From Gemmatimonadota bacterium (GTDB taxonomy: Bacteria; Gemmatimonadota; Gemmatimonadetes; Gemmatimonadales; Gemmatimonadaceae): DNA of 64,000 nucleotides. The notes beneath the pieces were generated by a model that was given only the letters and a program-made list of their open reading frames with translations, was not told the origin of the DNA and did no database searches. Made by a program: the position numbers and the translations under genes. The stretch spans positions 1 through 64,000 of the forward strand of contig JAIOPJ010000036.1 in the NCBI GenBank assembly GCA_021413975.1, written 5' to 3'. Shown here piece after piece: positions 1-64,000 of the stretch (position 1 is its first letter; each line of letters opens with the position of its first letter).

Positions 1-28
1 TGAGCTTGCCCCGATTTGGTGGACGCGT
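1..28 (+). repeat. IS left terminal inverted repeat
   Basis: About 28 bp matching the right end at 24 or so positions. The mismatches are small and internal: positions 8-9 and single bases near 18 and 27. This is the transposase-binding end on the orfB side. Confidence 0.9.
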
Positions 29-40
29 AAGTGATAGAGC

Positions 41-916
41 CTACGCGGCCTCGGACAACTGCGCTTCGTACTCGGCGGGACTGACGTAGCCCAGCGTGGA
101 ATGCCGGCGCTTGCGATTGTACCACGTCTCGATGTACCGGAAGATCCCGCGTCGAGCCTCCTCCTTCGAGTGCCAGTCGTGCTGCATCAGCAACTCGAAC
201 TCCAGCGTCGAGAAGAAGCTCTCCGCCACGGCGTTGTCGTAACAATCGCCTTTGGCGCTCATGCTCGCCACCATCCCGTGCGCCGCGAGTTCGTCGCGAT
301 ACGCGCCCGACGCGTACTGACTCCCGCGATCCGAATGATGGATCAACCCCGGCGCCGGGTGCCGCGCGTCGCGCGCCATGCGCAGCGCGCTCAACGCCAG
401 CTCGACTTCCATCGTGTCCCGCATCGCCCAGCCGACGCAGCGCCGCGAGCCCAGGTCGAGCACGATCGCCAGGTAGAGGACGCCTTCCCGCGTCGGGATG
501 TACGTGATGTCCGCCACCCACACGCGATCGACGGCCACGCCATTCACGTCGAACTGTCGCACGAGCAGGTTCGGCGCGATGGGATGGGCGTGATCCGAAT
601 CGGTCGTGCAGATGCGCCGTGCCTTGCGGGGGCGCGCCACCAGGCCCTCCTCGCGCATGAGCCGCGCCACGCGCTTCGGGCTCGCGGGCAGGCCTTCCGC
701 CTGCAACTCCTGGTGTACGCGCGGCGCCCCGTAGGTCTCGCCGCTCGCCGCATGGATGATCCGCACGCGGGCCATCAACACCTCGTCGATCAGCGCGTGC
801 CAGCTCGACGGGCGCTGGCGCGCGGCGTAGTAGCCCGCCGGCGACACCTCGAGCACCCGGCACATGAGCCGAACCCTGAACTCGTCGCGATGGCGCGTGA
901 TCACGGCGTACCTCAT
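41..916 (-). CDS. IS3-family transposase OrfB (DDE catalytic domain)
   Basis: 291 aa. An N-terminal HTH_21 region (GETYGAPRVHQEL) is followed by an rve integrase core. The DDE residues are visible: D in VWVADITYIP, D in HHSDRGSQY, and E in DNAVAESFFSTLE. The C-terminal YNRKRRHSTLGYVSPAEYE is typical of IS3 OrfB. The active transposase is expected to be the OrfAB fusion made by -1 frameshifting. OrfB also has its own ATG overlapping the orfA stop, so separate translation by coupling is possible. There are no internal stops. Confidence 0.95.
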   Translation of the reverse strand: MRYAVITRHRDEFRVRLMCRVLEVSPAGYYAARQRPSSWHALIDEVLMARVRIIHAASGETYGAPRVHQELQAEGLPASPKRVARLMREEGLVARPRKARRICTTDSDHAHPIAPNLLVRQFDVNGVAVDRVWVADITYIPTREGVLYLAIVLDLGSRRCVGWAMRDTMEVELALSALRMARDARHPAPGLIHHSDRGSQYASGAYRDELAAHGMVASMSAKGDCYDNAVAESFFSTLEFELLMQHDWHSKEEARRGIFRYIETWYNRKRRHSTLGYVSPAEYEAQLSEAA

Positions 917-1242
917 CGCGACTCCTTCGCGAAGTACACCGCCACTTTTTTTGCGAAGGCCTGTTCCTGGCGCAACACCGCGTTCTCACGGCGCAGTCGG
1001 CGATTCTCCTGCTCGACGGTCTCGCCCGGATGGGCCGCGCCGGTCCCGTACGCGCGCGCCTGTTGCCGCGTCCATTCGCGCAGCTGGTCGGGCCGCACAT
1101 CCAACTCGCGCCCCACCTGCGTCAGACTGCCGCCCGCGGCCCGCCGCTCCGCCGCCAACCGGACCGCCTCCGCCTTGAACTCGTCACTGAACTCGCGCCG
1201 CACCCGCCGCGCGACCGATCCGGCCTTTCCCTTGGATTTCAT
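913..1242 (-). CDS. IS3-family transposase OrfA (DNA-binding subunit)
   Basis: 109 aa. The N-terminal half is a helix-turn-helix of the HTH_Tnp_1 type (FSDEFKAEAVRLA followed by a GGSLTQVGRELDV helix pair). The C-terminal half is a leucine-zipper-like coiled coil (VEQENRRLRRENAVLRQE). It binds the terminal repeats and represses or assists OrfAB. Near its 3' end the zero frame reads GCA AAA AAA, an A7 run suited to -1 slippage into orfB. The orfA stop overlaps the orfB ATG (ATGA). The length is typical of IS3 OrfA proteins. Confidence 0.93.
   Translation of the reverse strand: MKSKGKAGSVARRVRREFSDEFKAEAVRLAAERRAAGGSLTQVGRELDVRPDQLREWTRQQARAYGTGAAHPGETVEQENRRLRRENAVLRQEQAFAKKVAVYFAKESR
946..952 (-). 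other. Programmed -1 ribosomal frameshift site (A7)
   Basis: On the coding strand this is A_AAA_AAA, read in the orfA frame as GCA AAA AAA GTG. Shifting back one base runs without a stop through AGT GGC GGT ... GCG ATG AGG into the orfB frame. That is the classical IS3 arrangement for making OrfAB. The slippery run is direct sequence evidence; use of the shift is inferred from the family. Confidence 0.8.
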
Positions 1243-1274
1243 GTGCTACCTCCGCCCCGAAGTTAGGGCGAGTG

Positions 1275-1302
1275 AGGCGTCCACGAAATCGGGTTAAGCT
1301 CA
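1275..1302 (-). repeat. IS right terminal inverted repeat
   Basis: Inverted copy of the left end, on the orfA side. Everything to the right of 1302 is host sequence in the reading frame of the interrupted gene. Confidence 0.9.
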
Positions 1303-1691
1303 TAGTTCACCCCCGCCGCACTCACATGCTCATTGATGTAGTGATGCGCGCCGACGGCGGTCGCACTCGGTGACTTGGCATCCGCCGGGATGATCACATC
1401 GGCGAGCGCGCCGAGCGTCGCCATCTCCGCCTGCGTGAGCAGGCGCTTCGGATCCTTCTTGATGTTGATGAGATCCGGATCCCACGCATCCCCACGCGGC
1501 CCGGAGCGGACCGCAGGCGGAGTCTGCGTCGCCGCAGGCCGCGGCGGCTGAGCACCGGCAGCCGGCGCCTGCTGTGCCTCGGCTTCACCCGGCAGGCCGC
1601 CGAGTATCGGCAGCGCCGCCGCGGCGCCGAGCACCTTGAGTGCGTCGCGGCGCTTCACGCCTTTCGGCTCGGAGTTCTCGTCGTGTGCCAT
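1303..1691 (-). pseudogene. Gluconate 2-dehydrogenase subunit 3-like protein, cut by the IS
   Basis: The N-terminal ~129 residues of a gluconate 2-dehydrogenase subunit 3 family protein. The chosen ATG (1691) is preceded by AAGGAG at good spacing and gives a twin-arginine signal (KRRDALKVLGAAAALPILGG), then a Pro/Ala linker and the family segment LLTQAEMATLGALADVIIPAD. The IS enters right after NYE, and the frame then reads 13 IS codons to a stop at 1263. Family members normally partner a GMC oxidoreductase and a cytochrome c in the periplasm; the rest of the gene and any partner would lie left of the IS. Probably non-functional. Confidence 0.85.
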
Positions 1692-1871
1692 CAGCCGATC
1701 TCCTTCTTCGACAGCTGGAGTGGCAGTGCGAGGCGCACCGACCGTAGCCTTGGGTTGGTCGGCCGCTTTCGCCCCCCTCCGGCGCGCTGTGTGGCCGATA
1801 GAGGCATCAGACCCTGGATTAGACACAGGCGTCGCGATGAGTGAGTTCGAAGCAAACTCGCGCGCGCAAGC

Positions 1872-2183
1872 TTAGGCGTCCGCGAGGGCGTCGCGCGCCG
1901 GGCTGGAAAGAAGTGAGAAGCGAAGTAGTTCCATGAGCCGGTGCGTGGAGAATCCGCGGTAATCGCCGTTGAGGAGCTTCGATACCTTCGGCTGGTCGAT
2001 GCCCATCAACCTCGCGGCAGCGGATTGCGTCAGACGGCGCGAGCGGACCGTGCGATCGATGGCGACCACTAGTTCCGTCTTCGCCGGCAGTTCCTCGGCA
2101 TCGGGGAAGCCGAGGTCTTCCCAGACGTTGCCGCTCCCATGAAAGACCTCGATCTCGCCCGCCTTCACCTTCGTTCTGGTCAT
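1872..2183 (-). CDS. higA: HigA-type XRE antitoxin
   Basis: 103 aa with an XRE/HTH_37 helix-turn-helix in the C-terminal half (LTQSAAARLMGIDQPKVSKLL). It starts at ATG within an ATGA overlap with the preceding toxin-like gene. The toxin-first order and overlap are characteristic of higBA modules. The antitoxin would neutralise the HigB-like ribonuclease and autorepress the operon. The N-terminal part (VFHGSGNVWEDLGFPDAEELPAKTEL) is typical of this small subfamily. Position beside an IS-disrupted gene fits an accessory patch. Confidence 0.85.
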   Translation of the reverse strand: MTRTKVKAGEIEVFHGSGNVWEDLGFPDAEELPAKTELVVAIDRTVRSRRLTQSAAARLMGIDQPKVSKLLNGDYRGFSTHRLMELLRFSLLSSPARDALADA

Positions 2184-2524
2184 CGAGTGTGCTCCCCGGT
2201 CGGCTTGTTCCCAGCGTGATTGAGCTCAGCCTGTTTCGACCGGGCGAGGATGAGGGCGGCATCTCGCCTCGACGTTGCGATCCCATACGTCGACTTCTTC
2301 AGGAAGACATGCAGGACGTAGACGAATCCTCGAAACCTCACCCTGTACACAGCGCGATACGTAACATCCCTATCGTGCACGCGAAGCTCGAGAAGCCCAC
2401 GGAGTTCTCCGTGAAGTGGCTCCGCAAGGAAGGGAAAGCCTCCGCTCTGCACCACATAGCGGGCACGACGGTGACGGGAGAGTATGCTCGTTTTGGCAGG
2501 GCCAGGTAAGAAGGGTGTTTCCAA
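2180..2524 (-). CDS. higB: HigB/Gp49-like toxin, N-terminus uncertain
   Basis: About 114 aa from a TTG start. The C-terminal 75 residues match the phage Gp49/HigB RelE-like fold: VVQSGGFPFLAEPLHGEL, LELRVHDRDVTYRAVYRV, then VYVLHVFLKKSTYG. Toxins of this family cleave mRNA, usually on the ribosome. The first ~38 residues lack the usual beta-strand and helix with a SxxxLxxFP motif. Either the start is wrong, a frameshift has scrambled the N-terminus, or the subfamily diverges here. The toxin may therefore be inactive. The stop overlaps higA (ATGA). Confidence 0.72.
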   Translation of the reverse strand: METPFLPGPAKTSILSRHRRARYVVQSGGFPFLAEPLHGELRGLLELRVHDRDVTYRAVYRVRFRGFVYVLHVFLKKSTYGIATSRRDAALILARSKQAELNHAGNKPTGEHTR

Positions 2525-2682
2525 TGACTGCCGTCGGCCGCCGGCGACCCAGCATCAGGGCATTCCCGCACGTACCGCTCTGACGCACCCGTCATTTGCC
2601 ATGGCCCCGTCCCGACGCGACATTCTCCCCCCGTTCCTTCGCCGGTACCACGCCCGGCCCTCTCCAGGACCCGACCACCCGC

Positions 2683-4308
2683 ATGTCCTCCCGCCGCGAC
2701 TTCCTCGCCACCACCGGCCTCGCCGCCAGCGCCATCGCGCTCGCCGCCCGCCGCGCCGATGCCGCCGGCACTCGCTCGCCGATCCTGACGGCGAACACCG
2801 AGCCCGACCCGCAGGTGAAGGTCCTGCTGCTGGAGGCCCTCAACGCCGCCCGCATCGCCGGCGCCGGCTGGGCCGACGCACGGATCCAGCGCCAGCGCCG
2901 CCAGAACCTCGGCACCCGCGAGCAACAGGTCACCAACGTCGCCGACACCGACACCATCGGCTGCGGAGTGCGCGTGCTCGTCGACGGCACCTGGGGTTTC
3001 TCGGCCACGCGCTCGCTCACCAAGGAGGGCGTGGCGCGCGCCGCACAGCGCGCGGTCTCGCTCGCCAAGGCCAATCGCGTCGCCCGCGATCGCCTGGTGA
3101 AGCTCGCCCCCACCGAGGTACACCCCAACGCCACCTGGAAGTCGAGCTACACCATCGACCCATGGAGCATCCCGGTGGAGGAGAAGGTCGCGCTCCTCCT
3201 GCGCGCCAACGCCGAGGCCATGAAGGTCAAGAACATCCGCTTCGTGAACTCCAACCTGGCCTTCGTCAAGGAGGAGCGCTCCTACGCGAACTCCGAAGGC
3301 TCCGTGATCTCGCAGGACGTCGTGCGCAGTTGGGTCACCATGAGCTGCACGGCGGTGAGCGACGACCGCACCGAGACCGCGACGCGCGGCCCCGAAGTGG
3401 TGCAGCCCATGGGCCGCGGCTGGGAGTACGTGCTCGAGAACGACATCGTCACCAACGCCACCGTCTGGGCCGAGCAGGCACGCGAGAAGCTCACCGCGCG
3501 TCCGGTCGACGTGGGGCGCTGGGATCTCATCCTGCACCCGTCGCAACTCTTCCTCACCATCCACGAATCCATCGCGCATCCCACCGAGCTCGACCGCGCG
3601 ATGGGCTATGAGGCGAACTACGCGGGCACCTCGTTCATCGCGCCACCCACCGACGTGCTCGGCAAGCTGCGACTCGGCCCCGACATCCTCACCATGCGCG
3701 GCGACCGTTCGCAGCCCGCCGGTCTCGCCACCATCGGCTTCGACGACGACGGCGTGAAGCCCGAGGAGTTCGACATCATCCGCAACGGCATCTTCTGGGA
3801 CTACCAGACCACGCGCGAGCAGGCGGAGTGGCTCCGGCCCTGGTACGAGAAGAACGACGTGCCGGTGCGCTCGCACGGCTGTGCGTACGCGCAGAGCTGG
3901 AGCGACGTCGCCTTCCAGCGCATGCCCAACGTCTCGATCGTGCCCGACCAGAAGGTCGACCGTTCATTGAACGACATCGTCGCCGCGACCGACAAGGGCA
4001 TCGTGATGATCGGGCGCTCGTCGTACTCGATCGACCAGCAGCGCTACAACGCGCAGTTCGGCGCGCAGGTCTGCTACGAGGTGAAGAGCGGCAAGATCGT
4101 CGGTCAGCTGCGCGACGTGGCCTATGTCATGCGCACGCCCGACTTCTGGAACTCCGTCGACCTGCTCGGCGGCAAGAGCTCCTACGAGCTCGGCGGCACC
4201 TTCAACGACGGCAAGGGCCAGCCGGGTCAGTCGAACGCCGTGAGCCATGGCTGCCCGCCGGTGCGCTTCAAGAACATCAACGTCATCAACACGGGGCGGA
4301 ACCTGTGA
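2683..4308 (+). CDS. TldD-family metallopeptidase with Tat signal
   Basis: 541 aa from the ATG at 2683, chosen because it opens a twin-arginine signal (SRRDFLATTGLAASAIALAA, Ala-rich cleavage region). An upstream in-frame ATG at 2596 would bury the signal. The mature protein is TldD-like (PmbA/TldD superfamily) with the zinc motif HESIAH (HExxxH) at about residues 294-299, followed by EANYAGTSFI. TldD forms a heterodimer with TldE and cleaves unfolded or modified peptides; in E. coli it matures microcin B17 and is cytosolic. Here the catalytic subunit appears to be exported. It overlaps the TldE-like gene by GTGA, indicating coupled translation. Confidence 0.9.
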   Translation: MSSRRDFLATTGLAASAIALAARRADAAGTRSPILTANTEPDPQVKVLLLEALNAARIAGAGWADARIQRQRRQNLGTREQQVTNVADTDTIGCGVRVLVDGTWGFSATRSLTKEGVARAAQRAVSLAKANRVARDRLVKLAPTEVHPNATWKSSYTIDPWSIPVEEKVALLLRANAEAMKVKNIRFVNSNLAFVKEERSYANSEGSVISQDVVRSWVTMSCTAVSDDRTETATRGPEVVQPMGRGWEYVLENDIVTNATVWAEQAREKLTARPVDVGRWDLILHPSQLFLTIHESIAHPTELDRAMGYEANYAGTSFIAPPTDVLGKLRLGPDILTMRGDRSQPAGLATIGFDDDGVKPEEFDIIRNGIFWDYQTTREQAEWLRPWYEKNDVPVRSHGCAYAQSWSDVAFQRMPNVSIVPDQKVDRSLNDIVAATDKGIVMIGRSSYSIDQQRYNAQFGAQVCYEVKSGKIVGQLRDVAYVMRTPDFWNSVDLLGGKSSYELGGTFNDGKGQPGQSNAVSHGCPPVRFKNINVINTGRNL

Positions 4309-5756
4309 GCACGCTTCGCCACATCCCCGACGCGCCCAAGCGGCTGATCGCGCACGCGACCGCCGAGCGCCATGGCGTGCTCGACGAAGCGCTCGTGCTC
4401 ACGCGGGCCGAGTGCGAGGACATCGTCCAGCGCGGGCTCAAGCTCTCCAAGGCCGACGCCTGCCGCATCGCCATCGGCAGCACGTACCAGACCAACCTGC
4501 GCTTCGCCGACAACCAGATGTCCACCTCGGGCATCTCGGACGACGCGTCGATCACGATCAGCTCCGTGGTCGGCAAGAAGCGCGCGAGCGTCTCCACCAA
4601 CGACGTGTCGCCTGAGGGGCTGGCGCGCGCGGTCGCGCAGTCCGAGGCGCTCGCTCGTCTCTCCCCCGACGATCCAGAACTCATGCCGGAGCTCGGACCC
4701 CAGGAGTACGCGAGCATCCCGGCCTGGTTCGACTCCACGGCGAACCTGAGCGCCGAGGACCGCGCGAAGGCCGCGCTCACCGCACTCGAGCCGGCACGGC
4801 GTGCCAGGGACCTCACCGTCGCCGGCTTCATCGACTGTTCCGCGAGCGCGACCGCGCTCGGGACGAGCGCGGGGCTGTTCGCGTACCACCGCAGCACGGG
4901 TGCGAACTACACGCTCACCGTACGCACCAACGACGGCACCGGGTCGGGTTGGGTCGGCGCCGACGAGAACGATTTCGCGAGGATCGACTTCCGCGGCATC
5001 GCCACGCGCGCGATCGAGAAGTCGCGCGCCTCGCGCGATCCAAAGGCGATCGAGCCCGGCCGCTACATGGTGATCTTCGAGCCGCAGGCCGTGAGCGACC
5101 TCATCGGCTCGGTGCGCGGCGCGATGAACGCGCGCACCGCCGACGAAGGGCGTTCGCCCTTCAGCGTGCGTGGTCCAAACGGCAACGGCACCAAGCTGGG
5201 CGAGCGCGTCATGGATGCGCGGGTCACGCTCGTGACCGACCCCGCCGACCCGCAGATCCTCGGCGCACCGTTCGACGGCGACGGACTGCCGCAGGGTCGC
5301 CAGGTCTGGGTGGAGAACGGCGTGCTCAAGCAGCTCGCGTACACGCGCTTCTGGGCGCAGCGGAAGGGCGTCGCGCCCACGGGTGGCGGTGGCGGCGGAT
5401 TCGGGGGCGGCGGAGGTGGTGGCGGGGGCCTCAAGATGATGGGCGGGGATTCTTCCATTGATGCGATGATCGCCGGCACCGAACGCGCGGTGCTCGTCAC
5501 GCGCCTCTGGTACCTGCGCCCGATCGACAACCGCACGCTCGTCTACACCGGCCTCACGCGCGACGGCACCTTCCTCGTGGAGAACGGCAAGGTCGCGAGG
5601 AGCATCAAGAACTTCCGCTTCAACGACTCGCCGCTCTTCCTGCTCAACAACCTCGAGGCGGTCGGCCAGTCGGTGCGTGTCGCCGAGGGGGGAGCCGTGG
5701 TGCCGGCGCTCAAGGCGCGCGACTTCAGCTTCACCAGCCTGTCGGACGCCGTCTGA
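4305..5756 (+). CDS. TldE/PmbA-like partner subunit
   Basis: 483 aa from GTG 4305 in a GTGA overlap with the TldD-like gene. It is the non-catalytic TldE/PmbA type: no HExxxH, but the family N-terminus (LRFADNQMSTSGISDD) and C-terminal half (DPADPQILGAPFDGDGLPQGRQVWVENGVL). An internal Gly-rich insertion (about residues 363-382, nearly all G with one F) precedes LKMMGGDSS; it looks like a flexible loop absent from ordinary TldE. No signal peptide is visible, although its partner has a Tat signal, so export as a folded heterodimer (hitch-hiking) is a reasonable inference. Confidence 0.88.
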   Translation: MSTLRHIPDAPKRLIAHATAERHGVLDEALVLTRAECEDIVQRGLKLSKADACRIAIGSTYQTNLRFADNQMSTSGISDDASITISSVVGKKRASVSTNDVSPEGLARAVAQSEALARLSPDDPELMPELGPQEYASIPAWFDSTANLSAEDRAKAALTALEPARRARDLTVAGFIDCSASATALGTSAGLFAYHRSTGANYTLTVRTNDGTGSGWVGADENDFARIDFRGIATRAIEKSRASRDPKAIEPGRYMVIFEPQAVSDLIGSVRGAMNARTADEGRSPFSVRGPNGNGTKLGERVMDARVTLVTDPADPQILGAPFDGDGLPQGRQVWVENGVLKQLAYTRFWAQRKGVAPTGGGGGGFGGGGGGGGGLKMMGGDSSIDAMIAGTERAVLVTRLWYLRPIDNRTLVYTGLTRDGTFLVENGKVARSIKNFRFNDSPLFLLNNLEAVGQSVRVAEGGAVVPALKARDFSFTSLSDAV

Positions 5757-5806
5757 TGCGCGACCGTGCCCGCGAGTGCCCGTCGCGGGCGCTGGAGTCC
5801 TGATCC

Positions 5807-6835
5807 GTGCCCAACTCCCGGTACTCCTGGGCCACCTGGACCGACGAGCGCCTGTTGTTGACGCGCTTCAAGGACCTCGGGCTGCGCCTCGAGGGCACCT
5901 GGGTGCAGGACTGCGTCGACGAGCTCCACGGCGAGCTCGGGGAGCGCGGGCTCAGGCTCAAACCGCACGTCTGGGTCTCCGAGGAATGGTTCTCGCCCGG
6001 CGGGGTCTCGGGCTTCGCGGTGCCGTTCTACCTGCTCCACCCGCGCCTCATGAAGCTCGAGCGCACTCAGCTCATCGAAGCCGAAGGTGGCACGCACCAC
6101 GAGTGCATGAAGATCATGCGGCATGAGTGCGGGCATGCGGTCCAGCACGGCTACCAACTGCATCGCCGTCGCGAATGGCAGCGCCTCTTCGGCAAGTCGT
6201 CGGTGAAGTATCCGGAAGCGTATCGCCCCAACCCCGCGAGCAAGCGCTACGTGCAGCACCTGCGCCGCTGGTACGCGCAGAGTCACCCGGACGAGGACTT
6301 CGCGGAGACCTTCGCCGTCTGGCTCCGGCCGCGGAGCGACTGGCGCAAGCGCTACGCCGGCTGGCCGGCGCTGCAGAAGCTCGAATACGTCGATCGCCTC
6401 ATGACCGAACTCGCCGGTGTGGTGCCCTCGCACCGCAATCGCGAGGTCGTGGATCCGTTGCGCACGCTCAAGCAGACGCTGTTCGAGCACTACACCTATC
6501 GTCGCGCGCTATATTCGGTCGAGTATCCCAAGACCTACGACGACGACCTGCAGCGCCTCTTCTCCGACGACCCGCGCCATCGTGCCCGCCCCACTGCCGC
6601 GAGCTTCCTCCGCCAGCACCGCGCCGACATCCGACGGATCGTCTCACGCTGGACGGGCGAGTACCAGTTCTCGCTCGACAAGGTGCTCGGCGACATGATC
6701 GGCCGCTGCAAGGAGCTCCGGCTCCGCGTCGGGACCAACGAACGCCAACTCCTGACCGACTTCCTCGTGCTGCTCACGGCGCGCACCATGGGTTTCCTCG
6801 TCGGGCAGGGCCGGCGCGACTGGATCGCCGTATGA
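5807..6835 (+). CDS. Putative zinc metallopeptidase (HExxH)
   Basis: 342 aa from a GTG start. It has a gluzincin-like zinc motif, HECGHAVQHGY (about residues 104-114), with DEDFAETFAVWL some 55 residues later as the likely third-ligand helix. There is no signal peptide or membrane segment, so it is probably cytosolic. I do not recognise a characterised homologue. The ATGA overlap with the ATP-grasp gene downstream and the 50-bp gap from tldE suggest one operon; a role in making or trimming a peptide is inference only. Confidence 0.8.
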   Translation: MPNSRYSWATWTDERLLLTRFKDLGLRLEGTWVQDCVDELHGELGERGLRLKPHVWVSEEWFSPGGVSGFAVPFYLLHPRLMKLERTQLIEAEGGTHHECMKIMRHECGHAVQHGYQLHRRREWQRLFGKSSVKYPEAYRPNPASKRYVQHLRRWYAQSHPDEDFAETFAVWLRPRSDWRKRYAGWPALQKLEYVDRLMTELAGVVPSHRNREVVDPLRTLKQTLFEHYTYRRALYSVEYPKTYDDDLQRLFSDDPRHRARPTAASFLRQHRADIRRIVSRWTGEYQFSLDKVLGDMIGRCKELRLRVGTNERQLLTDFLVLLTARTMGFLVGQGRRDWIAV

Positions 6836-7845
6836 GGCGGGTCCGCATCCTGGTCCTCACGCATCCGGACCTGGTCCCACCCGAGGACGAGGGCAAGCTC
6901 ACGCCACGCGAGGCGTTCGAGGTCAAGACGGAGTACGACGTCATCTCCACGCTCCGCGAACTCGGGCACGACGTGCACGTACTCGGCGTGCAATGGGAGC
7001 TCCGTCCCATCCGTGAGGCGGTGGACGCCATCAAGCCCGACATCGTCTTCAACCTGCTCGAGGAGTTCCACGGCGAGACGGTCTACGACCACAACGTCGT
7101 GAGTTACCTCGAGCTGATCAAGATGCCGTACACGGGATGCAACCCGCGCGGCCTCATGATCTCGCGCGGCAAGGCGCTCTCCAAGAAGCTCCTCGCGTAT
7201 CATCGCATCCGCGTGCCCGACTTCGCCGTCTTCCCGCTCGGCCGCAAGGTGCGCCGCCCGCGGCACCTCGCGTTCCCGCTCATCGTGAAGTCGCTCATCG
7301 AGCACTCGAGCCTCGGCATCTCGCAGGCCTCGGTGGTGGACACCGACGAGAAGCTCGCCGAGCGCGTGCGGTTCATCCACGAGCGGATCGGCACCGATGC
7401 GATCGCCGAGCAGTTCATCAGCGGGCGCGAGATCTACGTGAGCGTGCTCGGCAACGAGCGCCTGGCCGCCTTCACGCCCTGGGAGCTGATCGTCGGCAAC
7501 GCCGAGCCCGACGCGCCGCTCATCGCGACCGCCAAGATGAAGCACGACCTCGACTACCAGGCCAAGAAGGGGATCTCGATCCGCGCGGCCGAGCAGGTGC
7601 ACCCGGAGGCGGAGGCGCGCCTGCTGCACGACAGCAAGCGCATCTATCGGATCCTCGAGCTGACCGGCTACGCCCGCATCGACTTCCGGCTCGACGCCGA
7701 GGGACGGACCTGGTTCCTCGAGGCCAATCCCAACCCCGACATCGCGCGCGAGGAGGAGTTCGCGCAGGCGGCGGCGTTCGACGGGATCCCGTACCCGAAG
7801 TTGCTCGAGCGGATCGTCCGGCTGGGGCTGCGGCAGCAGGATTAG
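6832..7845 (+). CDS. ATP-grasp ligase, D-Ala-D-Ala-ligase-like
   Basis: 337 aa from ATG 6832 (ATGA overlap). It has an ATP-grasp fold: N-terminal Rossmann-like domain (RILVLTHPDLVPPEDEG), NLLEEFHGETVYD, central FPLIVKSL with an SLGIS loop, EQFISGREIYVSVLG, and C-terminal metal-binding ARIDFRLDAEG...FLEANPNPDIA. It is related to DdlA/B but lacks their full signature, and a genuine ddl lies at 22966-23925. It likely ligates a carboxylate to an amine, for example an amino acid or peptide. The link to TldD/E and the peptidase suggests peptide metabolism; the substrate is unknown. Confidence 0.85.
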   Translation: MRRVRILVLTHPDLVPPEDEGKLTPREAFEVKTEYDVISTLRELGHDVHVLGVQWELRPIREAVDAIKPDIVFNLLEEFHGETVYDHNVVSYLELIKMPYTGCNPRGLMISRGKALSKKLLAYHRIRVPDFAVFPLGRKVRRPRHLAFPLIVKSLIEHSSLGISQASVVDTDEKLAERVRFIHERIGTDAIAEQFISGREIYVSVLGNERLAAFTPWELIVGNAEPDAPLIATAKMKHDLDYQAKKGISIRAAEQVHPEAEARLLHDSKRIYRILELTGYARIDFRLDAEGRTWFLEANPNPDIAREEEFAQAAAFDGIPYPKLLERIVRLGLRQQD

Positions 7846-7928
7846 GACCGAGGGCCCGCCTGTTCTGGCGACGCGAAGCGCGCTTCGGCGTACGCCCCGG
7901 TGTGACAACGACCGGCCTGCGCACTGCG

Positions 7929-7934
7929 TAGTTT
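7929..7934 (+). promoter_or_regulatory. -10-like TAGTTT placed for leaderless transcription
   Basis: TAGTTT sits 6 nt before the ATG at 7941, so a start about 7 nt downstream of the hexamer would fall on the initiation codon. No convincing -35 is present. The same geometry recurs before polA and upp. Confidence 0.4.
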
Positions 7935-7940
7935 GCCATC

Positions 7941-9218
7941 ATGACCACTCGGCTCCGCCTGCTCGTTCTCCTCGTCTGCATCTTCGCGCTCCCGGCCGCC
8001 TCGCCGGCGCAGGGGACCGACGACCTCCGCCTGCGCGTCTTCCTCGACTGCCCGTCCGGCGGCTGCGACCGGGACTATCTCGTGACGGAGTTGCCGTTCG
8101 CGCTCTGGACGCAGGACCGGCTCGACGCCGACATCCACCTGCTCATCACGCGGCTCGGCACCGCCTCGGGGGGCGGGGAGTACACCTTCACCTTCCTGGG
8201 TCAGCGCCGGTTCGCCACGCGCGTGGACACCCTGGTGAGCTTCGTCCCGCCGAACGTCTCCGACGAGCTGCGGCGGCGCGAGGTGGCGCGCGTGATCAAG
8301 ATCGGGCTCGCGCCCTTCGCGTTGCGCCTCCCCGGCGGTGAGCGTTTCTCGGTGCAGTACACGGCGCCCGCCAACGCCCCGGCGGCACCGGCGCTCAGCT
8401 CGCTCAATGACCCGTGGGACTTCTGGGTCTATCGGCTGCGCCTGAACGGCGGCGGGAACGCCGAGAGCCGGTCGAGCGCCTACGAGGTCAACGGGAACGT
8501 GAGCGCATCGCGGGTGACCGAGCAGTGGAAGATCTCGTTCAACGCGGGGCAGCAGTACCGCGATTCGCGCTTCACGCTCTCCGACAGTACCGAGCGTCGG
8601 TTCTTCCTCCGCAGCGCCGACGCCAGCGCTCGCGTGATCAGGAGCCTCACCGATCACTGGTCGGTCGGCACGCGCGCCGGCACGGCCTTCTCGGAGTTCT
8701 CCAACACGCAGGCCAGCGGCTCGCTCGACGTCTCGGCCGAGTACAACTGGTACCCGTGGGCGCAGGCGACGAGCCGCCAGCTCGTCGCACTCGTCGCCGT
8801 GGGTGGCCGCTACAACGACTACTACGAGACCACGATCTACGGGCGCAACGCCGAGCTGCGGCCGGTCGCCCGCGCGGTGCTCGCCGGGGAATCGCGTCAG
8901 GTGTGGGGCACGTTCGATGCCCAGGCGCGCTACACGCGCTACCTGCACGACACGAGGACCTACAGCTTGAGCTTCACCGGCCGCACGAACTTCCGGCTGT
9001 CGCGAGGCCTCTCGCTCGAGCTCCGGGGCGACGCCGCCAAGGTGAATGACCAGCTCTATCTCCCGCGCGGCGACGCCACCGACGATCAGGTGCTCACGCG
9101 GCAGCGCGCGCTCGCGACCGCATACCGACTCAGCGGCTCGGTGGGGTTGAGCTTCACCTTCGGTTCGATCTACAACACGATCGTGAATCCGCGGATGGAT
9201 GACCTCGACAACCGCTGA
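7941..9218 (+). CDS. Predicted outer-membrane beta-barrel protein
   Basis: 425 aa. The N-terminal signal peptide is LRLLVLLVCIFALPAASPAQG. A ~110-residue periplasmic-looking domain with a Cys pair (CPSGGCDRDYL) follows, then alternating amphipathic strands rich in Tyr, Arg and Ser/Thr (for example WKISFNAGQQYRDSRFTLS, YSLSFTGRTNFRLS) typical of a barrel. I cannot assign a named family; its role in the outer membrane is unknown. It stands alone after the ATP-grasp gene, with a candidate leaderless promoter. Confidence 0.75.
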   Translation: MTTRLRLLVLLVCIFALPAASPAQGTDDLRLRVFLDCPSGGCDRDYLVTELPFALWTQDRLDADIHLLITRLGTASGGGEYTFTFLGQRRFATRVDTLVSFVPPNVSDELRRREVARVIKIGLAPFALRLPGGERFSVQYTAPANAPAAPALSSLNDPWDFWVYRLRLNGGGNAESRSSAYEVNGNVSASRVTEQWKISFNAGQQYRDSRFTLSDSTERRFFLRSADASARVIRSLTDHWSVGTRAGTAFSEFSNTQASGSLDVSAEYNWYPWAQATSRQLVALVAVGGRYNDYYETTIYGRNAELRPVARAVLAGESRQVWGTFDAQARYTRYLHDTRTYSLSFTGRTNFRLSRGLSLELRGDAAKVNDQLYLPRGDATDDQVLTRQRALATAYRLSGSVGLSFTFGSIYNTIVNPRMDDLDNR

Positions 9219-9224
9219 GCGGGT

Positions 9225-9617
9225 TCAACCCTCGGTCGACTTCTCGGCGAACGTCACCATGTTCCCCCCGGGCTCGCGCACGCCGATCTCGTTCATCCCA
9301 TAGAACGTCGTCCGGCGCGGGAAGGTCACCGGCGCATCGCCGAGGAGCGCGATCACCGCGTCGAGTTCGGTCACTTCGATGAACAGCATGCTGCCGCCCA
9401 TCGGCGCCGCGGCGAGGCTCGGCGCATCCTCGGCGACCGAGGCACGTGATTGGTACATGATCTCGACCTCGTTCTTCACGAGGATCACGAATCCGAGCCG
9501 GTCGCCGTGCGGGACCTGCGCCACGTTCTCGAAGCCCAGGCGCTCCCAGAAGGCGAGGCAGGGCTCGATCGCATCCACCATCAGGACGGGGGTGATCTTC
9601 TTCATGATCATCGACAT
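9225..9617 (-). CDS. VOC (glyoxalase/bleomycin-resistance-like) protein
   Basis: 130 aa from ATG 9617 (MSMIMKKITPVLMVDAIEPC); longer in-frame starts would run into the divergent VKOR promoter. The two beta-alpha-beta-beta-beta modules of the VOC fold are visible: PVLMVDAIEPCLAFWERLGF, GFVILVKNEVEIMYQ, then LFIEVTELDAVIALL and IGVREPGGNMVTFAEK. The C-terminal REPGGNMVTF resembles family metal and substrate motifs. Substrate unknown. It is convergent with the outer-membrane protein (6-bp gap) and divergent from VKOR. Confidence 0.85.
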   Translation of the reverse strand: MSMIMKKITPVLMVDAIEPCLAFWERLGFENVAQVPHGDRLGFVILVKNEVEIMYQSRASVAEDAPSLAAAPMGGSMLFIEVTELDAVIALLGDAPVTFPRRTTFYGMNEIGVREPGGNMVTFAEKSTEG

Positions 9618-9708
9618 GAGGGCTCCGGTTGGGATGGCATCGGCACCGGTCGCGTAGCGGAGGCAGGCGCGGTGGTGCTCGGGCCGTTGCGTTAACTTAC
9701 CACCGGTC

Positions 9709-10191
9709 ATGACCGACGCCCCTACCGAACCCCGCGCCGGAGTCCTCGGCCTCTCGTACCGCCAGATCGTCGCGATCATCGCGCTGATCAATGCCTTCGT
9801 CGCCACCTATCTGCATCTCTGGAAGATCGGCAAGGCCGGGACCCTCGCCTGCGGCGATGGGCACGGCTGCGCGATCGCCCAGATGAGCAGCTACGGCTGG
9901 TTCCTCGGCATCGATGTCGCACTGATCGGCGCGGTGGGCTACACGCTCATCCTCCTCACGTCGGTCCTCGGGTCGGCGGCCGCGCGCGAGGACGCGCGCG
10001 GGCCGGCCTTGGCGCTCGCGGCCCTCGTGTACCCGGCGATCCTCTTCACGCTCCGGCTCAAGTACGGGGAGTTCATCGTCCTCCGGACCTTCTGTCCCTG
10101 GTGCGCGATCTCGGCCGTCTCGATCACCACCCTGGGCGTGATCGTCGCCCTCGAGTTGCGGCGCACGCGCCGCCTGGGATCGCCTCCATGA
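9709..10191 (+). CDS. Vitamin K epoxide reductase (VKOR) family protein
   Basis: 160 aa integral membrane protein with four hydrophobic segments (IVAIIALINAFVATYLHL, GWFLGIDVALIGAVGYTLILL, ALALAALVYPAILFTL, CAISAVSITTLGVIVAL). The redox motif CPWC (FCPWCAIS) starts the last helix and a loop Cys pair (CGDGHGC) precedes helix 2, together the expected VKOR catalytic set. Bacterial VKORs reoxidise a DsbA-like thiol oxidase using quinone. No thioredoxin domain is fused. The stop overlaps the next start (ATGA). Confidence 0.9.
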   Translation: MTDAPTEPRAGVLGLSYRQIVAIIALINAFVATYLHLWKIGKAGTLACGDGHGCAIAQMSSYGWFLGIDVALIGAVGYTLILLTSVLGSAAAREDARGPALALAALVYPAILFTLRLKYGEFIVLRTFCPWCAISAVSITTLGVIVALELRRTRRLGSPP

Positions 10192-11684
10192 CCGTCCCCA
10201 CGCTCACGCACTTCGCCGGCGGCCAGCGCCTCGCGGCGCACTCCACGCGCACGTCGCCGGTCTACGACCCAGCGACCGGCGCCGTGACGGCGCACCTGCC
10301 GCTCGCCGACGCCGTAGATGCCCGACGCGTGATCGACGACGCCGCGTCTGCGGCGCAGGCGTGGGGCGCACGCTCCGCGTCGGACCGCGCACAGGTCCTC
10401 TTCAAGTTCCGCGAACTCTGCCTCGCACACCGCGACGGGATCGCCCGGCTCATCTCCAACGAGCACGGCAAGGTGCTCGCCGACGCGCGCGGTGAGCTGC
10501 AGCGCGGTCTCGAGGTCGTCGAGTTCGCCTGCGGCATCCCGCACCTGATGAAGGGCGAGTTCTCCGACGGCGTCTCGCGCGGCATCGACATGCACTCCCT
10601 GCGTCAGCCGCTCGGCGTGGTGGCGGCCATCACGCCGTTCAACTTCCCGGCGATGGTGCCGCTCTGGATGCTCGGTCCCGCACTCGCCACCGGCAACGCC
10701 GTGGTGCTCAAGCCGAGCGAGCGCGATCCGAGCTGCCCGCTGCGGCTGGCGGAGCTTTGGACGGAGGCGGGCGGCCCGCCCGGGACGTTCAATGTGCTCA
10801 ACGGTGACAAGGAAGCCGTCGACGCGCTGCTCGCCGACCCGGTGGTGCAGGCGGTGAGCTTCGTCGGTTCCACGCCGATCGCGCGCTACGTGCACGAGAC
10901 CGCCGCCCGGCACGGCAAGCGCGTGCAGGCCATGGGCGGCGCGAAGAACCACTGTGTCGTGCTGCCCGATGCCGACCTCGCGCAGGTGACCGATGCACTC
11001 ATGGGCGCGGCCTACGGTTCTGCCGGCGAGCGCTGCATGGCGATCTCCGTCGCCGTCGTCGTGGGCGATGCCACCGCCGACGCACTCGTGGAGCGCCTCT
11101 CCGAACGCGTGCGCGCGCTCGACGTCGGCGTACCCACCGAGGGGAACCCCGACATGGGCCCGATCGTCACCGGTGCGCAGCGCGACCGCATCGCCGGCTA
11201 CATCGCGGCCGGCGTGAAGGAAGGGGCCGCGCTCGTCGTCGACGGCCGCACCCATCCGCGCGCGCAGGGCCCCGGTTTCTTCCTCGGCGGCACGCTCTTC
11301 GATCGTGTCACCAGCGCGATGAGCATCCATCAGGACGAGATCTTCGGCCCGGTGCTCTGCGTCGTACGCGTCGCCAGCGCCGACGAGGCGCTCGCCCTCT
11401 GCGACGCGCACCGGTACGGCAACGGCGTCGCGATCTTCACCCGCAGTGGCGGCGCCGCCCGCGACTTCGCGCACCGCGTGCAGTGCGGCATGGTCGGCAT
11501 CAACGTCGCGATCCCGGTGCCGCTCGCGTTCTACTCGTTCGGCGGCTGGAAGGAGTCGGCCTTCGCCGACCACAACCAGCACGGCATGGACGGCGTGCGG
11601 TTCTACACGCGGGTGAAGACCGTCACCACGCGTTGGCCCGAAGGCACGAGCGGCGCCTCCTTCACGATGCCGGTCTTAAGATGA
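10188..11684 (+). CDS. mmsA: Methylmalonate/malonate-semialdehyde dehydrogenase (CoA-acylating)
   Basis: 498 aa from ATG 10188, overlapping VKOR by ATGA. It is an aldehyde dehydrogenase of the MMSDH type: PFNFPAMVPLWM, then GAAYGSAGERCMAIS with catalytic Cys about residue 283, and the RCMA signature that separates MMSDH from other ALDHs. It oxidises (methyl)malonate semialdehyde to acetyl- or propionyl-CoA with NAD and CoA. With the aminotransferase and the DmpA-like peptidase downstream it could complete beta-alanine degradation to acetyl-CoA. It ends at a long hairpin shared with the convergent peptidase. Confidence 0.92.
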   Translation: MTVPTLTHFAGGQRLAAHSTRTSPVYDPATGAVTAHLPLADAVDARRVIDDAASAAQAWGARSASDRAQVLFKFRELCLAHRDGIARLISNEHGKVLADARGELQRGLEVVEFACGIPHLMKGEFSDGVSRGIDMHSLRQPLGVVAAITPFNFPAMVPLWMLGPALATGNAVVLKPSERDPSCPLRLAELWTEAGGPPGTFNVLNGDKEAVDALLADPVVQAVSFVGSTPIARYVHETAARHGKRVQAMGGAKNHCVVLPDADLAQVTDALMGAAYGSAGERCMAISVAVVVGDATADALVERLSERVRALDVGVPTEGNPDMGPIVTGAQRDRIAGYIAAGVKEGAALVVDGRTHPRAQGPGFFLGGTLFDRVTSAMSIHQDEIFGPVLCVVRVASADEALALCDAHRYGNGVAIFTRSGGAARDFAHRVQCGMVGINVAIPVPLAFYSFGGWKESAFADHNQHGMDGVRFYTRVKTVTTRWPEGTSGASFTMPVLR

Positions 11685-11761
11685 AGGCTCAAGGATGAAG
11701 GATGAAAGATGAAAGCCGCCCGCCTCATCTTTCACCCTCCATCCTTCAACCTTCATCCTTT
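11678..11761. terminator. Long hairpin of GGATGAA repeats between convergent genes
   Basis: The left arm (11678-11715) is built of GATGAAGG/GGATGAA units and its near-complement occupies 11724-11761. It forms an imperfect stem of about 38 bp around a short GC loop, between the stops of mmsA and the peptidase gene. Likely a bidirectional terminator. Related GGATGAA repeats occur near 13052 and 39214. Confidence 0.7.
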
Positions 11762-12995
11762 ACTTGGCCCTGCCGTACTTCCGCAGCGCGTCCATCACGC
11801 GCGGCGCCGGCAGTCCGTACACCCGTGTCCCGTTCACCCCCTCCATCGTCTGCGCCGCCAGCAGCGCGTTGACGATCGCCTCTTCGGTCGCCTGCACGGT
11901 GGCCGTGAAGAGCGTCGAGATGCGCGCGTTCGAGAGCATCGTGAGCTGCGTGCTGTCGTCCGCCATCGCGGTGCGCGGATTGGCCGTGGAGAAGGCGATG
12001 AAGATGTCGCCCGAGCCGTTCGAGGCGTAGCCGCCCACCCGCCCGATGCCGAGCGAGACGCGCGTGGCGATGCGCTTCAGCTGATGCGGCAGGAGCGGCG
12101 CATCGGTCGCGACCACCGCGATGATCGACCCGAGCTCGGTCGGCTCCGTCGAGTCGTCGCGCGTCGCACCGGGCGCGCAGGGGCGCAGACCGCGCGCCTC
12201 CTGCTCGGCGCCGACCGGCAGGTCGATCGAACGGCAGGCCGCCAGGTCCGTGATCTCCTGCCCCACCGGGACGCCCGCGATCATCAGGTTCCGCTGGTTC
12301 CCGAAGTTGCACTGCACCAGCACGCCGACCGTGTAGCCGCCCTGCTCCGGCGGCAGCTTGCGTGACGCGGTGCCGATCCCGCCCTTGAAGCCGAGGCAGA
12401 TCATGCCGGTCCCGCCGCCCACGGCCCCTTCGAGCACCGCGCCACCGCGCGCGGACGTGATCGCCTCGCGCACATGCTGCGGCTTCACATGGAAGCCGTT
12501 GATGTCGTTGAGCGTGCCGTCGTAGGTCTCGGCCGCCACCGGCAGTCCCCACGGCTGCAGACCGGGTGTCCCCACCTGCCACTCGAGGATCCCGTCGCGC
12601 ACCACGCCGACGCTGCTCGTGTTGGTGATCCCGATCGGCCCCTCGAGGATGCCGCCTTCCTGCAACCAGGTCGTCCCGGTCATCTCCCCGTTGCCGTTGA
12701 GCGTGAACCAGGCGCCGAACACCGGGTCATTGCTCGCACGCCCGCGCGGATGCACGATCGTCACGCCGGTGCGCACGGGCCCCGTCCCCACCACCAGCGG
12801 CCCGGCCGCCCCGCGGATGATCGTCGAGTGCCCCACCTCGACCCCCTTCACGTCGGTGATCGCATCGAGCGCCCCCGCCGTGCCGCCGATCAAGGGCGTG
12901 ATCCCGAGTTCGCGCGCGCGCGGTTGCTGCGCCGCAAGTGATTCGGACATGAGCACACACGTAATGGCGACGAGCGCAGTGATCGGAGCACGCAT
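11760..12995 (-). CDS. P1/S58-family aminopeptidase (DmpA/BapA type), secreted
   Basis: 411 aa with signal peptide APITALVAITCVLMSESLAAQ. Peptidase family S58: LGITPLIGGTAGALDAITDVKGVEVGH, TGVTIVHPRG, and the Ntn-hydrolase self-cleavage region GGGTGMICLGFKGGIGTASR, where autoprocessing generates an N-terminal nucleophile in DmpA and BapA. Relatives are L-aminopeptidase/D-amidases or beta-peptidyl aminopeptidases that release beta-alanine from dipeptides. Lying between MMSDH and a beta-alanine-type aminotransferase supports the beta-peptidase reading, by inference. Transcribed opposite to mmsA. Confidence 0.88.
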   Translation of the reverse strand: MRAPITALVAITCVLMSESLAAQQPRARELGITPLIGGTAGALDAITDVKGVEVGHSTIIRGAAGPLVVGTGPVRTGVTIVHPRGRASNDPVFGAWFTLNGNGEMTGTTWLQEGGILEGPIGITNTSSVGVVRDGILEWQVGTPGLQPWGLPVAAETYDGTLNDINGFHVKPQHVREAITSARGGAVLEGAVGGGTGMICLGFKGGIGTASRKLPPEQGGYTVGVLVQCNFGNQRNLMIAGVPVGQEITDLAACRSIDLPVGAEQEARGLRPCAPGATRDDSTEPTELGSIIAVVATDAPLLPHQLKRIATRVSLGIGRVGGYASNGSGDIFIAFSTANPRTAMADDSTQLTMLSNARISTLFTATVQATEEAIVNALLAAQTMEGVNGTRVYGLPAPRVMDALRKYGRAK

Positions 12996-13028
12996 GATGG
13001 CCCCACCGTTGAACGTGATCGAGGATCA

Positions 13029-13050
13029 GGGCCGCCCGAACGGGCGGCCC
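13029..13050 (-). terminator. GC hairpin downstream of the aminotransferase
   Basis: GGGCCGCCCG-AA-CGGGCGGCCC is a perfect 10-bp stem just past the aminotransferase stop. It has no U-run on the minus strand, so it may be an attenuator or a weak terminator before the peptidase gene. Confidence 0.55.
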
Positions 13051-13066
13051 CCCTTCATCCTTGAGC

Positions 13067-14410
13067 CTACATCTGCCTCTCGACAGCCCGCCGCACCTTC
13101 CCGATCAACTCCCCGATCTGCGCCTCCGAGATGATCAACGGCGGCGACAGCGCGACGATGTCCCCCGTGGTCCTGATCAGCACCCCTTCGTCGAAGAACG
13201 CCGACACGAACGCGTCGAACGCCCGCATCGCAGGCGCCCCGGCTCGCGGCTCGAGCTCGATCCCCGCCACGAGCCCGATGTTCCGCACGTCGATCACATG
13301 CCGCGCACCGCGCAACGAATGCACCGCCGCTTCCCAGGCCGGCGCCATCGCCGCCGCACGCGCGAACAGTCCCTCGTCCGCGTAGAGCTTGAGCGTCGCC
13401 AGCCCCGCCGCCGCCGCGAGCGGGTGCCCGCTGTAGGTATATCCGTGGAAGAACTCGATCCCCTTCTCGGTCGCCTGCACCACCGCGTCGTAGATCGATC
13501 CCTTCACCGCCGTCGCACCCATGGGCACGGCGGCGTTCGTGATCCCCTTGGCCAGCGTGATCATGTCCGGCATCACGCCGAAGTGCTGCGCCGCGAATGC
13601 CGAGCCCAATCGCCCGAAGCCGGTGATCACCTCGTCGTAGATCAACAGGATCCCGTGCGCGTCGCAGATCCGGCGCAGTCGCTCGAGGTACCCGACCGGC
13701 GGGATCAGCACACCGGTCGACCCCGCCACCGGCTCCACGATCACCGCGGCGATCGTCTCGCCGCCGTACTTCGCCACCATCGCCTCGAGCCCGTCGGCGA
13801 GCTCCGCACCGTGCGCCGGCATCCCCTTCGAGTAGGCGTTGCGCGCCGGATCGTGCGTGTGCGGGATATGATCGACCTGCGGCAGCAGCTGCGCCTTGAA
13901 CGTCGTCTTGTTCGTCGCGATCCCGCCCACCGAGATACCACCGAAGCCGACCCCATGATAGCCGCGTTCACGCCCGATGAACCGCGTCCGCTGCGGCTGC
14001 CCCCGCGCGATGTGGTACGCGAGCGCGATCTTGAGCGCGCTGTCCACCGCCTCCGACCCGGAGTTGGAGAAGAAGACCTGGTCGAACCCGGCGGGCAGGA
14101 TCCCCTTGAGCGCCTGCGCGAGCGCGAAGCTCGCCGGGTGCCCCATCTGGAACCCCGGCGCGAAGTCGAGCGTCTGCGCGGCCTTGGTGATCGCCTCGAT
14201 GATCGGCGGCCGGCAGTGCCCGGCGTTCACGCACCAGAGCCCCGCCGTGCCGTCGAGGATCTGCCGGCCGTCGTCCGACGTGTAGTGCATATCCTTCGCG
14301 CCCACGAGCATCCGCGGGCGCGCCTTGAACGCCTTGTTCGCGGTGAATGGCATCCAGAGCGCGTCGAGCGCGGGATCATGCGGGGCGATGGTGGTCATGG
14401 CGGGCGTCAT
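13067..14410 (-). CDS. Class III aminotransferase, beta-alanine/omega-amino-acid:pyruvate type
   Basis: 447 aa. Fold-type I PLP enzyme: GLWCVNAGHCRPPI, FFSNSGSEAVDSALK, ERGYHGVGFGG, IVEPVAGSTGVLIPP, YDEVITGFGRLG, and the PLP lysine in MITLAKGITNAAVPMGA. The sequence resembles omega-amino-acid:pyruvate transaminases, which convert beta-alanine to malonate semialdehyde, the substrate of the nearby MMSDH. A second in-frame ATG at 14398 is an equally good start; neither has a clear Shine-Dalgarno sequence. Confidence 0.9.
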   Translation of the reverse strand: MTPAMTTIAPHDPALDALWMPFTANKAFKARPRMLVGAKDMHYTSDDGRQILDGTAGLWCVNAGHCRPPIIEAITKAAQTLDFAPGFQMGHPASFALAQALKGILPAGFDQVFFSNSGSEAVDSALKIALAYHIARGQPQRTRFIGRERGYHGVGFGGISVGGIATNKTTFKAQLLPQVDHIPHTHDPARNAYSKGMPAHGAELADGLEAMVAKYGGETIAAVIVEPVAGSTGVLIPPVGYLERLRRICDAHGILLIYDEVITGFGRLGSAFAAQHFGVMPDMITLAKGITNAAVPMGATAVKGSIYDAVVQATEKGIEFFHGYTYSGHPLAAAAGLATLKLYADEGLFARAAAMAPAWEAAVHSLRGARHVIDVRNIGLVAGIELEPRAGAPAMRAFDAFVSAFFDEGVLIRTTGDIVALSPPLIISEAQIGELIGKVRRAVERQM

Positions 14411-14462
14411 TGCGGGCGGGGAGGTGGAGCGGGCGCACTCGGCCGGCCGGACCCGCCGACGC

Positions 14463-16760
14463 TCAGAACGCGAGCATCCGCGTCACCTTCAGCGCCAGCG
14501 TCCGTTCGCCGAGCACACCCGTCTCCTGGTTGCGTCGATCGGTGTACACGAGGAAGATGTCGCTCAACGGCGCATACCGGAAGTTGACGCGCGCGTTCGT
14601 GACCATCGTGTTCGACTGGGCATTGTACTGCACGAAGGCACTGCCGAAGAGCCGCGTCGACCAGGCGTACCTCAGCCGGAGGCGCCCGACGTCGGCCTGG
14701 AACGGACCGCTCGCGAGCGTGACGTCGTTGCGGGTGTAGTTCGCCTCCACCATGAGGTCGTAGCGGGCGCGCCAGGTGACCGTCGTGCCATAGCTCTTGC
14801 GTGACCCGTCATAGAAGCCGCCCGTGGTCGCGTCGGCCTTCCAGAAGACCGGCCGTGCCCGCGACGACTCCCACGACATGGTCGCCTCGCGCCAGCCGTA
14901 CGCCCCGGCCGGGATCGCGCGCCCGGTGACCGGGGAGAACGGTGCGTCCAGCCGGTCGAACTGGTCCTGCAGTTCGAGCGTGATCTTGCCGTCCGGACGG
15001 AACTGCACCTCCACACCGGCCTCGACGGTGCGCGTATCCAGTTGGCCGCGTTCGTCCGCGATGTGGTCGAAGCTCACGTAGGGCGCGACCTCCTGGATCC
15101 CGCGCCAGGTCGGACGCGTGTGCACGCCGAAGGTCGCGAAGGCCTGCTGCATCCCGCGTCGCCGGACGAACCCCAGTCCGGGGTCGAACGCGTCGCTCAC
15201 CTGCTTCACCATCGCCGACGTGTTGAAGAACGCGTCGCGATACGCGACCGAGACACGCTCGGCGTGCCCGTCCGAGAGGCGTCCCGCCGCCTCGCTCGCC
15301 GCCGCGTAGGCGTTGATGATCAGGTTCCCCACCGGCCGCAGGTTGGCATCCACGCCATAGCTGACGTTCTCGCTGCCGCTCCCGTCGATCGCGCCACGGC
15401 GCTGCACGAGCGCGCCCACGTCGGAGTTGCCCCACAGGTTCCGCCGCGCCCGCAGCACCCCGAAATTCTCGGCGGCTCCGCTCGTGGAACGCTGCGTCTG
15501 CATCTCGAGCAGTCCGAGTTCCCACGGGCCCGCGCGCCCGGTGAGCCGCCCGCCGCCGATGATCGGGATCGGCCGCCCATCGCCGGTGAGCCCGATCTGT
15601 CGCGAGTTGAAGAGCGTGAAATCGCGCAACGCGGCGCCCATGCGGTAGTTCCGCTCCTCCACGTCGCCGAACGTGAACGAGCCCGCGTTCTCGATGAAGA
15701 ACTCGCGCCGCTCGGGGAAGAAGAGCGAGAATCGCGTGAGGTTCACCTGCTCCTGGTCGACCTCCACCTGCGAGAAGTCGGTGTTGTAGGTGGCGTCGAG
15801 CGTCATCGATGGCGTGACCCCGTACTTCAGGTCCAACCCCGCGTCCTGACTCGTGCCCTGCGCGCTCGTCGGCACCTGCGCGCCTCGCGAGTCGCCCCCC
15901 ACCACGTACGGCTTGATCTGCAGGTTGCGACCCGAGCGCAGGCCTTCGAGCCCCTGCAGCGTGCCGGCCTTGGACATCCGGTGCAGGCGGTACTGCCGTT
16001 CGAGCGGCGCCCAGTACGACGTCTCGTTCACGCGGCGCACGCGACGGATGAAGTTCGCGCCCCAGTCCTGCACCGGCTTCGATCCGTCGAAGCGCAGCGA
16101 ACGCAGCGGGATCGCGATCTCGGCGATCCACGAACTGTCGGTCATCCGCGTGCGGACCTGGATGATCCCTTCCCACGCGTCCACCACCGTGCGGCTGTCG
16201 TTGAACACCTGCTCGTCACGCACCGCCCCGTGCGGGTTCACCAGGAAGAGGAACGCGTTGCGGCGGTCGAGGAAGGTGTCGAACACCATCCCGAAGAGGT
16301 CGCTGTCACTCGAGGTGAAGTCGCGCTCCAACCCCGCCGTGATCGCACGCTGCGGCTCGGGGTCCATGTTCTCGGCGCCGATGTACAGGTGCTCCTCGTC
16401 ATAGAGCACGCGCACGACGGTCGGGAAGGTCGCGGGGAGCCCGGTCCTCGGGAGCTGCTGCCGGAAGCCGGAGATCAGCGCCGCACCCTGCCACTCCGGT
16501 TCGTCGAGCCGGCCGTCGATGACCGGGGAACGCGTCACCCGTGTGGGGTGCATGGCGGGGCGCGGCGCGAGTTCGGGATCGAGGTAACCGTCGGCGGCCG
16601 AGGACGGACTCGACGGTGGCGCGATCGACGCTGGAGTCGTCGCACGCTCCTGTCCCGCCGCGCCCGCGAACGGGATCGCCAGCGCGACGGTGACCGCCAT
16701 GGCGAGCAGCCCGCGACACGCGGACCGAGTGCTCGACCTGCGGCGTCTGCGGACGCTCAT
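14463..16760 (-). CDS. DUF5916 outer-membrane protein with N-terminal CBM9-like domain
   Basis: 765 aa from ATG 16760; an ATG at 16781 is the alternative. Arg-rich n-region and signal peptide (LLAMAVTVALAIPFAGAAG), then a carbohydrate-binding-module-9-like domain (SPVIDGRLDEPEWQGAALISGF...VVRVLYDEEHLYIGAENMDP), a conserved centre (WGANFIRRVRRVNETSYWAP; FSLFFPERREFFIENAG) and a C-terminal porin-like barrel. It ends LKVTRMLAF, a C-terminal Phe as in many outer-membrane proteins. The function of DUF5916 proteins is unknown. A tRNA-Phe gene and hairpin lie just upstream on the same strand. Confidence 0.88.
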   Translation of the reverse strand: MSVRRRRRSSTRSACRGLLAMAVTVALAIPFAGAAGQERATTPASIAPPSSPSSAADGYLDPELAPRPAMHPTRVTRSPVIDGRLDEPEWQGAALISGFRQQLPRTGLPATFPTVVRVLYDEEHLYIGAENMDPEPQRAITAGLERDFTSSDSDLFGMVFDTFLDRRNAFLFLVNPHGAVRDEQVFNDSRTVVDAWEGIIQVRTRMTDSSWIAEIAIPLRSLRFDGSKPVQDWGANFIRRVRRVNETSYWAPLERQYRLHRMSKAGTLQGLEGLRSGRNLQIKPYVVGGDSRGAQVPTSAQGTSQDAGLDLKYGVTPSMTLDATYNTDFSQVEVDQEQVNLTRFSLFFPERREFFIENAGSFTFGDVEERNYRMGAALRDFTLFNSRQIGLTGDGRPIPIIGGGRLTGRAGPWELGLLEMQTQRSTSGAAENFGVLRARRNLWGNSDVGALVQRRGAIDGSGSENVSYGVDANLRPVGNLIINAYAAASEAAGRLSDGHAERVSVAYRDAFFNTSAMVKQVSDAFDPGLGFVRRRGMQQAFATFGVHTRPTWRGIQEVAPYVSFDHIADERGQLDTRTVEAGVEVQFRPDGKITLELQDQFDRLDAPFSPVTGRAIPAGAYGWREATMSWESSRARPVFWKADATTGGFYDGSRKSYGTTVTWRARYDLMVEANYTRNDVTLASGPFQADVGRLRLRYAWSTRLFGSAFVQYNAQSNTMVTNARVNFRYAPLSDIFLVYTDRRNQETGVLGERTLALKVTRMLAF

Positions 16761-16875
16761 GCGCGACTCGAGGACTTCCATCTCGCCGTGTACGCGGGGT
16801 GCGCGGTCAGGGTTGAGTCGACTCCGTTCGCCGAAAAGCACATTTCCACGAATGCGACCTCGAGGTTGACAACGA

Positions 16876-16907
16876 CGAAGCGCCCGACCAAGGGGACGGG
16901 CGCTTCG
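16876..16907 (-). terminator. Hairpin terminator of tRNA-Phe
   Basis: A perfect 11-bp stem (CGAAGCGCCCG with CGGGCGCTTCG) with a 10-nt loop begins 7 nt past the 3' end of tRNA-Phe. The following T-run is weak. It separates the tRNA from the DUF5916 gene. Confidence 0.7.
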
Positions 16908-16913
16908 CGAAGA

Positions 16914-16986
<73 letters not shown>

Positions 16987-16995
16987 GAAGCCCTA

Positions 16996-17024
16996 ATATT
17001 AGTCCCCTCGCTCCCTCTAGCCAA
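16996..17024 (-). promoter_or_regulatory. Sigma70-type promoter of tRNA-Phe
   Basis: On the minus strand TTGGCT (17019-17024), a 17-bp spacer and TAATAT (16996-17001) place the start 4-5 nt before the mature tRNA 5' end. This is the clearest housekeeping promoter in the window. Confidence 0.75.
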
Positions 17025-17210
17025 CCCCTCGACCCCGGTGGCTGAGCAGCCTCAACCCATTGCCCCCGCGCCACTTGCCGCGCCCCGGGCCGCGCACCTT
17101 CGGTCGCTCCGCGACCTCCATCGCCGCCGGGGACCGATAGACGCTAGACTTCTCCGGGTTCGCCGGGCGCCCCGCGCCCTTCCGCAGTGCGATCCTCCTG
17201 AGGTTCCCGC

Positions 17211-18575
17211 ATGCAGCACGCTCGCCCCCTCCTCGCCCTTGGCCTGGCCCTCACCCTCGCGGGCGCGCTCGGTGCACAGGGCACGCCGCTTCGCGTGCCG
17301 GTGGTCGTCGACACCCTCCCCAACGGCCTCACGCTGATCATCCACGAGGACCGCACGGTCCCTGTCGTGACGACCAACGTCTGGTACCACGTGGGCTCGG
17401 GCGACGAGAAGCCGGGACGCACCGGCTTCGCGCATCTGTTCGAGCACCTCATGTTCATGGGCTCCAAGAACGCGCCCTACCCGCAGTTCGACCGCCTGCT
17501 CGAAGCCGCGGGCGCCAACAACAACGGCTCCACCAACGGCGACCGCACCAACTACTACGAGTCCGGTCCCGCGAGCGCGCTCCCGCTCATGCTCTGGCTC
17601 GAAGCCGACCGCCTTGGCTGGATGCTCGAGACCATGGATGTCGCCAAGGTCGACCTGCAGCGCGATGTGGTGAAGAACGAGCGTCGACAGGGCGTCGAGA
17701 ACCAGCCCTACGGGCTGGTCGAGGATCATCTGGCGCCGGCGCTCTACCCGGCCGGGCACCCCTACTCGTGGAGCACCATCGGCTCCATGGCGGATCTCTC
17801 GGCCGCGTCGCTCGAGGACGTGAAGAACTTCTTCCGCATGTACTACGCGCCCAACAACGCGAGCATCGTGGTCGCCGGCGCGGTGAATCCCGACTCGGTC
17901 CGCCGCGCCTTCCGCGAGATGTTCGCCGGGATCCCGCGCGGCCCGGCCATCACCCGTCCCTCGGTCGCGCCCTTCACGGTCCGTGACACCCTGATCACGC
18001 TCGAGGACCGCGTGCAGCTCCCGCGGCTCTATCTCGCGTGGCACGGCGTGAAGGAATACTCGGCCGACGACGCCGCACTCGACATCGCGGCCTACGTGCT
18101 CGCCGGCGCCCGCAACTCGCGCCTCACCCAGGCCCTCGTCTACGATCGCGAGATCGCCACCTCGGCGAGCGCCTTCAACTCGTCGCAGCGCCTCGACGGT
18201 GATTTCCAGATCGTGGCGACCGCGCGACCCGGCTTCGCGCTCGACACGCTCAAGGCGGTGATCGACGCCGAGGTCCGCCGCCTCGCCGCCGGCGGCCCGA
18301 CCGCACGCGAGCTCGGCCAGGCGATGAACTCCATCGAGGCGCAGTTCCTCAATCGTCTGGAGTTCTCCGCGGCCAAGGCCGACCGCCTGAACGCCTACTA
18401 CTACGCCACCGGCACGCCCGACTGGTTCCAGCAGGACCTCGAGCGCTATCGCAAGGTGACCGCCGCCGATGTGCAGCGCGCCGTGCGCAAGTACCTGATC
18501 GCCGGTCGCGTCACGCTCAGCGTGGTGCCGCAGGGAAAGAAGGAGCTCGCCGCCACCGTGAGGGTCGTCCAATGA
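17211..18575 (+). CDS. Exported M16 zinc metallopeptidase, catalytic subunit
   Basis: 454 aa. Signal peptide PLLALGLALTLAGALGAQG; active inverzincin motif HLFEH (in GFAHLFEHLMFMGS), with downstream Glu in DLQRDVVKNERRQ. Both M16 half-domains are present (IGSMADLSAASLEDVKNFFRMYY and the second domain to the C-terminus). It degrades peptides or small proteins in the periplasm. It overlaps the next gene by ATGA. The product pairs with the inactive homologue downstream, as in bacterial two-subunit M16B enzymes. Confidence 0.93.
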   Translation: MQHARPLLALGLALTLAGALGAQGTPLRVPVVVDTLPNGLTLIIHEDRTVPVVTTNVWYHVGSGDEKPGRTGFAHLFEHLMFMGSKNAPYPQFDRLLEAAGANNNGSTNGDRTNYYESGPASALPLMLWLEADRLGWMLETMDVAKVDLQRDVVKNERRQGVENQPYGLVEDHLAPALYPAGHPYSWSTIGSMADLSAASLEDVKNFFRMYYAPNNASIVVAGAVNPDSVRRAFREMFAGIPRGPAITRPSVAPFTVRDTLITLEDRVQLPRLYLAWHGVKEYSADDAALDIAAYVLAGARNSRLTQALVYDREIATSASAFNSSQRLDGDFQIVATARPGFALDTLKAVIDAEVRRLAAGGPTARELGQAMNSIEAQFLNRLEFSAAKADRLNAYYYATGTPDWFQQDLERYRKVTAADVQRAVRKYLIAGRVTLSVVPQGKKELAATVRVVQ

Positions 18576-20011
18576 TCCGCCGACAGGTCGCACTCGCGGC
18601 GCTGCTCGTCGCGCCACTCGCCGCTCAGCAGCCGTCCTTCGACCGCACCCGCCCACCCGCGCTCGCGGAGAATCCACCGCTCATGGTGCCGGCCGTCGCG
18701 ACACGCCGCCTCCCCAACGGACCGGCACTCCACGTGGTCGAGCAGCACGAACTCCCGCTCGTGCAGGTCACGCTCAGCATCGCCGGCGGCGGACGCCTCG
18801 ATCGCGACATGCCGGGGCTCGCCACCTTCACCGCCAACCTGCTCGACGAAGGGGCGGGCAAGCGCGATGCGAACGCCCTCCAGTCCGAACTCGCCTTCCT
18901 CGGCGCCTCGCTCTCCACCGGCGCCAACTGGGACGTCACGACCATCTCGCTCAAGGTCGCGCGCCGCAATCTCGAGGCCGCCCTCGATCTCATGGCCGAC
19001 GTCGTGCTGCGTCCGACGTTCGCCGCGAACGAGGTGCGCCGTCAGCGCGACCTGCGCCTCGCCGCGCTCATGCAGCAGCGGGACCAGCCGGGCGCGCTCG
19101 CGAATCTCGCCTTCAGTCAGGCGCTCTTCCCTGCCGGACACCCGTATCGCAACGCGCTCGGCGGCGATTCCGCCAGCACCGCGAGACTCGACTCCGCCAT
19201 CGTGCGCGAGTTCCATCGCGGCAGCCTGCGCCCGGAGCGTGCCACCTTCTATGTGGTCGGCGACCTCACCGTTGCCGACGCGGAGCGCCTTCTCGGCGCG
19301 CGCTTCCGCGGTTGGATCGCGAGCGGTGCCGAACGCCGTCCCGCCCCGGTGCTCGTCTCGGCCACGCCGCCGCAGGGCGTCCAGGTCATCCTCGTCGACA
19401 AGCCCGGTGCGGCCCAGTCGGTCGTCATCGTCGGGACCACGGGCCTGGAGCGCACCAACGGTGACTATGCGGCAGCCGAGGTCATGAACACCATCCTCGG
19501 TGGCTCCTTCTCGTCGCGCCTCATGACGAACCTGCGCGAGACGAAGGGCTACACCTACGGCGTCAACTCCGGCTTCGCGTATCGTCCGCTCCCCGGTCCG
19601 TTCAGCGCGAACTCCGGCGTCCGCACCAACGTCACCGACAGCTCGCTCGTGGAGCTCTTCAAGGAGCTGCGCGCGATCCGCGACACGCCGGTGAGCACCG
19701 AGGAACTCGCGCGCGCCAAGGCCTACATCACGCTCGCCGTCCCCGGCGATCTCGAGACCACCTCGCAGATCGCCGGCGAGATGGCCACGCTCGCCAACTG
19801 GAATCTCCCGCTCGCGTATCTGCGCGAGTACGTCGCGAGGGTCGGCGCGGTCACCACGGCGGACGTCCAGCGCGTGGCCAAGCAGTACCTCCCCGCGCAG
19901 AACGCGTACGTCGTGGTCGTCGGCGATCTCGCGCGCATCCGGAGCAGCATCGACGCGCTCGCCCTTGGGTCCGTCACCGTGCGTGAAGTCAGCTCGCTCG
20001 TGCACGAATGA
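18572..20011 (+). CDS. Exported M16 peptidase homologue, non-catalytic subunit
   Basis: 479 aa with a short signal peptide (VALAALLVAPLAAQ). M16 fold, but the HxxEH position reads LATFTANLLDEG, so zinc ligands are missing. It retains the substrate-clamping C-domain motif GGSFSSRLMTNLRETKGYTYG. It is expected to form the clamshell partner of the catalytic subunit. Translationally coupled upstream; the prephenate dehydratase gene follows after 7 nt. Confidence 0.92.
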   Translation: MIRRQVALAALLVAPLAAQQPSFDRTRPPALAENPPLMVPAVATRRLPNGPALHVVEQHELPLVQVTLSIAGGGRLDRDMPGLATFTANLLDEGAGKRDANALQSELAFLGASLSTGANWDVTTISLKVARRNLEAALDLMADVVLRPTFAANEVRRQRDLRLAALMQQRDQPGALANLAFSQALFPAGHPYRNALGGDSASTARLDSAIVREFHRGSLRPERATFYVVGDLTVADAERLLGARFRGWIASGAERRPAPVLVSATPPQGVQVILVDKPGAAQSVVIVGTTGLERTNGDYAAAEVMNTILGGSFSSRLMTNLRETKGYTYGVNSGFAYRPLPGPFSANSGVRTNVTDSSLVELFKELRAIRDTPVSTEELARAKAYITLAVPGDLETTSQIAGEMATLANWNLPLAYLREYVARVGAVTTADVQRVAKQYLPAQNAYVVVVGDLARIRSSIDALALGSVTVREVSSLVHE

Positions 20012-20018
20012 GGCGCTC

Positions 20019-20897
20019 GTGACCGACCGGCCGCTGCGCATCGCGCTCCAGGGTGAGCTCGGGTCCTTCAGCGATGAAGCGATCCAGCAGCTCTGGGGCG
20101 CCGAGGCCGTGCGTCTGCCGTACCGCGATTTCGCGGACGTGACCACGTCGGTCGCGTCCGGCATCGCCGACCGCGGGATCCTGCCGATCGAGAACACGAT
20201 CGTCGGGTCGATCAGCGGGAGCCACGACGCGATCAGCGCGACGCCCGGCCTCTGCGCCGTGGCCGAGACGGTCGTCGCGGTGCATCACTGCCTGCTCGCG
20301 GCGCCAGGCACGAGGCTCGAGACGCTCACGACCGTCTTCAGCCATCCGATCGCCCTCGCGCAGTGCGGCCGGTTCTTCGCCGCGCACCCCGAACTCGCGG
20401 TGCAGGCCGTCTATGACACCGCCGGCGCGGCGATGGATGTCTCGCGCGTCCATGATCCGGCCCTCGCGGCGGTCGCGAGCCTCCGCGCGGCGCACCACTA
20501 CGAACTCGACGTGGTCTGCGCCGACATCGAGGACCGTCCGGACAACCAGACGCGTTTCCTCGCGATCGCGATGGCGTCCGCCACGCTGCCACCCGGCACG
20601 CCGGCGCGTACGATGCTCACCCTCACGGCGGCGGACCGGCCCGGCGCTTTGCTGCACGCGCTCGCACCGCTCGCCGAGCATGGTGTGATCATCCGCCGGC
20701 TCGAGTCGCGCCCCACCGGTGAGCCGTGGAGCTATCGCTTCTTCATCGAGTTCGACCACGCGTCGGGTGATGCCGAGGCAGCGGCGGTGATCAGCGAGAT
20801 CGCCGCTGCGGCCGCCGACATGCGGCTGCTCGGGACGTATCCGCGCTGGAGCCCCGGGCGGCGGGGGAGTGTCGGCTGGAAGGACGGGGCGAAGTAG
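20019..20897 (+). CDS. pheA: Prephenate dehydratase with ACT domain
   Basis: 292 aa from GTG 20019. The PDT domain (ALQGELGSFSDEAI; GILPIENTIVGSI; LASLxxAHHYELDVV-like region; NQTRFLAIAM with the catalytic TRF) is followed by a C-terminal ACT regulatory domain (TLTAADRPGALLHALAPLAEHGVIIRRLESRPT) containing the ESRP phenylalanine-binding motif. It converts prephenate to phenylpyruvate and is expected to be inhibited by Phe. No chorismate mutase domain is fused. It ends before a strong palindromic terminator. Confidence 0.93.
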   Translation: MTDRPLRIALQGELGSFSDEAIQQLWGAEAVRLPYRDFADVTTSVASGIADRGILPIENTIVGSISGSHDAISATPGLCAVAETVVAVHHCLLAAPGTRLETLTTVFSHPIALAQCGRFFAAHPELAVQAVYDTAGAAMDVSRVHDPALAAVASLRAAHHYELDVVCADIEDRPDNQTRFLAIAMASATLPPGTPARTMLTLTAADRPGALLHALAPLAEHGVIIRRLESRPTGEPWSYRFFIEFDHASGDAEAAAVISEIAAAAADMRLLGTYPRWSPGRRGSVGWKDGAK

Positions 20898-20903
20898 TGA
20901 ATC

Positions 20904-20936
20904 GCGGGGGATGAGCATGATGCTCATCCCCCGCGT
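20904..20936. terminator. Perfect 16-bp bidirectional hairpin
   Basis: CGCGGGGGATGAGCAT and its exact complement flank a single G at 20920. It lies between the convergent pheA and queF genes and is well suited to terminate both. Confidence 0.85.
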
Positions 20937-20958
20937 CCGTGCGTGCAGCCCGCGTGTC

Positions 20959-21357
20959 CTACCTGGCGGCGGCCGATTTCTCCACCGTGATGATCGACTT
21001 CAGCCCGCCCCGCACATTGAAGTCCCCCACCACCTTGAGCTTGCGCGGCTTCGCCTTCGCCACGAGATCGTCGAAGATGCGGTTCACCACGCGCTCGTAG
21101 AAGATCCCGTCATTGCGGAAGCTCCAGAGGTAGAGCTTGAGACTCTTGAGCTCGAGGCATTCCGCGTCGGGCACGTACGTGATATTGATCGTCGCGAAGT
21201 CGGGAGCGCCGCCCTTGAGCAGCGCGAGCTCCGCCGCGTCCGACTCGATCCCGCCCAGCGGGCAGAGCGAGGTGAACTCCGGCGTGGTCATGAAGATCTC
21301 GTAGTCCCGGTCCGCGTACGGGTTCGGGAACGTCTCGAGCAGTTCGGGCTGCGGCAT
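20959..21357 (-). CDS. queF: NADPH-dependent 7-cyano-7-deazaguanine reductase
   Basis: 132 aa from ATG 21357, the short unimodular QueF type. Catalytic Cys in EFTSLCPLGG, then PDFATINITYVPD, ECLELKSLKLYLWSFRNDGIFYERVVNRI, and VVGDFNVRGG. It reduces preQ0 to preQ1 in queuosine synthesis. Between the Cys loop and PDFATI there are about 10 more residues than in B. subtilis QueF (GIESDAAELALLKGGA). The other queuosine genes are not in the window. It follows the rhomboid gene by 19 nt. Confidence 0.92.
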   Translation of the reverse strand: MPQPELLETFPNPYADRDYEIFMTTPEFTSLCPLGGIESDAAELALLKGGAPDFATINITYVPDAECLELKSLKLYLWSFRNDGIFYERVVNRIFDDLVAKAKPRKLKVVGDFNVRGGLKSIITVEKSAAAR

Positions 21358-21376
21358 GCGGGTCGTGGTTGGGGGA

Positions 21377-22300
21377 TCAGCTCTCGCGCAAGCGGCGCGC
21401 CTGGTCTTCGAGCGCACGCCGTTCGTCGGCGGTGAGCCGGTCGATCCCTTCGGCGGAGATCTTCTCCAGGATCGCGTCGATCGACGGCGGCGCTGCCTGC
21501 GGTTCCTGCTGGGCGCGGCGCGGCGGAGTGGCGCGGCGCGCGGCCGCGGCATTCGTGCGCGAGAGCACGTCGTCGATCGTCTCGCGGTCGCGCGCGCGCG
21601 ACCGCGGGAGCGTCTTGGGGATCGCGCGGGGCGGCAGGTCGTCCGGCGGATCGTCGGGCAGTGACGAGACCCCCTCGCGCAACCGCTCCACCATCAGCAC
21701 CGGCGTCGCGCGCACGAAGAGCCATCCCGCCGCGATCCCGCCCAGGTGCGCCAGGAACCCCGCACCCCCGCCGTCCCCGGCCCGCAGTCCGACCAATAGG
21801 ATCATCGCGCCCACGAAGACCGTCACCCAACGCCCGCGCACTTCGAGCCCGCCGGCGAGCAGGTGCGTCACGCTCCCCCAGCGGATCGCGTACGCGGTCA
21901 GCACCGCCAAGGCCAACGCCGACGCGCCGAGCAACGGGCCCGTGCTCCCGGAGATCAGGTGCAGGATCCACCCGCCCACGGCCGACGCGGCGAGCAAAGC
22001 GCTGAACCGCCCCGTGCCCCACTCCTGCTCGAGCCGCGGACCGAAGAGCACCAGCGCATACACGTTGAGCAGCAGGAGCGTCAGATCGCGGTGCGCGAGC
22101 GGGAAGGTGAGCGTCGTCCACCACCGCCCCGCATCCACGTCGCCGCGTCGGAATCCCAGCACCGCGTGCACGTCGGCCGGCAGCACGACCGTCCACTGCA
22201 GGAACTGCACGATCGCGAGCGCGGACACCGTCCAGAGGACCGCGCGCGTGATCCGCGGCATCCTCCGGCCCTCGGTCGGTGTCGCGCTCATGGACGACAT
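21377..22300 (-). CDS. Rhomboid-family intramembrane serine protease
   Basis: 307 aa. Six hydrophobic segments; catalytic Ser in LLGASALALAV and catalytic His in GFLAHLGGIAAGW, with the L1-loop GRWWTTLTFPLAHRD of rhomboids. A cytosolic C-terminal extension with Pro/Arg-rich linker ends in a short helix pair (IDAILEKISAEGIDRLTADERRALE) seen in rhomboid-associated C-terminal domains (DUF6576-like). Substrate unknown. MSATPT (22291) is an alternative start. Confidence 0.92.
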   Translation of the reverse strand: MSSMSATPTEGRRMPRITRAVLWTVSALAIVQFLQWTVVLPADVHAVLGFRRGDVDAGRWWTTLTFPLAHRDLTLLLLNVYALVLFGPRLEQEWGTGRFSALLAASAVGGWILHLISGSTGPLLGASALALAVLTAYAIRWGSVTHLLAGGLEVRGRWVTVFVGAMILLVGLRAGDGGGAGFLAHLGGIAAGWLFVRATPVLMVERLREGVSSLPDDPPDDLPPRAIPKTLPRSRARDRETIDDVLSRTNAAAARRATPPRRAQQEPQAAPPSIDAILEKISAEGIDRLTADERRALEDQARRLRES

Positions 22301-22303
22301 CGC

Positions 22304-22969
22304 TCAGCGCAGCCCGGTCGGCGGCGGGATGCGGAGACCCAGCCGCGTGTCGGCATGCATCGCGGTCGCCTGCTCGAGCACGGTCGCCCAGCGGCGATCG
22401 AGCGTGTGCATCGCGTCCGTGGCCTGGTGCGGGTGGATCACCACCTGCGTGAGCGCGCTCACGCCGCGGGCCCCCTCGACGAGCCGCAGGATCTGCGAGT
22501 CCGGCGTCTCCTCGCGCGCCACGATCGCGAGCGCATGCGCGCAACCGGCCTGCGCCGCGATGCGCAGCGTGGTGATCGCGTGGTCCATCGAGGCGTCGCC
22601 GCCGCCGAACTCCACCGTCACCTGCACGAGCGCGAGGTACGGCAACAACGCCGCGAGTTCCGTCGGGCGCTGCCCATCGGTATCGAGCATCACCGGGAGC
22701 GTCGGCTTGGACTGCGCGAAGGCCGCGAGCAGGAAGGGCACGTTCCCGAGCGCGTCGCGTCCCCCCACCACGATCGAGTGGAACTGCGAGCGCGACTGCT
22801 GCCGCGCCAGTTCACGCACGAGGGCCGGCGCGACGTACATCGTCGCGGTCTCGGCCTCTCCGGCGAACCGCACGAAGAGCTGGCGCCGTCCGGCCCAGGG
22901 CCCGAACGACTGCACACCGGCCGGCACGCCCGCCAACGCCGCTGCCACCACACCCGACACATCCGTCAT
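22304..22969 (-). CDS. Unknown protein, possible cluster-less radical-SAM-like TIM barrel
   Basis: 221 aa from ATG 22969 (ATGA overlap with ddl). No family is certain. The order FHSIVVGGRDALGNVPFLL, LPVMLDTDGQRPTEL, VQVTVEF and TTLRIAAQAGCAHALAIV resembles the strand-helix series of radical SAM activases (GGEP..., TNG...). No CxxxCxxC motif is present and there is only one Cys. It may bind a nucleotide or sugar phosphate, or be a structural relic. Co-transcribed with ddl and cbs by overlap and spacing. Confidence 0.7.
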   Translation of the reverse strand: MTDVSGVVAAALAGVPAGVQSFGPWAGRRQLFVRFAGEAETATMYVAPALVRELARQQSRSQFHSIVVGGRDALGNVPFLLAAFAQSKPTLPVMLDTDGQRPTELAALLPYLALVQVTVEFGGGDASMDHAITTLRIAAQAGCAHALAIVAREETPDSQILRLVEGARGVSALTQVVIHPHQATDAMHTLDRRWATVLEQATAMHADTRLGLRIPPPTGLR

Positions 22970-23925
22970 GCGTTCTCCCGAAGTGAGCCGAGTGCGTCGA
23001 GCGCGATCCGCTCGCAGAGCTCGGGGAAGCCGACCCCGTCCGCCTGTGCCGCCTGGGGCACCAGGCTGGTGCCCGTCATCCCCGGAAGCGTGTTCGCCTC
23101 GAGGCAGTAGAGACCACCGTCCGGATGCAGGCGGAAATCGATCCGCGCACATCCGCGCAACTTGAGTGCCTCGTACGCGAGTCGCGTCAACCGCTGCGCT
23201 TCGTCACGCACCGCCGCGTCGATCGGCGCCGGGAAGAGCTCCTCCGCCATTCCCGGCGTGTACTTGCATTCGTAGTCGTAAATCTCACGCTTTGGGATGA
23301 TTTCGCCAACCGGCATCATCCATTGTCCGAGTACCCCGACCGTCAGTTCGCGCCCCGGGACGAACGCCTCCAGCATCACCTCATCGTCGTGCCGGAAGGC
23401 CTCCTCTACCGCCGGTCCGAGCGACTGGGTCGCTTTCACGATGCTCAGTCCCACGGTCGAGCCCTGCTTGGAGGGCTTCACGACGATCGGAAGCCCGAGC
23501 GCCGCAGCCGCGCGCGCGGCGTACTCCGGGGTACGCCATTCCTCGCCGCCGCCGGCACGCGCCATCCACCAGTCGGCCGTCGGCACGCCGGCCGCGCGGA
23601 AGAGATGCTTGGACAGGTCCTTGTCCATGGCGAGCGCGCTCGCGAGATGGCCGCTCCCGGTGTACCGGACCCCGGCCAGGTCGAAGAGCGCCTGGATCGT
23701 CCCGTCCTCGCCGGTCCCGCCATGGAGCGCCATCCAGACGACGTCCGCGGCCCGCGCCGCCGGCAGCACCGCGAGCGGGTCGCCCGCGGGGTCGGCCTCC
23801 GTCACCTGGTGCCCGCGCGACGCGAGCGCCTCGGCCACGCGACGCGCGCTCGAGAGCGAGACCTCGCGCTCCGACGAGTCACCGCCCTTGAGGACGAGGA
23901 TCCTGAGTGCGTGCCGTGCTGCCAC
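22966..23925 (-). CDS. ddl: D-alanine--D-alanine ligase
   Basis: 319 aa from GTG 23925, one base after the cbs stop. Diagnostic Ddl features: LKGGDSSEREVSLSSAR, ALHGGTGEDGTIQ, TGSGHLASALAMDK, IVVKPSKQGSTVGLSIV, and C-terminal ARIDFRLHPDG...CLEANTLPGMTGTSLVP. It makes the D-Ala-D-Ala dipeptide for peptidoglycan. It is the canonical ligase of the window, unlike the ATP-grasp protein at 6832-7845. Confidence 0.95.
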   Translation of the reverse strand: MAARHALRILVLKGGDSSEREVSLSSARRVAEALASRGHQVTEADPAGDPLAVLPAARAADVVWMALHGGTGEDGTIQALFDLAGVRYTGSGHLASALAMDKDLSKHLFRAAGVPTADWWMARAGGGEEWRTPEYAARAAAALGLPIVVKPSKQGSTVGLSIVKATQSLGPAVEEAFRHDDEVMLEAFVPGRELTVGVLGQWMMPVGEIIPKREIYDYECKYTPGMAEELFPAPIDAAVRDEAQRLTRLAYEALKLRGCARIDFRLHPDGGLYCLEANTLPGMTGTSLVPQAAQADGVGFPELCERIALDALGSLRENA

Positions 23926-23926
23926 G

Positions 23927-25324
23927 TCAGCGCGCCATGAGGAACTGGAGCAGGTCGGATCGCGTGAGGATCCCCTGCACCGTGCCGTGGTCGCGCACCA
24001 GCACCGCCGGGTTGTTGCGCCCGAGCATCTTCACCGCCGCGTCGACCGGCATCGCGGCATCCACCACCGGGAACGGCGCATCCATCACGTCGCTCACCGT
24101 CCGCTCGAGCACCTTCGTGTCCTCGAGCCCGCGCACGCTCAGCACGCTCTCGCTCACCGAGCCCACGCAGTTCGCCCCGTCCATCACCGGCAGCTGACTG
24201 ACGTTGTGCAGGCTCATGAGCCCGAGCGCCTGGCGCACCGAGGCGCCGGGACCGGTGCTCACGAGCGCGGGGATCTCCCCGCCCTTCGCCGCGAGCAGCT
24301 GCCCGAGCGTCATCTTCTCCGCATCGAGCATCTGGTTCTCGCGCATCCACTCATCGTTGAAGAGCTTCGAGAGGTACCGCTCGCCGGTGTCGCAGAGCAC
24401 CGTCACCACGCAGGCCTCGGGGTCGTTGATGCGCCGCGCGACGCTCAGCGCCGCATGCGCGATCAGTCCCGCCGACCCGCCGACGAAGATCCCTTCCTCG
24501 CGCGTGAGCCGGCGCGCGAGCGCGAACGCGTCGCGGTCACTCACGGTCTGGAACTCGTCGATCACCGAGAGGTCGAGCGCACCGGGGATCTTGTCCTGGC
24601 CGATGCCCTCCACCTTGTACGGCGCCCCCTGCGGCTTGTTCGCGCCGTTCGATCGCCATACCTCGGCCAGGATCGACCCCACCGGGTCGGCACCGACGAT
24701 CTGCACCTTCGGGTTCTTCTCCTTCAGGTAGCGCCCGGTCCCGGAGATCGTACCGCCCGTCCCCGCGCCGGCGACGAAATGCGTGATCCTCCCGTTCGTC
24801 TGCTCCCAGAGCTCGGGACCGGTCGTCTCGTAGTGCGCCTTGGGGTTCGTCATGTTGTAGAACTGGTTCGCGAGCACCGCGTTCGGCGTCTCGCTCGCGA
24901 TCCGCTTGGCCATCGACGTGTAGCTGTCCGGGTGATCGGGCGGCACCGCCGTCGGCGTGATGATCACCTCGGCGCCGAACGCCTTGAGCAGCCGCACCTT
25001 CTCCTGCGACATCTTGTCGGGCATGGTGAAGATGCACTTGTAGCCCTTGAGCCCCGCGGCGATCGCGAGCCCCACGCCGGTGTTGCCGCTCGTGCCCTCG
25101 ACGATCGTGCCGCCGGGCTTGAGCTGCCCCGACCGCTCGAACTCCTCGATCATCGGGAGCCCGATCCGGTCCTTCACGCTGCCGCCCGGATTGAAGTACT
25201 CCGCCTTGCCGTACACCGGTGTGCGGATCCCCTGCGTGACGCGCGTGAGGCGGATCAGCGGCGTCCAGCCGATCGTCTCGAGGACGTTCGCGTACGGCTG
25301 GCGGTGGCGCGTGTGGTCGGTCAT
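23927..25324 (-). CDS. Cystathionine beta-synthase with C-terminal CBS pair
   Basis: 465 aa. PLP fold-type II: NPGGSVKDRIG with the PLP Lys, EGTSGNTGVGLAIAA, AGAGTGGTISGTGRYLKEK. Residues from about 335 form two CBS domains (VRQALGLMSLHNVSQLPVMDG; VDAAVKMLGRNNPAVLVRDHG...ILTRSDLL). It condenses homocysteine or O-acetylserine with serine or sulfide; the CBS pair points to cystathionine beta-synthase rather than plain CysK. There is no N-terminal heme domain. First gene of the cbs-ddl-unknown group. Confidence 0.92.
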   Translation of the reverse strand: MTDHTRHRQPYANVLETIGWTPLIRLTRVTQGIRTPVYGKAEYFNPGGSVKDRIGLPMIEEFERSGQLKPGGTIVEGTSGNTGVGLAIAAGLKGYKCIFTMPDKMSQEKVRLLKAFGAEVIITPTAVPPDHPDSYTSMAKRIASETPNAVLANQFYNMTNPKAHYETTGPELWEQTNGRITHFVAGAGTGGTISGTGRYLKEKNPKVQIVGADPVGSILAEVWRSNGANKPQGAPYKVEGIGQDKIPGALDLSVIDEFQTVSDRDAFALARRLTREEGIFVGGSAGLIAHAALSVARRINDPEACVVTVLCDTGERYLSKLFNDEWMRENQMLDAEKMTLGQLLAAKGGEIPALVSTGPGASVRQALGLMSLHNVSQLPVMDGANCVGSVSESVLSVRGLEDTKVLERTVSDVMDAPFPVVDAAMPVDAAVKMLGRNNPAVLVRDHGTVQGILTRSDLLQFLMAR

Positions 25325-25363
25325 GGTCCGTGCGTGAGAGGGTGCGGCGAGGGTGCTGCGAAT

Positions 25364-28027
25364 CTACTGCCGGGCCCGCGCGTCGGCCGCGAGTCCGGCC
25401 AGGAGGGCGAGCGCCTGCAATGGCGTGAGTGCGTCGGTGTCCACCGTCTTGAGACGCTCCACCAGCGGATCGGGCGCCGCGGCGGCGAAGAGACCGAACT
25501 GGTCCGCGGCAGGCTCCATGCGGCGCGCCCGCACGCCGCCGGTGCCGCGCCCGGTACCGCCGCCGGGTGCCGCCCCGGCCGTCGCACCCGCGGCGACGCT
25601 CCCGAGTGCCGGCACCAGCTGCTCGCCTTCGAGCACCTTCAGCAGGGCCCGCGCGCGCGCGATCACCGGGGCCGGCAGCCCGGCGAGACGCCCGACCTCG
25701 ATCCCGTACGAGCGGTCCGCGCCGCCGGGCCGGAGCCGGTGCACGAAGAGGATCCGCTCCCCGACCTCCTGTACCGCCACATTATAGTTGCGAACTGATA
25801 CGAATTCGTCGGCGAGCTGCGTGAGCTCATGGTAGTGCGTGGCGAAGACCGTCTTGCACCCCACCCGCTCGTGCAGGTGCTCGCTCACCGCCCATGCGAT
25901 CGAGAGACCGTCCCAGGTCGCGGTGCCGCGGCCGATCTCGTCGAGCAGCACGAGGCTCCGCGCCGTCGCGGTGTGCAGGATCGCGCTCGTCTCCGACATC
26001 TCCACCATGAACGTCGACTGCCCGCGCACGAGGTTGTCGCTCGCCCCCACCCGCGTGAACACCCGGTCCGCGATCCCCACCCGTGCCGACGCCGCCGGCA
26101 CGTAGCTCCCCATCTGCGCCATCAGCACCAGCAGACCTATTTGTCGCAAAATGGTACTTTTCCCGGCCATGTTCGGGCCGGTGAGGATGATCATCCGCGC
26201 ATCGGGCGCGAGCGTGACGTCGTTGGGGATGAACTGGTCGCGCGGCATCATCCGCTCCACCACCGGGTGCCGCCCCCGCACGATCTCGAGCGCGGGACCG
26301 TCGTCCACCACCGGCCGCACGTACCCCTCGCGCGCCGCCACCTCGGCGAGCGCCGAGAGCACGTCGAGCTGCGCGCACCGCTGGGCCACCGCCTGCAGCC
26401 GAGCGACCTGCGCGCCCACACGCCCGCGCAACGCCTCGAACAACTCGCGCTCGAGCGTCTCCATCCGCTCCGTCGCGTGCAGCACCTTCTCCTCGAACTC
26501 CTTGAGCGCCGGCGTGATGTACCGCTCCGCCCCGGTGAGCGTCTGCCGCCGCTGGTAGTCGGCCGGCACCAGGTCCTTGTTGGCGTTCGTGATCTCGATG
26601 TAATAGCCGAACACCCGGTTGTAGCCGACCTTGAGCGAGTGGATCCCGGTCCGCGCGCGCTCCTCCGCCTGCAGCGCCGCGATCGCGTCCTTGCCGCCGG
26701 TCGCGATCGCGCGCAGGTCGTCGAGCGGCGCGTCCACGCCCGGTGCGATCGTCTCGCCGTCGCCGAACGCGACCGGCGGCCGCACCACGAGCGTCGCCTG
26801 GATCTCGGCGCTCAGCTCCGACGCATCGTCCCAGCTCGTGGCGATCGCGCCGAGGCTGCCGGCGAGCGAGGTGCGTCGCACCGCCGCCGCCACCGCCGGG
26901 AGACGCGAGAGCGAGTCACCGAGCGCGCGCAGGTCGCGCGGCGTCGCGCGTCCGGCCGCCGTGCGGCCCGCCAGGCGCTCCACATCGCGCACACCGTCGA
27001 GCGCCTCGCGGAGGGCGGCGCGCGCGAGCGCATCCGTGAACAGCGCCGTCACCGCGTCGAGTCGCTCCGTGATCGTCGCCACGTCGGTGAGTGGGGCGAG
27101 GATCCAGTGCCGGAGCAGCCGGGCGCCCATCGGGGTCTGCGTGCGATCGAGCACGCCGAGCAGCGTGCCGCTCGTGTCGCTGCTCGTGCGCAGCGATTCG
27201 ACGAGTTCGAGGTTGCGTCGCGTCATCTCGTCCAGCGGCATGGTGCCGCCGGGGCGCTCCACCACCGGGCGCGCGAGATGCGGCAGGCCACCGGGCTGCA
27301 GCTCGCGCAGGTAGCGCAGCAGCGCGCCCGCCGCGCCCACCACGATCGCGTCGGCGCTCCCGATCCCGAATCCCTCCAGCGACTGCACGCCGAACTGCGC
27401 GGCCAGCGCATCCTCGGCCAGTGCGGGTTCGAACTCCCATCCCTCGCGCGGCGTCAGCAGCGCGCCCGTCGTCGCGGCGAGGCCCTCGGCCACCGATTCG
27501 GCGGCGGTCAGCACCTCGCGTGGCGCGAGGCGCGCGAGCACCGCGTCGGCATCGGCGGTGGCGCAGCGGATCAGTCGCAGCTCGCCCGTCGAGAGATCGG
27601 CCGCCGCGATCCCGACCTCGTCCCCCAGCGCCTGCACCGCGCAGAGGAAGTTGTTGCGCGTGACGTCGAGCAGGTCGTCGCTGAAGGCCGCGCCGGGCGT
27701 GATCGTCTCCACCACCGCGCGCTTCACGATCCCCTTCGCGAGCTTCGGGTCCTCGATCTGCTCGCAGATCGCGACACGGAATCCCTGCTGCACCAACCGG
27801 CGCAGGTACTCCGACGCCGCCTTCACCGGGATCCCGGCGAGCGGCACCTCGGCGGCGCCCCCGTTGTTGCGCGACGTGAGCGTGAGGTCGAGCGCGCGCG
27901 ACGCCGTCTCGGCATCCTCGTAGAACATCTCGTAGAAGTCGCCCATCCGGAAGAACAGGATCGCGTTCGGATGCCGCGCCTTGATCTCCCGGTACTGCGT
28001 CATGAGCGGCGTCGCGCCGGCACTCAC
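25364..28027 (-). CDS. mutS: DNA mismatch repair protein MutS
   Basis: 887 aa from GTG 28027 (GTGA overlap with the SPOR gene). Mismatch-contacting F-Y-E lies in RMGDFYEMF (about residues 31-33). Connector, lever and clamp domains follow, then the ABC ATPase: Walker A GPNMAGKST, STFMVEMSE, LVLLDEIGRGTATWDG, FATHYHEL. The C-terminal tail ends with a HTH-like LTPLQALALLAGL. It recognises mispairs and recruits MutL. Upstream in-frame codons lie within the SPOR gene and are not used. Confidence 0.96.
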   Translation of the reverse strand: MSAGATPLMTQYREIKARHPNAILFFRMGDFYEMFYEDAETASRALDLTLTSRNNGGAAEVPLAGIPVKAASEYLRRLVQQGFRVAICEQIEDPKLAKGIVKRAVVETITPGAAFSDDLLDVTRNNFLCAVQALGDEVGIAAADLSTGELRLIRCATADADAVLARLAPREVLTAAESVAEGLAATTGALLTPREGWEFEPALAEDALAAQFGVQSLEGFGIGSADAIVVGAAGALLRYLRELQPGGLPHLARPVVERPGGTMPLDEMTRRNLELVESLRTSSDTSGTLLGVLDRTQTPMGARLLRHWILAPLTDVATITERLDAVTALFTDALARAALREALDGVRDVERLAGRTAAGRATPRDLRALGDSLSRLPAVAAAVRRTSLAGSLGAIATSWDDASELSAEIQATLVVRPPVAFGDGETIAPGVDAPLDDLRAIATGGKDAIAALQAEERARTGIHSLKVGYNRVFGYYIEITNANKDLVPADYQRRQTLTGAERYITPALKEFEEKVLHATERMETLERELFEALRGRVGAQVARLQAVAQRCAQLDVLSALAEVAAREGYVRPVVDDGPALEIVRGRHPVVERMMPRDQFIPNDVTLAPDARMIILTGPNMAGKSTILRQIGLLVLMAQMGSYVPAASARVGIADRVFTRVGASDNLVRGQSTFMVEMSETSAILHTATARSLVLLDEIGRGTATWDGLSIAWAVSEHLHERVGCKTVFATHYHELTQLADEFVSVRNYNVAVQEVGERILFVHRLRPGGADRSYGIEVGRLAGLPAPVIARARALLKVLEGEQLVPALGSVAAGATAGAAPGGGTGRGTGGVRARRMEPAADQFGLFAAAAPDPLVERLKTVDTDALTPLQALALLAGLAADARARQ

Positions 28028-29013
28028 CCGCGGGGGACCTCGACCAGGAAGGCCGCGGCCTTCTCCTTCGTCTTGTAGCGCTCGAGCGCCGAGGTCGCGG
28101 CCGCGCGCGTGGGGAAACGGCCGAAGCGCACACGGTAGGGAGCGGCACTGCCATCCACCCGGGCATCGTAGCCGCGGTCGCGCAGTCGCTTCACCATCGT
28201 CGTGGCTTCGGTGCTCGTGCTCACGGCCGCGACCTGCACCGACCACATCGGCGCACCGGGAGGCGCGGTCGACGGCGCGGTGGGTGTCGTGGCGGGCTTC
28301 GTGGCGGGAGCGGCAGCGGGGGCAGCGGCCGCTGGCGCCCTGCTCGGCGGTGGCGCCGTGGCCGCGACCGGCACCGTCTCGACCACACCGGGCTCGGGAC
28401 AGCCGCGGATCAGATACTCGTACTGATTCTCCATCTCCAGCTGCCCCGCGCGCACGAGCGCGCGACCGGTGCGGAGTACGCTGCATCCGTTCGTCCGATC
28501 CCCGCGCTCGAGCAGCAGTCGGCCATGCCAGAGCGCGCCTTCCGCTCGCGCATCGCTCTCCGGCGCTTCCCGCGCGAGCCGCTCGAGGTACCGCACCGCT
28601 TCGTCGCGATCCCCGCGCGCCGCCTCGCCCTGCGCCAGACGCAGCATCGCGTCCCCCGCGCGCGACGAGCGATCGTGCTCCAGCATGATCCGCAGATAGT
28701 CCCGCTGTGCGCCTTCCCAGGACTCGGCGAGCATCGCGCGCCAGAACAACGCTTCCGCTTCGTCGGGCGACCGCGGTTCGGCGGCGTTCAGCATCGAGTC
28801 CACGAGCGCGCGTCCTTCGGCGCCCTGTCCGTCGTTCACCAGGCGCTGGGCGCGACGGTAGATCGCCTGCAATGAGTCGGCGTGCGTCGCCCGCGGACTC
28901 GCTTGCGCCATCGCCGGCCGCGCGGCCGCCGCGAGCGATGCGACGGTCAGCACCAGGATCGCGACGAGCGTTCCCCGCGCCGCGCGCCGGTGCGAGCCGG
29001 TGTCCTTCATCAT
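28024..29013 (-). CDS. Exported TPR-like and SPOR-domain protein
   Basis: 329 aa from ATG 29013 (TGATG overlap with holA). Signal peptide VAILVLTVASLAAAARPAMA, a helical TPR-like region (RAQRLVNDGQGAEGRALVD...RYLERLAREAPES), an Ala/Pro/Thr-rich linker, then a C-terminal SPOR domain (WSVQVAAVSTSTEATTMVKRL...YRVRFGRFPTRAAATSALERY). SPOR domains bind denuded glycan strands at septa, suggesting a periplasmic cell-wall or division role. Its location between holA and mutS looks incidental but is translationally coupled. Confidence 0.85.
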   Translation of the reverse strand: MMKDTGSHRRAARGTLVAILVLTVASLAAAARPAMAQASPRATHADSLQAIYRRAQRLVNDGQGAEGRALVDSMLNAAEPRSPDEAEALFWRAMLAESWEGAQRDYLRIMLEHDRSSRAGDAMLRLAQGEAARGDRDEAVRYLERLAREAPESDARAEGALWHGRLLLERGDRTNGCSVLRTGRALVRAGQLEMENQYEYLIRGCPEPGVVETVPVAATAPPPSRAPAAAAPAAAPATKPATTPTAPSTAPPGAPMWSVQVAAVSTSTEATTMVKRLRDRGYDARVDGSAAPYRVRFGRFPTRAAATSALERYKTKEKAAAFLVEVPRG

Positions 29014-30071
29014 CACGCGGCCCTCCGCCGCGGGACGGCCGGCGTGATCGCCAACAGCAACGATGTCACGATCTGCTCCTCGCTCGAGACCTTGGTGTCC
29101 TTCAGCGCGCGATCCGCAGCCAGCAGGTGCGGCAGCGCGTGATCCACGTCCGCGTTGGTCCACTTCGGGACCGCCCGCGCCCAGCACTTCACCGCGTCCC
29201 CCCACGAGCGACCGGTGTACGCGCTCCCGCCCTCCTTGAGCAGCGAGAAGAACTCGCTCTCGAGCCGCGACGCGCTCAGGCCGCGCGCGCGGGCCGCCAC
29301 GCCCCACCCGATCGCGAGTGTCTGTGCCGCGAGCGCGAGCACGAGCACCACCCCCGACATCTTCGGCTGCGCGAGCACTTCCTCCACGAGCGCGATCGCC
29401 TTGGTCGTCTCGCGTGCCGCCGCGAGATCGAGCAGGTCGGCGAGCGTGTGTCCGGGACGCACGCCGGTGACCGCCTCGACGGCCGCCGCCGTGATCGTCC
29501 CGCCGTTGCTGAACGCGGCGAGCTTCTGCAGCTCCCCGCTCAGCAGGGCGAGGTCATTGCCGCCGTAGCTCGAGAGGAGCGCGGCCGCGTCGGGGGCGAT
29601 TGGGGTCCCGCACGCGGTCTGCGCCTGATGCCCGATCCATTGCAGCAGCTCGTCGTCGGTGAGCGCCCGGAACTCCACCGCGCTCGACGACCGGATGAGG
29701 TCGGCGTCGGCCTTGGTGCCCGACGGCAGCACGAGCACAAGGCAGGTGTCCGCGGCCGGCGAATCGAGATAGCGCGCGAGGCGCTCGCGCACGGGCTTCT
29801 TGAGGGCGTCGGGATCGCGCAGGACCACCACCCGCCGCTCGGCGAGCATCGGCAGCGCCTCGAGGGCGCCCGAGAGTCGGGCCCCGTCGCATTCCGTGCC
29901 GCGGAGCAGCTCGAGATTGAAGTCCCGCGTGGAGGGGTCGGTCGCGCGCGCGATCAGCGCGCGCACCTTCTCCTCCTTCAGGAAGTCATCCGTGCCGTGG
30001 AACAGGTAGACGGGGTCCAGGCGCGCGCTGTCGAGCGCGGACTTGAACGCCTTCATCGTCACGGGAGCCAT
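29013..30071 (-). CDS. holA: DNA polymerase III delta subunit
   Basis: 352 aa from ATG 30071; ATG 30056 (MKAFKSAL) is an alternative. PVYLFHGTDDFLKEEKVRALI is the N-terminal HolA hallmark, followed by an AAA+-like fold without a functional Walker A and the C-terminal collar domain (WGDAVKCWARAVPKWTNADVDHALPHLLAADRALK). It opens the beta clamp encoded by dnaN in this window. Its 5' end is overlapped out of frame by the zinc-finger gene. Confidence 0.88.
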   Translation of the reverse strand: MAPVTMKAFKSALDSARLDPVYLFHGTDDFLKEEKVRALIARATDPSTRDFNLELLRGTECDGARLSGALEALPMLAERRVVVLRDPDALKKPVRERLARYLDSPAADTCLVLVLPSGTKADADLIRSSSAVEFRALTDDELLQWIGHQAQTACGTPIAPDAAALLSSYGGNDLALLSGELQKLAAFSNGGTITAAAVEAVTGVRPGHTLADLLDLAAARETTKAIALVEEVLAQPKMSGVVLVLALAAQTLAIGWGVAARARGLSASRLESEFFSLLKEGGSAYTGRSWGDAVKCWARAVPKWTNADVDHALPHLLAADRALKDTKVSSEEQIVTSLLLAITPAVPRRRAA

Positions 30072-30384
30072 AGACGCGCAATATAGCCGCGCCCGTTCCC
30101 GCCGTCTCTGCGGCGGGCCGCGACGCGGGTAGTGTCGCGGCTGGTGTCGCGGCTGGTGTCGCGGGTCGCGCCGCGAGCCGCGCGTTGAGCCTGCGCCGGA
30201 ACCCCGGCGACGGGCGGACCGGCGCGAGGTGACGCGCGAGCAGGAGACCGGCACGCACCAGGCGGTCATACTCGCCGCAGGCGCGACAGCCGTCAGCATG
30301 GTCTCGCATCGTCGCGGTGAATGACGGCCCGTGGTGAGCGTCGAGCCACGCGAGATGCTGGGAACGGAACTCGGAGCAGCGCAT
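29986..30384 (-). CDS. Small zinc-finger anti-sigma-factor-like protein
   Basis: 132 aa. The N-terminal half has the anti-sigma zinc signature H-x3-C-x2-C (RDHADGCRACGEY) with an upstream helical ECF-binding-like region and RAGLLLARHL after it. The C-terminal ~45 residues are Ala/Pro/Arg-rich and the last ~29 codons overlap holA in another frame, so the tail may not be conserved. It follows the ECF sigma gene on the same strand after 135 nt, the usual sigma/anti-sigma order. No membrane segment is seen, so it would be a soluble anti-sigma factor. Confidence 0.65.
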   Translation of the reverse strand: MRCSEFRSQHLAWLDAHHGPSFTATMRDHADGCRACGEYDRLVRAGLLLARHLAPVRPSPGFRRRLNARLAARPATPAATPAATLPASRPAAETAGTGAAILRVYGSRDDEGVQVRARQRAPGPRLPVPRHG

Positions 30385-30519
30385 CGGATTGGGGTGGGGG
30401 AATCCCGCGACCGATCTGGGAACACCGGGAACGACGAAACGCCCCCCCGATACCCCGGGAGGACGTTCCGCGTTCCGGCCTGCAGCCCTACGGAGGTCCC
30501 ACCCCCCTTCACGAGACTG

Positions 30520-31158
30520 CTACTGCAGGGCCGGTTCGATGATCTCGGCGAACGAACTCCGCGCCCGGTTCAGGCGCGACTTCACGGTGCCGAGGTTGCA
30601 ATGCGTGATCTCGGCGATCTCCTCGTACGAGCGCCCCTCGAGCTCGCGGAGCACGAACACCTCGCGGTGATGCATCGGCAGCTTGGCCACCGTCTGCTCG
30701 ACCAGCGACCGGACGTGGCGCTTGCGGAAGAGATCGTCGGGACGTGACGCCGTGTCCTCGAACTCGAGCGGCCGCTCCTCGTCGTCCCACCCGGACGTCA
30801 TCGTCTGGAAGAGCACGATCGGGTTGCGCGACCGGTTGCGCAGCTCGTTCTTCGCGAGGTTCGACGCGATCGTGTAGATCCAGGTCGAGAACTTCTTCGA
30901 CTGGTCGAAACGCGCGAGGTGGCGGTGCACCCGGATGAAGACCTCCTGAACGAGGTCCTCCGCGCGCTCACGGTCGCCGACGGTGCGATAGATGAAGTTC
31001 AGCAGGCGCGTCTGGTACCGGTCAACGATCGCATCGAACGCCCTCGACTGACCGGCAATGTATTCAGTCACCAAGGCGCCATCATCGAGCGTCTTGAGGT
31101 CGTTCAGCGTCCGGTACTGTAGCTTCTTCGCGCCCGACTTCAATGCGGCGGTCCCCAT
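30520..31158 (-). CDS. ECF (RpoE-like) RNA polymerase sigma factor
   Basis: 212 aa. Sigma region 2 (FDAIVDRYQTRLLNFIYRTVGDRERAEDLVQEVFIRVHRHLARFD, KKFSTWIYTIASNLAKNELR) and region 4 (LPMHHREVFVLRELEGRSYEEIAEI...NLGTVKSRLNRAR) are complete. An acidic linker (DDEERPLEFED) separates them. It directs RNA polymerase to stress or envelope promoters, with the downstream zinc-finger protein as the likely anti-sigma. A sigma54-like promoter lies about 50-70 bp upstream. Confidence 0.95.
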   Translation of the reverse strand: MGTAALKSGAKKLQYRTLNDLKTLDDGALVTEYIAGQSRAFDAIVDRYQTRLLNFIYRTVGDRERAEDLVQEVFIRVHRHLARFDQSKKFSTWIYTIASNLAKNELRNRSRNPIVLFQTMTSGWDDEERPLEFEDTASRPDDLFRKRHVRSLVEQTVAKLPMHHREVFVLRELEGRSYEEIAEITHCNLGTVKSRLNRARSSFAEIIEPALQ

Positions 31159-31208
31159 GAGCTCCTCCGTCTACGTGGAGTTCGGTGGCCATTCCCCGAT
31201 TGATATTG

Positions 31209-31226
31209 AAGCAGGGGCTGTGCCAG
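31209..31226 (-). promoter_or_regulatory. Sigma54 (-24/-12)-like promoter upstream of the ECF sigma gene
   Basis: The minus strand reads CTGGCACAGCCCCTGCTT: GG and GC are separated by exactly 10 nt, matching TGGCAC-N5-TGCT. Transcription would start about 40 nt before the ATG. RpoN dependence is inferred. Confidence 0.5.
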
Positions 31227-31345
31227 CTCATGAGTCGCGCTAAGTCCATGCAGAACAACGGGTTAATCTTCTCCTAATCTGCCTTTGTGTCCCTGTTTTC
31301 GGAGATTCGCGTCCCAATAATAGGACGCCGCGGCTCCCGTCCTCG

Positions 31346-31894
31346 TCAGGTGCGAAAGCCCGCTGCGTACAGGATCCCGATGATTGTCTTCGCGTCCGAG
31401 ATCTCGCCCGACTCCACCTTCCGCAACACCTCCGCGAGCGGGAGCGCCACCACTTCTATGAACTCGTCGGCCTCGGGCCGCGACTCCCCGCGCGTGAGGC
31501 CGGTCGCCAGGAAGATGTGGATCTTCTCGTCCGTGAATCCCGGCGTGGTCCACATGGTCGTGAGCGGCGTGATCGCCGCGGCCGTGCAGCCGGTCTCCTC
31601 GAGCAGCTCCCGGTGCGCACACACGAGCGGCGCCTCGCCCGGCTCGAGCCGTCCGGCGGGGATCTCCCAGAGCTTTCCGCCGGTCGCATAGCGGTACTGA
31701 TGGATCATCAGCACCTGCGGATCGTCGCCGGCCGGATCGTTCAGGAAGGGCACGATCGCCGCCGCGCCGGGATGGTGGATCAGCACCTGCTCACCGATCG
31801 TGCCGTCCGGGTACCGTACGCGATCCAGCTGCGCATCGAGGAACTTGTTCTGCCAGATGCGCGTGCCGTCCACGCGCCCGATCGGCTCGCTCAT
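31346..31894 (-). CDS. NUDIX hydrolase, ADP-ribose pyrophosphatase-like
   Basis: 182 aa. The Nudix box is intact in GRLEPGEAPLVCAHRELLEETGC (GX5EX7REXXEEXG), preceded by QVLMIHQYRYATGGKLWEIPAG as in ADP-ribose/GDP-mannose pyrophosphatases. It would hydrolyse nucleoside diphosphate sugars. It overlaps the M16 gene upstream by ATGA, so it is the last gene of the M16-M16-NUDIX operon. The 187-bp gap to the ECF sigma gene contains the sigma54-like site. Confidence 0.92.
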   Translation of the reverse strand: MSEPIGRVDGTRIWQNKFLDAQLDRVRYPDGTIGEQVLIHHPGAAAIVPFLNDPAGDDPQVLMIHQYRYATGGKLWEIPAGRLEPGEAPLVCAHRELLEETGCTAAAITPLTTMWTTPGFTDEKIHIFLATGLTRGESRPEADEFIEVVALPLAEVLRKVESGEISDAKTIIGILYAAGFRT

Positions 31895-33279
31895 CGTGCC
31901 ACCTCCGCCGGGTCATCGTCGCTCGCGTGCCGTTCCACCGCGCCGAGCCCGAGCGCGGCGAGCGGTGCCTCGATCACGCCGGCATCACCCACCGCCAGCA
32001 CCATCAACCGGTCGGGATCGAGGTGCGTTCGTGCGGCCGCATGTACCGCGGTCGGCGTGATCGCGCGGATCCGGTCACGGTACCGCGCGAACCAGTCGTC
32101 GGGCAGGCCGAACATCGTGGCGCCGGCGAGCGCCCCCGCCACGGCGGAGGTGCTCTCGTACCGGATCGGGAACACGCCGGCGAGGTAGTCGGTCGCGAGC
32201 GCGACCTCCGCCGGCTCCGGCGGCGCTGCGCGCAGTCCGTCGATCTCGCGCATGATCTCCTCCACCGCGCGCGCCGTCACCTCGCTCTTCACGGCCGTGC
32301 TCACCACGAACGGCCCTGCCCCGCGCCGCCAGTCGAAGCCCGACGATGCCCCGTAGGTGAAGGCGTGCTTCTCCCGCAGGTTGAGATTGATGCGCGACGA
32401 GAACAGCCCGCCGAGGATCGCGTTCATCACGACGATCGCGAGGTAGTCCGGGTGCGAACGTGGGACCCCCACATGCCCCACGCGCAGCTCCGACTGCGGG
32501 GCATCCTCCTTCTCCACGATCACGACTCGCCTGCGGACGGCGCCTGGCGAGGCCTCCACCGGCGCGGCAGCGCGCGCGCCCGTCACCCAACTCCCGAACT
32601 GCGCTTCCGCGAGCAGCCGCGCCTGGTCGGCCGTGATGTCGCCGACGAGGAGCAGTGTCGTCGTGCGCGGACCGTAGTGGTCGGCATAGAACACGCGGAC
32701 CGCCTCGGCGTCGAGCGCGGCGACGCTCCGCGGCGTCCCCGAGGCGGAGCGCGCATAGCGGTCCGTCGGTGGATACAGGAAGCCCGCGAACCGCTCGTCG
32801 GCGAGACCGCGCGGCTCGGCGAGCTGTTGCGCGAGTTCGGCCAGCCGCTCGTCACGGCGACGTGCGACGTCGGCCGGCGGGAAGGTCGCGCCGCGCAGCA
32901 CGGTGGCGAAGAGCGCGAAGGCCGCGTCGAGCCTCGAGCGCGTCACGGTGAGCCGTGCGACGCTCGAATCCCAGTCGGCCGAGGCGTCGAACGCGGTGCC
33001 CAGGCGCTCGAACCGCGCCGTGATCTCGGCGCCGTCGAGGTCGCCCGCACCTTCGGCGAGCGTCCGCGTCACGAGCGACGCCACGCCCTCGAGTCCGGAT
33101 GCCTCGCTCGCCGCCCCGGCATCGATCAGTGCGAGCACCGTCACGAGCGGAAGCCTCGGCATCGGCGCGACCACCACCCGCATGCCGTTCGCCAGCGCGA
33201 AGCGGTGCACCGCGGGGAACTCGTACGCGCGCGGCACGCCGGCGATCGGGCGTGGCGGCAATCCCGCGGTCCCGGTCAC
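31891..33279 (-). CDS. M16 peptidase homologue, non-catalytic, no signal peptide
   Basis: 462 aa. M16 fold with the zinc site degenerated (LEGVASLVTRTLAEG in place of HxxEH). It keeps the C-domain clamp GGLFSSRINLNLREKHAFTYG. No signal peptide is seen, so it is likely cytosolic, in contrast with the exported pair at 17.2-20 kb. It overlaps both the catalytic M16 gene upstream and the NUDIX gene downstream by 4 nt. Confidence 0.9.
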   Translation of the reverse strand: MTGTAGLPPRPIAGVPRAYEFPAVHRFALANGMRVVVAPMPRLPLVTVLALIDAGAASEASGLEGVASLVTRTLAEGAGDLDGAEITARFERLGTAFDASADWDSSVARLTVTRSRLDAAFALFATVLRGATFPPADVARRRDERLAELAQQLAEPRGLADERFAGFLYPPTDRYARSASGTPRSVAALDAEAVRVFYADHYGPRTTTLLLVGDITADQARLLAEAQFGSWVTGARAAAPVEASPGAVRRRVVIVEKEDAPQSELRVGHVGVPRSHPDYLAIVVMNAILGGLFSSRINLNLREKHAFTYGASSGFDWRRGAGPFVVSTAVKSEVTARAVEEIMREIDGLRAAPPEPAEVALATDYLAGVFPIRYESTSAVAGALAGATMFGLPDDWFARYRDRIRAITPTAVHAAARTHLDPDRLMVLAVGDAGVIEAPLAALGLGAVERHASDDDPAEVAR

Positions 33280-34556
33280 TCGGCCTCCTGGGCAGCGTTC
33301 GGTACGTAGAGCAGCGACGCGCGGTTCCCGGCACCGAGCCGCGCGCGGGCGAACGCGTTCATCGCCTCGACGGTCACCGCGGCATGACGCGCCGGTTCCT
33401 CGTTCACGAGCGATGGGTCTCCTTTATAAGTAGCGAATTGCGACAATTTATCGGCCCGCGCGCCGGCCGACTGCAGTCCGGCGATCCACGACGTCTCCAG
33501 GAGGGCGAGCGCCCGCTCACGCTCCTCGGCCGTCACGCCGTCCGTGATCAGGCGGTCCACCTCGGCCGCCACTTCGGTCTCCAGCCGTTCCGCGCTCACG
33601 CCCGGCCGCGCCGTCACGTCGCAGATCAGGAGGTCGCTGCCCTTCGAGAGATCGAAGGTGTACGCGCCGGCATCGGACGCGATCTGCAGTTCGCGCACGA
33701 GGCGCTTCGGGAGTCGGCTCCCTTCACCGAGGCCGAGCACCGCGCCGAGCATGCTCGCCGCGTACCAGTCCCCGTCGCCGGCCGGCGGCACGCGGAACGC
33801 GAGGAAGAGCCGCGGCGCGACCACCGCATCCGGCACCACCTCGCGACGCCAGCCGCCGAAGGTCGGGGGCACGGACATGTCGGCCAGCGGCGGGCGGCCG
33901 TTCCCGCGGGGGATCGCGCCGAAGTGGCGTTCGACCATCGTGCGCGCGATCGGCGCGTCGAAATCGCCGGCGATCGTCAGCACGGCATTGTCGGGCGTGT
34001 AGTACGTGCGGAAGAACTCGGCCACATCCTCGAGACTCGCTTCGCTCAGGTCCTCCATGGAGCCGATCAGCGAATGGTGGAACGGATGGTCGCCCGGGAA
34101 GCAGAGCGCGGGCAGCCGTTCCCACCAGGTGCCGTAGGGCTGGTTGTCCACCGACCAGCGCCGTTCGTTCTTCACGACGTCGCGCTGGGTGTCGAGCTTC
34201 TCCTGTGTCATCGCCGGCAGCAACCGCGCCATGCGGTCGGCCTCGAGCCAGAGCGCGATCTCCAGCTGATGCGACGGCATGGTCTCGAAGTAGTTGGTCC
34301 GGTCGAGCCAGGTCGAACCGTTGAGCGTGCCGCCCGCGCGTTGCACGAGCTCGAAGTGCTCGTTGGCGCCGACCTGCTCGCTCCCCTGGAAGAGCATGTG
34401 CTCGAAGAGGTGCGCGAAACCGGTGCGTCCGGCGCGTTCGTTCGCCGAGCCCACATGGTACCACAGGTTCACCGCCACGATCGGCGTCGCCGGATCCTGC
34501 GACAGCACCACGCGCAGGCCGTTCGACAGGGTGTACGTCTCTACGGGGATCCGCAT
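33276..34556 (-). CDS. M16 zinc metallopeptidase, catalytic, cytosolic type
   Basis: 426 aa from ATG 34556 (MRIPVETYTLSNGLRVVLS). Active HLFEH in GFAHLFEHMLFQGSEQ and the distal Glu in DTQRDVVKNERRW. There is no signal peptide: the chosen start begins directly with the M16 domain. It pairs with the inactive homologue downstream. Longer in-frame upstream extensions overlap the YdcF gene and look non-coding. Confidence 0.92.
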   Translation of the reverse strand: MRIPVETYTLSNGLRVVLSQDPATPIVAVNLWYHVGSANERAGRTGFAHLFEHMLFQGSEQVGANEHFELVQRAGGTLNGSTWLDRTNYFETMPSHQLEIALWLEADRMARLLPAMTQEKLDTQRDVVKNERRWSVDNQPYGTWWERLPALCFPGDHPFHHSLIGSMEDLSEASLEDVAEFFRTYYTPDNAVLTIAGDFDAPIARTMVERHFGAIPRGNGRPPLADMSVPPTFGGWRREVVPDAVVAPRLFLAFRVPPAGDGDWYAASMLGAVLGLGEGSRLPKRLVRELQIASDAGAYTFDLSKGSDLLICDVTARPGVSAERLETEVAAEVDRLITDGVTAEERERALALLETSWIAGLQSAGARADKLSQFATYKGDPSLVNEEPARHAAVTVEAMNAFARARLGAGNRASLLYVPNAAQEAE

Positions 34557-34602
34557 CTCGCTCCTGTATTCCTTGGGGCGCCGTGCGCGCACGGCGCCAT
34601 GA

Positions 34603-35208
34603 TCACCACTCGAACACCAACGCGGCCGGCGCCTTGAGGGATTCCGCGAGGAAGTACCCGGGTTGGCGCACGAGTCGCCCCCAGGCATCGTCGGCACGGG
34701 TCGGCGAGGTGCGGACCGTGAGGCCGTTCCGGCGCGCCACCACCGACGCGCGGAACAGATGGAACGGATCGGAGACGAGGATCACGCGTGAGAGCCCGCG
34801 GGCCTCGAGCAGCTGCGCGACCGCCTGCAACGATTGCTGCGTGGTCCGGCCGTCGTTCTCGAGGAGGATCGCCGAGTCGGGGACACCGGCGCGCAACACG
34901 TACGTGCGCGCGACCGACGCTTCGCTCTCCGTATCGCCCTCGGCGATCCCGCCCGTGAGGACCACGCGCGGCGCGAACCCCTGGGCGAAGAGTGCCACCG
35001 CATGATCCAGGCGCGCCCGAAGCACCGGCGAGGGCTTCCCGCGATACTGTGCCGCACCCAGCACCACGATCGCGTCGGCGGCGGCGGCCCGATCGTGCGA
35101 GGCGAGCCAGAAGACGCTCGCCGCCGAGCCGAGCCAGAGGGCGCCGGCCACCCCGAGGAGCGCGACGACCACGCGACGACGACGGGACCAGCCGGGGTGA
35201 ACGATCAT
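34603..35208 (-). CDS. YdcF/SanA-like DUF218 protein
   Basis: 201 aa. One N-terminal membrane anchor (VVVALLGVAGALWLGSAASVFWLA) after a basic run, then a DUF218 domain: ADAIVVLGAAQYRGKPSPVLRARLDHA, VVLTGG, TTQQSLQAVAQLLEARG, VILVSDPFHLFRAS. Members such as SanA and YdcF affect envelope integrity; YdcF binds S-adenosylmethionine. The domain probably faces the periplasm. It stands between the M16 operon and the tetR gene. Confidence 0.88.
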   Translation of the reverse strand: MIVHPGWSRRRRVVVALLGVAGALWLGSAASVFWLASHDRAAAADAIVVLGAAQYRGKPSPVLRARLDHAVALFAQGFAPRVVLTGGIAEGDTESEASVARTYVLRAGVPDSAILLENDGRTTQQSLQAVAQLLEARGLSRVILVSDPFHLFRASVVARRNGLTVRTSPTRADDAWGRLVRQPGYFLAESLKAPAALVFEW

Positions 35209-35246
35209 CGAGGGAAGCTACCGGGCCGCAGGACGCGACGGTACGG

Positions 35247-35804
35247 TCAGCGACCGAGCGAGAGCAGCGCCAGCGCGAAGACGTCGAGTTCCGCCTCGAG
35301 CGCGTCGACCGACACGCCGTCCCGCGTCGCCGCGGCGGCGAGCCCGTCGAGCTGCCGCAGCAACAGCCGGCCCACGAACTCCGCCGGGACGCGAGGCATG
35401 AGCTGCAGTCCGCCCAGCACCGCGGTCGCGAGCGCGACCGCCGCGTCCTCGCGCTCCGCCCGCGCGCGCTGCAGCGGCTCGGCGGCCACGTCGGCCTCGA
35501 GCGCCAGTGCTCCCAGCAGCGCGACTTCGCCTTGCACCGTCTCGTCGCGCACCAGCGCGCGCCAGGCATGCATCGCGTCGGTCGCGCGGGCGGCCAGGCG
35601 GAGCCGCTCCGCGCTCGCCCGGCCGAGCGCGTCGACGACGGCGTCGCGCAGCGCGGCCTTTCCCCTGAAATGATAGAGCAGCAGCGCCTTGCTCACCCCC
35701 GCGGCGGCGGCGATCCCCTGCAGGCTCATCGCGCCCACGCCCTTGGTCGCGCCGAGCGTGATCGCGGCCCGGACGATCCGCGTCGCCGCGTCAGCGCGTG
35801 ACAC
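35247..35804 (-). CDS. TetR-family transcriptional regulator
   Basis: 185 aa from GTG 35804, which overlaps the end of the nuclease gene by 14 nt. N-terminal TetR HTH: AAITLGATKGVGAMSLQGIAAAAGVSKALLLYHFRGKAALRDAVV. The C-terminal helical ligand domain is Ala/Leu-rich. Regulated genes unknown; co-transcription with the beta-CASP nuclease gene is likely from the overlap. Confidence 0.9.
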   Translation of the reverse strand: MSRADAATRIVRAAITLGATKGVGAMSLQGIAAAAGVSKALLLYHFRGKAALRDAVVDALGRASAERLRLAARATDAMHAWRALVRDETVQGEVALLGALALEADVAAEPLQRARAEREDAAVALATAVLGGLQLMPRVPAEFVGRLLLRQLDGLAAAATRDGVSVDALEAELDVFALALLSLGR

Positions 35805-37185
35805 TGGCTCCCGGCTCCGGAGTCTCGGCGCGGACCCCGCGCGCGGCGAGCGTCGCGACGAACGCGTCCTGCGCTGCACGCTCACCGTGCACGAGGAAGA
35901 GGTCCGCGAACCGCGGCGAACTCCTGCGCACGGCGTCGAACCAGGCCTGGAGTTCGGTCCGGTCCGCATGCGCGCTGTAGCCGGTGAGTACCTCGACTCG
36001 TGCGCGCAGCGGGATCTCCTCGCCGAACACCTTGATCCGTTCCCGACGCTCGACGATCCGTCGGCCGAGTGTGTGCTCCGCCTGGAAGCCGACGATCAGG
36101 ATCGTGGAGCGGGGATCGCCGGCGCTGTACGCGAGGTGATGCAGGATCCGTCCCGACTCGGCCATTCCCGACGCCGCGATCACGATCATCGGGCCGTTCT
36201 GGTGCATCGTCGCCTTGGAATCCGCGACGTCCGGGGTGAACCGGAGCTGGTCGAACGCGAACAGTCCCTCGAGGTCCTTGAGGTTGGCGCGGACCATCGG
36301 CTCCGTCCGGTCGAAGTCGAGCGTGTTCTCGCGGAACACGTTCGTCGCCTCGGTCGCGAGGGGGCTGTCGATCACCACCGGCACGCGGGGGATCCGCCCC
36401 TCGTTCGTGAGTTCGTGCAGGTCGTAGAGCAGCTCCTGCGTCCGGCCGACCGCGAAGGCCGGGACCAGCACGCGCCCGCCGCGCGCGACGGTCTCGGTGA
36501 CGACGCGTGCGAGCTCTTCGCGCGCACCCGCGACGCTCGTGTGGTCCCGGTCGCCGTACGTCGATTCCATGATCAGCCAGTCCACGTCGGACACGGGCTC
36601 CGGATCCCGGATGATCGGCAATCCCGACCTCCCGATGTCCCCGCTGAAGCCCAGGCGGCGGCGCGTGCTCCCCTCGTCCCACTCCAGCATCACCGAGGCC
36701 GAGCCGAGGATGTGCCCGGCGTCCGTGAAGGTCGCCCAGACGCCCGGCACCACCTCGAACCGCTCGCGATACCGGTGTGGCCGCATCTGCGTGAGCGTCG
36801 TCGAGACGTCGCGCAGGGCGTAGAGTGGTTCCACCGCCGACTTGCGGTGCCGCTTCAGGAAGTCGGCGTCCTTCTCCTGGATGTGCGCGCTGTCGGCGAG
36901 CATGACCTCACAGAGGTCGCGCGTCGCGGCCGTCGCGTGGATGTCACCCCGGAATCCTTCCTTCACGAGGAACGGGAGCCGCCCCGCATGGTCGATGTGC
37001 GCGTGCGACAGCACCACCGCATCGAGTCGATCCACCGCGTACGGCACCCGACGGTTCCGCTCCTGGGTCTCGGCGCGCCGGCCCTGGAAGAGTCCGCAGT
37101 CGAGGAGGATCGCGCGGCCGTTCACGTGCACGAGGTGCGCCGAGCCGGTGACCTCACGGGCCGCACCGAGGAACTGGAGTCTCAT
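35791..37185 (-). CDS. MBL-fold beta-CASP RNA-processing metallohydrolase
   Basis: 464 aa. Metallo-beta-lactamase motif HAHIDHAG plus upstream [28 protein letters not shown]; beta-CASP motifs [42 protein letters not shown]; and the Zn-dependent RNA-specificity C-domain [16 protein letters not shown]. This is the CPSF73-like/YSH1 class, distinct from RNase J by length and by lack of the RNase J C-terminal domain. Likely an endoribonuclease. Followed by tetR. Confidence 0.93.
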
Positions 37186-37204
37186 GGCGTCGCGGCCGGA
37201 GCGC

Positions 37205-37381
37205 TCAGCGCTCCGGCTCGGCCTCGCGCGCGAAGACCACCGTGAGCCGCACGCCGTCCTGCGTCATCATCGTCGGGGTCCATCCCCCGCGGCTGCGTTC
37301 GTTGAGCAGGTCCGTCAGCGCGTCCTCGTCCTCGCGCTGATGGCGCGCGAGCCGGAGGATCACCGCCTGATATTCTTTCAT
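37205..37381 (-). CDS. Small DUF4177-like protein
   Basis: 58 aa from ATG 37381. Pattern EYQAVILRL...[23 protein letters not shown]...LTVVFARE matches the beta-alpha-beta DUF4177 type (GGW before the second strand). Function unknown. Its start is only 27 bp from the divergent upp start, so the two promoters must overlap. Confidence 0.7.
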
Positions 37382-37395
37382 GACGCCGAAGATAG

Positions 37396-37401
37396 TAGCT
37401 T
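37396..37401 (+). promoter_or_regulatory. -10-like TAGCTT before upp, leaderless geometry
   Basis: TAGCTT ends 7 nt before the upp ATG and lacks a clear -35. Same spacing class as at 7929 and 52936; identical hexamer to the dnaA -10. Confidence 0.35.
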
Positions 37402-37408
37402 TGCGCGC

Positions 37409-38056
37409 ATGCTGACCACCCCTGCGCTCCCCGGCCTCACGGTCGTCTCGCATCCGCTCGTGCAGCACAAGATCACGATCCTGCGCGACCAGGCGACGCC
37501 GAAGAAGATCTTCAAGGAGCTCGTCGACGAGATCGCGATGCTCATGGCCTACGAGGCCACGGCGGATCTCGCGCTCGAACCGGTCGAGGTCGATACGCCG
37601 CTCGAGACCACCACCGGCCTGCGCGTCGCGGGGAAGAAGCTCACCCTCGTGCCGATCCTGCGGGCCGGCCTCGGCATGGTCGACGGCATCCTCCGGCTCG
37701 TGCCTTCGGCGCGCGTGGGACACATCGGGCTCTACCGCGACCACGATACGCTCAAGCCCGTCGACTACTACTTCAAGATCCCGTCCGACGGCGCCGAGCG
37801 GGAGTTCTTCCTGCTCGATCCGATGCTCGCCACCGGTGGGAGCGCGGTGAGCGCCGTCGGTTCACTCAAGCGGGCCGGTGCGCGGCGGATCAAGTTCCTC
37901 TGTCTCGTCGCCGCGCCGGAAGGCGTCAAGCGGTTGCACGATGCGCATCCCGACGTGCCGATCCTCGCGGCCGCGCTCGATCGCCAGCTGAACGAGAACG
38001 GGTACATCCTCCCCGGACTCGGCGACGCGGGCGACCGGCTCTTCGGCACGCGCTGA
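37409..38056 (+). CDS. upp: Uracil phosphoribosyltransferase
   Basis: 215 aa. Family start [19 protein letters not shown], then [14 protein letters not shown], and the PRPP/uracil-binding C-terminus [17 protein letters not shown]...[14 protein letters not shown]...[20 protein letters not shown]. It salvages uracil to UMP using PRPP. The nucleoside ABC importer and pyrE elsewhere in the window relate to pyrimidine supply but are not linked to it. Confidence 0.97.
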
Positions 38057-38123
38057 GTCGGAGAGCGGGGTTTCCACCGTTGCGGGATTCGCGAATGTCG
38101 TGTTTGTTCGCTTTCACGTCCTC

Positions 38124-38152
38124 TTGTCCGGAATCACGATGCCCTGTATCGT
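38124..38152 (+). promoter_or_regulatory. Sigma70-like promoter for the zincin gene
   Basis: TTGTCC (38124-38129), 17-bp spacer, TATCGT (38147-38152), about 50 nt before the ATG at 38206. Good spacing with moderate hexamers. Confidence 0.5.
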
Positions 38153-38205
38153 TCGGTCCGTGACCATCCGCCTCCGTTGATCGCAGCACGCCGCGCCCCC
38201 ACCGA

Positions 38206-39144
38206 ATGCTGATCAACCTGCTGCCCGACTTCCTCGCCGTCCTCCAGGGCGCCGATCCGGTCGCAGCATACCAGCGCTACTTCGAGACGCATCGCGCCCT
38301 GTTGGGTGCGTACTGGCACAACTACGTCATCGAACCCAGCGGGCCGCACTTCAGCGAGGTCGTGCGCGAGACGGTGCGCGCCGATCGGACCGACCTGCGT
38401 GCCATGCTGGAGCGCACCGACGTCGTCGCGCTCGCGCGCCAGGCCGAGGCCGCGTGCACCGAGCTCTTCGAGGTCGACTCCGACATCGACGTGGTGCTCA
38501 TGGTCGGCGTCGGTGCCGCGAATGCCGGCGAGCTCGTGATCAACGGCCGCGGGGTCGCCTTCGTCTGTCTCGAGCACTTCACCAGCGTCGCCAATCCCAC
38601 GACCCGTGGGCTGGGGCTCGACCCCGAGCTCATCCCGATGTGGCTCGCGCACGAGATCGCGCATTGCGTGCGGTACACGTCGCCCCGCAGTCACGCCGAA
38701 CTACGCCGGCAGATCGGGGCCGCCAACGGGTTCTATTCCTATTGGGAGACGGGACGCCACGCCTCGCTCCGCGAGCACCTCGTCAACGAGGGACTCGCCG
38801 TCCAGGCGTCTCGCCTGCTGAGCCCCGGGCACGCGCCCTGGGAGTACTATGGCTTCGAACGTCGCCAGTACACGCGCGTGCGTGAGCTCGAATCCGTGCT
38901 CGCGCGTGTCGTCACCGAGGACCTCGATCGCGCCGGACTCGGCCTGCGCCTGCGTTGGCTCTCGGGCGGCATGAGCGACGAGGCGCGGACCGTACAGCGC
39001 AACGTCCTGCCCGAACGCTCCGGCTACTGGCTCGGCGCGAAGTTGGTCGAGGAGGCCATCGCCGAGAGGGGAATCGCGTGGGCGCTCAGGGCGCCGGCGC
39101 AGGATCTGGTCCACTTCACCGACGCGGCCGCCCGCACGGCATAG
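38206..39144 (+). CDS. Putative zinc-dependent protease (HExxH, DUF2268-like)
   Basis: 312 aa. Gluzincin-like motif LAHEIAHCVRY (about residue 148 onward) and the third-ligand helix LVNEGLAVQAS some 48 residues later. No signal peptide or membrane segment. It resembles DUF2268/YjaZ-type predicted zincins in layout (N-terminal helical region, catalytic centre). Substrate unknown. Monocistronic between a promoter and a hairpin. Confidence 0.75.
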   Translation: MLINLLPDFLAVLQGADPVAAYQRYFETHRALLGAYWHNYVIEPSGPHFSEVVRETVRADRTDLRAMLERTDVVALARQAEAACTELFEVDSDIDVVLMVGVGAANAGELVINGRGVAFVCLEHFTSVANPTTRGLGLDPELIPMWLAHEIAHCVRYTSPRSHAELRRQIGAANGFYSYWETGRHASLREHLVNEGLAVQASRLLSPGHAPWEYYGFERRQYTRVRELESVLARVVTEDLDRAGLGLRLRWLSGGMSDEARTVQRNVLPERSGYWLGAKLVEEAIAERGIAWALRAPAQDLVHFTDAAARTA

Positions 39145-39166
39145 CTCTGCGGCGCACCGCCAGGTG

Positions 39167-39202
39167 GACGCGCGCGACCGGCTCCGGGGCCGGCCGCGCG
39201 TC
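39167..39202 (+). terminator. GC hairpin after the zincin gene
   Basis: GACGCGCG...CGCGCGTC encloses an inner CCGGC/GCCGG stem, followed by GTCAATTT. Probable terminator between convergent genes. Confidence 0.7.
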
Positions 39203-39213
39203 GTCAATTTCGG

Positions 39214-39235
39214 GATGAATGATGAAGGATGAACG
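39214..39235. repeat. GGATGAA/GATGAAGG short repeat tract
   Basis: GGATGAATGATGAAGGATGA is the same motif as in the 11678-11761 hairpin, here in the mnmE 3' flank. A single unit also occurs near 13052 in reverse orientation. Confidence 0.6.
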
Positions 39236-39276
39236 TTGCTCCTTTCTCTTTCCACCTGCCACTTTCCGCCTGAGTC

Positions 39277-40674
39277 TCATTTCCCCACGCAGAAGCTGCT
39301 GAACACGCGTCCCAGCACTTCCTCGGCGTCGATCCCACCCATCAACTCGTCCAGTGCGAGTACGGCGGCGCGCAGGTGGGTCCCGGCCACGGGCGCGGGA
39401 AGCGAACCGACGTTCCACGCCTCCGCGAAGAGCGCGACCTCGGCGCGCGCCGTCCGCAGCGCGCTCACGTGCCGCGCCCGCATCACCACGGGATGCTCCT
39501 CCCCGGGATCGGGCGTGTGCGTGCGCGCGATCGCGCGCACCGCCTCGCGCAATGCCGGGAGCCCCGCGCCCGTCGTCGCGCTCACCGCGAGCGAGAACTC
39601 CGCGGGCACACCGGCAGGCGCGCTCCAGACGTCGCCTTCGGCGAGCAGGTCGGCCTTGGTGCGCACCGCGATCCGCGGTGCGGTGCTGTGCTTGGCGATC
39701 GCCTCGCACGCCTCAATGAGTGCGGCATCATCGGCGGCGCACACGAGCACGGCGTGCGCGCCCGCGAGGCGCCGGAGACTCACCTCCACGCCGAGTCGCT
39801 CCACGACATCGACACTCTCGCGGAGTCCGGCCGTGTCGACGAACCGGATCGGCAGCGGCTCGTCGTCGACGAGGAGTTCCAGCGCGTCGCGCGTCGTCCC
39901 GGGCTCCGCGCTCACGATCGCCCGGGCATCGCCCGCCAGCGTGTTGAAGAGCGAGGACTTGCCGGTGTTCGGTGCACCCGCGAGCACCACCACGAGACCT
40001 TCGCGCGCGAGTTCCGCGCTCGGCAGGGTCGCCAGCAGTGCGTCGATTCCCGCGCCGGCGCGGCTGGCCGCCTCGAGCGTGCGTGCGCGCGACAGCGGGC
40101 CGTCGTCCTCCTCGGGGAAATCGATCTCGTACGCGATCAGCGCCTCCACCTCGAGCAGCGCCTCGCGCACCGCGCCGAGCCGGTGCGAGAGGGCACCACC
40201 GAGTTGCCGCAGGGCGGCGCGATGCGTCGCGGCCGAGCGTGCCTCGATGAGGTCGGCGATCGCCTCGGCCTGCAGCAGGTCGAGCTTGCCGTGGAGGACC
40301 GCGCGTTCGGTGAACTCCCCGGCGCGCGCCGGACGGGCTCCCGCCGCCACGAGTGCGACGAGCAGCGCACGGCTCACGAACGTGCCCCCATGCACCGAGA
40401 ACTCCACCATGTCCTCGCCGGTGAACGATCGCGGCGCGGCCATCAGGGTGACCACCGCCTCGTCCAGCGGTTCCGCGGGCCGGTCGGGTTGGTGGAGCCG
40501 CGCGCGCGTCGCCTTGCGCGGCTCGAGTCCGGTCGGGACGCCGACGCGCGCGGCGATCGTGCGCGCGGCTGGTCCGCTCAGCCGGACGACGGCGAGTGCC
40601 GCGCGCCCCGCTGCCGTCGCGACCGCGGCGATCGTGTCGCCGCGGAGGTCAGCGCCGCTTGCGCTCGCTCCCAT
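39277..40674 (-). CDS. mnmE: tRNA uridine-5-carboxymethylaminomethyl GTPase
   Basis: 465 aa from ATG 40674, 26 nt inside yidC. N-terminal tetrahydrofolate-binding domain (GDTIAAVATAAGRAALAVVRLSGP; EFTERAVLHGKLDLLQAEAI), central G domain (GAPNTGKSS, GTTRDALE, DTAGLR) and the conserved C-terminal CVGK that supplies the catalytic Cys. With MnmG it modifies wobble uridine. Last of the rpmH-rnpA-yidD-yidC-mnmE group. Confidence 0.96.
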   Translation of the reverse strand: MGASASGADLRGDTIAAVATAAGRAALAVVRLSGPAARTIAARVGVPTGLEPRKATRARLHQPDRPAEPLDEAVVTLMAAPRSFTGEDMVEFSVHGGTFVSRALLVALVAAGARPARAGEFTERAVLHGKLDLLQAEAIADLIEARSAATHRAALRQLGGALSHRLGAVREALLEVEALIAYEIDFPEEDDGPLSRARTLEAASRAGAGIDALLATLPSAELAREGLVVVLAGAPNTGKSSLFNTLAGDARAIVSAEPGTTRDALELLVDDEPLPIRFVDTAGLRESVDVVERLGVEVSLRRLAGAHAVLVCAADDAALIEACEAIAKHSTAPRIAVRTKADLLAEGDVWSAPAGVPAEFSLAVSATTGAGLPALREAVRAIARTHTPDPGEEHPVVMRARHVSALRTARAEVALFAEAWNVGSLPAPVAGTHLRAAVLALDELMGGIDAEEVLGRVFSSFCVGK

Positions 40675-42364
40675 CGGCAACGACCACCGCCGCCGGCTGC
40701 GCCTTGCCCCGCTCGTTCGAGATCAGCCACTGCTGCGGGAGTGCCGCGAAGTTCTGCACGAACCAGTAGAGGTTCAGGCCCGAGGCGAAGTTGATGCCGA
40801 AGACGGTCATCATGACCGGCATCATGTAGGACATCATCTTCGTCTGCGGATTCGGCGGCGAGTTGCGCATGCCGATCCACGACAGGAGGAACATCGAGCC
40901 GCCGGTGATGAAGGGCGCGATGTAGAGCGGGTCGGCGACCGAGATGTCGGGGAACCAGAGGAACGGCACACCGCGGAACTCGATCGTGTTCTGGAACACG
41001 AAGAAGAGCGCGAACAGGATCGGCATGGGGAGGAGCATCGGCAGGCAGCCGGCCAGCGGCGCGAAGGGACTGATCCCCGCGTCGGCATAGACCTTCATCA
41101 CGGCTTCGCGCTGCTTCTCCGGGTCGCCCTTGTGCTTGTTCTGCGCCGCCGTGACCGCCGGCGCGACGCGCTGCATGGTCATCTGCGACCGCATCATCTT
41201 GCTGTTGAGCGGCCACATCAGCAGCCGGATCGACACACCGAAGATGACCAGGATCCAGCCGTACTCGAGGCCCAGCGTGCGCTTCATCCAGAGCAGGACA
41301 CGCATGACGATCGCGGCGAACGGCTGCACCACGCCGCTGATCCATCCGCCGTAGGGGTTGGTGTGCTCGAACTCGCGCCCGAGCGCGACCAGTCGCTCCC
41401 ACTCCTGCGGCCCCGCATAGAGCTCCAGCGCGACGCCCGCGGGACCGATCGGCGAGATCACCGTGGCCTGCGCGCGTGTCGCGAGCTTGTTCACGCGGAC
41501 GGCGCCCGTGACCTGCAACTCCGCGAGCGGCGACGCCACGCTGTCACGCGCGAGCAGGCCGACGAGGAAGTACTTGCTCTTCGCGACCGTCCACGTGAAC
41601 GGCCCCGCGCGCAGCAGGCGCTCGCCCGGATCCGGCTTGCGGAAGTCGACGCGCTCGGCGCCGCCGGCCGGCGTGCGCATGGCGTACGCCAGGTGCCGCC
41701 GGTCATCGGTCGAGTCGCGCTCCTGCGTGTCGAATCCCTGCGGGAGATCGGTCAGCAGGAACGCCGGCGCGCTCACGCCCGTGACCTGCACGTCGACGTC
41801 GGCGAGATAGTTGGAGTCCGCGAGCGTGTACGTGATGCTCGCGCTGCCCGTGCCCACCGGGGCGGTGAACGTCAGCCGCTTCCGTCCGTTGCTCTCGTCC
41901 TCGACGACGGCGAAATCCATCCGGTCGAGTGCGATCGTGTCGCCGCCCGCGATGAGTCGGTAGCGCAGCAGTGGCTGTCCGCCGTCGCTGAGCCGCACGA
42001 GACCCGTGCCGCCACCGAGCCGCTTGTAGCGCGGCAGGTCGGCCCCGAGCAGCGTGCCGCCACGCGTGCTGAAGTCGTACGTCGCGAGCGCGTTCGTGAG
42101 ACGCACGGTGCGCGCCTCGACGGCCGGCGTGGGCGGAGCGACGGGCACCGCACCTTGCGCCGCCCCTGCAGCCGCGGCCGCGCCGATCGTCGACGCTCCC
42201 GTGCCGGTCGCGCCGGTCGACGTCGTGGCGGTCGCTGCCGGCACCGATGTGGTCGCGGCGGGCACGGAGCTGTTCACCGGCCGCGCGGCACCGGGGAAGA
42301 TGCGCGGCGTGATCACGATGACACCCATCGTGAGCAGGAGCGCGAGGAAGAAGCGCTTATCCAT
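40649..42364 (-). CDS. yidC: Membrane protein insertase YidC
   Basis: 571 aa. N-terminal anchor ([14 protein letters not shown]), a long Ala/Thr/Pro linker, periplasmic P1 domain ([18 protein letters not shown]...), then five-helix core with [53 protein letters not shown]-like hydrophilic-groove segment, and basic C-terminus (GSERKRR). It inserts and folds inner-membrane proteins with or without Sec. Overlaps yidD and mnmE. Confidence 0.96.
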
Positions 42365-42596
42365 CTCGAGGCGAGGCGGAAGGAGGTTCGGGCACCGGGT
42401 CGAAACCCCCGGCGCGGAAGGGGTGGCAGCGCGCGATGCGTTTCACCGCGAGCCACCCGCCGCGCAGCGCTCCATGCTTCTCGAGCGCCTCCACGGCGTA
42501 GTGCGAACAGGTCGGATGGTAGCGGCACGCCGCCGGCAGCAACGGAGAGAGCACCACCTGGTAGGCACGCACGAACAGGATCAGGAGCCGTTTCAC
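42357..42596 (-). CDS. yidD: Membrane protein insertion efficiency factor YidD
   Basis: 79 aa. Family hallmark: [31 protein letters not shown] with three Cys, then [17 protein letters not shown]. It assists YidC-dependent insertion. Overlaps rnpA by 4 nt and yidC by 8 nt. Confidence 0.96.
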
Positions 42597-42922
42597 GCTC
42601 GCCCTCCGCCCAGGCGCGCCATCACGCGCTGCACGTCGGCCGCCAGCATCGCATGGTCCGCGCGGTACGCCTCGGGCGCCGCACGCAGCACCACGTCGAG
42701 CGGCGGCAACGCCGCGAGCGCCGGCATGAGCGTGGTGCGACCGAGCTCGCGGAGCCGACGCTTCACCTTGTTGCGCGCGACCGCGCTCTGCTTGTGTCGT
42801 GGCACGATGATCCCGATGCGCGGAAGAAGCGAAAGGGAAGCGATGTACCGAACCTCGAGGTGCGCGGTTCGGATTCGCTTCCCTTCACGACGCACCGCGT
42901 CGAGATCCGCCGCCCGCGTCAA
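42593..42922 (-). CDS. rnpA: Ribonuclease P protein component
   Basis: At least 109 aa. The RNR motif is present ([17 protein letters not shown]). The TTG at 42922 gives [15 protein letters not shown], but in-frame codons upstream read LRFPPPRRL, which fits the usual N-terminal FP..RL segment. No ATG or GTG precedes it. A CTG at 42964, inside the 3' end of rpmH, is the only other plausible codon and would give 123 aa; an in-frame TGA lies just upstream. Hence the start is unresolved. Partner of the RNA at 47.1-47.3 kb. Confidence 0.93.
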
Positions 42923-42953
42923 CCGCCGAGGCGGCGGAAAGCGGAGGGAGATC

Positions 42954-43118
42954 TCAGGCGCCAGCGTACTTGGTCGGCAGCTTCACGGTGAGCTGCTTGC
43001 GGCCCTTCTTGCGGCGGCGGCTCAGGACCTGACGCCCCCACTTGGTTTCCATGCGTGCGCGGAACCCGTGCGTCCGGATACGACGCTTGTTGCGCGGGCG
43101 ATAAGTCGGCTTCCCCAT
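42954..43118 (-). CDS. rpmH: 50S ribosomal protein L34
   Basis: 54 aa from ATG 43118 to TGA at 42954. Translation begins [20 protein letters not shown] and continues [20 protein letters not shown], then ends [11 protein letters not shown]: the typical L34 basic motif GFRARM..GR.vL..RR.KGR with a longer C-terminal tail. It is the first gene left of the dnaA-side intergenic region, as in most bacteria. No other reading frame here is credible. Confidence 0.96.
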
Positions 43119-43300
43119 CGTCACTCCAAAAGGCTATGAAATCACTGGCGGACAGAACCGTAAACCTAGTTGGGGACATGGCTTAGGTCAACCCAAGAGA
43201 TGCAACTGTCCCGCTGGCTCGCATACACGAACGTTGACTTGTCCACACGGGCGGGGTAGCTTGGCCCCCCCACCAGATATCCACACCCGCTCGGCACGGA
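43119..43300. other. rpmH-dnaA intergenic region with DnaA boxes, part of oriC candidate
   Basis: 182 bp between divergent rpmH and dnaA. It holds TTGTCCACA at 43239-43247 (one mismatch from TTATCCACA) and ATATCCACA at 43277-43285 (also one mismatch). The first lies between the -35 and -10 of the dnaA promoter, suggesting autoregulation by DnaA. Confidence 0.65.
43234..43262 (+). promoter_or_regulatory. dnaA promoter
   Basis: TTGACT (43234-43239), 17-bp spacer, TAGCTT (43257-43262), start about 31 nt before the ATG. A DnaA box occupies the spacer immediately after the -35. Confidence 0.7.
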
Positions 43301-44698
43301 ATGACCCTTACCGCCACCGAAGTCTGGACGCGCCTGCTCGACCGCGCGCGCACCCAGCTCTCGGATCACATAGTTGACACCTGGCTCTCGCCCCTCACGG
43401 CGGCGGAGTTCTCCGGCGAATCCCTGATCCTCAACGCCCCCGACCAGTTCTCGGTCGAGTGGAACGAGCGTCGGCATTCGGCGATTCTCGAATCGCTCGC
43501 TCCCGTGACGCTCGGTCACCCGTTGAAGATCGAGCTGCGAGTCCACCAAGAGCGGCTACAGCGCTCACAGATGGACCTTTTCGTGCCAGTAAAGGGGCAG
43601 GAGCGCAGCGTCATGGCGCCAGAAAGGCCCCGCGAAAATGTCACCCTGAGCTCCCTCAACGACCGATATACCTTCGATACCTTCGTCGTCGGCAAGTCCA
43701 ATGACCTCGCCGCCGCCGCCGCCGCGGCTGTCTCCCAGGCCCCCGGGAAGACCTACAACCCGCTCTTCTTCTACGGGCCGACCGGTCTCGGCAAGACGCA
43801 CCTCATGCAGGCGATCGCCCAGGACATCATCCGGCGCTCCCCCGCCACCCGCGTCACCTACATCACCACCGAGCAGTTCACCAACGACGTCATCACCTCC
43901 ATCGGCAAGGGCGCGATGCACGACTTCCGTCGTCGCTATCGCGAGACCGACCTCTTCCTCGTCGACGACGTGCACTTCATCGGCGGCAAGAACTCCACCC
44001 AGGAGGAGTTCTTCCACACGTTCAACGCGCTCTACGAGGCGGGTCGCCAGATCGTCCTCACCTCCGACCGTCCGCCGTCGGAGATCCCCAAGCTCGAGGC
44101 CCGCCTCGCCTCGCGCTTCGCGTGGGGCATGGTCGCGGACCTCGGGCAGCCCGACCTCGAGCATCGCATCGCCATCCTCCGCCGCAAAGCGGCGATGGAT
44201 CACCTCGAACACACCATCCCCGACGACGTCCTGCACTTCATCGCGGACCATGTCCAGTCGAACGTGCGCGAGCTCGAGGGTTCCATCATCAAGCTCCTCG
44301 CCTACGCCTCGCTCAAGCACCGGGTCATCACGGTCGAGTTGGCGCGCGAGGCGTTGCGCGACAAGCTGCGGGCGAATGATGCCGCCGCGGCCCGTCCCGA
44401 TCGACAGAATCGGATGGGCGCGATCCAGCAGCGCGTCGCCGGGGAGTGGGGCGTCACCGTCGAAGGGCTCCAGTCCAAGACGCGCACCAAGAACCTCACC
44501 GTGCCCCGACAGGTCGCCATGTACCTCGCGCGCGAGGTGCTCGGCCTCCAGCTCGTGGAGATCGGCCAGGCGTTCGGCGGCCGCGACCATTCCACCGTCA
44601 TCCATTCGCTCGAGCGCGTGGTCGACATGATGAAGGACAGCGGGGACTTCCGCGGCCGTGTGGAGAAGGTGCGGGAAACGGTGCGGCACTCCACGTGA
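43301..44698 (+). CDS. dnaA: Chromosomal replication initiator DnaA
   Basis: 465 aa. Domain I (VWTRLLDRARTQLSDHIVDTWLSPL), short linker, AAA+ domain III (YNPLFFYGPTGLGKTHLMQAIA Walker A; LFLVDDVHFIGGK Walker B; sensor motifs SDRPPSEIPKLEARLASRF), domain IV DNA-binding helix-turn-helix with AREVLGLQLVEIGQAFGGRDHSTVIHS. It melts the origin and loads helicase. Full length. The adjacent 237-bp gap before dnaN contains origin-like elements. Confidence 0.98.
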   Translation: MTLTATEVWTRLLDRARTQLSDHIVDTWLSPLTAAEFSGESLILNAPDQFSVEWNERRHSAILESLAPVTLGHPLKIELRVHQERLQRSQMDLFVPVKGQERSVMAPERPRENVTLSSLNDRYTFDTFVVGKSNDLAAAAAAAVSQAPGKTYNPLFFYGPTGLGKTHLMQAIAQDIIRRSPATRVTYITTEQFTNDVITSIGKGAMHDFRRRYRETDLFLVDDVHFIGGKNSTQEEFFHTFNALYEAGRQIVLTSDRPPSEIPKLEARLASRFAWGMVADLGQPDLEHRIAILRRKAAMDHLEHTIPDDVLHFIADHVQSNVRELEGSIIKLLAYASLKHRVITVELAREALRDKLRANDAAAARPDRQNRMGAIQQRVAGEWGVTVEGLQSKTRTKNLTVPRQVAMYLAREVLGLQLVEIGQAFGGRDHSTVIHSLERVVDMMKDSGDFRGRVEKVRETVRHST

Positions 44699-44935
44699 TT
44701 CACGTGATTACCACACCCGGACACTCGCGGCGCGCGTTTCCCACGCGCTCCCACACCCCCCTCCCCTGAGGTCCCACATCAGGCGGCGGAGTGATACTGA
44801 TGCGGGACAACACCTTCCCGCGTTCGTCCACACTCCACATCTTTCTACTACTGCTACTGTCTTTGTAATTCCAAGATAGAAACAGAAGGCTGATCCCAGC
44901 CTTCCACACGCACCCGACACTCGGCCAGGCACCGA
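44699..44935. other. dnaA-dnaN intergenic: oriC candidate with DnaA-box/DnaA-trio arrangement
   Basis: Contains degenerate DnaA boxes ending CCACA (near 44711, 44751, and TCGTCCACA at 44824-44832, then CTCCACA). CTACTACTGCTACTG follows at 44845-44859; its complement reads 3'-GAT-GAT-GAC-GAT-GAC-5', i.e. DnaA-trio-like repeats on the expected strand and side. Two CACGTG hexamers lie at 44692 and 44701. An AT-richer stretch (TTTGTAATTCCAAGATAGAAA) follows. Confidence 0.6.
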
Positions 44936-46042
44936 ATGCGCTTCACCATCACGCGCGAGAAGCTCCAGGAAGGGTTGGCCGCGGTCACTCCCGCGGTCCC
45001 CAACAAGACGACACTTCCCGTCCTCGCGAATCTCCTCGTCCAGACCACGGACAAGGGGATCCGCATCTCGGGCACCGACCTCGACATCGCCGTCAGCACC
45101 GAGGTCACGGCGGACGTCGAGGCGGTCGGTGCGATCACGATCCCGGCGCGAAAGCTGAGCGAGATCGCGCGCGAGCTCCCGCCGGCTCCGGTGAAGATCT
45201 CCGCGACCGGCGACCAGCGCATCACGCTCGAATGCGGCCGCTCCAAGTTCAAGTTGCTCGGGCTCCCCAAGTCGGAGTTCCCCAGTTTCCCCGCCGTGCA
45301 GTTCGACAAGGCGGTCCGCATCCCGTCAGGCGACCTGCAGAAGCTCATCCAGCATACGGCATTCGCCGCGAGCACCGAGGAGAGCCGGCCGATCCTCAAT
45401 GGCGTGCTCTGGGAGCTGCGCAGCGATCTCATGCGCATGGTGGCCACGAACGGACACCGGCTCGCGAAGATGGAGGTCCCCGTGTCCGGCGGGCAGAAGG
45501 CCGACCTGATCATCCCGCCCAAGGCGCTGGAGCAGATCCGCCGCCTCTTCGCGGCCGAAGAGGAACTGGAGGTCGCCCAGGGCGAGAATCATCTGGGCTT
45601 CCGGTCCCCGTTCACGTCGGTCTTCACGCGCCTCATCGAAGGACCGTATCCCGGCTACGAACAGGTCATTCCGAAGGACAACGACAAGTACGCGATCCTC
45701 GACAAGGCCGCGTTCACGAGCGCACTCAAGCGCATGAGCGTGGTGGCGTCGGACCAGACGCACCGGATCCGCCTGTCGTTCAACGCCGGCATGCTCAAGT
45801 TCTCCGTGAGCACGCCCGACCTCGGCGAAGCCCAGGACGAGTTGCCGATCCGCTACGACGGCGATCCGCTCGACATCGGGTTCAACGCGGCCTACCTGCT
45901 CGAGATCCTTCGGCAGATGCCCACGGAGGAGGTCCGCATGACCTTCCGCGCGCCCGAGCGGGCGTCCACGCTCGAGCCGGAGGGATGGGCCGACCCGACG
46001 AAGTATCTCTGCCTCCTGATGCCGCTGCGCCTGGTGGACTGA
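44936..46042 (+). CDS. dnaN: DNA polymerase III beta sliding clamp
   Basis: 368 aa. Three clamp domains: MRFTITREKLQEGLAAVTPAVPNKTTLPVLANLL; ESRPILNGVLWEL with VATNGHRLAKM; and C-terminal DIGFNAAYLLEIL...KYLCLLMPLRL. It forms a dimeric ring tethering polymerases to DNA; HolA in this window loads it. No close ribosome-binding site other than weak GGC sequences. Confidence 0.98.
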   Translation: MRFTITREKLQEGLAAVTPAVPNKTTLPVLANLLVQTTDKGIRISGTDLDIAVSTEVTADVEAVGAITIPARKLSEIARELPPAPVKISATGDQRITLECGRSKFKLLGLPKSEFPSFPAVQFDKAVRIPSGDLQKLIQHTAFAASTEESRPILNGVLWELRSDLMRMVATNGHRLAKMEVPVSGGQKADLIIPPKALEQIRRLFAAEEELEVAQGENHLGFRSPFTSVFTRLIEGPYPGYEQVIPKDNDKYAILDKAAFTSALKRMSVVASDQTHRIRLSFNAGMLKFSVSTPDLGEAQDELPIRYDGDPLDIGFNAAYLLEILRQMPTEEVRMTFRAPERASTLEPEGWADPTKYLCLLMPLRLVD

Positions 46043-46063
46043 GCGCGGCCGGAAGGCGCCCGA

Positions 46064-46942
46064 TCAGGGCGACGAGATCTCGATGCGCGTGCGCTGCCTC
46101 AGGTCCTGCGACCGGCGGCGCCCGCGCATCGTCATTCGGAGCTCGGTGTCGCCACGCGCTTCGACGATGGTGCCGCTGTCCCTGCTCATTGCGAGCCGCA
46201 TCGAGCCCGAGCCCTCGGCCGTGATCGCGAGTGGCTCGCCGAACTGCGTGCCCTCACCCCGCACCGTGACCTGCGACGTCCGGTCGACCAGGACGACCAC
46301 GAGCTCGCCGCGGCGCTCTGCGCCCACCACGCGGAAGGTGCGCGATGACCGTACCGCGAGCGGAATCGAGTCCCGGCAGATCGCATAGCTGGCGGAGTCG
46401 CTCCACGAGGTGCCCGGCGTGAGCCTGGGAGGCGCGGAGACGAAGAGCTCGCGCAGCGGCTGGAGTACGGCGGCAGCGGGGCTGCAGGCGGCGGAGGCGG
46501 CTGCGTCGAGCCTAGCCTGTCCGGCTCCTTGGGCATCTGCCGCCGAGAAGGGGACCGGGAGGAGCAGTCCGGGAATCGGCGCCAGGGCCTCGGCCGCACC
46601 GCCGGCGGCGTATGCGGTGACGAGCCCCGACACGCGCGGCGCCTCGGCACCGGCAAGGCGGGACCAGGACACGACGACGAGCGTGTGCGAGGAGTCCGTG
46701 CGCTCCACGCTGTCCACCCGCGAGACCAGTTCGGACGACAGGCGGAGCGTGTTCGTGAACGATCCTGCCTGGTGCGCGATGGACCAGGGGGCCTCGAGCG
46801 GGTCGCGCGCATCCGGAGCCCGCTGCACCGGCGTCGGGGCCGGCGCGGGAGTCGAGGCGGGCGCTGCGCAGGCGAGGGCCGACGAGAGCGCGACGACGAG
46901 CACGCCAACGAGACGGCGGGTCGGGGCATGGGTGGGGCGCAT
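46064..46942 (-). CDS. Predicted lipoprotein of unknown function
   Basis: 292 aa. Lipobox LACA at the end of the signal (VGVLVVALSSALACAA), a Pro/Ala linker, then a beta-rich region (TLVVVSWSRLAGAEAPRVSGLV; RTFRVVGAERRGELVVVLVDRTSQVTV; GSMRLAMSRDSGTIVEARGDTELRMT). Only two other Cys. Start ATG follows GGGAG at 7 nt. Convergent with dnaN; its 5' flank abuts the RNase P RNA gene, same strand. No named family recognised. Confidence 0.8.
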   Translation of the reverse strand: MRPTHAPTRRLVGVLVVALSSALACAAPASTPAPAPTPVQRAPDARDPLEAPWSIAHQAGSFTNTLRLSSELVSRVDSVERTDSSHTLVVVSWSRLAGAEAPRVSGLVTAYAAGGAAEALAPIPGLLLPVPFSAADAQGAGQARLDAAASAACSPAAAVLQPLRELFVSAPPRLTPGTSWSDSASYAICRDSIPLAVRSSRTFRVVGAERRGELVVVLVDRTSQVTVRGEGTQFGEPLAITAEGSGSMRLAMSRDSGTIVEARGDTELRMTMRGRRRSQDLRQRTRIEISSP

Positions 46943-47035
46943 TCATCTCCCGGAGGATTCGACGCAGTGCCGGGAGGCCAAGGGAGACTCCCCTCGACCT
47001 CCCGGCCCCGTCACACGAACTGCGGATCGTCGGTT

Positions 47036-47334
47036 CCGCCTGTAAGCCGGGTTCTGTCGGGACCTCGCGGCCCCGGACGATCATTTCTCTCGGCGTACGG
47101 TCGCCCGCACGCTCTAGCAGCCAACCCGCGGCGTCCTGATCGCAGAGGACTGCTGCTCGCCGCCTATTTGGCCTTGCTCCCGCTGGGGTTTGCCGTGCCG
47201 CCCGTGTTACCACGGACGCGGTGGGCTCTTACCCCACCTTTTCACCCTTACCTCCACTCGCGTGAAGGCGGTCTGTTCTCTGTGGCACTGTCCGTCACGC
47301 CTTGACGGGCGCAAAGGACCTCCGCTGGGGCGGG
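47036..47334 (-). ncRNA. rnpB: RNase P RNA (type A-like), 5' portion atypical or missing
   Basis: On the minus strand nearly every conserved block is present in order: GACAGTGCCACAGAGAACAG, GGTAAGGGTGAAAAGGTGG, GGTAAGAGCCCACC, GGTAACACGGGCGGCACGGC, GGAGCAAGGCCAAATAGG, and CGACAGAACCCGGCTTACA. A P19-like hairpin (GGGGCC/GGTCCC) precedes the last block. What I cannot find is the P4 5' strand (consensus GGAAAGTCCGGGC) and P1/P2 5' strands; the sequence instead reads GGAGGTCCTTTGCGCCCGTC. The 5' end (about 47334, perhaps to ~47395) is therefore uncertain. It is the catalytic RNA partner of RnpA. Confidence 0.88.
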
Positions 47335-47404
47335 TGACGAAGGCGTGACTGGGGTGCGCGAGGTTCCCGCTCGCGAGCCACCCCCACCTCACCAGAGGCC
47401 ACCC

Positions 47405-48313
47405 ATGTCCCCCGCCTCCCGTTCGCTGAGCGCACCCGTACTGACCGTTCTGGATCCTGACGAGCGCGCGCGCGTCGATGCCGCGGGCGCCGGTCTCTAT
47501 CGTGCGATCCATCGAGACTCGGTCGCGGACGTCCTCGAGGACCTGAAACGCCAGCGCGTGAGTGCCGTGCTCCTCTCCGTGGTCCGTTGCGGCCGAGACG
47601 GCGATCGCCGCACCGCGACGATGGTACGCGAGTTCCCCTCGGTGCCGACCGTCGCGCTCCTCGGCCACACACCGGCCACGGCGGAAGCGCTGCTGCAACT
47701 CGGGAACGCCGGCGTGACCCGCCTCGTGGATGTGCGGTCGCCGTCCGGATGGAGTCGGCTGCGCCAGCTGCTCGGCAGCGAGGCGCCGCGCGAGGTGGAC
47801 CGCGTGGCGCTCGACGCGATCCGCGCCGAGCTCGGCGCGGTCGCGCCCGAGTGCTGGCTCTTCTTCGAGGCGCTCTTCACCGCCGCCGACCGGATGGGCA
47901 CGATCCGCGAACTCGCACTGCGCGCCGGCGTCCTGCCGAGCACGCTCATGAGCCGCTTCTTCCGCGCCGGGTTGCCGGCCCCCAAGCGCTATCTCGCGTT
48001 CGCGCGGCTGCTGCGCGCGGCGCGGCTCTTCGAGGACGCCGGCCACTCGATCGCCGACGTGGCGAACGCGCTCGAGTACTCGTCGCCACAGAGTTTCGGT
48101 CGCCACGTCCGCACGCTGCTCGGACTGACGGCGGGGGAGTTCCGCGCGCAGTACGGATCGGCGCGCATGCTCGAGCGGCTGATCGACGAGCTGGTGCGCC
48201 CGTACGCGACGCAGCTCCGCGCCCTGCGGCCGCTCGTCGTGCGCCCCGGGATGAGGCGCTTGCCGCCCTCGTTGCGCGAGCGCACGCCGGCGCGGCACCG
48301 CCGGATGCACTGA
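47405..48313 (+). CDS. AraC-like HTH protein with an N-terminal receiver-like domain
   Basis: 302 aa from ATG 47405. Residues ~10-120 follow a Rossmann/receiver-like alternation (VLTVLD, AVLLSVVRCGRDGDRR, TVALLGHTP, AVTRLVDV) without a clear phospho-Asp triad. The C-terminal third has an AraC-type double HTH: IRELALRAGVLPSTLMSRFFRAGLPAPKRYLAFARLLRAARLF and SIADVANALEYSSPQSFGRHVRTLLGLTAGEFR. Probable transcription regulator, targets unknown. It starts 70 bp from the divergent rnpB. Confidence 0.8.
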   Translation: MSPASRSLSAPVLTVLDPDERARVDAAGAGLYRAIHRDSVADVLEDLKRQRVSAVLLSVVRCGRDGDRRTATMVREFPSVPTVALLGHTPATAEALLQLGNAGVTRLVDVRSPSGWSRLRQLLGSEAPREVDRVALDAIRAELGAVAPECWLFFEALFTAADRMGTIRELALRAGVLPSTLMSRFFRAGLPAPKRYLAFARLLRAARLFEDAGHSIADVANALEYSSPQSFGRHVRTLLGLTAGEFRAQYGSARMLERLIDELVRPYATQLRALRPLVVRPGMRRLPPSLRERTPARHRRMH

Positions 48314-48379
48314 ACGCGGATCGCCGGCGACCACCGCCCCGCTCCGGCCGACCGCACGCGCGACCGGCGGCAGAGGGAC

Positions 48380-48931
48380 CTACATGCGCGCGACGATCTC
48401 CGAGGCGAGCGCCAGGGACGCGACCTCGAGACCGGTGGCCTCGATCGCCTCCCGCCCCCCTTCCTCGCGATCGACGACCGAGAGCACGCCGACGACGACG
48501 CCACCGGCCGCGCGGATCGCGTCGACCGCCTTGAGGGCCGAGCCGCCGGTGGTGATCACATCCTCGATCACCACTACGCGATCACCCGCGAGGTAGGCAC
48601 CCTCGATGAGCTTGCCCGTGCCGTGCGTTTTCGCTTCCTTCCGCACCGTGAAGGCGCGCGTCGGCATGCCCGCGAGCTGGCTCGCGTAGGCGATCGCGTA
48701 ACTCACCGGGTCGGCGCCGAGGGTGAGGCCGCCGACCGAATCCGGATGCCAGCCCCGTTCCCCGAGGGCGTGCAGCCCGGCCGGACCGATGAGCGAGAGT
48801 CCCTCGGGATGCATCGTGGTGAGGCGGCAGTCGATGTAGAGATCCGACTGACGGCCCGATGCCAGAGTGAAGGAGCCGCGGCGCGCGCTGCGCTGGGCGA
48901 GGAGGTCGAGGAGTCTGATGCGAGCGTCCAT
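48380..48931 (-). CDS. pyrE: Orotate phosphoribosyltransferase
   Basis: 183 aa. FTLASGRQSDLYIDCR (OPRTase N-terminus), VGGLTLGADPVSYA, TVRKEAKTHGTGKLIEG and the PRPP-binding VVVIEDVITTGGSAL. It makes OMP from orotate and PRPP. Convergent with the AraC-like gene, divergent from the histidine kinase. Length is normal. Confidence 0.96.
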   Translation of the reverse strand: MDARIRLLDLLAQRSARRGSFTLASGRQSDLYIDCRLTTMHPEGLSLIGPAGLHALGERGWHPDSVGGLTLGADPVSYAIAYASQLAGMPTRAFTVRKEAKTHGTGKLIEGAYLAGDRVVVIEDVITTGGSALKAVDAIRAAGGVVVGVLSVVDREEGGREAIEATGLEVASLALASEIVARM

Positions 48932-48976
48932 GCGGGCACTTTATGCCGAGCCGGGGAGCGGGTCAATGAGGTGGCG

Positions 48977-49897
48977 ATGCTGGTCTGGCTGATCGCAGCG
49001 GCGGTCATGGTGGGGCTCGGCACGTTCCTGCTCTATGAGCGGGGGCAGCGTCGTCGTCTGAAGGAGCGCAGCGCCGAACTCGAGCACCTCTCGTTCGAGC
49101 TCGCCCGCGCGAACCGCGCCAAGTCGGAGTTCCTCGCCAACGTGTCCCATGAGCTGCGGACCCCACTCGCCGCGATCGTCGGCTTCGTCGACCTGCTGCG
49201 CGACGGCTCGTACGGCGAGCTCGGGCCGCGCATGGTCGGCCCGGTGGAGCGCATCCAGGCGTCGGCCGAACACTTGCAGGCGCTGGTCGACCAGGTGCTG
49301 GACCTGGCGAAGCTCTCGGCGGGTCGCCTCGACGTGCACCGCGAACCGCTCTCGCTGCGCGCCTTCGTGATCGACGTGGCGAGCGAGATCGAACCGCTGG
49401 TGATCGAGAAGCGGCTCGCCCTGTCGATCCAGGTCCCGGCGTCGTTGCCGCGCGTGAGCACCGACCCCACGCACCTGCGGCAGATCCTGGTCAACCTCCT
49501 CGGCAACGCCGTGAAGTTCACCAAGGACGGGACGATCACGCTACGCGCGAGCTTCGTGCCGGATGGTGCGGTGACCGCGGCCACCCGCACGGTCGCGAAA
49601 CGGCCGTTCCTCGCGGCCGGAGGCGACTGGATCGCACTTCAGGTGAGCGACACCGGGATCGGGATCTCGGAGAAGGACCACGAACGCATCTTCGCGGAGT
49701 TCGAGCAGGTGCAGCCGGGCTCTCGCGGGGATTCGGAACGGCGCGGCACCGGCCTCGGGCTCTCGATCACGCGCCGGCTGGCCCGTCTCCTCGACGGTGA
49801 CATCACGCTCGAGAGCACGCCGGGCCAGGGTTCGACGTTCACCTGCTGGCTGCCTGCCGGTCCCGCACCGCGCACGTCGGGCGAGGGTCGGGCCTAG
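48977..49897 (+). CDS. Membrane-anchored sensor histidine kinase
   Basis: 306 aa from ATG 48977; GTG 48971 is an alternative. One N-terminal membrane helix (LVWLIAAAVMVGLGTFLLY), a coiled coil (RRRLKERSAELEHLSFELARANRAK), HisKA with phospho-His about residue 58 (VSHELRTPLAAIVGF), and HATPase_c with N (ILVNLLGNAVKF), G1 (VSDTGIGI) and G2 (GTGLGLSITRRL) boxes. No periplasmic sensor domain and no adjacent response regulator, so an orphan. Its stop codon overlaps that of the convergent Ser/Thr kinase (CTAG). Confidence 0.93.
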   Translation: MLVWLIAAAVMVGLGTFLLYERGQRRRLKERSAELEHLSFELARANRAKSEFLANVSHELRTPLAAIVGFVDLLRDGSYGELGPRMVGPVERIQASAEHLQALVDQVLDLAKLSAGRLDVHREPLSLRAFVIDVASEIEPLVIEKRLALSIQVPASLPRVSTDPTHLRQILVNLLGNAVKFTKDGTITLRASFVPDGAVTAATRTVAKRPFLAAGGDWIALQVSDTGIGISEKDHERIFAEFEQVQPGSRGDSERRGTGLGLSITRRLARLLDGDITLESTPGQGSTFTCWLPAGPAPRTSGEGRA

Positions 49898-50805
49898 CGG
49901 CCGAAGAGCCCCTTCATGCGCGAGAGAAGGCCGCCGCCGCTGGCGCTCTCGCCGGGGAACGGATCCTTCAGCGCCTCGGCGAGGGCATCGGCGAAGGCGC
50001 ACACGTCGGCGTACCGGTCCCCCGGTGCCTTGGCGAGCCCCTTCATGACGACCTCTTCCACCGCCGTCGAGTAGAGGATCTCGGGCTTCGCCTTGTTCAG
50101 CGGGATGGGTGGCTGCGAGAGCAGTTGCGTGAACATCTCCCGCGGGCTCTTCGCGATGTACGGCAACGTGCCGGTCAGGAAGAGGTATGCCATCGTCGCG
50201 AGCGAGTACTGGTCGGCCGCGGGCGAGACGACCTCTCCCGAGAGCGCTTCCGGCGCCACGTACATGAGCGTCCCGACGAAGAACCCCGCGCGCGTGAGCC
50301 GCTGATCCTGCGTGACGTCGGTCGCCGTGGCGATGCCGAAGTCGAGCAGCTTCACCGTCCGCGATTCGTGGTCGTACATCAGGTTGTCGGGCTTCAGGTC
50401 GCGATGCACGATCCCGGCCGAGTGGGCGGCGAAGACGGCGCCGGCGATCTGCGTCACGACCGCCGCGACCTCGTCGGGCGGGAAGGGTGCGTTCCGCTTG
50501 GCGTAGCTCTCGAGGAGCTCGCCCTGCGCCCACTCGATCACGAGGAACGGCAGCCCGCGGTCCTCGCCGGTCTCGATCGTCCGGATGACGTTGGGGTGCG
50601 TGACGCGCGTCCCGAATCCGGCCTCGCGGACGAAGCGCGTGACGGCGGTCCGATCCGCGCGCAGCTTCTCGCGGAGGACCTTGAGCGCCACGGTCCCGTG
50701 CTGCGGATGCTCCGCGCGATACACCGTGGCGGTGCCGCCCTCCCCGACGCGATCGAGGAGGTTGTATCCGGCGACAGTGGTGCCTACCAGGGGGTCTCTG
50801 GCCAC
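49894..50805 (-). CDS. Hanks-type serine/threonine protein kinase
   Basis: 303 aa from GTG 50805. Kinase motifs intact: GEGGTATVYRAEHPQHGTVALKVL (P-loop, VAIK-type Lys), HRDLKPDN catalytic loop, LLDFGIAT (DFG), APEALSG (APE), and DQYSLATMAYLFLTG. Short C-terminal tail ending SRMKGLFGR; no transmembrane segment and no PASTA or TPR domain, so it is a soluble kinase. Target unknown. Divergent from the GWxTD gene. Confidence 0.94.
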   Translation of the reverse strand: MARDPLVGTTVAGYNLLDRVGEGGTATVYRAEHPQHGTVALKVLREKLRADRTAVTRFVREAGFGTRVTHPNVIRTIETGEDRGLPFLVIEWAQGELLESYAKRNAPFPPDEVAAVVTQIAGAVFAAHSAGIVHRDLKPDNLMYDHESRTVKLLDFGIATATDVTQDQRLTRAGFFVGTLMYVAPEALSGEVVSPAADQYSLATMAYLFLTGTLPYIAKSPREMFTQLLSQPPIPLNKAKPEILYSTAVEEVVMKGLAKAPGDRYADVCAFADALAEALKDPFPGESASGGGLLSRMKGLFGR

Positions 50806-50926
50806 GCGGCGAAGCTACCCAGCGGCAAGCGCCGAGGCAAGCGACGCAGATGATGACCGATGGGCGACAGGCGGGGTAGATTCAGCATCGCACCGCCGGT
50901 CCGGGGTGCCTCCACTTCCGGGCCCC

Positions 50927-52342
50927 ATGCGCTCTTCCTCTCGTTTCCTTCCGCGCGCCATCCTGCTCCTTCCATCGCTCCTCGCCATGGCCGGGTGTGG
51001 TCGGGGCACGGGCACGCCTCGTCCCGGGAACGCCCCGGCACCACAAGGCACCGCGGCCCCGTCGACTGCGTCGGCCACCGCGTCGCGCACGACACAGGTG
51101 TTGAACTTCGACGCGTCGCCGCTCTACCGGCAGATGGGCATGCTCGCGCGCGGACTTCCCTTCCCGCTCGTGGGCCGCGCGGGGTTCGCGGCGACGGCGA
51201 CCCCGGATTCGACGCACGTGATCGTCGCGATCTCGTTCGCCAACAGCACACTGAGCTTCGCGCGCGAAGCCGACAACCGTTTCCGTGCCGGCTACTCGGT
51301 GACCGTCGCCGTGTTGCGCGACAATGTGGTCGTCGCGCAGGCCGACGCGACCGAGCAGCTCCTTGTCGGCGCCTTCCGCGAGACGTCGCGCACCGACGAG
51401 AGCATCATCCACCAGGAGATCCTCGACGTGGCGCCCGGGCGGTACACGCTCGCGGTGCTCGTGCGCGACGAGGGAAGCCAGCGCAGCACGCGCGAGCAGC
51501 TCGCGATCACGGTCCCGCGCTTCGAGGAGGGATCGTTCTCCACGCCGTTGCCGATCGCCGAGGTGACGCCGCGCAGCTCCCGTGATGCGCTCCCCCTGCT
51601 GCTCGTCAGTCCGAGCGGCACGTCGGTCGCCGGCCGTGACAGCCTGTTGCCGATCTACATCGAGGCCTACGGCGACACGACGCGCCCGGTCCGCCTCCTG
51701 GTGCGCAGCGAACGGGGGCGCACCCTGTGGAACGACACGGTGCGCGTGCTCGCGCGCGGCGGACTGCGCTCCGGTGTGGTGGAGGTCCCGGTGTCGCGCA
51801 TCGGGATCGGGGTGGCGCAACTGACCTTCGTGCGCGACGGCGGGAGCGACTCGTCCTCCACATACGTCTTCGTCGGTTTCGGCGGCGACATGCCGGTCGC
51901 GACCTACGAGGACATGCTCAACTACCTGCGCTTCTTCGCGGCGCCGTATCGCCTCCAGAAACTGCGCGACGCCCCCGAAGAGGAGCGCCCCGTCGCCTGG
52001 GCCGCGTTCGTGAAGGAGACCGACGCGCAGGCGCAGACGCCGGCGCACGAGGATCTCCGCCTCTATTTCGCGCGCCTGATGCGCGCCAACGCGCGATTCC
52101 GCGAAGAGGCCACGGCGGGGTGGCTCTCGGACCGCGGCCGTGTCTTCATCTCGCTCGGGGAGCCCGACCAGATCATCGAGCCGCAGGTCGGCGACTTCTC
52201 GCGCAACCGCCAGCAGCTGTGGGAGTACCGCAACTCCAACCTGCAGCTCGTCTTCTACGACCAGACCGGCACCGGACGGTGGCGGTTGACGCAGTCGAGC
52301 GAGGCGCGGTTCGAGGTGGAGTTCCGCCGCCGTCTCAAGTGA
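50927..52342 (+). CDS. GWxTD-domain lipoprotein
   Basis: 471 aa from ATG 50927. Lipobox MAGC after a signal peptide, low-complexity Thr/Ala linker, beta-rich middle, then the C-terminal GWxTD-like domain: ATAGWLSDRGRVFISLGEPDQII and LWEYRN...FYDQTGTGRW. The signature has Ser for Thr (GWLSD). Function of the family is unknown; common in Bacteroidetes and relatives. A -10-like TAGATT lies at 50877. Overlaps the next gene by GTGA. Confidence 0.87.
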   Translation: MRSSSRFLPRAILLLPSLLAMAGCGRGTGTPRPGNAPAPQGTAAPSTASATASRTTQVLNFDASPLYRQMGMLARGLPFPLVGRAGFAATATPDSTHVIVAISFANSTLSFAREADNRFRAGYSVTVAVLRDNVVVAQADATEQLLVGAFRETSRTDESIIHQEILDVAPGRYTLAVLVRDEGSQRSTREQLAITVPRFEEGSFSTPLPIAEVTPRSSRDALPLLLVSPSGTSVAGRDSLLPIYIEAYGDTTRPVRLLVRSERGRTLWNDTVRVLARGGLRSGVVEVPVSRIGIGVAQLTFVRDGGSDSSSTYVFVGFGGDMPVATYEDMLNYLRFFAAPYRLQKLRDAPEEERPVAWAAFVKETDAQAQTPAHEDLRLYFARLMRANARFREEATAGWLSDRGRVFISLGEPDQIIEPQVGDFSRNRQQLWEYRNSNLQLVFYDQTGTGRWRLTQSSEARFEVEFRRRLK

Positions 52343-52938
52343 GTTCCGCGCGCGCCTTCTCGTGGCGCGCGGAACTGTCCCGCAAGGGGATCCATCTCGC
52401 CTCGTCGGCCTTCCCCCTCGCGTGGGGACTCGGCTGGGTCGCTCCGGTGGTGGTGAAGGGCGCGCTCGCGGCGGCACTCGGCATCGCAGTGGCCCTCGAG
52501 GTCTCGCGTCGCGCCCTGCCCGCCGTGGAGCGATGGTTCACGTCCTGGTTCGGCGGGATGCTGCGCGCCCACGAGTCACGAGCACTCACCGGCGCGACCT
52601 GGATCCTCGGCGCGATGCTGCTCTGTGCACTGCTGCTCCCGCCCCGTGCCGCGCTGTGTGGGCTCTGGGCTGGCGTGGTCGGCGACGCGGCGGCGGCCCT
52701 GATCGGTCGTGCCCTGGCGAGTCGTGCGGCGGTTGAAGGCAAGACCTGGGTGGGGTCCGCCGCCTGTGCCGCGGCCAGCGCGATCGGTCCGTGGTGGTTG
52801 GCCGCGGCATCGCCGCTCGCGGCGCTCGGCGTCGGGCTCGCCGCCGCGCTCGCCGAACGGCCACAGCTCGCGATCGACGACAACGCGCGCGTCGCCATCG
52901 CCGCTGGCCTCGCGGCGTGTGGGCTCGGCGTCGCGTAA
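52339..52938 (+). CDS. Polyprenol/phytol-kinase-like CTP-dependent membrane enzyme
   Basis: 199 aa from GTG 52339. Begins with ELSRKGIHLASSAFPLAW, a family hallmark (RK..H), and contains about five or six membrane helices. The nucleotide motif LWAGVVGDAAAALIGR resembles GD..A...G of the dolichol/phytol kinase and CDP-diglyceride synthetase superfamily. Probably phosphorylates a lipid alcohol. Coupled to the GWxTD gene by GTGA. Confidence 0.8.
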   Translation: MSSARAFSWRAELSRKGIHLASSAFPLAWGLGWVAPVVVKGALAAALGIAVALEVSRRALPAVERWFTSWFGGMLRAHESRALTGATWILGAMLLCALLLPPRAALCGLWAGVVGDAAAALIGRALASRAAVEGKTWVGSAACAAASAIGPWWLAAASPLAALGVGLAAALAERPQLAIDDNARVAIAAGLAACGLGVA

Positions 52939-52941
52939 CTT
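52936..52941 (+). promoter_or_regulatory. -10-like TAACTT before polA, leaderless geometry
   Basis: TAACTT, 6 nt before the polA ATG, overlaps the TAA stop of the preceding gene. A start 7 nt downstream would fall on the A of the ATG. Confidence 0.35.
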
Positions 52942-52947
52942 TCCGCC

Positions 52948-55923
52948 ATGTCGATCCCCGGCCGCCCGCGTCTGTATCTCATCGATGGCTACGCACTGAT
53001 CTTCCGCGCCTTCCACGCCCTCGGCGGGAGCGCACCGCTGCGCAACGCCCGCGGCGAGAACACCGGCATGGCCAAGGGCGTCAGCGACTTCCTCAAGCGG
53101 TTGATCGAGAAGCACAAGCCCGACCATCTCGTGTGGGTGAACGACGCCGGCTCGTCGGGGCGCGAGGAGTTGCTGGCGACGTACAAGGCGAACCGCGTCG
53201 CGTTGCCTCCCGAGGAGCAGGAGGATTTCGACACCGGCCTCGAGCGCGTGCGGCAGCTGCTCGCGGCGTATCGCATCCCGACCCTCGCCCTCGACGGCTT
53301 CGAGGCCGACGATGTGATCGCGACGCTCGCCAAGCAGGGGGCGGCACAGGGACTCGAGGTCTGCGTCGTCTCGGGCGACAAGGACCTGCTGCAGCTCGTC
53401 GCTCCCAAGGTCTGGGTGCTCAATCCTTGGCACGGCCCGCCCGGCCGCACCACCGAGAAGTGGTACGGGATGGAGAATGCGCACGAACGCCTGGGCGTCC
53501 CGCCGGAGCGCGTGATCGACTACCTCGCACTCGTCGGCGACACCGCCGACAACGTCCCCGGCGTGCGCGGGATCGGTGACAAGGGCGCCCTCGCCCTGAT
53601 CGAGAAGTGGGGCACGGTGGAGGAGATGATCGCGCACGTCGACGAGATCGAGCCCACGCGCACGCGCAACGCCCTCGCGCAGCAGGTCGACGCTGCGCGG
53701 CTGAGCAAGCGGTTGGTGACGCTCCATGACGATCTCCCCGTCGCGCTCGACGTCGATGCCCTCACGCTCGGCGCACCGGACTGGGACGCACTGCGCGACC
53801 TCTTCGTGGAGCTCGAGTTCAACGCCGCCGCGCGCACGGCCGCGGTGCAGGCCGACGGCGGCAAGCCGGCGACGGTGCGTGCCGCAGAGGCCGATGCCGG
53901 GAGCGCCGCCGGCGGGGACGAGGAGCACATGGTCAGTGCGCGCCAGGCGCGCAGCACCGTCCCCGGCACGCCCGACGCCGTCGCGACCGCCTATCGCATC
54001 GCCGACACCCCGGCGCTCGTCGCCGAACTGATCGCCGAAGCGCGCGCGGCGGGCATGATCGCGGTCGACACCGAGACCGTCCTCGACGCCGACGCCCCGC
54101 CGATCATCACGCCGCTGCGCGCGAACCTCGTCGCGATCTCCATCGGCACCGCACCGGGCAAGGCGTGGTACCTGCCGTTCGCGCATCGCATGCCGCGCGA
54201 GGCGCAGGGAGGACTGGCCCTCGGCGACGCCCCCGTGAAGGCGAAGAAGGCGCCGAGCGCCGACAGCTCGATCGCCGCGCGCCTGCTCGCCGAGGGGGCG
54301 CATGCGGTCGTGAACCTCCCGCCGCTCCTCTCCGAGGCGATGTCCCCGTTGCGGGCGTTGCTCGAGGATCCGGGCGTGCGCAAGACGGCGCACAACGCCA
54401 AGTACGACCTGCTGGTGCTGCGCCGCGCGGGCGTGCTGGTCCAGGGGCTCGACTTCGACTCGATGCTCGCGAGCTACGTGCTCGACCCGAGCCGCCGCTC
54501 GCATGCGCTCGATGCGCTCTCCGTCGAGTTCCTCGGCGTCGCGATGACCGGCTACGACGAACTCTGCGGCAAGGGGAAGCAACAGATCCCGTACGACGAG
54601 GTCCCGATCGTCGCCGGACGCGACTACTCCTGCGCCGACAGCGACATCACGCTGCGCCTGCGCGCGCTGCTGGAACCTCGGCTCGTCGATCATGAGGTGG
54701 GCGCACTCCTGCGCGAGGTGGAGCTTCCCCTCGTCGACGTGCTCGCCGAGATGGAGTGGACGGGCGTGACCATCGACGTCCCCTGGTTCCATTCGCTCAA
54801 GACGCGCTTCGAGGCCGCGCGCCGGGAGCTCGAGCGACAGATCCACGGCGAGGCGGGCGAGGAGTTCAACGTCGCGTCCAACCAACAGCTGCGCGCGATC
54901 CTCTTCGAGAAGCTCGGGCTGCCGGTCAAGAAGAAGACCGCGACCGGCCCGAGCACCGACGCGAGCGTGTTGCAGGAGCTCGCCGACGAGGGGCACACGC
55001 TCCCGGGCCTGCTCATGGAGTACCGCGAGCTCGCGAAGCTCGAGAACACCTACCTCGACACCCTTCCCTCGCTGGTGAACCCGCGCACCGGGCGCCTGCA
55101 CACGTCGTTCAACCAGACGGTCGCGAGCACCGGCCGCCTCTCGTCGAGCGACCCGAACCTGCAGAACATCCCGATCCGTCGCGAACTCGGGAAGGACATC
55201 CGCCGCGGGTTCATCCCGCGCGCGGGATGGCGCTTCATGGCGGCGGACTACTCGCAGATCGAGCTGCGCCTGCTCGCCCACCTCTCGCACGACCCGGCGT
55301 TCGTCGAGGCGTTCCGCGCCGGGGGCGACATCCACCGCCAGACGGCGAGCGTGATCTTCGACGTGCCGCTGGAACTCGTGACGAGCGAGATGCGCGGCCG
55401 CGCCAAGACGATCAACTTCGCGACCATCTACGGACAGGGCGCTCACGCGCTCTCGCGCCAGCTCAAGGTCGAGCATGCCGAGGCGAAGGCCTTCATCGAG
55501 ACCTACTTCGTGCGCTTCGCCGGCGTGCGGCGGTGGCTCGATGCCTCGGTGGAGCAGGCGCGCACGCGCGGGTACGTCGAGACGATCTTCCATCGCCGGC
55601 GCTACATCCCCGAGATCCTCGACCGCAACTTCAACACCCGGGCCTTCGGCGAGCGCCTGTCGCAGAACTCCCCGATCCAGGGATCGGCCGCCGACCTCAT
55701 CAAGGTCGCGATGATCCGCATACAGCACGGCCTGCGCCGCGCGCCGCTGCAGGCGCAGATGCTGCTCCAGGTGCACGACGAACTCGTCTTCGAGTTCCCG
55801 CCGCACGAGGAGGAGCCCTTGCGTGAGCTGGTGGAGCGCGAGATGACCACCGCGATCGCACTCGACGTGCCCTTGGTGGTCGACATCGGCACGGGCGTGA
55901 ACTGGCTCGAGGCCAAGGCCTAG
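52948..55923 (+). CDS. polA: DNA polymerase I
   Basis: 991 aa with three domains. 5'-3' exonuclease (LYLIDGYALIFRAFHAL; GFEADDVIATLAK; VVSGDKDLLQLV). 3'-5' exonuclease with acidic residues kept: IAVDTETV, HNAKYDLLVLRR, YSCADSDI, so proofreading is probably active. Polymerase: STGRLSSSDPNLQNIPIR, MAADYSQIELRLLAHLS (motif A), KTINFATIYGQG (O-helix), LLQVHDELVFE (motif C). It performs Okazaki-fragment maturation and repair synthesis. Confidence 0.98.
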   Translation: MSIPGRPRLYLIDGYALIFRAFHALGGSAPLRNARGENTGMAKGVSDFLKRLIEKHKPDHLVWVNDAGSSGREELLATYKANRVALPPEEQEDFDTGLERVRQLLAAYRIPTLALDGFEADDVIATLAKQGAAQGLEVCVVSGDKDLLQLVAPKVWVLNPWHGPPGRTTEKWYGMENAHERLGVPPERVIDYLALVGDTADNVPGVRGIGDKGALALIEKWGTVEEMIAHVDEIEPTRTRNALAQQVDAARLSKRLVTLHDDLPVALDVDALTLGAPDWDALRDLFVELEFNAAARTAAVQADGGKPATVRAAEADAGSAAGGDEEHMVSARQARSTVPGTPDAVATAYRIADTPALVAELIAEARAAGMIAVDTETVLDADAPPIITPLRANLVAISIGTAPGKAWYLPFAHRMPREAQGGLALGDAPVKAKKAPSADSSIAARLLAEGAHAVVNLPPLLSEAMSPLRALLEDPGVRKTAHNAKYDLLVLRRAGVLVQGLDFDSMLASYVLDPSRRSHALDALSVEFLGVAMTGYDELCGKGKQQIPYDEVPIVAGRDYSCADSDITLRLRALLEPRLVDHEVGALLREVELPLVDVLAEMEWTGVTIDVPWFHSLKTRFEAARRELERQIHGEAGEEFNVASNQQLRAILFEKLGLPVKKKTATGPSTDASVLQELADEGHTLPGLLMEYRELAKLENTYLDTLPSLVNPRTGRLHTSFNQTVASTGRLSSSDPNLQNIPIRRELGKDIRRGFIPRAGWRFMAADYSQIELRLLAHLSHDPAFVEAFRAGGDIHRQTASVIFDVPLELVTSEMRGRAKTINFATIYGQGAHALSRQLKVEHAEAKAFIETYFVRFAGVRRWLDASVEQARTRGYVETIFHRRRYIPEILDRNFNTRAFGERLSQNSPIQGSAADLIKVAMIRIQHGLRRAPLQAQMLLQVHDELVFEFPPHEEEPLRELVEREMTTAIALDVPLVVDIGTGVNWLEAKA

Positions 55924-56028
55924 ACCGGCCGGCCGGGGACGAACCGTTGCAGTATGCGAGGCCAATCGTCTCCTGCCGTAGTGAAAGCGAGCCAGTCACG
56001 ACCCGAGTTGCGCCGTAACCGCTTTGAT

Positions 56029-56073
56029 GGCAAGATGTTCACGCCGGGGGGCGCCTCCGGTCCCCGTCTTGCC
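56029..56073 (+). terminator. Hairpin after polA / upstream of the pilin
   Basis: GGCAAGA (56029) pairs with TCTTGCC (56067) around a GC-rich inner hairpin, followed by ATATTGTT. Probable polA terminator; it may instead be part of the pilin leader. Confidence 0.55.
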
Positions 56074-56092
56074 ATATTGTTAGACGAGCAGA

Positions 56093-56181
56093 ACGTCAGG
56101 TTCTGGACCGTGTCACATTTCTTGTGATGTGCCTCACGCTCCCCGTTGGTCGCACTCTTCCCCGAGGAACGTCAGAACCAG
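56093..56181 (+). promoter_or_regulatory. Regulatory region of the pilin gene
   Basis: Two copies of GAACGTCAG (about 56093 and 56168) and an inverted repeat TCACA-TTTCT-TGTGA (56115-56129) lie upstream of the ATG. Binding proteins unknown. Confidence 0.35.
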
Positions 56182-56565
56182 ATGGCCTCTCGTCGCGGCT
56201 TCACCCTCATCGAGCTGCTCATCGTCGTCGTGATCATCGGCATCCTTGCCACGATCGCGGTGCCGAAGTTCAAGGCGACCAAAGGGCGGGCCTACGCCGC
56301 GAGCCTCCGGGGTGATTTGCACAACCTCGCGACTGCCGAGGAGGCGTACTTCTTCCAGTCGGCCAGCTACACCGCCGACACCTCGCGTCTCGCCTTCCGG
56401 ACGACGAACGGCGTGCTCGTGACGATCGTCGAAGCGACGACCGGCGGGTGGGCCGCGATCGCGACGCACCCCCTGTCGTATCCGCTGACGTGCGCGCTCT
56501 TCAACGGGAACATCGCCACTCCGCCGTCACCGGCGACCGCAGAGGGAGTCATCACCTGTCAGTGA
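56182..56565 (+). CDS. Type IV pilin-like protein
   Basis: 127 aa from ATG 56182. Classic prepilin: short leader MASRRG, cleavage before F, then FTLIELLIVVVIIGILATIAVPKF with Glu at +5. The globular part has a Cys pair near the C-terminus (LTCALFNGN...VITCQ) that may form the D-loop disulfide. Minor or major pilin/pseudopilin; no other pilus genes are in the window. Overlaps the next gene by GTGA. Confidence 0.9.
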   Translation: MASRRGFTLIELLIVVVIIGILATIAVPKFKATKGRAYAASLRGDLHNLATAEEAYFFQSASYTADTSRLAFRTTNGVLVTIVEATTGGWAAIATHPLSYPLTCALFNGNIATPPSPATAEGVITCQ

Positions 56566-56894
56566 GTGGGTCGGGTGGTGTGCCGTTCCCGCCGATCCCT
56601 CCGCCGAAGGACCTCGCGGCACTGCAGCTCGAATGGTCCGAGTTCCCCGATCGTCGCGACGGGATGATCCACGCCATGAGTGGTGGGCTCTGGCTCCATC
56701 GACATCTCTGGTTCGGCAGACGGCTCGCGCACCTCGTGTCGTGCGATCGCGACCGGTTGCTCGCGTGGGGACGCCGCGTGGGGATCCCCGACGAGCGGCT
56801 GCAGCATCATCCGTTGAAGGATCCTCGCGACGGCATCCGCCGTGAGGCCTGGCACTGGGACCTCGGCGGTCCGTATCTCCCACCACCCCGATGA
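56562..56894 (+). CDS. DUF4031-like small protein
   Basis: 110 aa from GTG 56562. The pattern GGLWLHRHLWFGRRLAHLVSCDRDRLLAWGRRVGIPDERLQHH resembles DUF4031 proteins (GrrwcHLvsD..deLhaFA.rlGi). Function unknown. It overlaps the pilin and the following lipoprotein gene by 4 nt each, so it is likely co-translated. Confidence 0.55.
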   Translation: MSGSGGVPFPPIPPPKDLAALQLEWSEFPDRRDGMIHAMSGGLWLHRHLWFGRRLAHLVSCDRDRLLAWGRRVGIPDERLQHHPLKDPRDGIRREAWHWDLGGPYLPPPR

Positions 56895-57625
56895 GCGTCC
56901 GTCTTCGGTGCGCTCTGCTGCTCGCGTTCCTGACGGCCTGCGGGGATCGCGCCGCCGACGTGAAGCCACGCCTGGAGGCCCCGCCTTCCGTGGCGTCGCC
57001 GGCAAGTGACGGCGCGACGCCGGCGGCGGCCCCGAGTGCCGTGCCGATGCCGGTCGCGTTCCTAACCGCCTGTCTGGCCGGGGATCCCGTTGCGGGGACC
57101 CCGTGGTCGATCGCTCGGGTCGACAGCGCGCTCACCGCGTTCACGCTCGAGTCGATCGAGGCCCTGCCGACGAGGGATTCCGCCCGGCTCGCCGCTCGCG
57201 TCGCGCGCACCGTCGACGTGCTGCCGAGTGACACCACACTCGCGGACTTCCGAGGTCTTCCCGTTTCCGTGCGTGCCGCCTGGCGTTTCGCCGCGGCCCC
57301 CGGCGACACGATCGTCGCGGCGCTCGTCGCCCGCCGACTGCCCATGGAATCGAATCCGCTCGAGGAGCTCTTCTTCCTCGTGGCCGTACCGGGACAGCGG
57401 CAGGGCGTGCGCGAGCCCCTCATCGAGGCTTGGGTCACGCGGGAGGTCGCGCCCGAGGAGACGGTGACCGTGCGCGAACTCCTTGCCGCCTTCGCCTCCG
57501 GAGACGTGGTCACGCTGGTCCTCGGCCACGAGACCGCGGATGGCGTGCGAACGGAACTGCTCTCGCGTCGCGCCGGCATCTGGCGTGTCGAGTGGACCGG
57601 GCCGCTGCCGACCTGCGCGCCGTGA
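56891..57625 (+). CDS. Predicted lipoprotein of unknown function
   Basis: 244 aa. Signal peptide with lipobox LTAC (LRCALLLAFLTACGD), then an Ala/Pro-rich linker and a compact alpha/beta region (WSIARVDSALTAFTLESIEALPTRDSARLAARV; LEELFFLVAVPGQRQGVREPLIEAWVTREV). Reminiscent in layout of the lipoprotein at 46064-46942 (PWSIA followed by a beta-rich domain), but I would not assert homology. Last gene of the pilin group. Confidence 0.75.
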   Translation: MSVRLRCALLLAFLTACGDRAADVKPRLEAPPSVASPASDGATPAAAPSAVPMPVAFLTACLAGDPVAGTPWSIARVDSALTAFTLESIEALPTRDSARLAARVARTVDVLPSDTTLADFRGLPVSVRAAWRFAAAPGDTIVAALVARRLPMESNPLEELFFLVAVPGQRQGVREPLIEAWVTREVAPEETVTVRELLAAFASGDVVTLVLGHETADGVRTELLSRRAGIWRVEWTGPLPTCAP

Positions 57626-57649
57626 ACGCGGCGGGCGCTCCTCAACGCC

Positions 57650-58558
57650 TCAGGAGCGCCCGAGTCCCGCCGGGGCCGTGGCCCGGCCGCGCAGCAGCGC
57701 GAGCAGGGCGAGCGTCAGGACGTAGGGCAGCGCGATGAACAGCTGATAGGGCAGCGACCACCCAAGCGACTGGAAGAGATACTGCAGGGCGAAGGCGGCG
57801 CCGAACACGAGCGCGGCGAGTGCGGTGCCGAACGCCGACCAGCGCCCCATCACGACGATCGCGATCGCGATGAATCCCCGACCGGCGCTCATCCCTTCGC
57901 TGAATGTCCCGACCTGTGCGAGCACGAGCGTCGCGCCACAGAGCCCGCCCATCGCACCGGCCACGAGCAACGCGCCCCAGCGGATCCGGCGCGGCGCCGC
58001 CCCGGCCGCCTCGGCCGCTTCCTCGTTCTCGCCCGTCGCCCGCAGCGCGAGCCCGGCATGCGTGCTCCGTAGCCACCAGGCGAGGCACGGCACGAGCGCG
58101 TAGAGCGCATACGTCGGCACGGTCTGACGGAAGAGCGCCGGGCCGATCAGCGGGATCGCCGAGAGTCCGGGGATCGCGAGCGGTGCGATCGTCGAGATCG
58201 AGAGTCCGGCGCCACCGGTGCCATACAGCCCGCGGTAGATGGCACCCGTGAGCCCGAGCCCGAGCATGCTCACCGCGGTCCCGGCGATGATCTGGTCGGT
58301 GCGCAGGTCGACCACGAAGAACGCGAAGACGGCGGTGAGTGCGATCCCCGCGGCCATTCCTCCGGCGAATCCGGCCACGGGACCGCCCACACCCGACGCC
58401 ACCAGTGCGCCCAGGCAACCGGCGATGATCGCGCCCTCGAGGCCGAGGTTGATCACGCCCGCACGTTCGGCCACCAGCTCGCCGAGCGCCGCGAACGCGA
58501 GCGGGGTGGCGGTGCGCACGGCGGCTTCGAGGAACGGGACGAGGATCACCTCGATCAT
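57650..58558 (-). CDS. Nucleoside ABC transporter permease 2 (BmpD/YufQ-like)
   Basis: 302 aa from ATG 58558 (ATGA overlap with the other permease). Family start ATPLAFAALGELVAERAGVINLGLEGAIIAG, with at least eight hydrophobic segments, and LALRATGENEEAAEAAGAAPRRIRWGALLVAGAMGGL, the EAA-like coupling loop of this class. It forms the channel with permease 1. Confidence 0.92.
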   Translation of the reverse strand: MIEVILVPFLEAAVRTATPLAFAALGELVAERAGVINLGLEGAIIAGCLGALVASGVGGPVAGFAGGMAAGIALTAVFAFFVVDLRTDQIIAGTAVSMLGLGLTGAIYRGLYGTGGAGLSISTIAPLAIPGLSAIPLIGPALFRQTVPTYALYALVPCLAWWLRSTHAGLALRATGENEEAAEAAGAAPRRIRWGALLVAGAMGGLCGATLVLAQVGTFSEGMSAGRGFIAIAIVVMGRWSAFGTALAALVFGAAFALQYLFQSLGWSLPYQLFIALPYVLTLALLALLRGRATAPAGLGRS

Positions 58559-59514
58559 GCGGCCTCCGGCCGTGCGACGATTCGTCGCGCACGCACCCGG
58601 TCGCGCACATGCGCCCCCGCGAGCACACCGAGGATGGTGAGCGCGACGAAGACCTGTGCGATCACGGCGGGGACGCCGGCGTCGCGCTGCATCGCGGCGG
58701 CGCCGGCCTCGAGGGCGCCGAAGAAGACCGCACTCACCACCACCCAGCGCGGGTCGAGTCGCGCGAGCAGCGCGACGGCGATCGCGGTGTATCCGTAGCC
58801 CGGCGAGATCCCCTCGTAGAGCGCCCAGGTCACGCCGCCCACCTCGGATGCACCGGCGAGGCCTGCGCAGGCACCGCTCACCAGGAAGACCGCGAACGTC
58901 GTGCGTGCGACGTCCACCCCACCCGCACTCGCCGCGGCGCGCGCCCCGGCGCCGACCACGCGCACGCGGAAACCGCTCGCCGTGCGGGCGAGCCAGAACC
59001 GGCTCACCGTCGCCAGCAGCAGCCCGAGCGCGAAGCCGAGGTGCAATCGCTGACCCTGCAGGAGGAACGGCCAGCGCGCGCTCGCGGCGATGGTCGAGGA
59101 CTGTGGATAGATGCCGGTGGGTTCCTGCAGCGGACCGCGCACGACCCAGCTGAGCAACGCGAGCGCGATGAAGTTCAGCATCAGCGAGCTGATCACTTCG
59201 AGCACGCCATATCGGCGCCGCAAGGTGGCCGCGATGCCGGCCCAGGCCGCGCCCGCCATCATGCCTCCGAGCGCCATCGCGGTCACCGTCACGATCCGCG
59301 GCATCGCACCGAGCCATTGGGCGAGCGCTGTCGCCGCGATCGCCCCCGCGATCAACTGCCCCTCGGCGCCGATGTTGAGCACGCCGGCGCGGAATGCCAG
59401 TGCCACCGCGAGGCCCACGAGCACCAGCGGCGTCGCGCGCACGAGCGTCGCCGACCAGAACGCGTACGACGATCCGAAGGCGCCGTCCCAGAGTGCGACC
59501 AGGGCGTCCATCAC
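58555..59514 (-). CDS. Nucleoside ABC transporter permease 1 (BmpC/YufP-like)
   Basis: 319 aa from GTG 59514 or ATG 59511. RATPLVLVGLAVALAFRAGVLNIGAEGQLIAGAIAA is the signature; VISSLMLNFIALALLSWVV and GFRVRVVGAGARAAASAGGVDVARTTF follow. About ten membrane segments. Pairs with permease 2 and the ATPase. All junctions in this operon overlap. Confidence 0.93.
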   Translation of the reverse strand: MMDALVALWDGAFGSSYAFWSATLVRATPLVLVGLAVALAFRAGVLNIGAEGQLIAGAIAATALAQWLGAMPRIVTVTAMALGGMMAGAAWAGIAATLRRRYGVLEVISSLMLNFIALALLSWVVRGPLQEPTGIYPQSSTIAASARWPFLLQGQRLHLGFALGLLLATVSRFWLARTASGFRVRVVGAGARAAASAGGVDVARTTFAVFLVSGACAGLAGASEVGGVTWALYEGISPGYGYTAIAVALLARLDPRWVVVSAVFFGALEAGAAAMQRDAGVPAVIAQVFVALTILGVLAGAHVRDRVRARRIVARPEAA

Positions 59515-60974
59515 GGCGCCCCGAGCAACGCGCGCGCGTACGGGGTGAGGTCCTCGGGGTCCGACGCCGGCGTCACCTCGCGCACCGAGCCGTTGAAGCA
59601 GGCCACGACACGCGTTGCCACGGCGAGGACCTCGTCGAGGTCGCTCGAGTACATGACGACCGCCGGTGGCGGCGAGCCGCCCGCGCGCGCGATCTCGTCG
59701 AGCACGCGCGCCGAGGCGCGAAGGTCGAGGCCCCGCGTCGGGTTCTCGGCCACGAGGGCCGATCCGGCCAGGTGGCGCTCGCGGCCCACGACGAACTTCT
59801 GCTGATTGCCGCCCGAGAGCGCGCGCGCCGGTGACTCGGGGCCGTCCGCGCGCACGTCGAGGTCGCGCAGGATCCCGGTGGTCGCGTGACGCATCGCCTC
59901 CCAGGGCAGCCTGCCGTGCGCCGCGCCCGCGCGGGCGAGCGCGAGATTCTCGGTGAGCGTGAGCTCCGGGATCAGTGCGTCGTGCAGCCGGTCCTCGGGG
60001 ATGAAGCCCACACGCGCCGGCCGTGTCGCGCGGCCCCGCGTCGGCTCGAGCCGACCGGCGAGGATCCGCAGCAACTCGTGCTGTCCCGCGCCCTCCACCC
60101 CGATCACCCCGACGACCTCACCGGCCCGCACGTCGAGCGTCACGTCGCGGAGACGCGTCACGCCTCGTGCGTCGACGTAGTCGACGCCATCGAGGTGCAG
60201 CACCGGCTCGGCATCGGTCGGGATCATGGGGCTCGGCCGGCTCGCATGGAGCGCCGGTCCCGCCTCGCCGACGAGCGCGGCGATCACCTGCGTCTCCGTC
60301 ACTCCGCCACGGCTTCCCGCGAGCACGGTGCGTCCGCGTCGCAGGACCGTGATGTCGTCGGCGAACTCCAGCGCGTCACGGAGCTTGTGGGTGATCAGCA
60401 CGATCGTGCCGCCGCCGGCGGCGAAACGACGGGACCATCGCAGCAGGTCGGCGCCCTCCGACGGCGAGAGCACGGCGGTCGGCTCATCGAGGATCAGCAG
60501 GCGCGCGTCATGTGCGAGGGCCTTGATGATCTCGAGACGTTGCTGCGCGCCGACGGGCAGGTCGGCGACACGTGACTCCGGCTCGAGCACGAGTCCCGAG
60601 TCCTTCGCGATCGCCGCGATCCGCTTCGTCGTCGCGTCGCGGTCGAAGCGTCCCCGTCCGCCGAGCGCGACGTTCTCGGCGACCGTCATCGCCGGTACGA
60701 GCATGAAGTGCTGATGCACCATGCCCATGCCGAGGGCGATGCCGTCACGGCTCGAGCGCAGGGTGGTGCGCACGCCGTTCACCCAGAGCTCCCCGGCGTC
60801 GGGAGCGAGCAGGCCGAAGGCGATCCGCATCAACGTGGTCTTGCCGGCGCCGTTCTCGCCGAGCAACGCGTGGATCGTGCCGCGGCGGACCGTGCACGAT
60901 GCGCCGTCGAGGGCGACCGTACGCCCGAAGGACCGGCGCACGTCACGGAGGACGAGCGCATCGGACCCGCTCAC
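59511..60974 (-). CDS. Nucleoside ABC transporter ATPase (double cassette)
   Basis: 487 aa from GTG 60974. First cassette is complete: Walker A GENGAGKTT, Q-loop HQHFMLVPAMTV, LPVGAQQRLEIIKAL signature, DEPTAVLSP. The second has a degenerate Walker A (GVEGAGQHE) and LSGGNQQKFVVGRE, as is normal for RbsA/YufO-type fused ATPases. It energises import with the two permeases and the BMP-type binding lipoprotein. It overlaps the nif3 gene by GTGA. Confidence 0.94.
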   Translation of the reverse strand: MSGSDALVLRDVRRSFGRTVALDGASCTVRRGTIHALLGENGAGKTTLMRIAFGLLAPDAGELWVNGVRTTLRSSRDGIALGMGMVHQHFMLVPAMTVAENVALGGRGRFDRDATTKRIAAIAKDSGLVLEPESRVADLPVGAQQRLEIIKALAHDARLLILDEPTAVLSPSEGADLLRWSRRFAAGGGTIVLITHKLRDALEFADDITVLRRGRTVLAGSRGGVTETQVIAALVGEAGPALHASRPSPMIPTDAEPVLHLDGVDYVDARGVTRLRDVTLDVRAGEVVGVIGVEGAGQHELLRILAGRLEPTRGRATRPARVGFIPEDRLHDALIPELTLTENLALARAGAAHGRLPWEAMRHATTGILRDLDVRADGPESPARALSGGNQQKFVVGRERHLAGSALVAENPTRGLDLRASARVLDEIARAGGSPPPAVVMYSSDLDEVLAVATRVVACFNGSVREVTPASDPEDLTPYARALLGAP

Positions 60975-61750
60975 AGTCCGGTGGGCGAGTGGACGAAGTC
61001 CCAGGGCAACGCGAATCGGTCGCTCAGGTGCGCGGCGAGTGCGCGCACGCCGAGCGTCTCGGTCGCGTAGTGACCGGCGTAGATGATCACGAGGCCGCGC
61101 TCCGGAGCGTCCACCGCGCTCCAATGCGGGCCCTCGCCGACGATCAACGTGTCCACGCCGGTCGCGTACGCCTCGCGAAGAGTCTCCACCTGCGCGCCGG
61201 CACCTGAACAGATCGCCCACCGTCGCGTGCGGTGCCCGGTCGGGATCGACGAGGCGACCGCGTGGTGACCCAGGGGAGCCGCCCAGGCACGCACGCGGTC
61301 GATCAACGCGGCGGTGCCGAGGTCCGACTCACCGCGCACGCCGCAGTCGATCTGCTGATACCGTGCATAACCGCCACTCACCGCGAGGCCGAGCTCGCCG
61401 GCGAGCAGCCGCGAGTTGCCGAAGGTCGCGTGCGCATCGAGCGGCAGGTGCGCGGAGTACACGGCGATGTCGGCGGCGAGCAGGGTGCGTACCCGGGCGA
61501 GGTGCGGTCCGACGAGGGGCTGCAGCCCGCCCCAGAAGAGTCCGTGATGCACGAGGAGCAGGTTGGCGCCTGCCGCGGCCGCCGCGTCGATCGTCCGTTG
61601 CGAGCAGTCGACCGCCGCCGCGATCCTCCGGACGGGCCCACGGTGCGCGACCTGGATGCCGTTCAGCGCCGCCGGGTAGTCGGGCGTGCCCGCGATGTCG
61701 AGCAACGCATCGAGATGCGCAGCGATCGTCGCGAGCGAGGGCTCGGTCAC
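60971..61750 (-). CDS. Nif3-like dinuclear metal-binding protein
   Basis: 259 aa. Nif3/YbgI family: YPAALNGIQVAHRGPVRRIAAAVDCS, metal-binding LLLVHHGLFWGG (HH), VYSAHLPLDAHATFGNS, and C-terminal LVIIYAGHYATETLGVRALA with H and E ligands. GTP cyclohydrolase-like fold of unresolved function. Short form, no inserted PII-like domain. Embedded between the substrate-binding lipoprotein and the ATPase by 4-nt overlaps at both ends. Confidence 0.93.
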   Translation of the reverse strand: MTEPSLATIAAHLDALLDIAGTPDYPAALNGIQVAHRGPVRRIAAAVDCSQRTIDAAAAAGANLLLVHHGLFWGGLQPLVGPHLARVRTLLAADIAVYSAHLPLDAHATFGNSRLLAGELGLAVSGGYARYQQIDCGVRGESDLGTAALIDRVRAWAAPLGHHAVASSIPTGHRTRRWAICSGAGAQVETLREAYATGVDTLIVGEGPHWSAVDAPERGLVIIYAGHYATETLGVRALAAHLSDRFALPWDFVHSPTGL

Positions 61751-62769
61751 GGTGTTGGCCCGGTGGGGAGCGTGAGTTGATGACGGGCGAAGCGCGCCCG
61801 CGTCGAATCGATCCGCGCTGTCGTCGCCGCAGGGAGCACGGCGACCGCCGGGTTCGGGACCCAGCGCACCACGTCGCTCGAAGTGTCGAGACGCACGATG
61901 CGCGGCGAGAATGCACCGGCCTTCACCTCGCGTGCCACGAGCAGGAATGCGTGCGGCAGGTCGATCACCACGGAGCCGAGGGTGACCGTGGGGGCGACCC
62001 CGTTCTGGTCGGCGTTCGCGCCGATGATCCAGACTCCTTTCGATTCGCGCACGGCCTGGAAGACGCCGAGTCCGGCGGCATCGGCGTTCTGGAAGATGAC
62101 GTCCGCGCGCCGTGCGATCTGGGCGAGCGCCTGTTCCTTGCCGGCGCCGGCATCGTCCCAGTTCCCGATGAAGGCGCCAAGGACGGAGATGTCCGGGCGC
62201 ACGGCGCGGGCTCCGGCCGCGAACGCGGTGAAGCTGGCGGTGACCGGCGGGAGCTCGGTTCCGCCGATCGTGCCGAGCACTCCGGTCTTCGAGACGGCTG
62301 CGGCCGCCATTCCCGCCAGATAGGAGGGTTCGTCGAACGCGAACGAGAGCGCTGCGATGTTCGGTCCTACGCCGGTGCCGCCGGTGGTCACATACATGGT
62401 CTTCGGATACTCAGGGCCGACCCGCTGCGCGGCGTCCTGGAACTCGAACCCATGTCCGATGACGAGCGCGTACCCTTGCGCCCCGTACTGGCGGAAGTTC
62501 TCCTCGAACTCGGCGGGGGTCTTGGTCTGGATGTGACTGATCTCGGCGCCGAGCGAATCGCGGATCCGTTCGAGACCCTGATAGGCGGAGGAGTTCCACG
62601 CCTGATCGGTGATCGGGCCCGGGGTCAGAAGGGCGACGCGAAACGCGTTCTCTCCACTGGACGCGCTCTCCCGGGACGCGCACGCGCCTCCAAAAAGCAC
62701 GGCGCTGTGGATAACGAGCATCGACCGCGCGATACCGGACAATCGATAGCCATGCAAACCGTTATACAT
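61747..62769 (-). CDS. BMP-family (BmpA/Med) substrate-binding lipoprotein
   Basis: 340 aa from ATG 62769, chosen because it gives a lipoprotein signal (RLSGIARSMLVIHSAVLFGGACAS); ATG 62721 would leave too little n-region. Mature part FRVALLTPGPITDQAWNSSAYQGLERI, IGHGFEFQDAA, GGTGVGPNIAALSFAFDEPSYLAGMAAA is typical of nucleoside-binding BMP proteins. First gene of the import operon. Its 5' end and leader lie in an AT-rich stretch. Confidence 0.92.
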   Translation of the reverse strand: MYNGLHGYRLSGIARSMLVIHSAVLFGGACASRESASSGENAFRVALLTPGPITDQAWNSSAYQGLERIRDSLGAEISHIQTKTPAEFEENFRQYGAQGYALVIGHGFEFQDAAQRVGPEYPKTMYVTTGGTGVGPNIAALSFAFDEPSYLAGMAAAAVSKTGVLGTIGGTELPPVTASFTAFAAGARAVRPDISVLGAFIGNWDDAGAGKEQALAQIARRADVIFQNADAAGLGVFQAVRESKGVWIIGANADQNGVAPTVTLGSVVIDLPHAFLLVAREVKAGAFSPRIVRLDTSSDVVRWVPNPAVAVLPAATTARIDSTRARFARHQLTLPTGPTP

Positions 62770-62827
62770 AATGTCGTTAACAGACAAAAGAAAACATATG
62801 AATAAAGCCAACAAAAACTGTGGATAA
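62706..62827 (-). other. AT-rich stretch bounded by two perfect DnaA boxes (possible second origin element)
   Basis: TGTGGATAA (complement of TTATCCACA) occurs at 62706-62714 and 62819-62827, same orientation. Between them about 62740-62818 is strikingly AT-rich (TTATACATAATGTCGTTAAC, AAAACATATGAATAAA) in an otherwise GC-rich sequence. The first box lies inside the BMP gene, the second upstream of it. Perfect boxes are absent from the dnaA locus. Confidence 0.55.
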
Positions 62828-62872
62828 TCAAGAATTCGGAGTTCCAGCCGACTCGTTAGTGGCTCGAAACTG

Positions 62873-63313
62873 TCACATCTTTCTGGCGGCTCTGACGTCC
62901 TTTGCATCGCGTGTGTCTTCCGGCCGACCCACGAGCGCCAGTTCAGTCATCTTCACCGACCCGTTGATCCGCGCTCCTTCCATTACCACGATCGACTTCG
63001 TGAGGATGTCTCCGTTGACGACAGCGGTGGTCTGAAGCTCGAGCCGAGCGCTCGCGCTCACCGCCCCATCGATGACGCCGCCGACCACCACTTCCTCTGC
63101 CGTCACATCCCCGTGGATCGCCCCTTCCTTGGCCAGCATCACCTGGCGGGCACGCCGAACGCTGCCGTCAACGCGGCCTTCGACCTTCAGCACGCCGGTG
63201 CACTCGATGTCGCCGTGAACCGTTGTGCCGGCGGAGATGATCGAGAGTGTGTTCTCCGCCGCGCCCCGGGCAGCAGAACGCCCGGAGTTCTCATCCTTGC
63301 CGAAGATCGCCAT
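62873..63313 (-). CDS. Bactofilin
   Basis: 146 aa. Central bactofilin beta-helix: TLSIISAGTTVHGDIECTGVLKVEGRVDGSVR, VMLAKEGAIHGDVTAEEVVVGGVIDGAV, VVNGDILTKSIVVMEGARINGSV. It polymerises into cytoskeletal filaments and scaffolds other proteins. It is downstream of parB and the membrane protein; in Myxococcus bactofilins anchor ParABS, so a similar link is plausible. Confidence 0.95.
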   Translation of the reverse strand: MAIFGKDENSGRSAARGAAENTLSIISAGTTVHGDIECTGVLKVEGRVDGSVRRARQVMLAKEGAIHGDVTAEEVVVGGVIDGAVSASARLELQTTAVVNGDILTKSIVVMEGARINGSVKMTELALVGRPEDTRDAKDVRAARKM

Positions 63314-63340
63314 CGTGCCTCCTGGGGGGATCGAACCTCA

Positions 63341-63796
63341 TCAGCGGGTGGCCGGCGCGATCGCACGCCGGACCGTGTCCTTCTTCTGGCGCGCGCTGTC
63401 GCCGAGGACAGGGTTCGCGGTCTTGGTGCCGAGCATCTGCTGGACCTGTGCATACCGCGCCTGCAACTCGGTGAGCGTGGCCGTCAACGTGTCGAGACGC
63501 TCGGCATCCCTGGTCAGTTCCCCGATGCGCTGTTGCAGCATCGGGACCTTCGCGGCCTGACTCGCCATCCAGCCCCAGGTGAGCAAGCCGATCAGATAGA
63601 GCGCCAGCATGGGTCGTGACAAGAAGACCGCAAGGAAACGTACCTGCCAGACCTTGAGCACGTAGTGACGGTGGGCCAGTCCACTCTCGCGGTGCATGTG
63701 CACATAGAGCGACCCGGACGACGGATCGAGTATCCGTCCGTGCGCATCGCGGGCGCCGGACGCCTTGATCGGCCGGGGCGTGATGTTGCGCGCCAT
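63341..63796 (-). CDS. Small membrane protein with coiled coil, between parB and bactofilin
   Basis: 151 aa from ATG 63796 (TGATG overlap with parB). Cytosolic ~50 residues, one membrane helix (FLSRPMLALYLIGLLTWGWMA), then a coiled coil (LQQRIGELTRDAERLDTLTATLTELQARYAQVQQML) and a short basic tail. It looks like the N-terminal half of bactofilin-associated M23 peptidases, but there is no peptidase domain. May anchor bactofilin or ParB at the membrane; inference. Confidence 0.7.
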   Translation of the reverse strand: MARNITPRPIKASGARDAHGRILDPSSGSLYVHMHRESGLAHRHYVLKVWQVRFLAVFLSRPMLALYLIGLLTWGWMASQAAKVPMLQQRIGELTRDAERLDTLTATLTELQARYAQVQQMLGTKTANPVLGDSARQKKDTVRRAIAPATR

Positions 63797-64000
63797 CAGA
63801 GGCGGTTCGCGCCCAGGAGCAGGTCGAGCAGCCGCTCGAAATCATCGCCGCTGTAGAAGGGGATGCGCAGCTCGCCGCGCTCCTTCCCCGACTGCACGAT
63901 CTTGGCGTCGGTACCGAGGTGCTTGCGCAACTGGTCCTCGAGGTGCCGCACTTCTGCGCTGCGCGTGTCGGTCGCTCCGGGAGCAGGGGTGCCGCCCGTG
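63796..64000 (-). CDS. parB: ParB chromosome-partitioning protein, C-terminus only
   Basis: The window contains the last 67 codons (5' end beyond 64000). Translation gives EVRHLEDQLRKHLGTDAKIV then GELRIPFYSGDDFERLLDLL, the ParB C-terminal dimerisation domain. It binds parS and ParA to segregate origins. The stop overlaps the ATG of the next gene. About 20 kb from dnaA. Confidence 0.93.
   Translation of the reverse strand, partial: TGGTPAPGATDTRSAEVRHLEDQLRKHLGTDAKIVQSGKERGELRIPFYSGDDFERLLDLLLGANRL

Follow-up and report, generated by a model that had tools for sequence, protein, structure and literature searches.

On the minus strand, parA and parB are followed by an ORF without Pfam match, a bactofilin gene, a site with two putative DnaA boxes and then the genes for a BMP lipoprotein, an ABC ATPase and a permease. 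The bactofilin gene is located at 62873..63313 (minus strand; PF04519, E 1.9e-24) of the window, i.e. the complete 64-kb stretch of DNA that was analysed. The BMP gene (61747..62760, start codon not settled; minus strand; PF02608, E 1.5e-49) encodes a BMP/PnrA-like ABC substrate-binding lipoprotein. The next importer genes, for an ABC transporter ATPase that contains two ABC stretches (59511..61220; PF00005) and the importer permease (58555..59514; PF02653), have the same orientation. Box 1, the upstream box, is an exact match to TTATCCACA at 62819..62827 in the gap between the bactofilin and BMP genes, while box 2, with identical sequence, resides downstream at 62706..62714 in the BMP signal-peptide codons GTT ATC CAC A. 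Both are on the minus strand, their starts are 113 bp apart and no other exact TTATCCACA box is present in the window. The patch between them (62762..62821) is 73% AT, in a window with 69.5% GC, and constitutes the window's AT maximum at each of six scales (30, 60, 80, 100, 120 and 200 bp). The first-pass annotation, made from the sequence alone, had thus correctly described the window's only consensus boxes as lying 113 bp apart in the same orientation, around its most AT-rich stretch and 18 kb from dnaA. It had placed the site between a nucleoside-importer operon and bactofilin-parB; the neighbours are as described, but the site is not wholly intergenic because the box at 62706 falls inside the BMP reading frame.

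The plus-strand genes dnaA (43301..44698; PF00308, PF08299, PF11638) and dnaN (44936..46042; PF00712, PF02767, PF02768) lie on one side of the box pair. A perfect parS is found at contig position 65722, so the pair is located between the dnaA-dnaN region and parS. This parS (C33:65722-65737, beside parA) is the sole perfect one in the genome and is accompanied by a second copy with two mismatches at 65760-65775; these two are the only parS sequences with up to two mismatches in the genome, and none with up to three mismatches occurs in the 64-kb window. A riboswitch or other known RNA was considered for the box site and discarded, the sole nearby Rfam match being far under the gathering score.

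Allowing for one mismatch, six DnaA boxes are present in the window, the pair included, compared with a mean of 1.65 in shuffled sequences. The whole genome (3.08 Mb, 56 contigs) contains eight exact TTATCCACA boxes, and for eight randomly placed sites about 0.002 pairs are expected within 113 bp.

A bactofilin orthologue was detected in 12 of 17 genomes of the genus, the other five giving no match, and the downstream sequence was read in all 12. Both TCCACA cores are kept in 11 of these, at a spacing of 113 bp in ten and of 112 bp in G010. Absence of the boxes from close relatives, which the first-pass annotation had named as an observation that would count against it, is not seen in these 11 genomes. 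The exact 9-mer is present in 3/11 genomes for box 1 and in 8/11 for box 2. In a gapless alignment of the 11 sequences, with one gap placed by hand in G010, mean pairwise identity amounts to 0.85 for box 1 and 0.95 for box 2, compared with 0.43 for the spacer, 0.31 for 60 bp of upstream sequence and 0.39 for the stretch past box 2. Genome G024 was left out of this alignment on account of its divergent boxes: it features two copies of TGTTCCACA 10 bp apart, and its box 2 reads TTATCAACA.

Conservation is not confined to the two 9-mers. A TTGTkGG element follows immediately after box 1 (62808..62814, minus strand; alignment columns 13-19), and 27-37 bp past the first base of box 1 the genus alignment shows a second element in its columns 27-37, with the consensus CATTTGTTTAC and the form CATATGTTTTC in our sequence (62790..62800, minus strand). 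Upstream of box 1, three phased units of 11 bp with the consensus CAGTAaCGnGC (62840..62872, minus strand) were recognized by their CA periodicity. A CA dinucleotide occurs here three times, at steps of exactly 11 bp, in 8/11 loci of the genus, with 0.15 expected from shuffles, and none of the 11 has any of the other periods (7-10 and 12-15). Our own locus is among the three that lack the triple CA, two of its three units retaining the dinucleotide. Outside the genus the array was seen in G041 only (1/11, with 0.26 expected). An 11-bp unit would correspond to a 9-bp box plus 2 bp, and the units are candidates for weak DnaA sites.

The position of box 2 allows the DNA word to be considered separately from the protein. 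In our genome and most others, the box is read in the frame NTT ATC CAC A within the lipoprotein signal peptide. The NTT codon, which holds the first two bases of the box, is present in all 12 genomes of the genus, a count that does not represent 12 independent events as the genomes are related, and the residue it encodes varies between V, F, L and I. As background, 5.1% of the NTN codons of 833 predicted ORFs have T as their third base. The CAC codon is retained in 11/12 genomes. Histidine occurs in 4 of 38 candidate lipoprotein signal peptides, a count of little weight, as BMP orthologues account for two of the four hits and the remaining two are of unstated identity. At box 2, a likely replication-protein site clearly constrains a signal peptide: the DNA word stays while the amino acid drifts.

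Bactofilin matches in other genera of the family stem from 22 genomes, and the loci of the best 11 of these 22 were read. TCCACA is present downstream of bactofilin in nine of the 11, whereas 60 letter permutations of the core gave a mean of 0.73 at the same loci and the core on the opposite strand was found at none of them. G044 and G046, both among the best 11 of 22, lack TCCACA beside bactofilin. In several of the loci box 2 has become TCAACA, and in G048, G052, G056 and G084 the boxes are spaced by 10 bp. Ten of the 11 loci share a contig with dnaA, at a distance of 17 to 25 kb. In G048, tandem boxes follow bactofilin and a BMP match is missing there, which favours a role tied to the locus over one tied to BMP. 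Among ten BMP genes situated away from bactofilin, two carry boxes. In G077, the gene lies about 111 kb from dnaA and has three TTNTCCACA boxes, two of them in tandem, 10 bp apart, in signal-peptide codons; in G028, 18 kb from dnaA, two exact tandem boxes are likewise found in BMP signal-peptide codons (reading frames assigned by eye in both cases). TCCACA is absent from the other eight, including all five genomes read of the genus g10. Beyond the family but within the order, 14 loci among the best 30 bactofilin matches (25 of which were new loci and were read) were examined, and an exact box after bactofilin was seen in one of them (G040). Across genera, the boxes hence accompany BMP in G077, persist at the bactofilin locus of G048, where BMP is missing, and are absent from several lineages. 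An exclusive link to BMP and an exclusive link to the locus were both discarded, as each pattern occurs and neither holds throughout.

The box pair is not the only place where DnaA boxes gather. Upstream of dnaA, the box TTGTCCACA (43239..43247, plus strand) overlaps a likely dnaA promoter assigned by eye, at the end of its TTGACT and in its spacer, and a second DnaA-type box, ATATCCACA, is located at 43277..43285 (plus strand; box scan and genus alignment). The likely promoter, TTGACT-17-TAGCTT with the DnaA box across it, is contained in positions 43235-43285 of the window. All 14 aligned sequences of the genus have GTTGACTTnTCCACA at the likely dnaA promoter; the dnaA alignments exclude G004, in which the gene is cut at a contig end, and that of the upstream region also excludes G012, whose contig begins at dnaA. 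Judged by these boxes, autoregulation of dnaA is probable. In 13 genomes of the genus, 43 exact boxes were counted, compared with 20 for a reversed control pattern; nine of them reside at the box site, 17 at dprA-hemW and five at the dnaA promoter, which leaves 12 in other places (tally by locus and control total compiled by hand).

The dprA-hemW region of our genome (C36:153088-153954) is a second DnaA-box locus, with three exact boxes (153088-153695) and TTTTCCACA inside hemW. At least one TTNTCCACA box occurs there, from 1.1 kb before to 1.4 kb into hemW, in all 11 genomes of the genus that were examined out of 17, a figure biased upward as nine of the 11 were reached through an exact-box match. 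In other genera, boxes were present at 1/28 such loci, chosen regardless of boxes (28 of 40 matching genomes). In G012, the locus lies at 1.894 Mb of a 3.258-Mb contig that starts at dnaA. Some 170-240 bp before hemW there is a conserved AT-rich imperfect palindrome with the consensus TTTGAGAATTTACTTTAAGTCATTCTCA, which visual inspection recognized in 13 of the 14 genomes aligned, including two of one other genus without boxes at dprA-hemW. Tandem copies of TTTTCCACA, 10 bp apart, were noted in two genomes of the genus, at G005:C1:1143891-1143909 and G022:C1:273940-273958. Furthermore, our genome (C1:95287-97266) and relatives have an ORF of some 590-850 aa, two parts of which match the ATPase region of DnaA; it was found in 10/17 genomes of the genus and 11/14 other family genomes searched.

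Our preferred interpretation, to which we assign a probability of just under one half, is that the box pair is a conserved DnaA-binding control element acting on BMP, not an origin, and that it also holds DnaA near oriC. From the sequence we infer DnaA as the binder, a BMP promoter between the boxes, looping and the direction of regulation. DnaA would occupy box 1 upstream and box 2 within the start of the BMP gene and, from both, could bridge or wrap the putative promoter region of BMP, as the AT-rich, easily bent segment between the boxes, their same direction and the fixed 113 bp would permit. Expression of the importer might then be lowered or timed as DnaA-ATP rises. Same direction, fixed distance and an AT-rich middle together suggest a defined nucleoprotein structure, and their placement where the BMP gene begins points to regulation of the nucleoside importer. 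A second effect, on the supply of DnaA, is suggested by the distance of 18 kb to the predicted dnaA-dnaN origin: DnaA bound to the boxes would be kept 18 kb from oriC, and the site, duplicated soon after initiation, could draw DnaA away from the origin. The first-pass annotation had offered oriC, a titration site or control of nucleoside import; the latter two are retained here, given the conserved orientation, spacing and constraint at the DNA level, and the first is not.

A regulatory role at BMP gains support from the likely dnaA promoter in the window, which also carries boxes. If boxes belong to a DnaA-regulated promoter, they should follow the gene; they are kept with BMP in G077 and G028, two of the ten BMP genes away from bactofilin. 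Evidence against such a switch comes from eight of the ten distant BMP genes and from G044 and G046, all without TCCACA, and from the BMP-free boxes of G048. A scan for one promoter type, the sigma-70-like one (9/12 matches required), returned none on the BMP strand and a single match on the opposite, plus strand. Should BMP be the target, replication state would be linked to nucleoside uptake. Judged by gene content, the genomes probably belong to the Gemmatimonadota. The sections available to us of published work on Gemmatimonad origins and DnaA boxes, including PMC5109545, hold no mention of the site. A conserved, fixed-spacing pair of DnaA boxes in a different bacterial group offers a concrete, testable control site.

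A possible but somewhat unlikely alternative is that the pair primarily acts like datA, collecting DnaA-ATP beside oriC and inactivating or withholding it, with BMP as a mere neighbour. According to the accessible parts of PMC5742627 and PMC4585315, minimal datA from E. coli consists of three boxes, two of high and one of low affinity, all in one direction, is situated near oriC and contains an IHF site, and the intervals between its boxes matter. The common direction, AT-rich middle and fixed interval of our boxes are all in line with this, as are the distance of 17 to 25 kb from dnaA that recurs in other genera and the boxes that G048 retains without BMP. With its eight exact boxes the genome is poor in such sites, so a few strong ones could matter; two boxes are nevertheless few for titration. 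Moreover, box 2 is fixed to the BMP start even in G077, where that gene is far from dnaA. A predicted IHF site between the boxes does not stand out: matches with up to two mismatches occur in 11/11 spacers, which is not above chance with 8.59 expected in shuffles. An extension of this idea, which we deem unlikely, would have a datA-like DnaA-inactivating element, placed partly in codons, form a separately evolved datA/DARS-like pair with the second box locus at dprA-hemW, far from the origin.

The boxes might also serve as operator for another DNA-binding protein whose site resembles a DnaA box. The conserved TTGTkGG after box 1, which extends beyond the 9-mer, and the change of box 2 to TCAACA in some genomes point in this direction. 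The TCCACA core, however, is also found at the likely dnaA promoter and in the dnaA-dnaN module (see below), and in other genera the boxes occur in tandem, 10 bp apart, rendering a foreign operator improbable.

That the site is oriC itself or a second origin, as had been proposed, appears very improbable, even though strong boxes surround the window's AT maximum. The gap between dnaA and dnaN contains, at 44824-44859, the arrangement TCGTCCACA-C-TCCACA-TCTTT-CTACTACTGCTACTG on the plus strand, i.e. a predicted oriC-type unwinding module. Its first DnaA box (44824..44832) keeps the TCCACA core in 14/15 genomes of the genus and the second core (44834..44839) is kept in 13/15. The DnaA-trios (44845..44859) begin with a CTACTAC/CTACTGC run in all 15. 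By pattern, the trio run is also present in 11/14 other family genomes and looks degenerate in the remaining three, this second count covering the trio run alone. The basal unwinding module of the B. subtilis type comprises two DnaA boxes and then DnaA-trios (3'-GAT-5' repeats), as described in the accessible text of PMC10201434, and the dnaA-dnaN gap has the same order. The 62.7-kb site differs, as no trios were seen by eye at 62.7-62.83 kb in the genus alignment, and it is partly protein coding. An oriC at the box site was accordingly set aside in favour of the module at 44.82-44.86 kb. This agrees with an origin at 43-45 kb, which the first-pass annotation had regarded as incompatible with its proposal, though as a sequence prediction and not as a mapped origin.

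GC skew, recommended for placing the origin, is not decisive: it neither proves a dnaA-dnaN origin nor indicates the box site. Skew corrected for gene direction at fourfold sites shows a step at dnaA that is sharp in three of four genomes and gradual in G022. It is followed by a near-zero plateau up to +25 to +60 kb, after which skew is positive. This plateau covers the box site at +19.4 kb, where a clear rise is seen in none of the four, and skew does not place the origin exactly. The best single change point lies +1.4 kb from the dnaA start in G000, which speaks for dnaA, and at +45, +30 and +58 kb in G012, G022 and G005, respectively, which together with the plateau speaks in favour of the origin reading of the box site. 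Cumulative minima were obtained at +24.5 kb (G000), +54.2 kb (G012), +23.6 kb (G022) and +57.6 kb (G005), those of G000 and G022 being closer to the box site than to dnaA. The fit favours dnaA over +19.4 kb in three genomes, in G005 barely (847.6 vs 852.5), and +19.4 kb over dnaA in G022 (558.0 vs 594.3). In our own contig C33, the plateau reaches from dnaA to about +40 kb and, similarly in G012, G022 and G005, it is flanked by strong opposite skews; the four 20-kb stretches checked gave no Rfam match at the gathering score. Finally, chance boxes in an AT-rich gap are extremely improbable: 12 of the 43 exact boxes in the genus do fall outside the three main loci, but conservation beyond that of the surroundings, the fixed spacing and the codon evidence argue from sequence that the pair is not due to chance.

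Resetting of DnaA activity away from oriC is well understood for E. coli and, to some extent, for B. subtilis. With datA, the DnaA-inactivating (DDAH) locus of E. coli, the box pair shares boxes of one direction around a bendable segment, a conserved interval and a location near oriC, with strength and affinity predicted from sequence in our case. As far as the accessible parts of the datA papers allow a comparison, our site differs in that one box forms part of a coding sequence and in the bacterial group concerned. For the third, low-affinity box, essential for datA function, the 11-bp units are candidates only, and for the IHF site of datA the spacer provides matches at shuffle level (11/11 vs 8.59). 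In B. subtilis, clusters of DnaA boxes close to oriC hold DnaA (Okumura 2012, as cited in the part of PMC11019786 available to us); our site would resemble these as a group of boxes off the origin that holds DnaA. DnaA furthermore controls nrdAB, and thereby DNA precursor supply, as well as dnaA itself, according to the accessible text of PMC8203912. Our preferred reading, a DnaA-operated element at BMP, would share with these promoters that DnaA boxes stand where a gene serving the supply of DNA precursors begins; here, the gene encodes the binding protein of a nucleoside importer, the second box is embedded in signal-peptide codons and the two boxes are set 113 bp apart.
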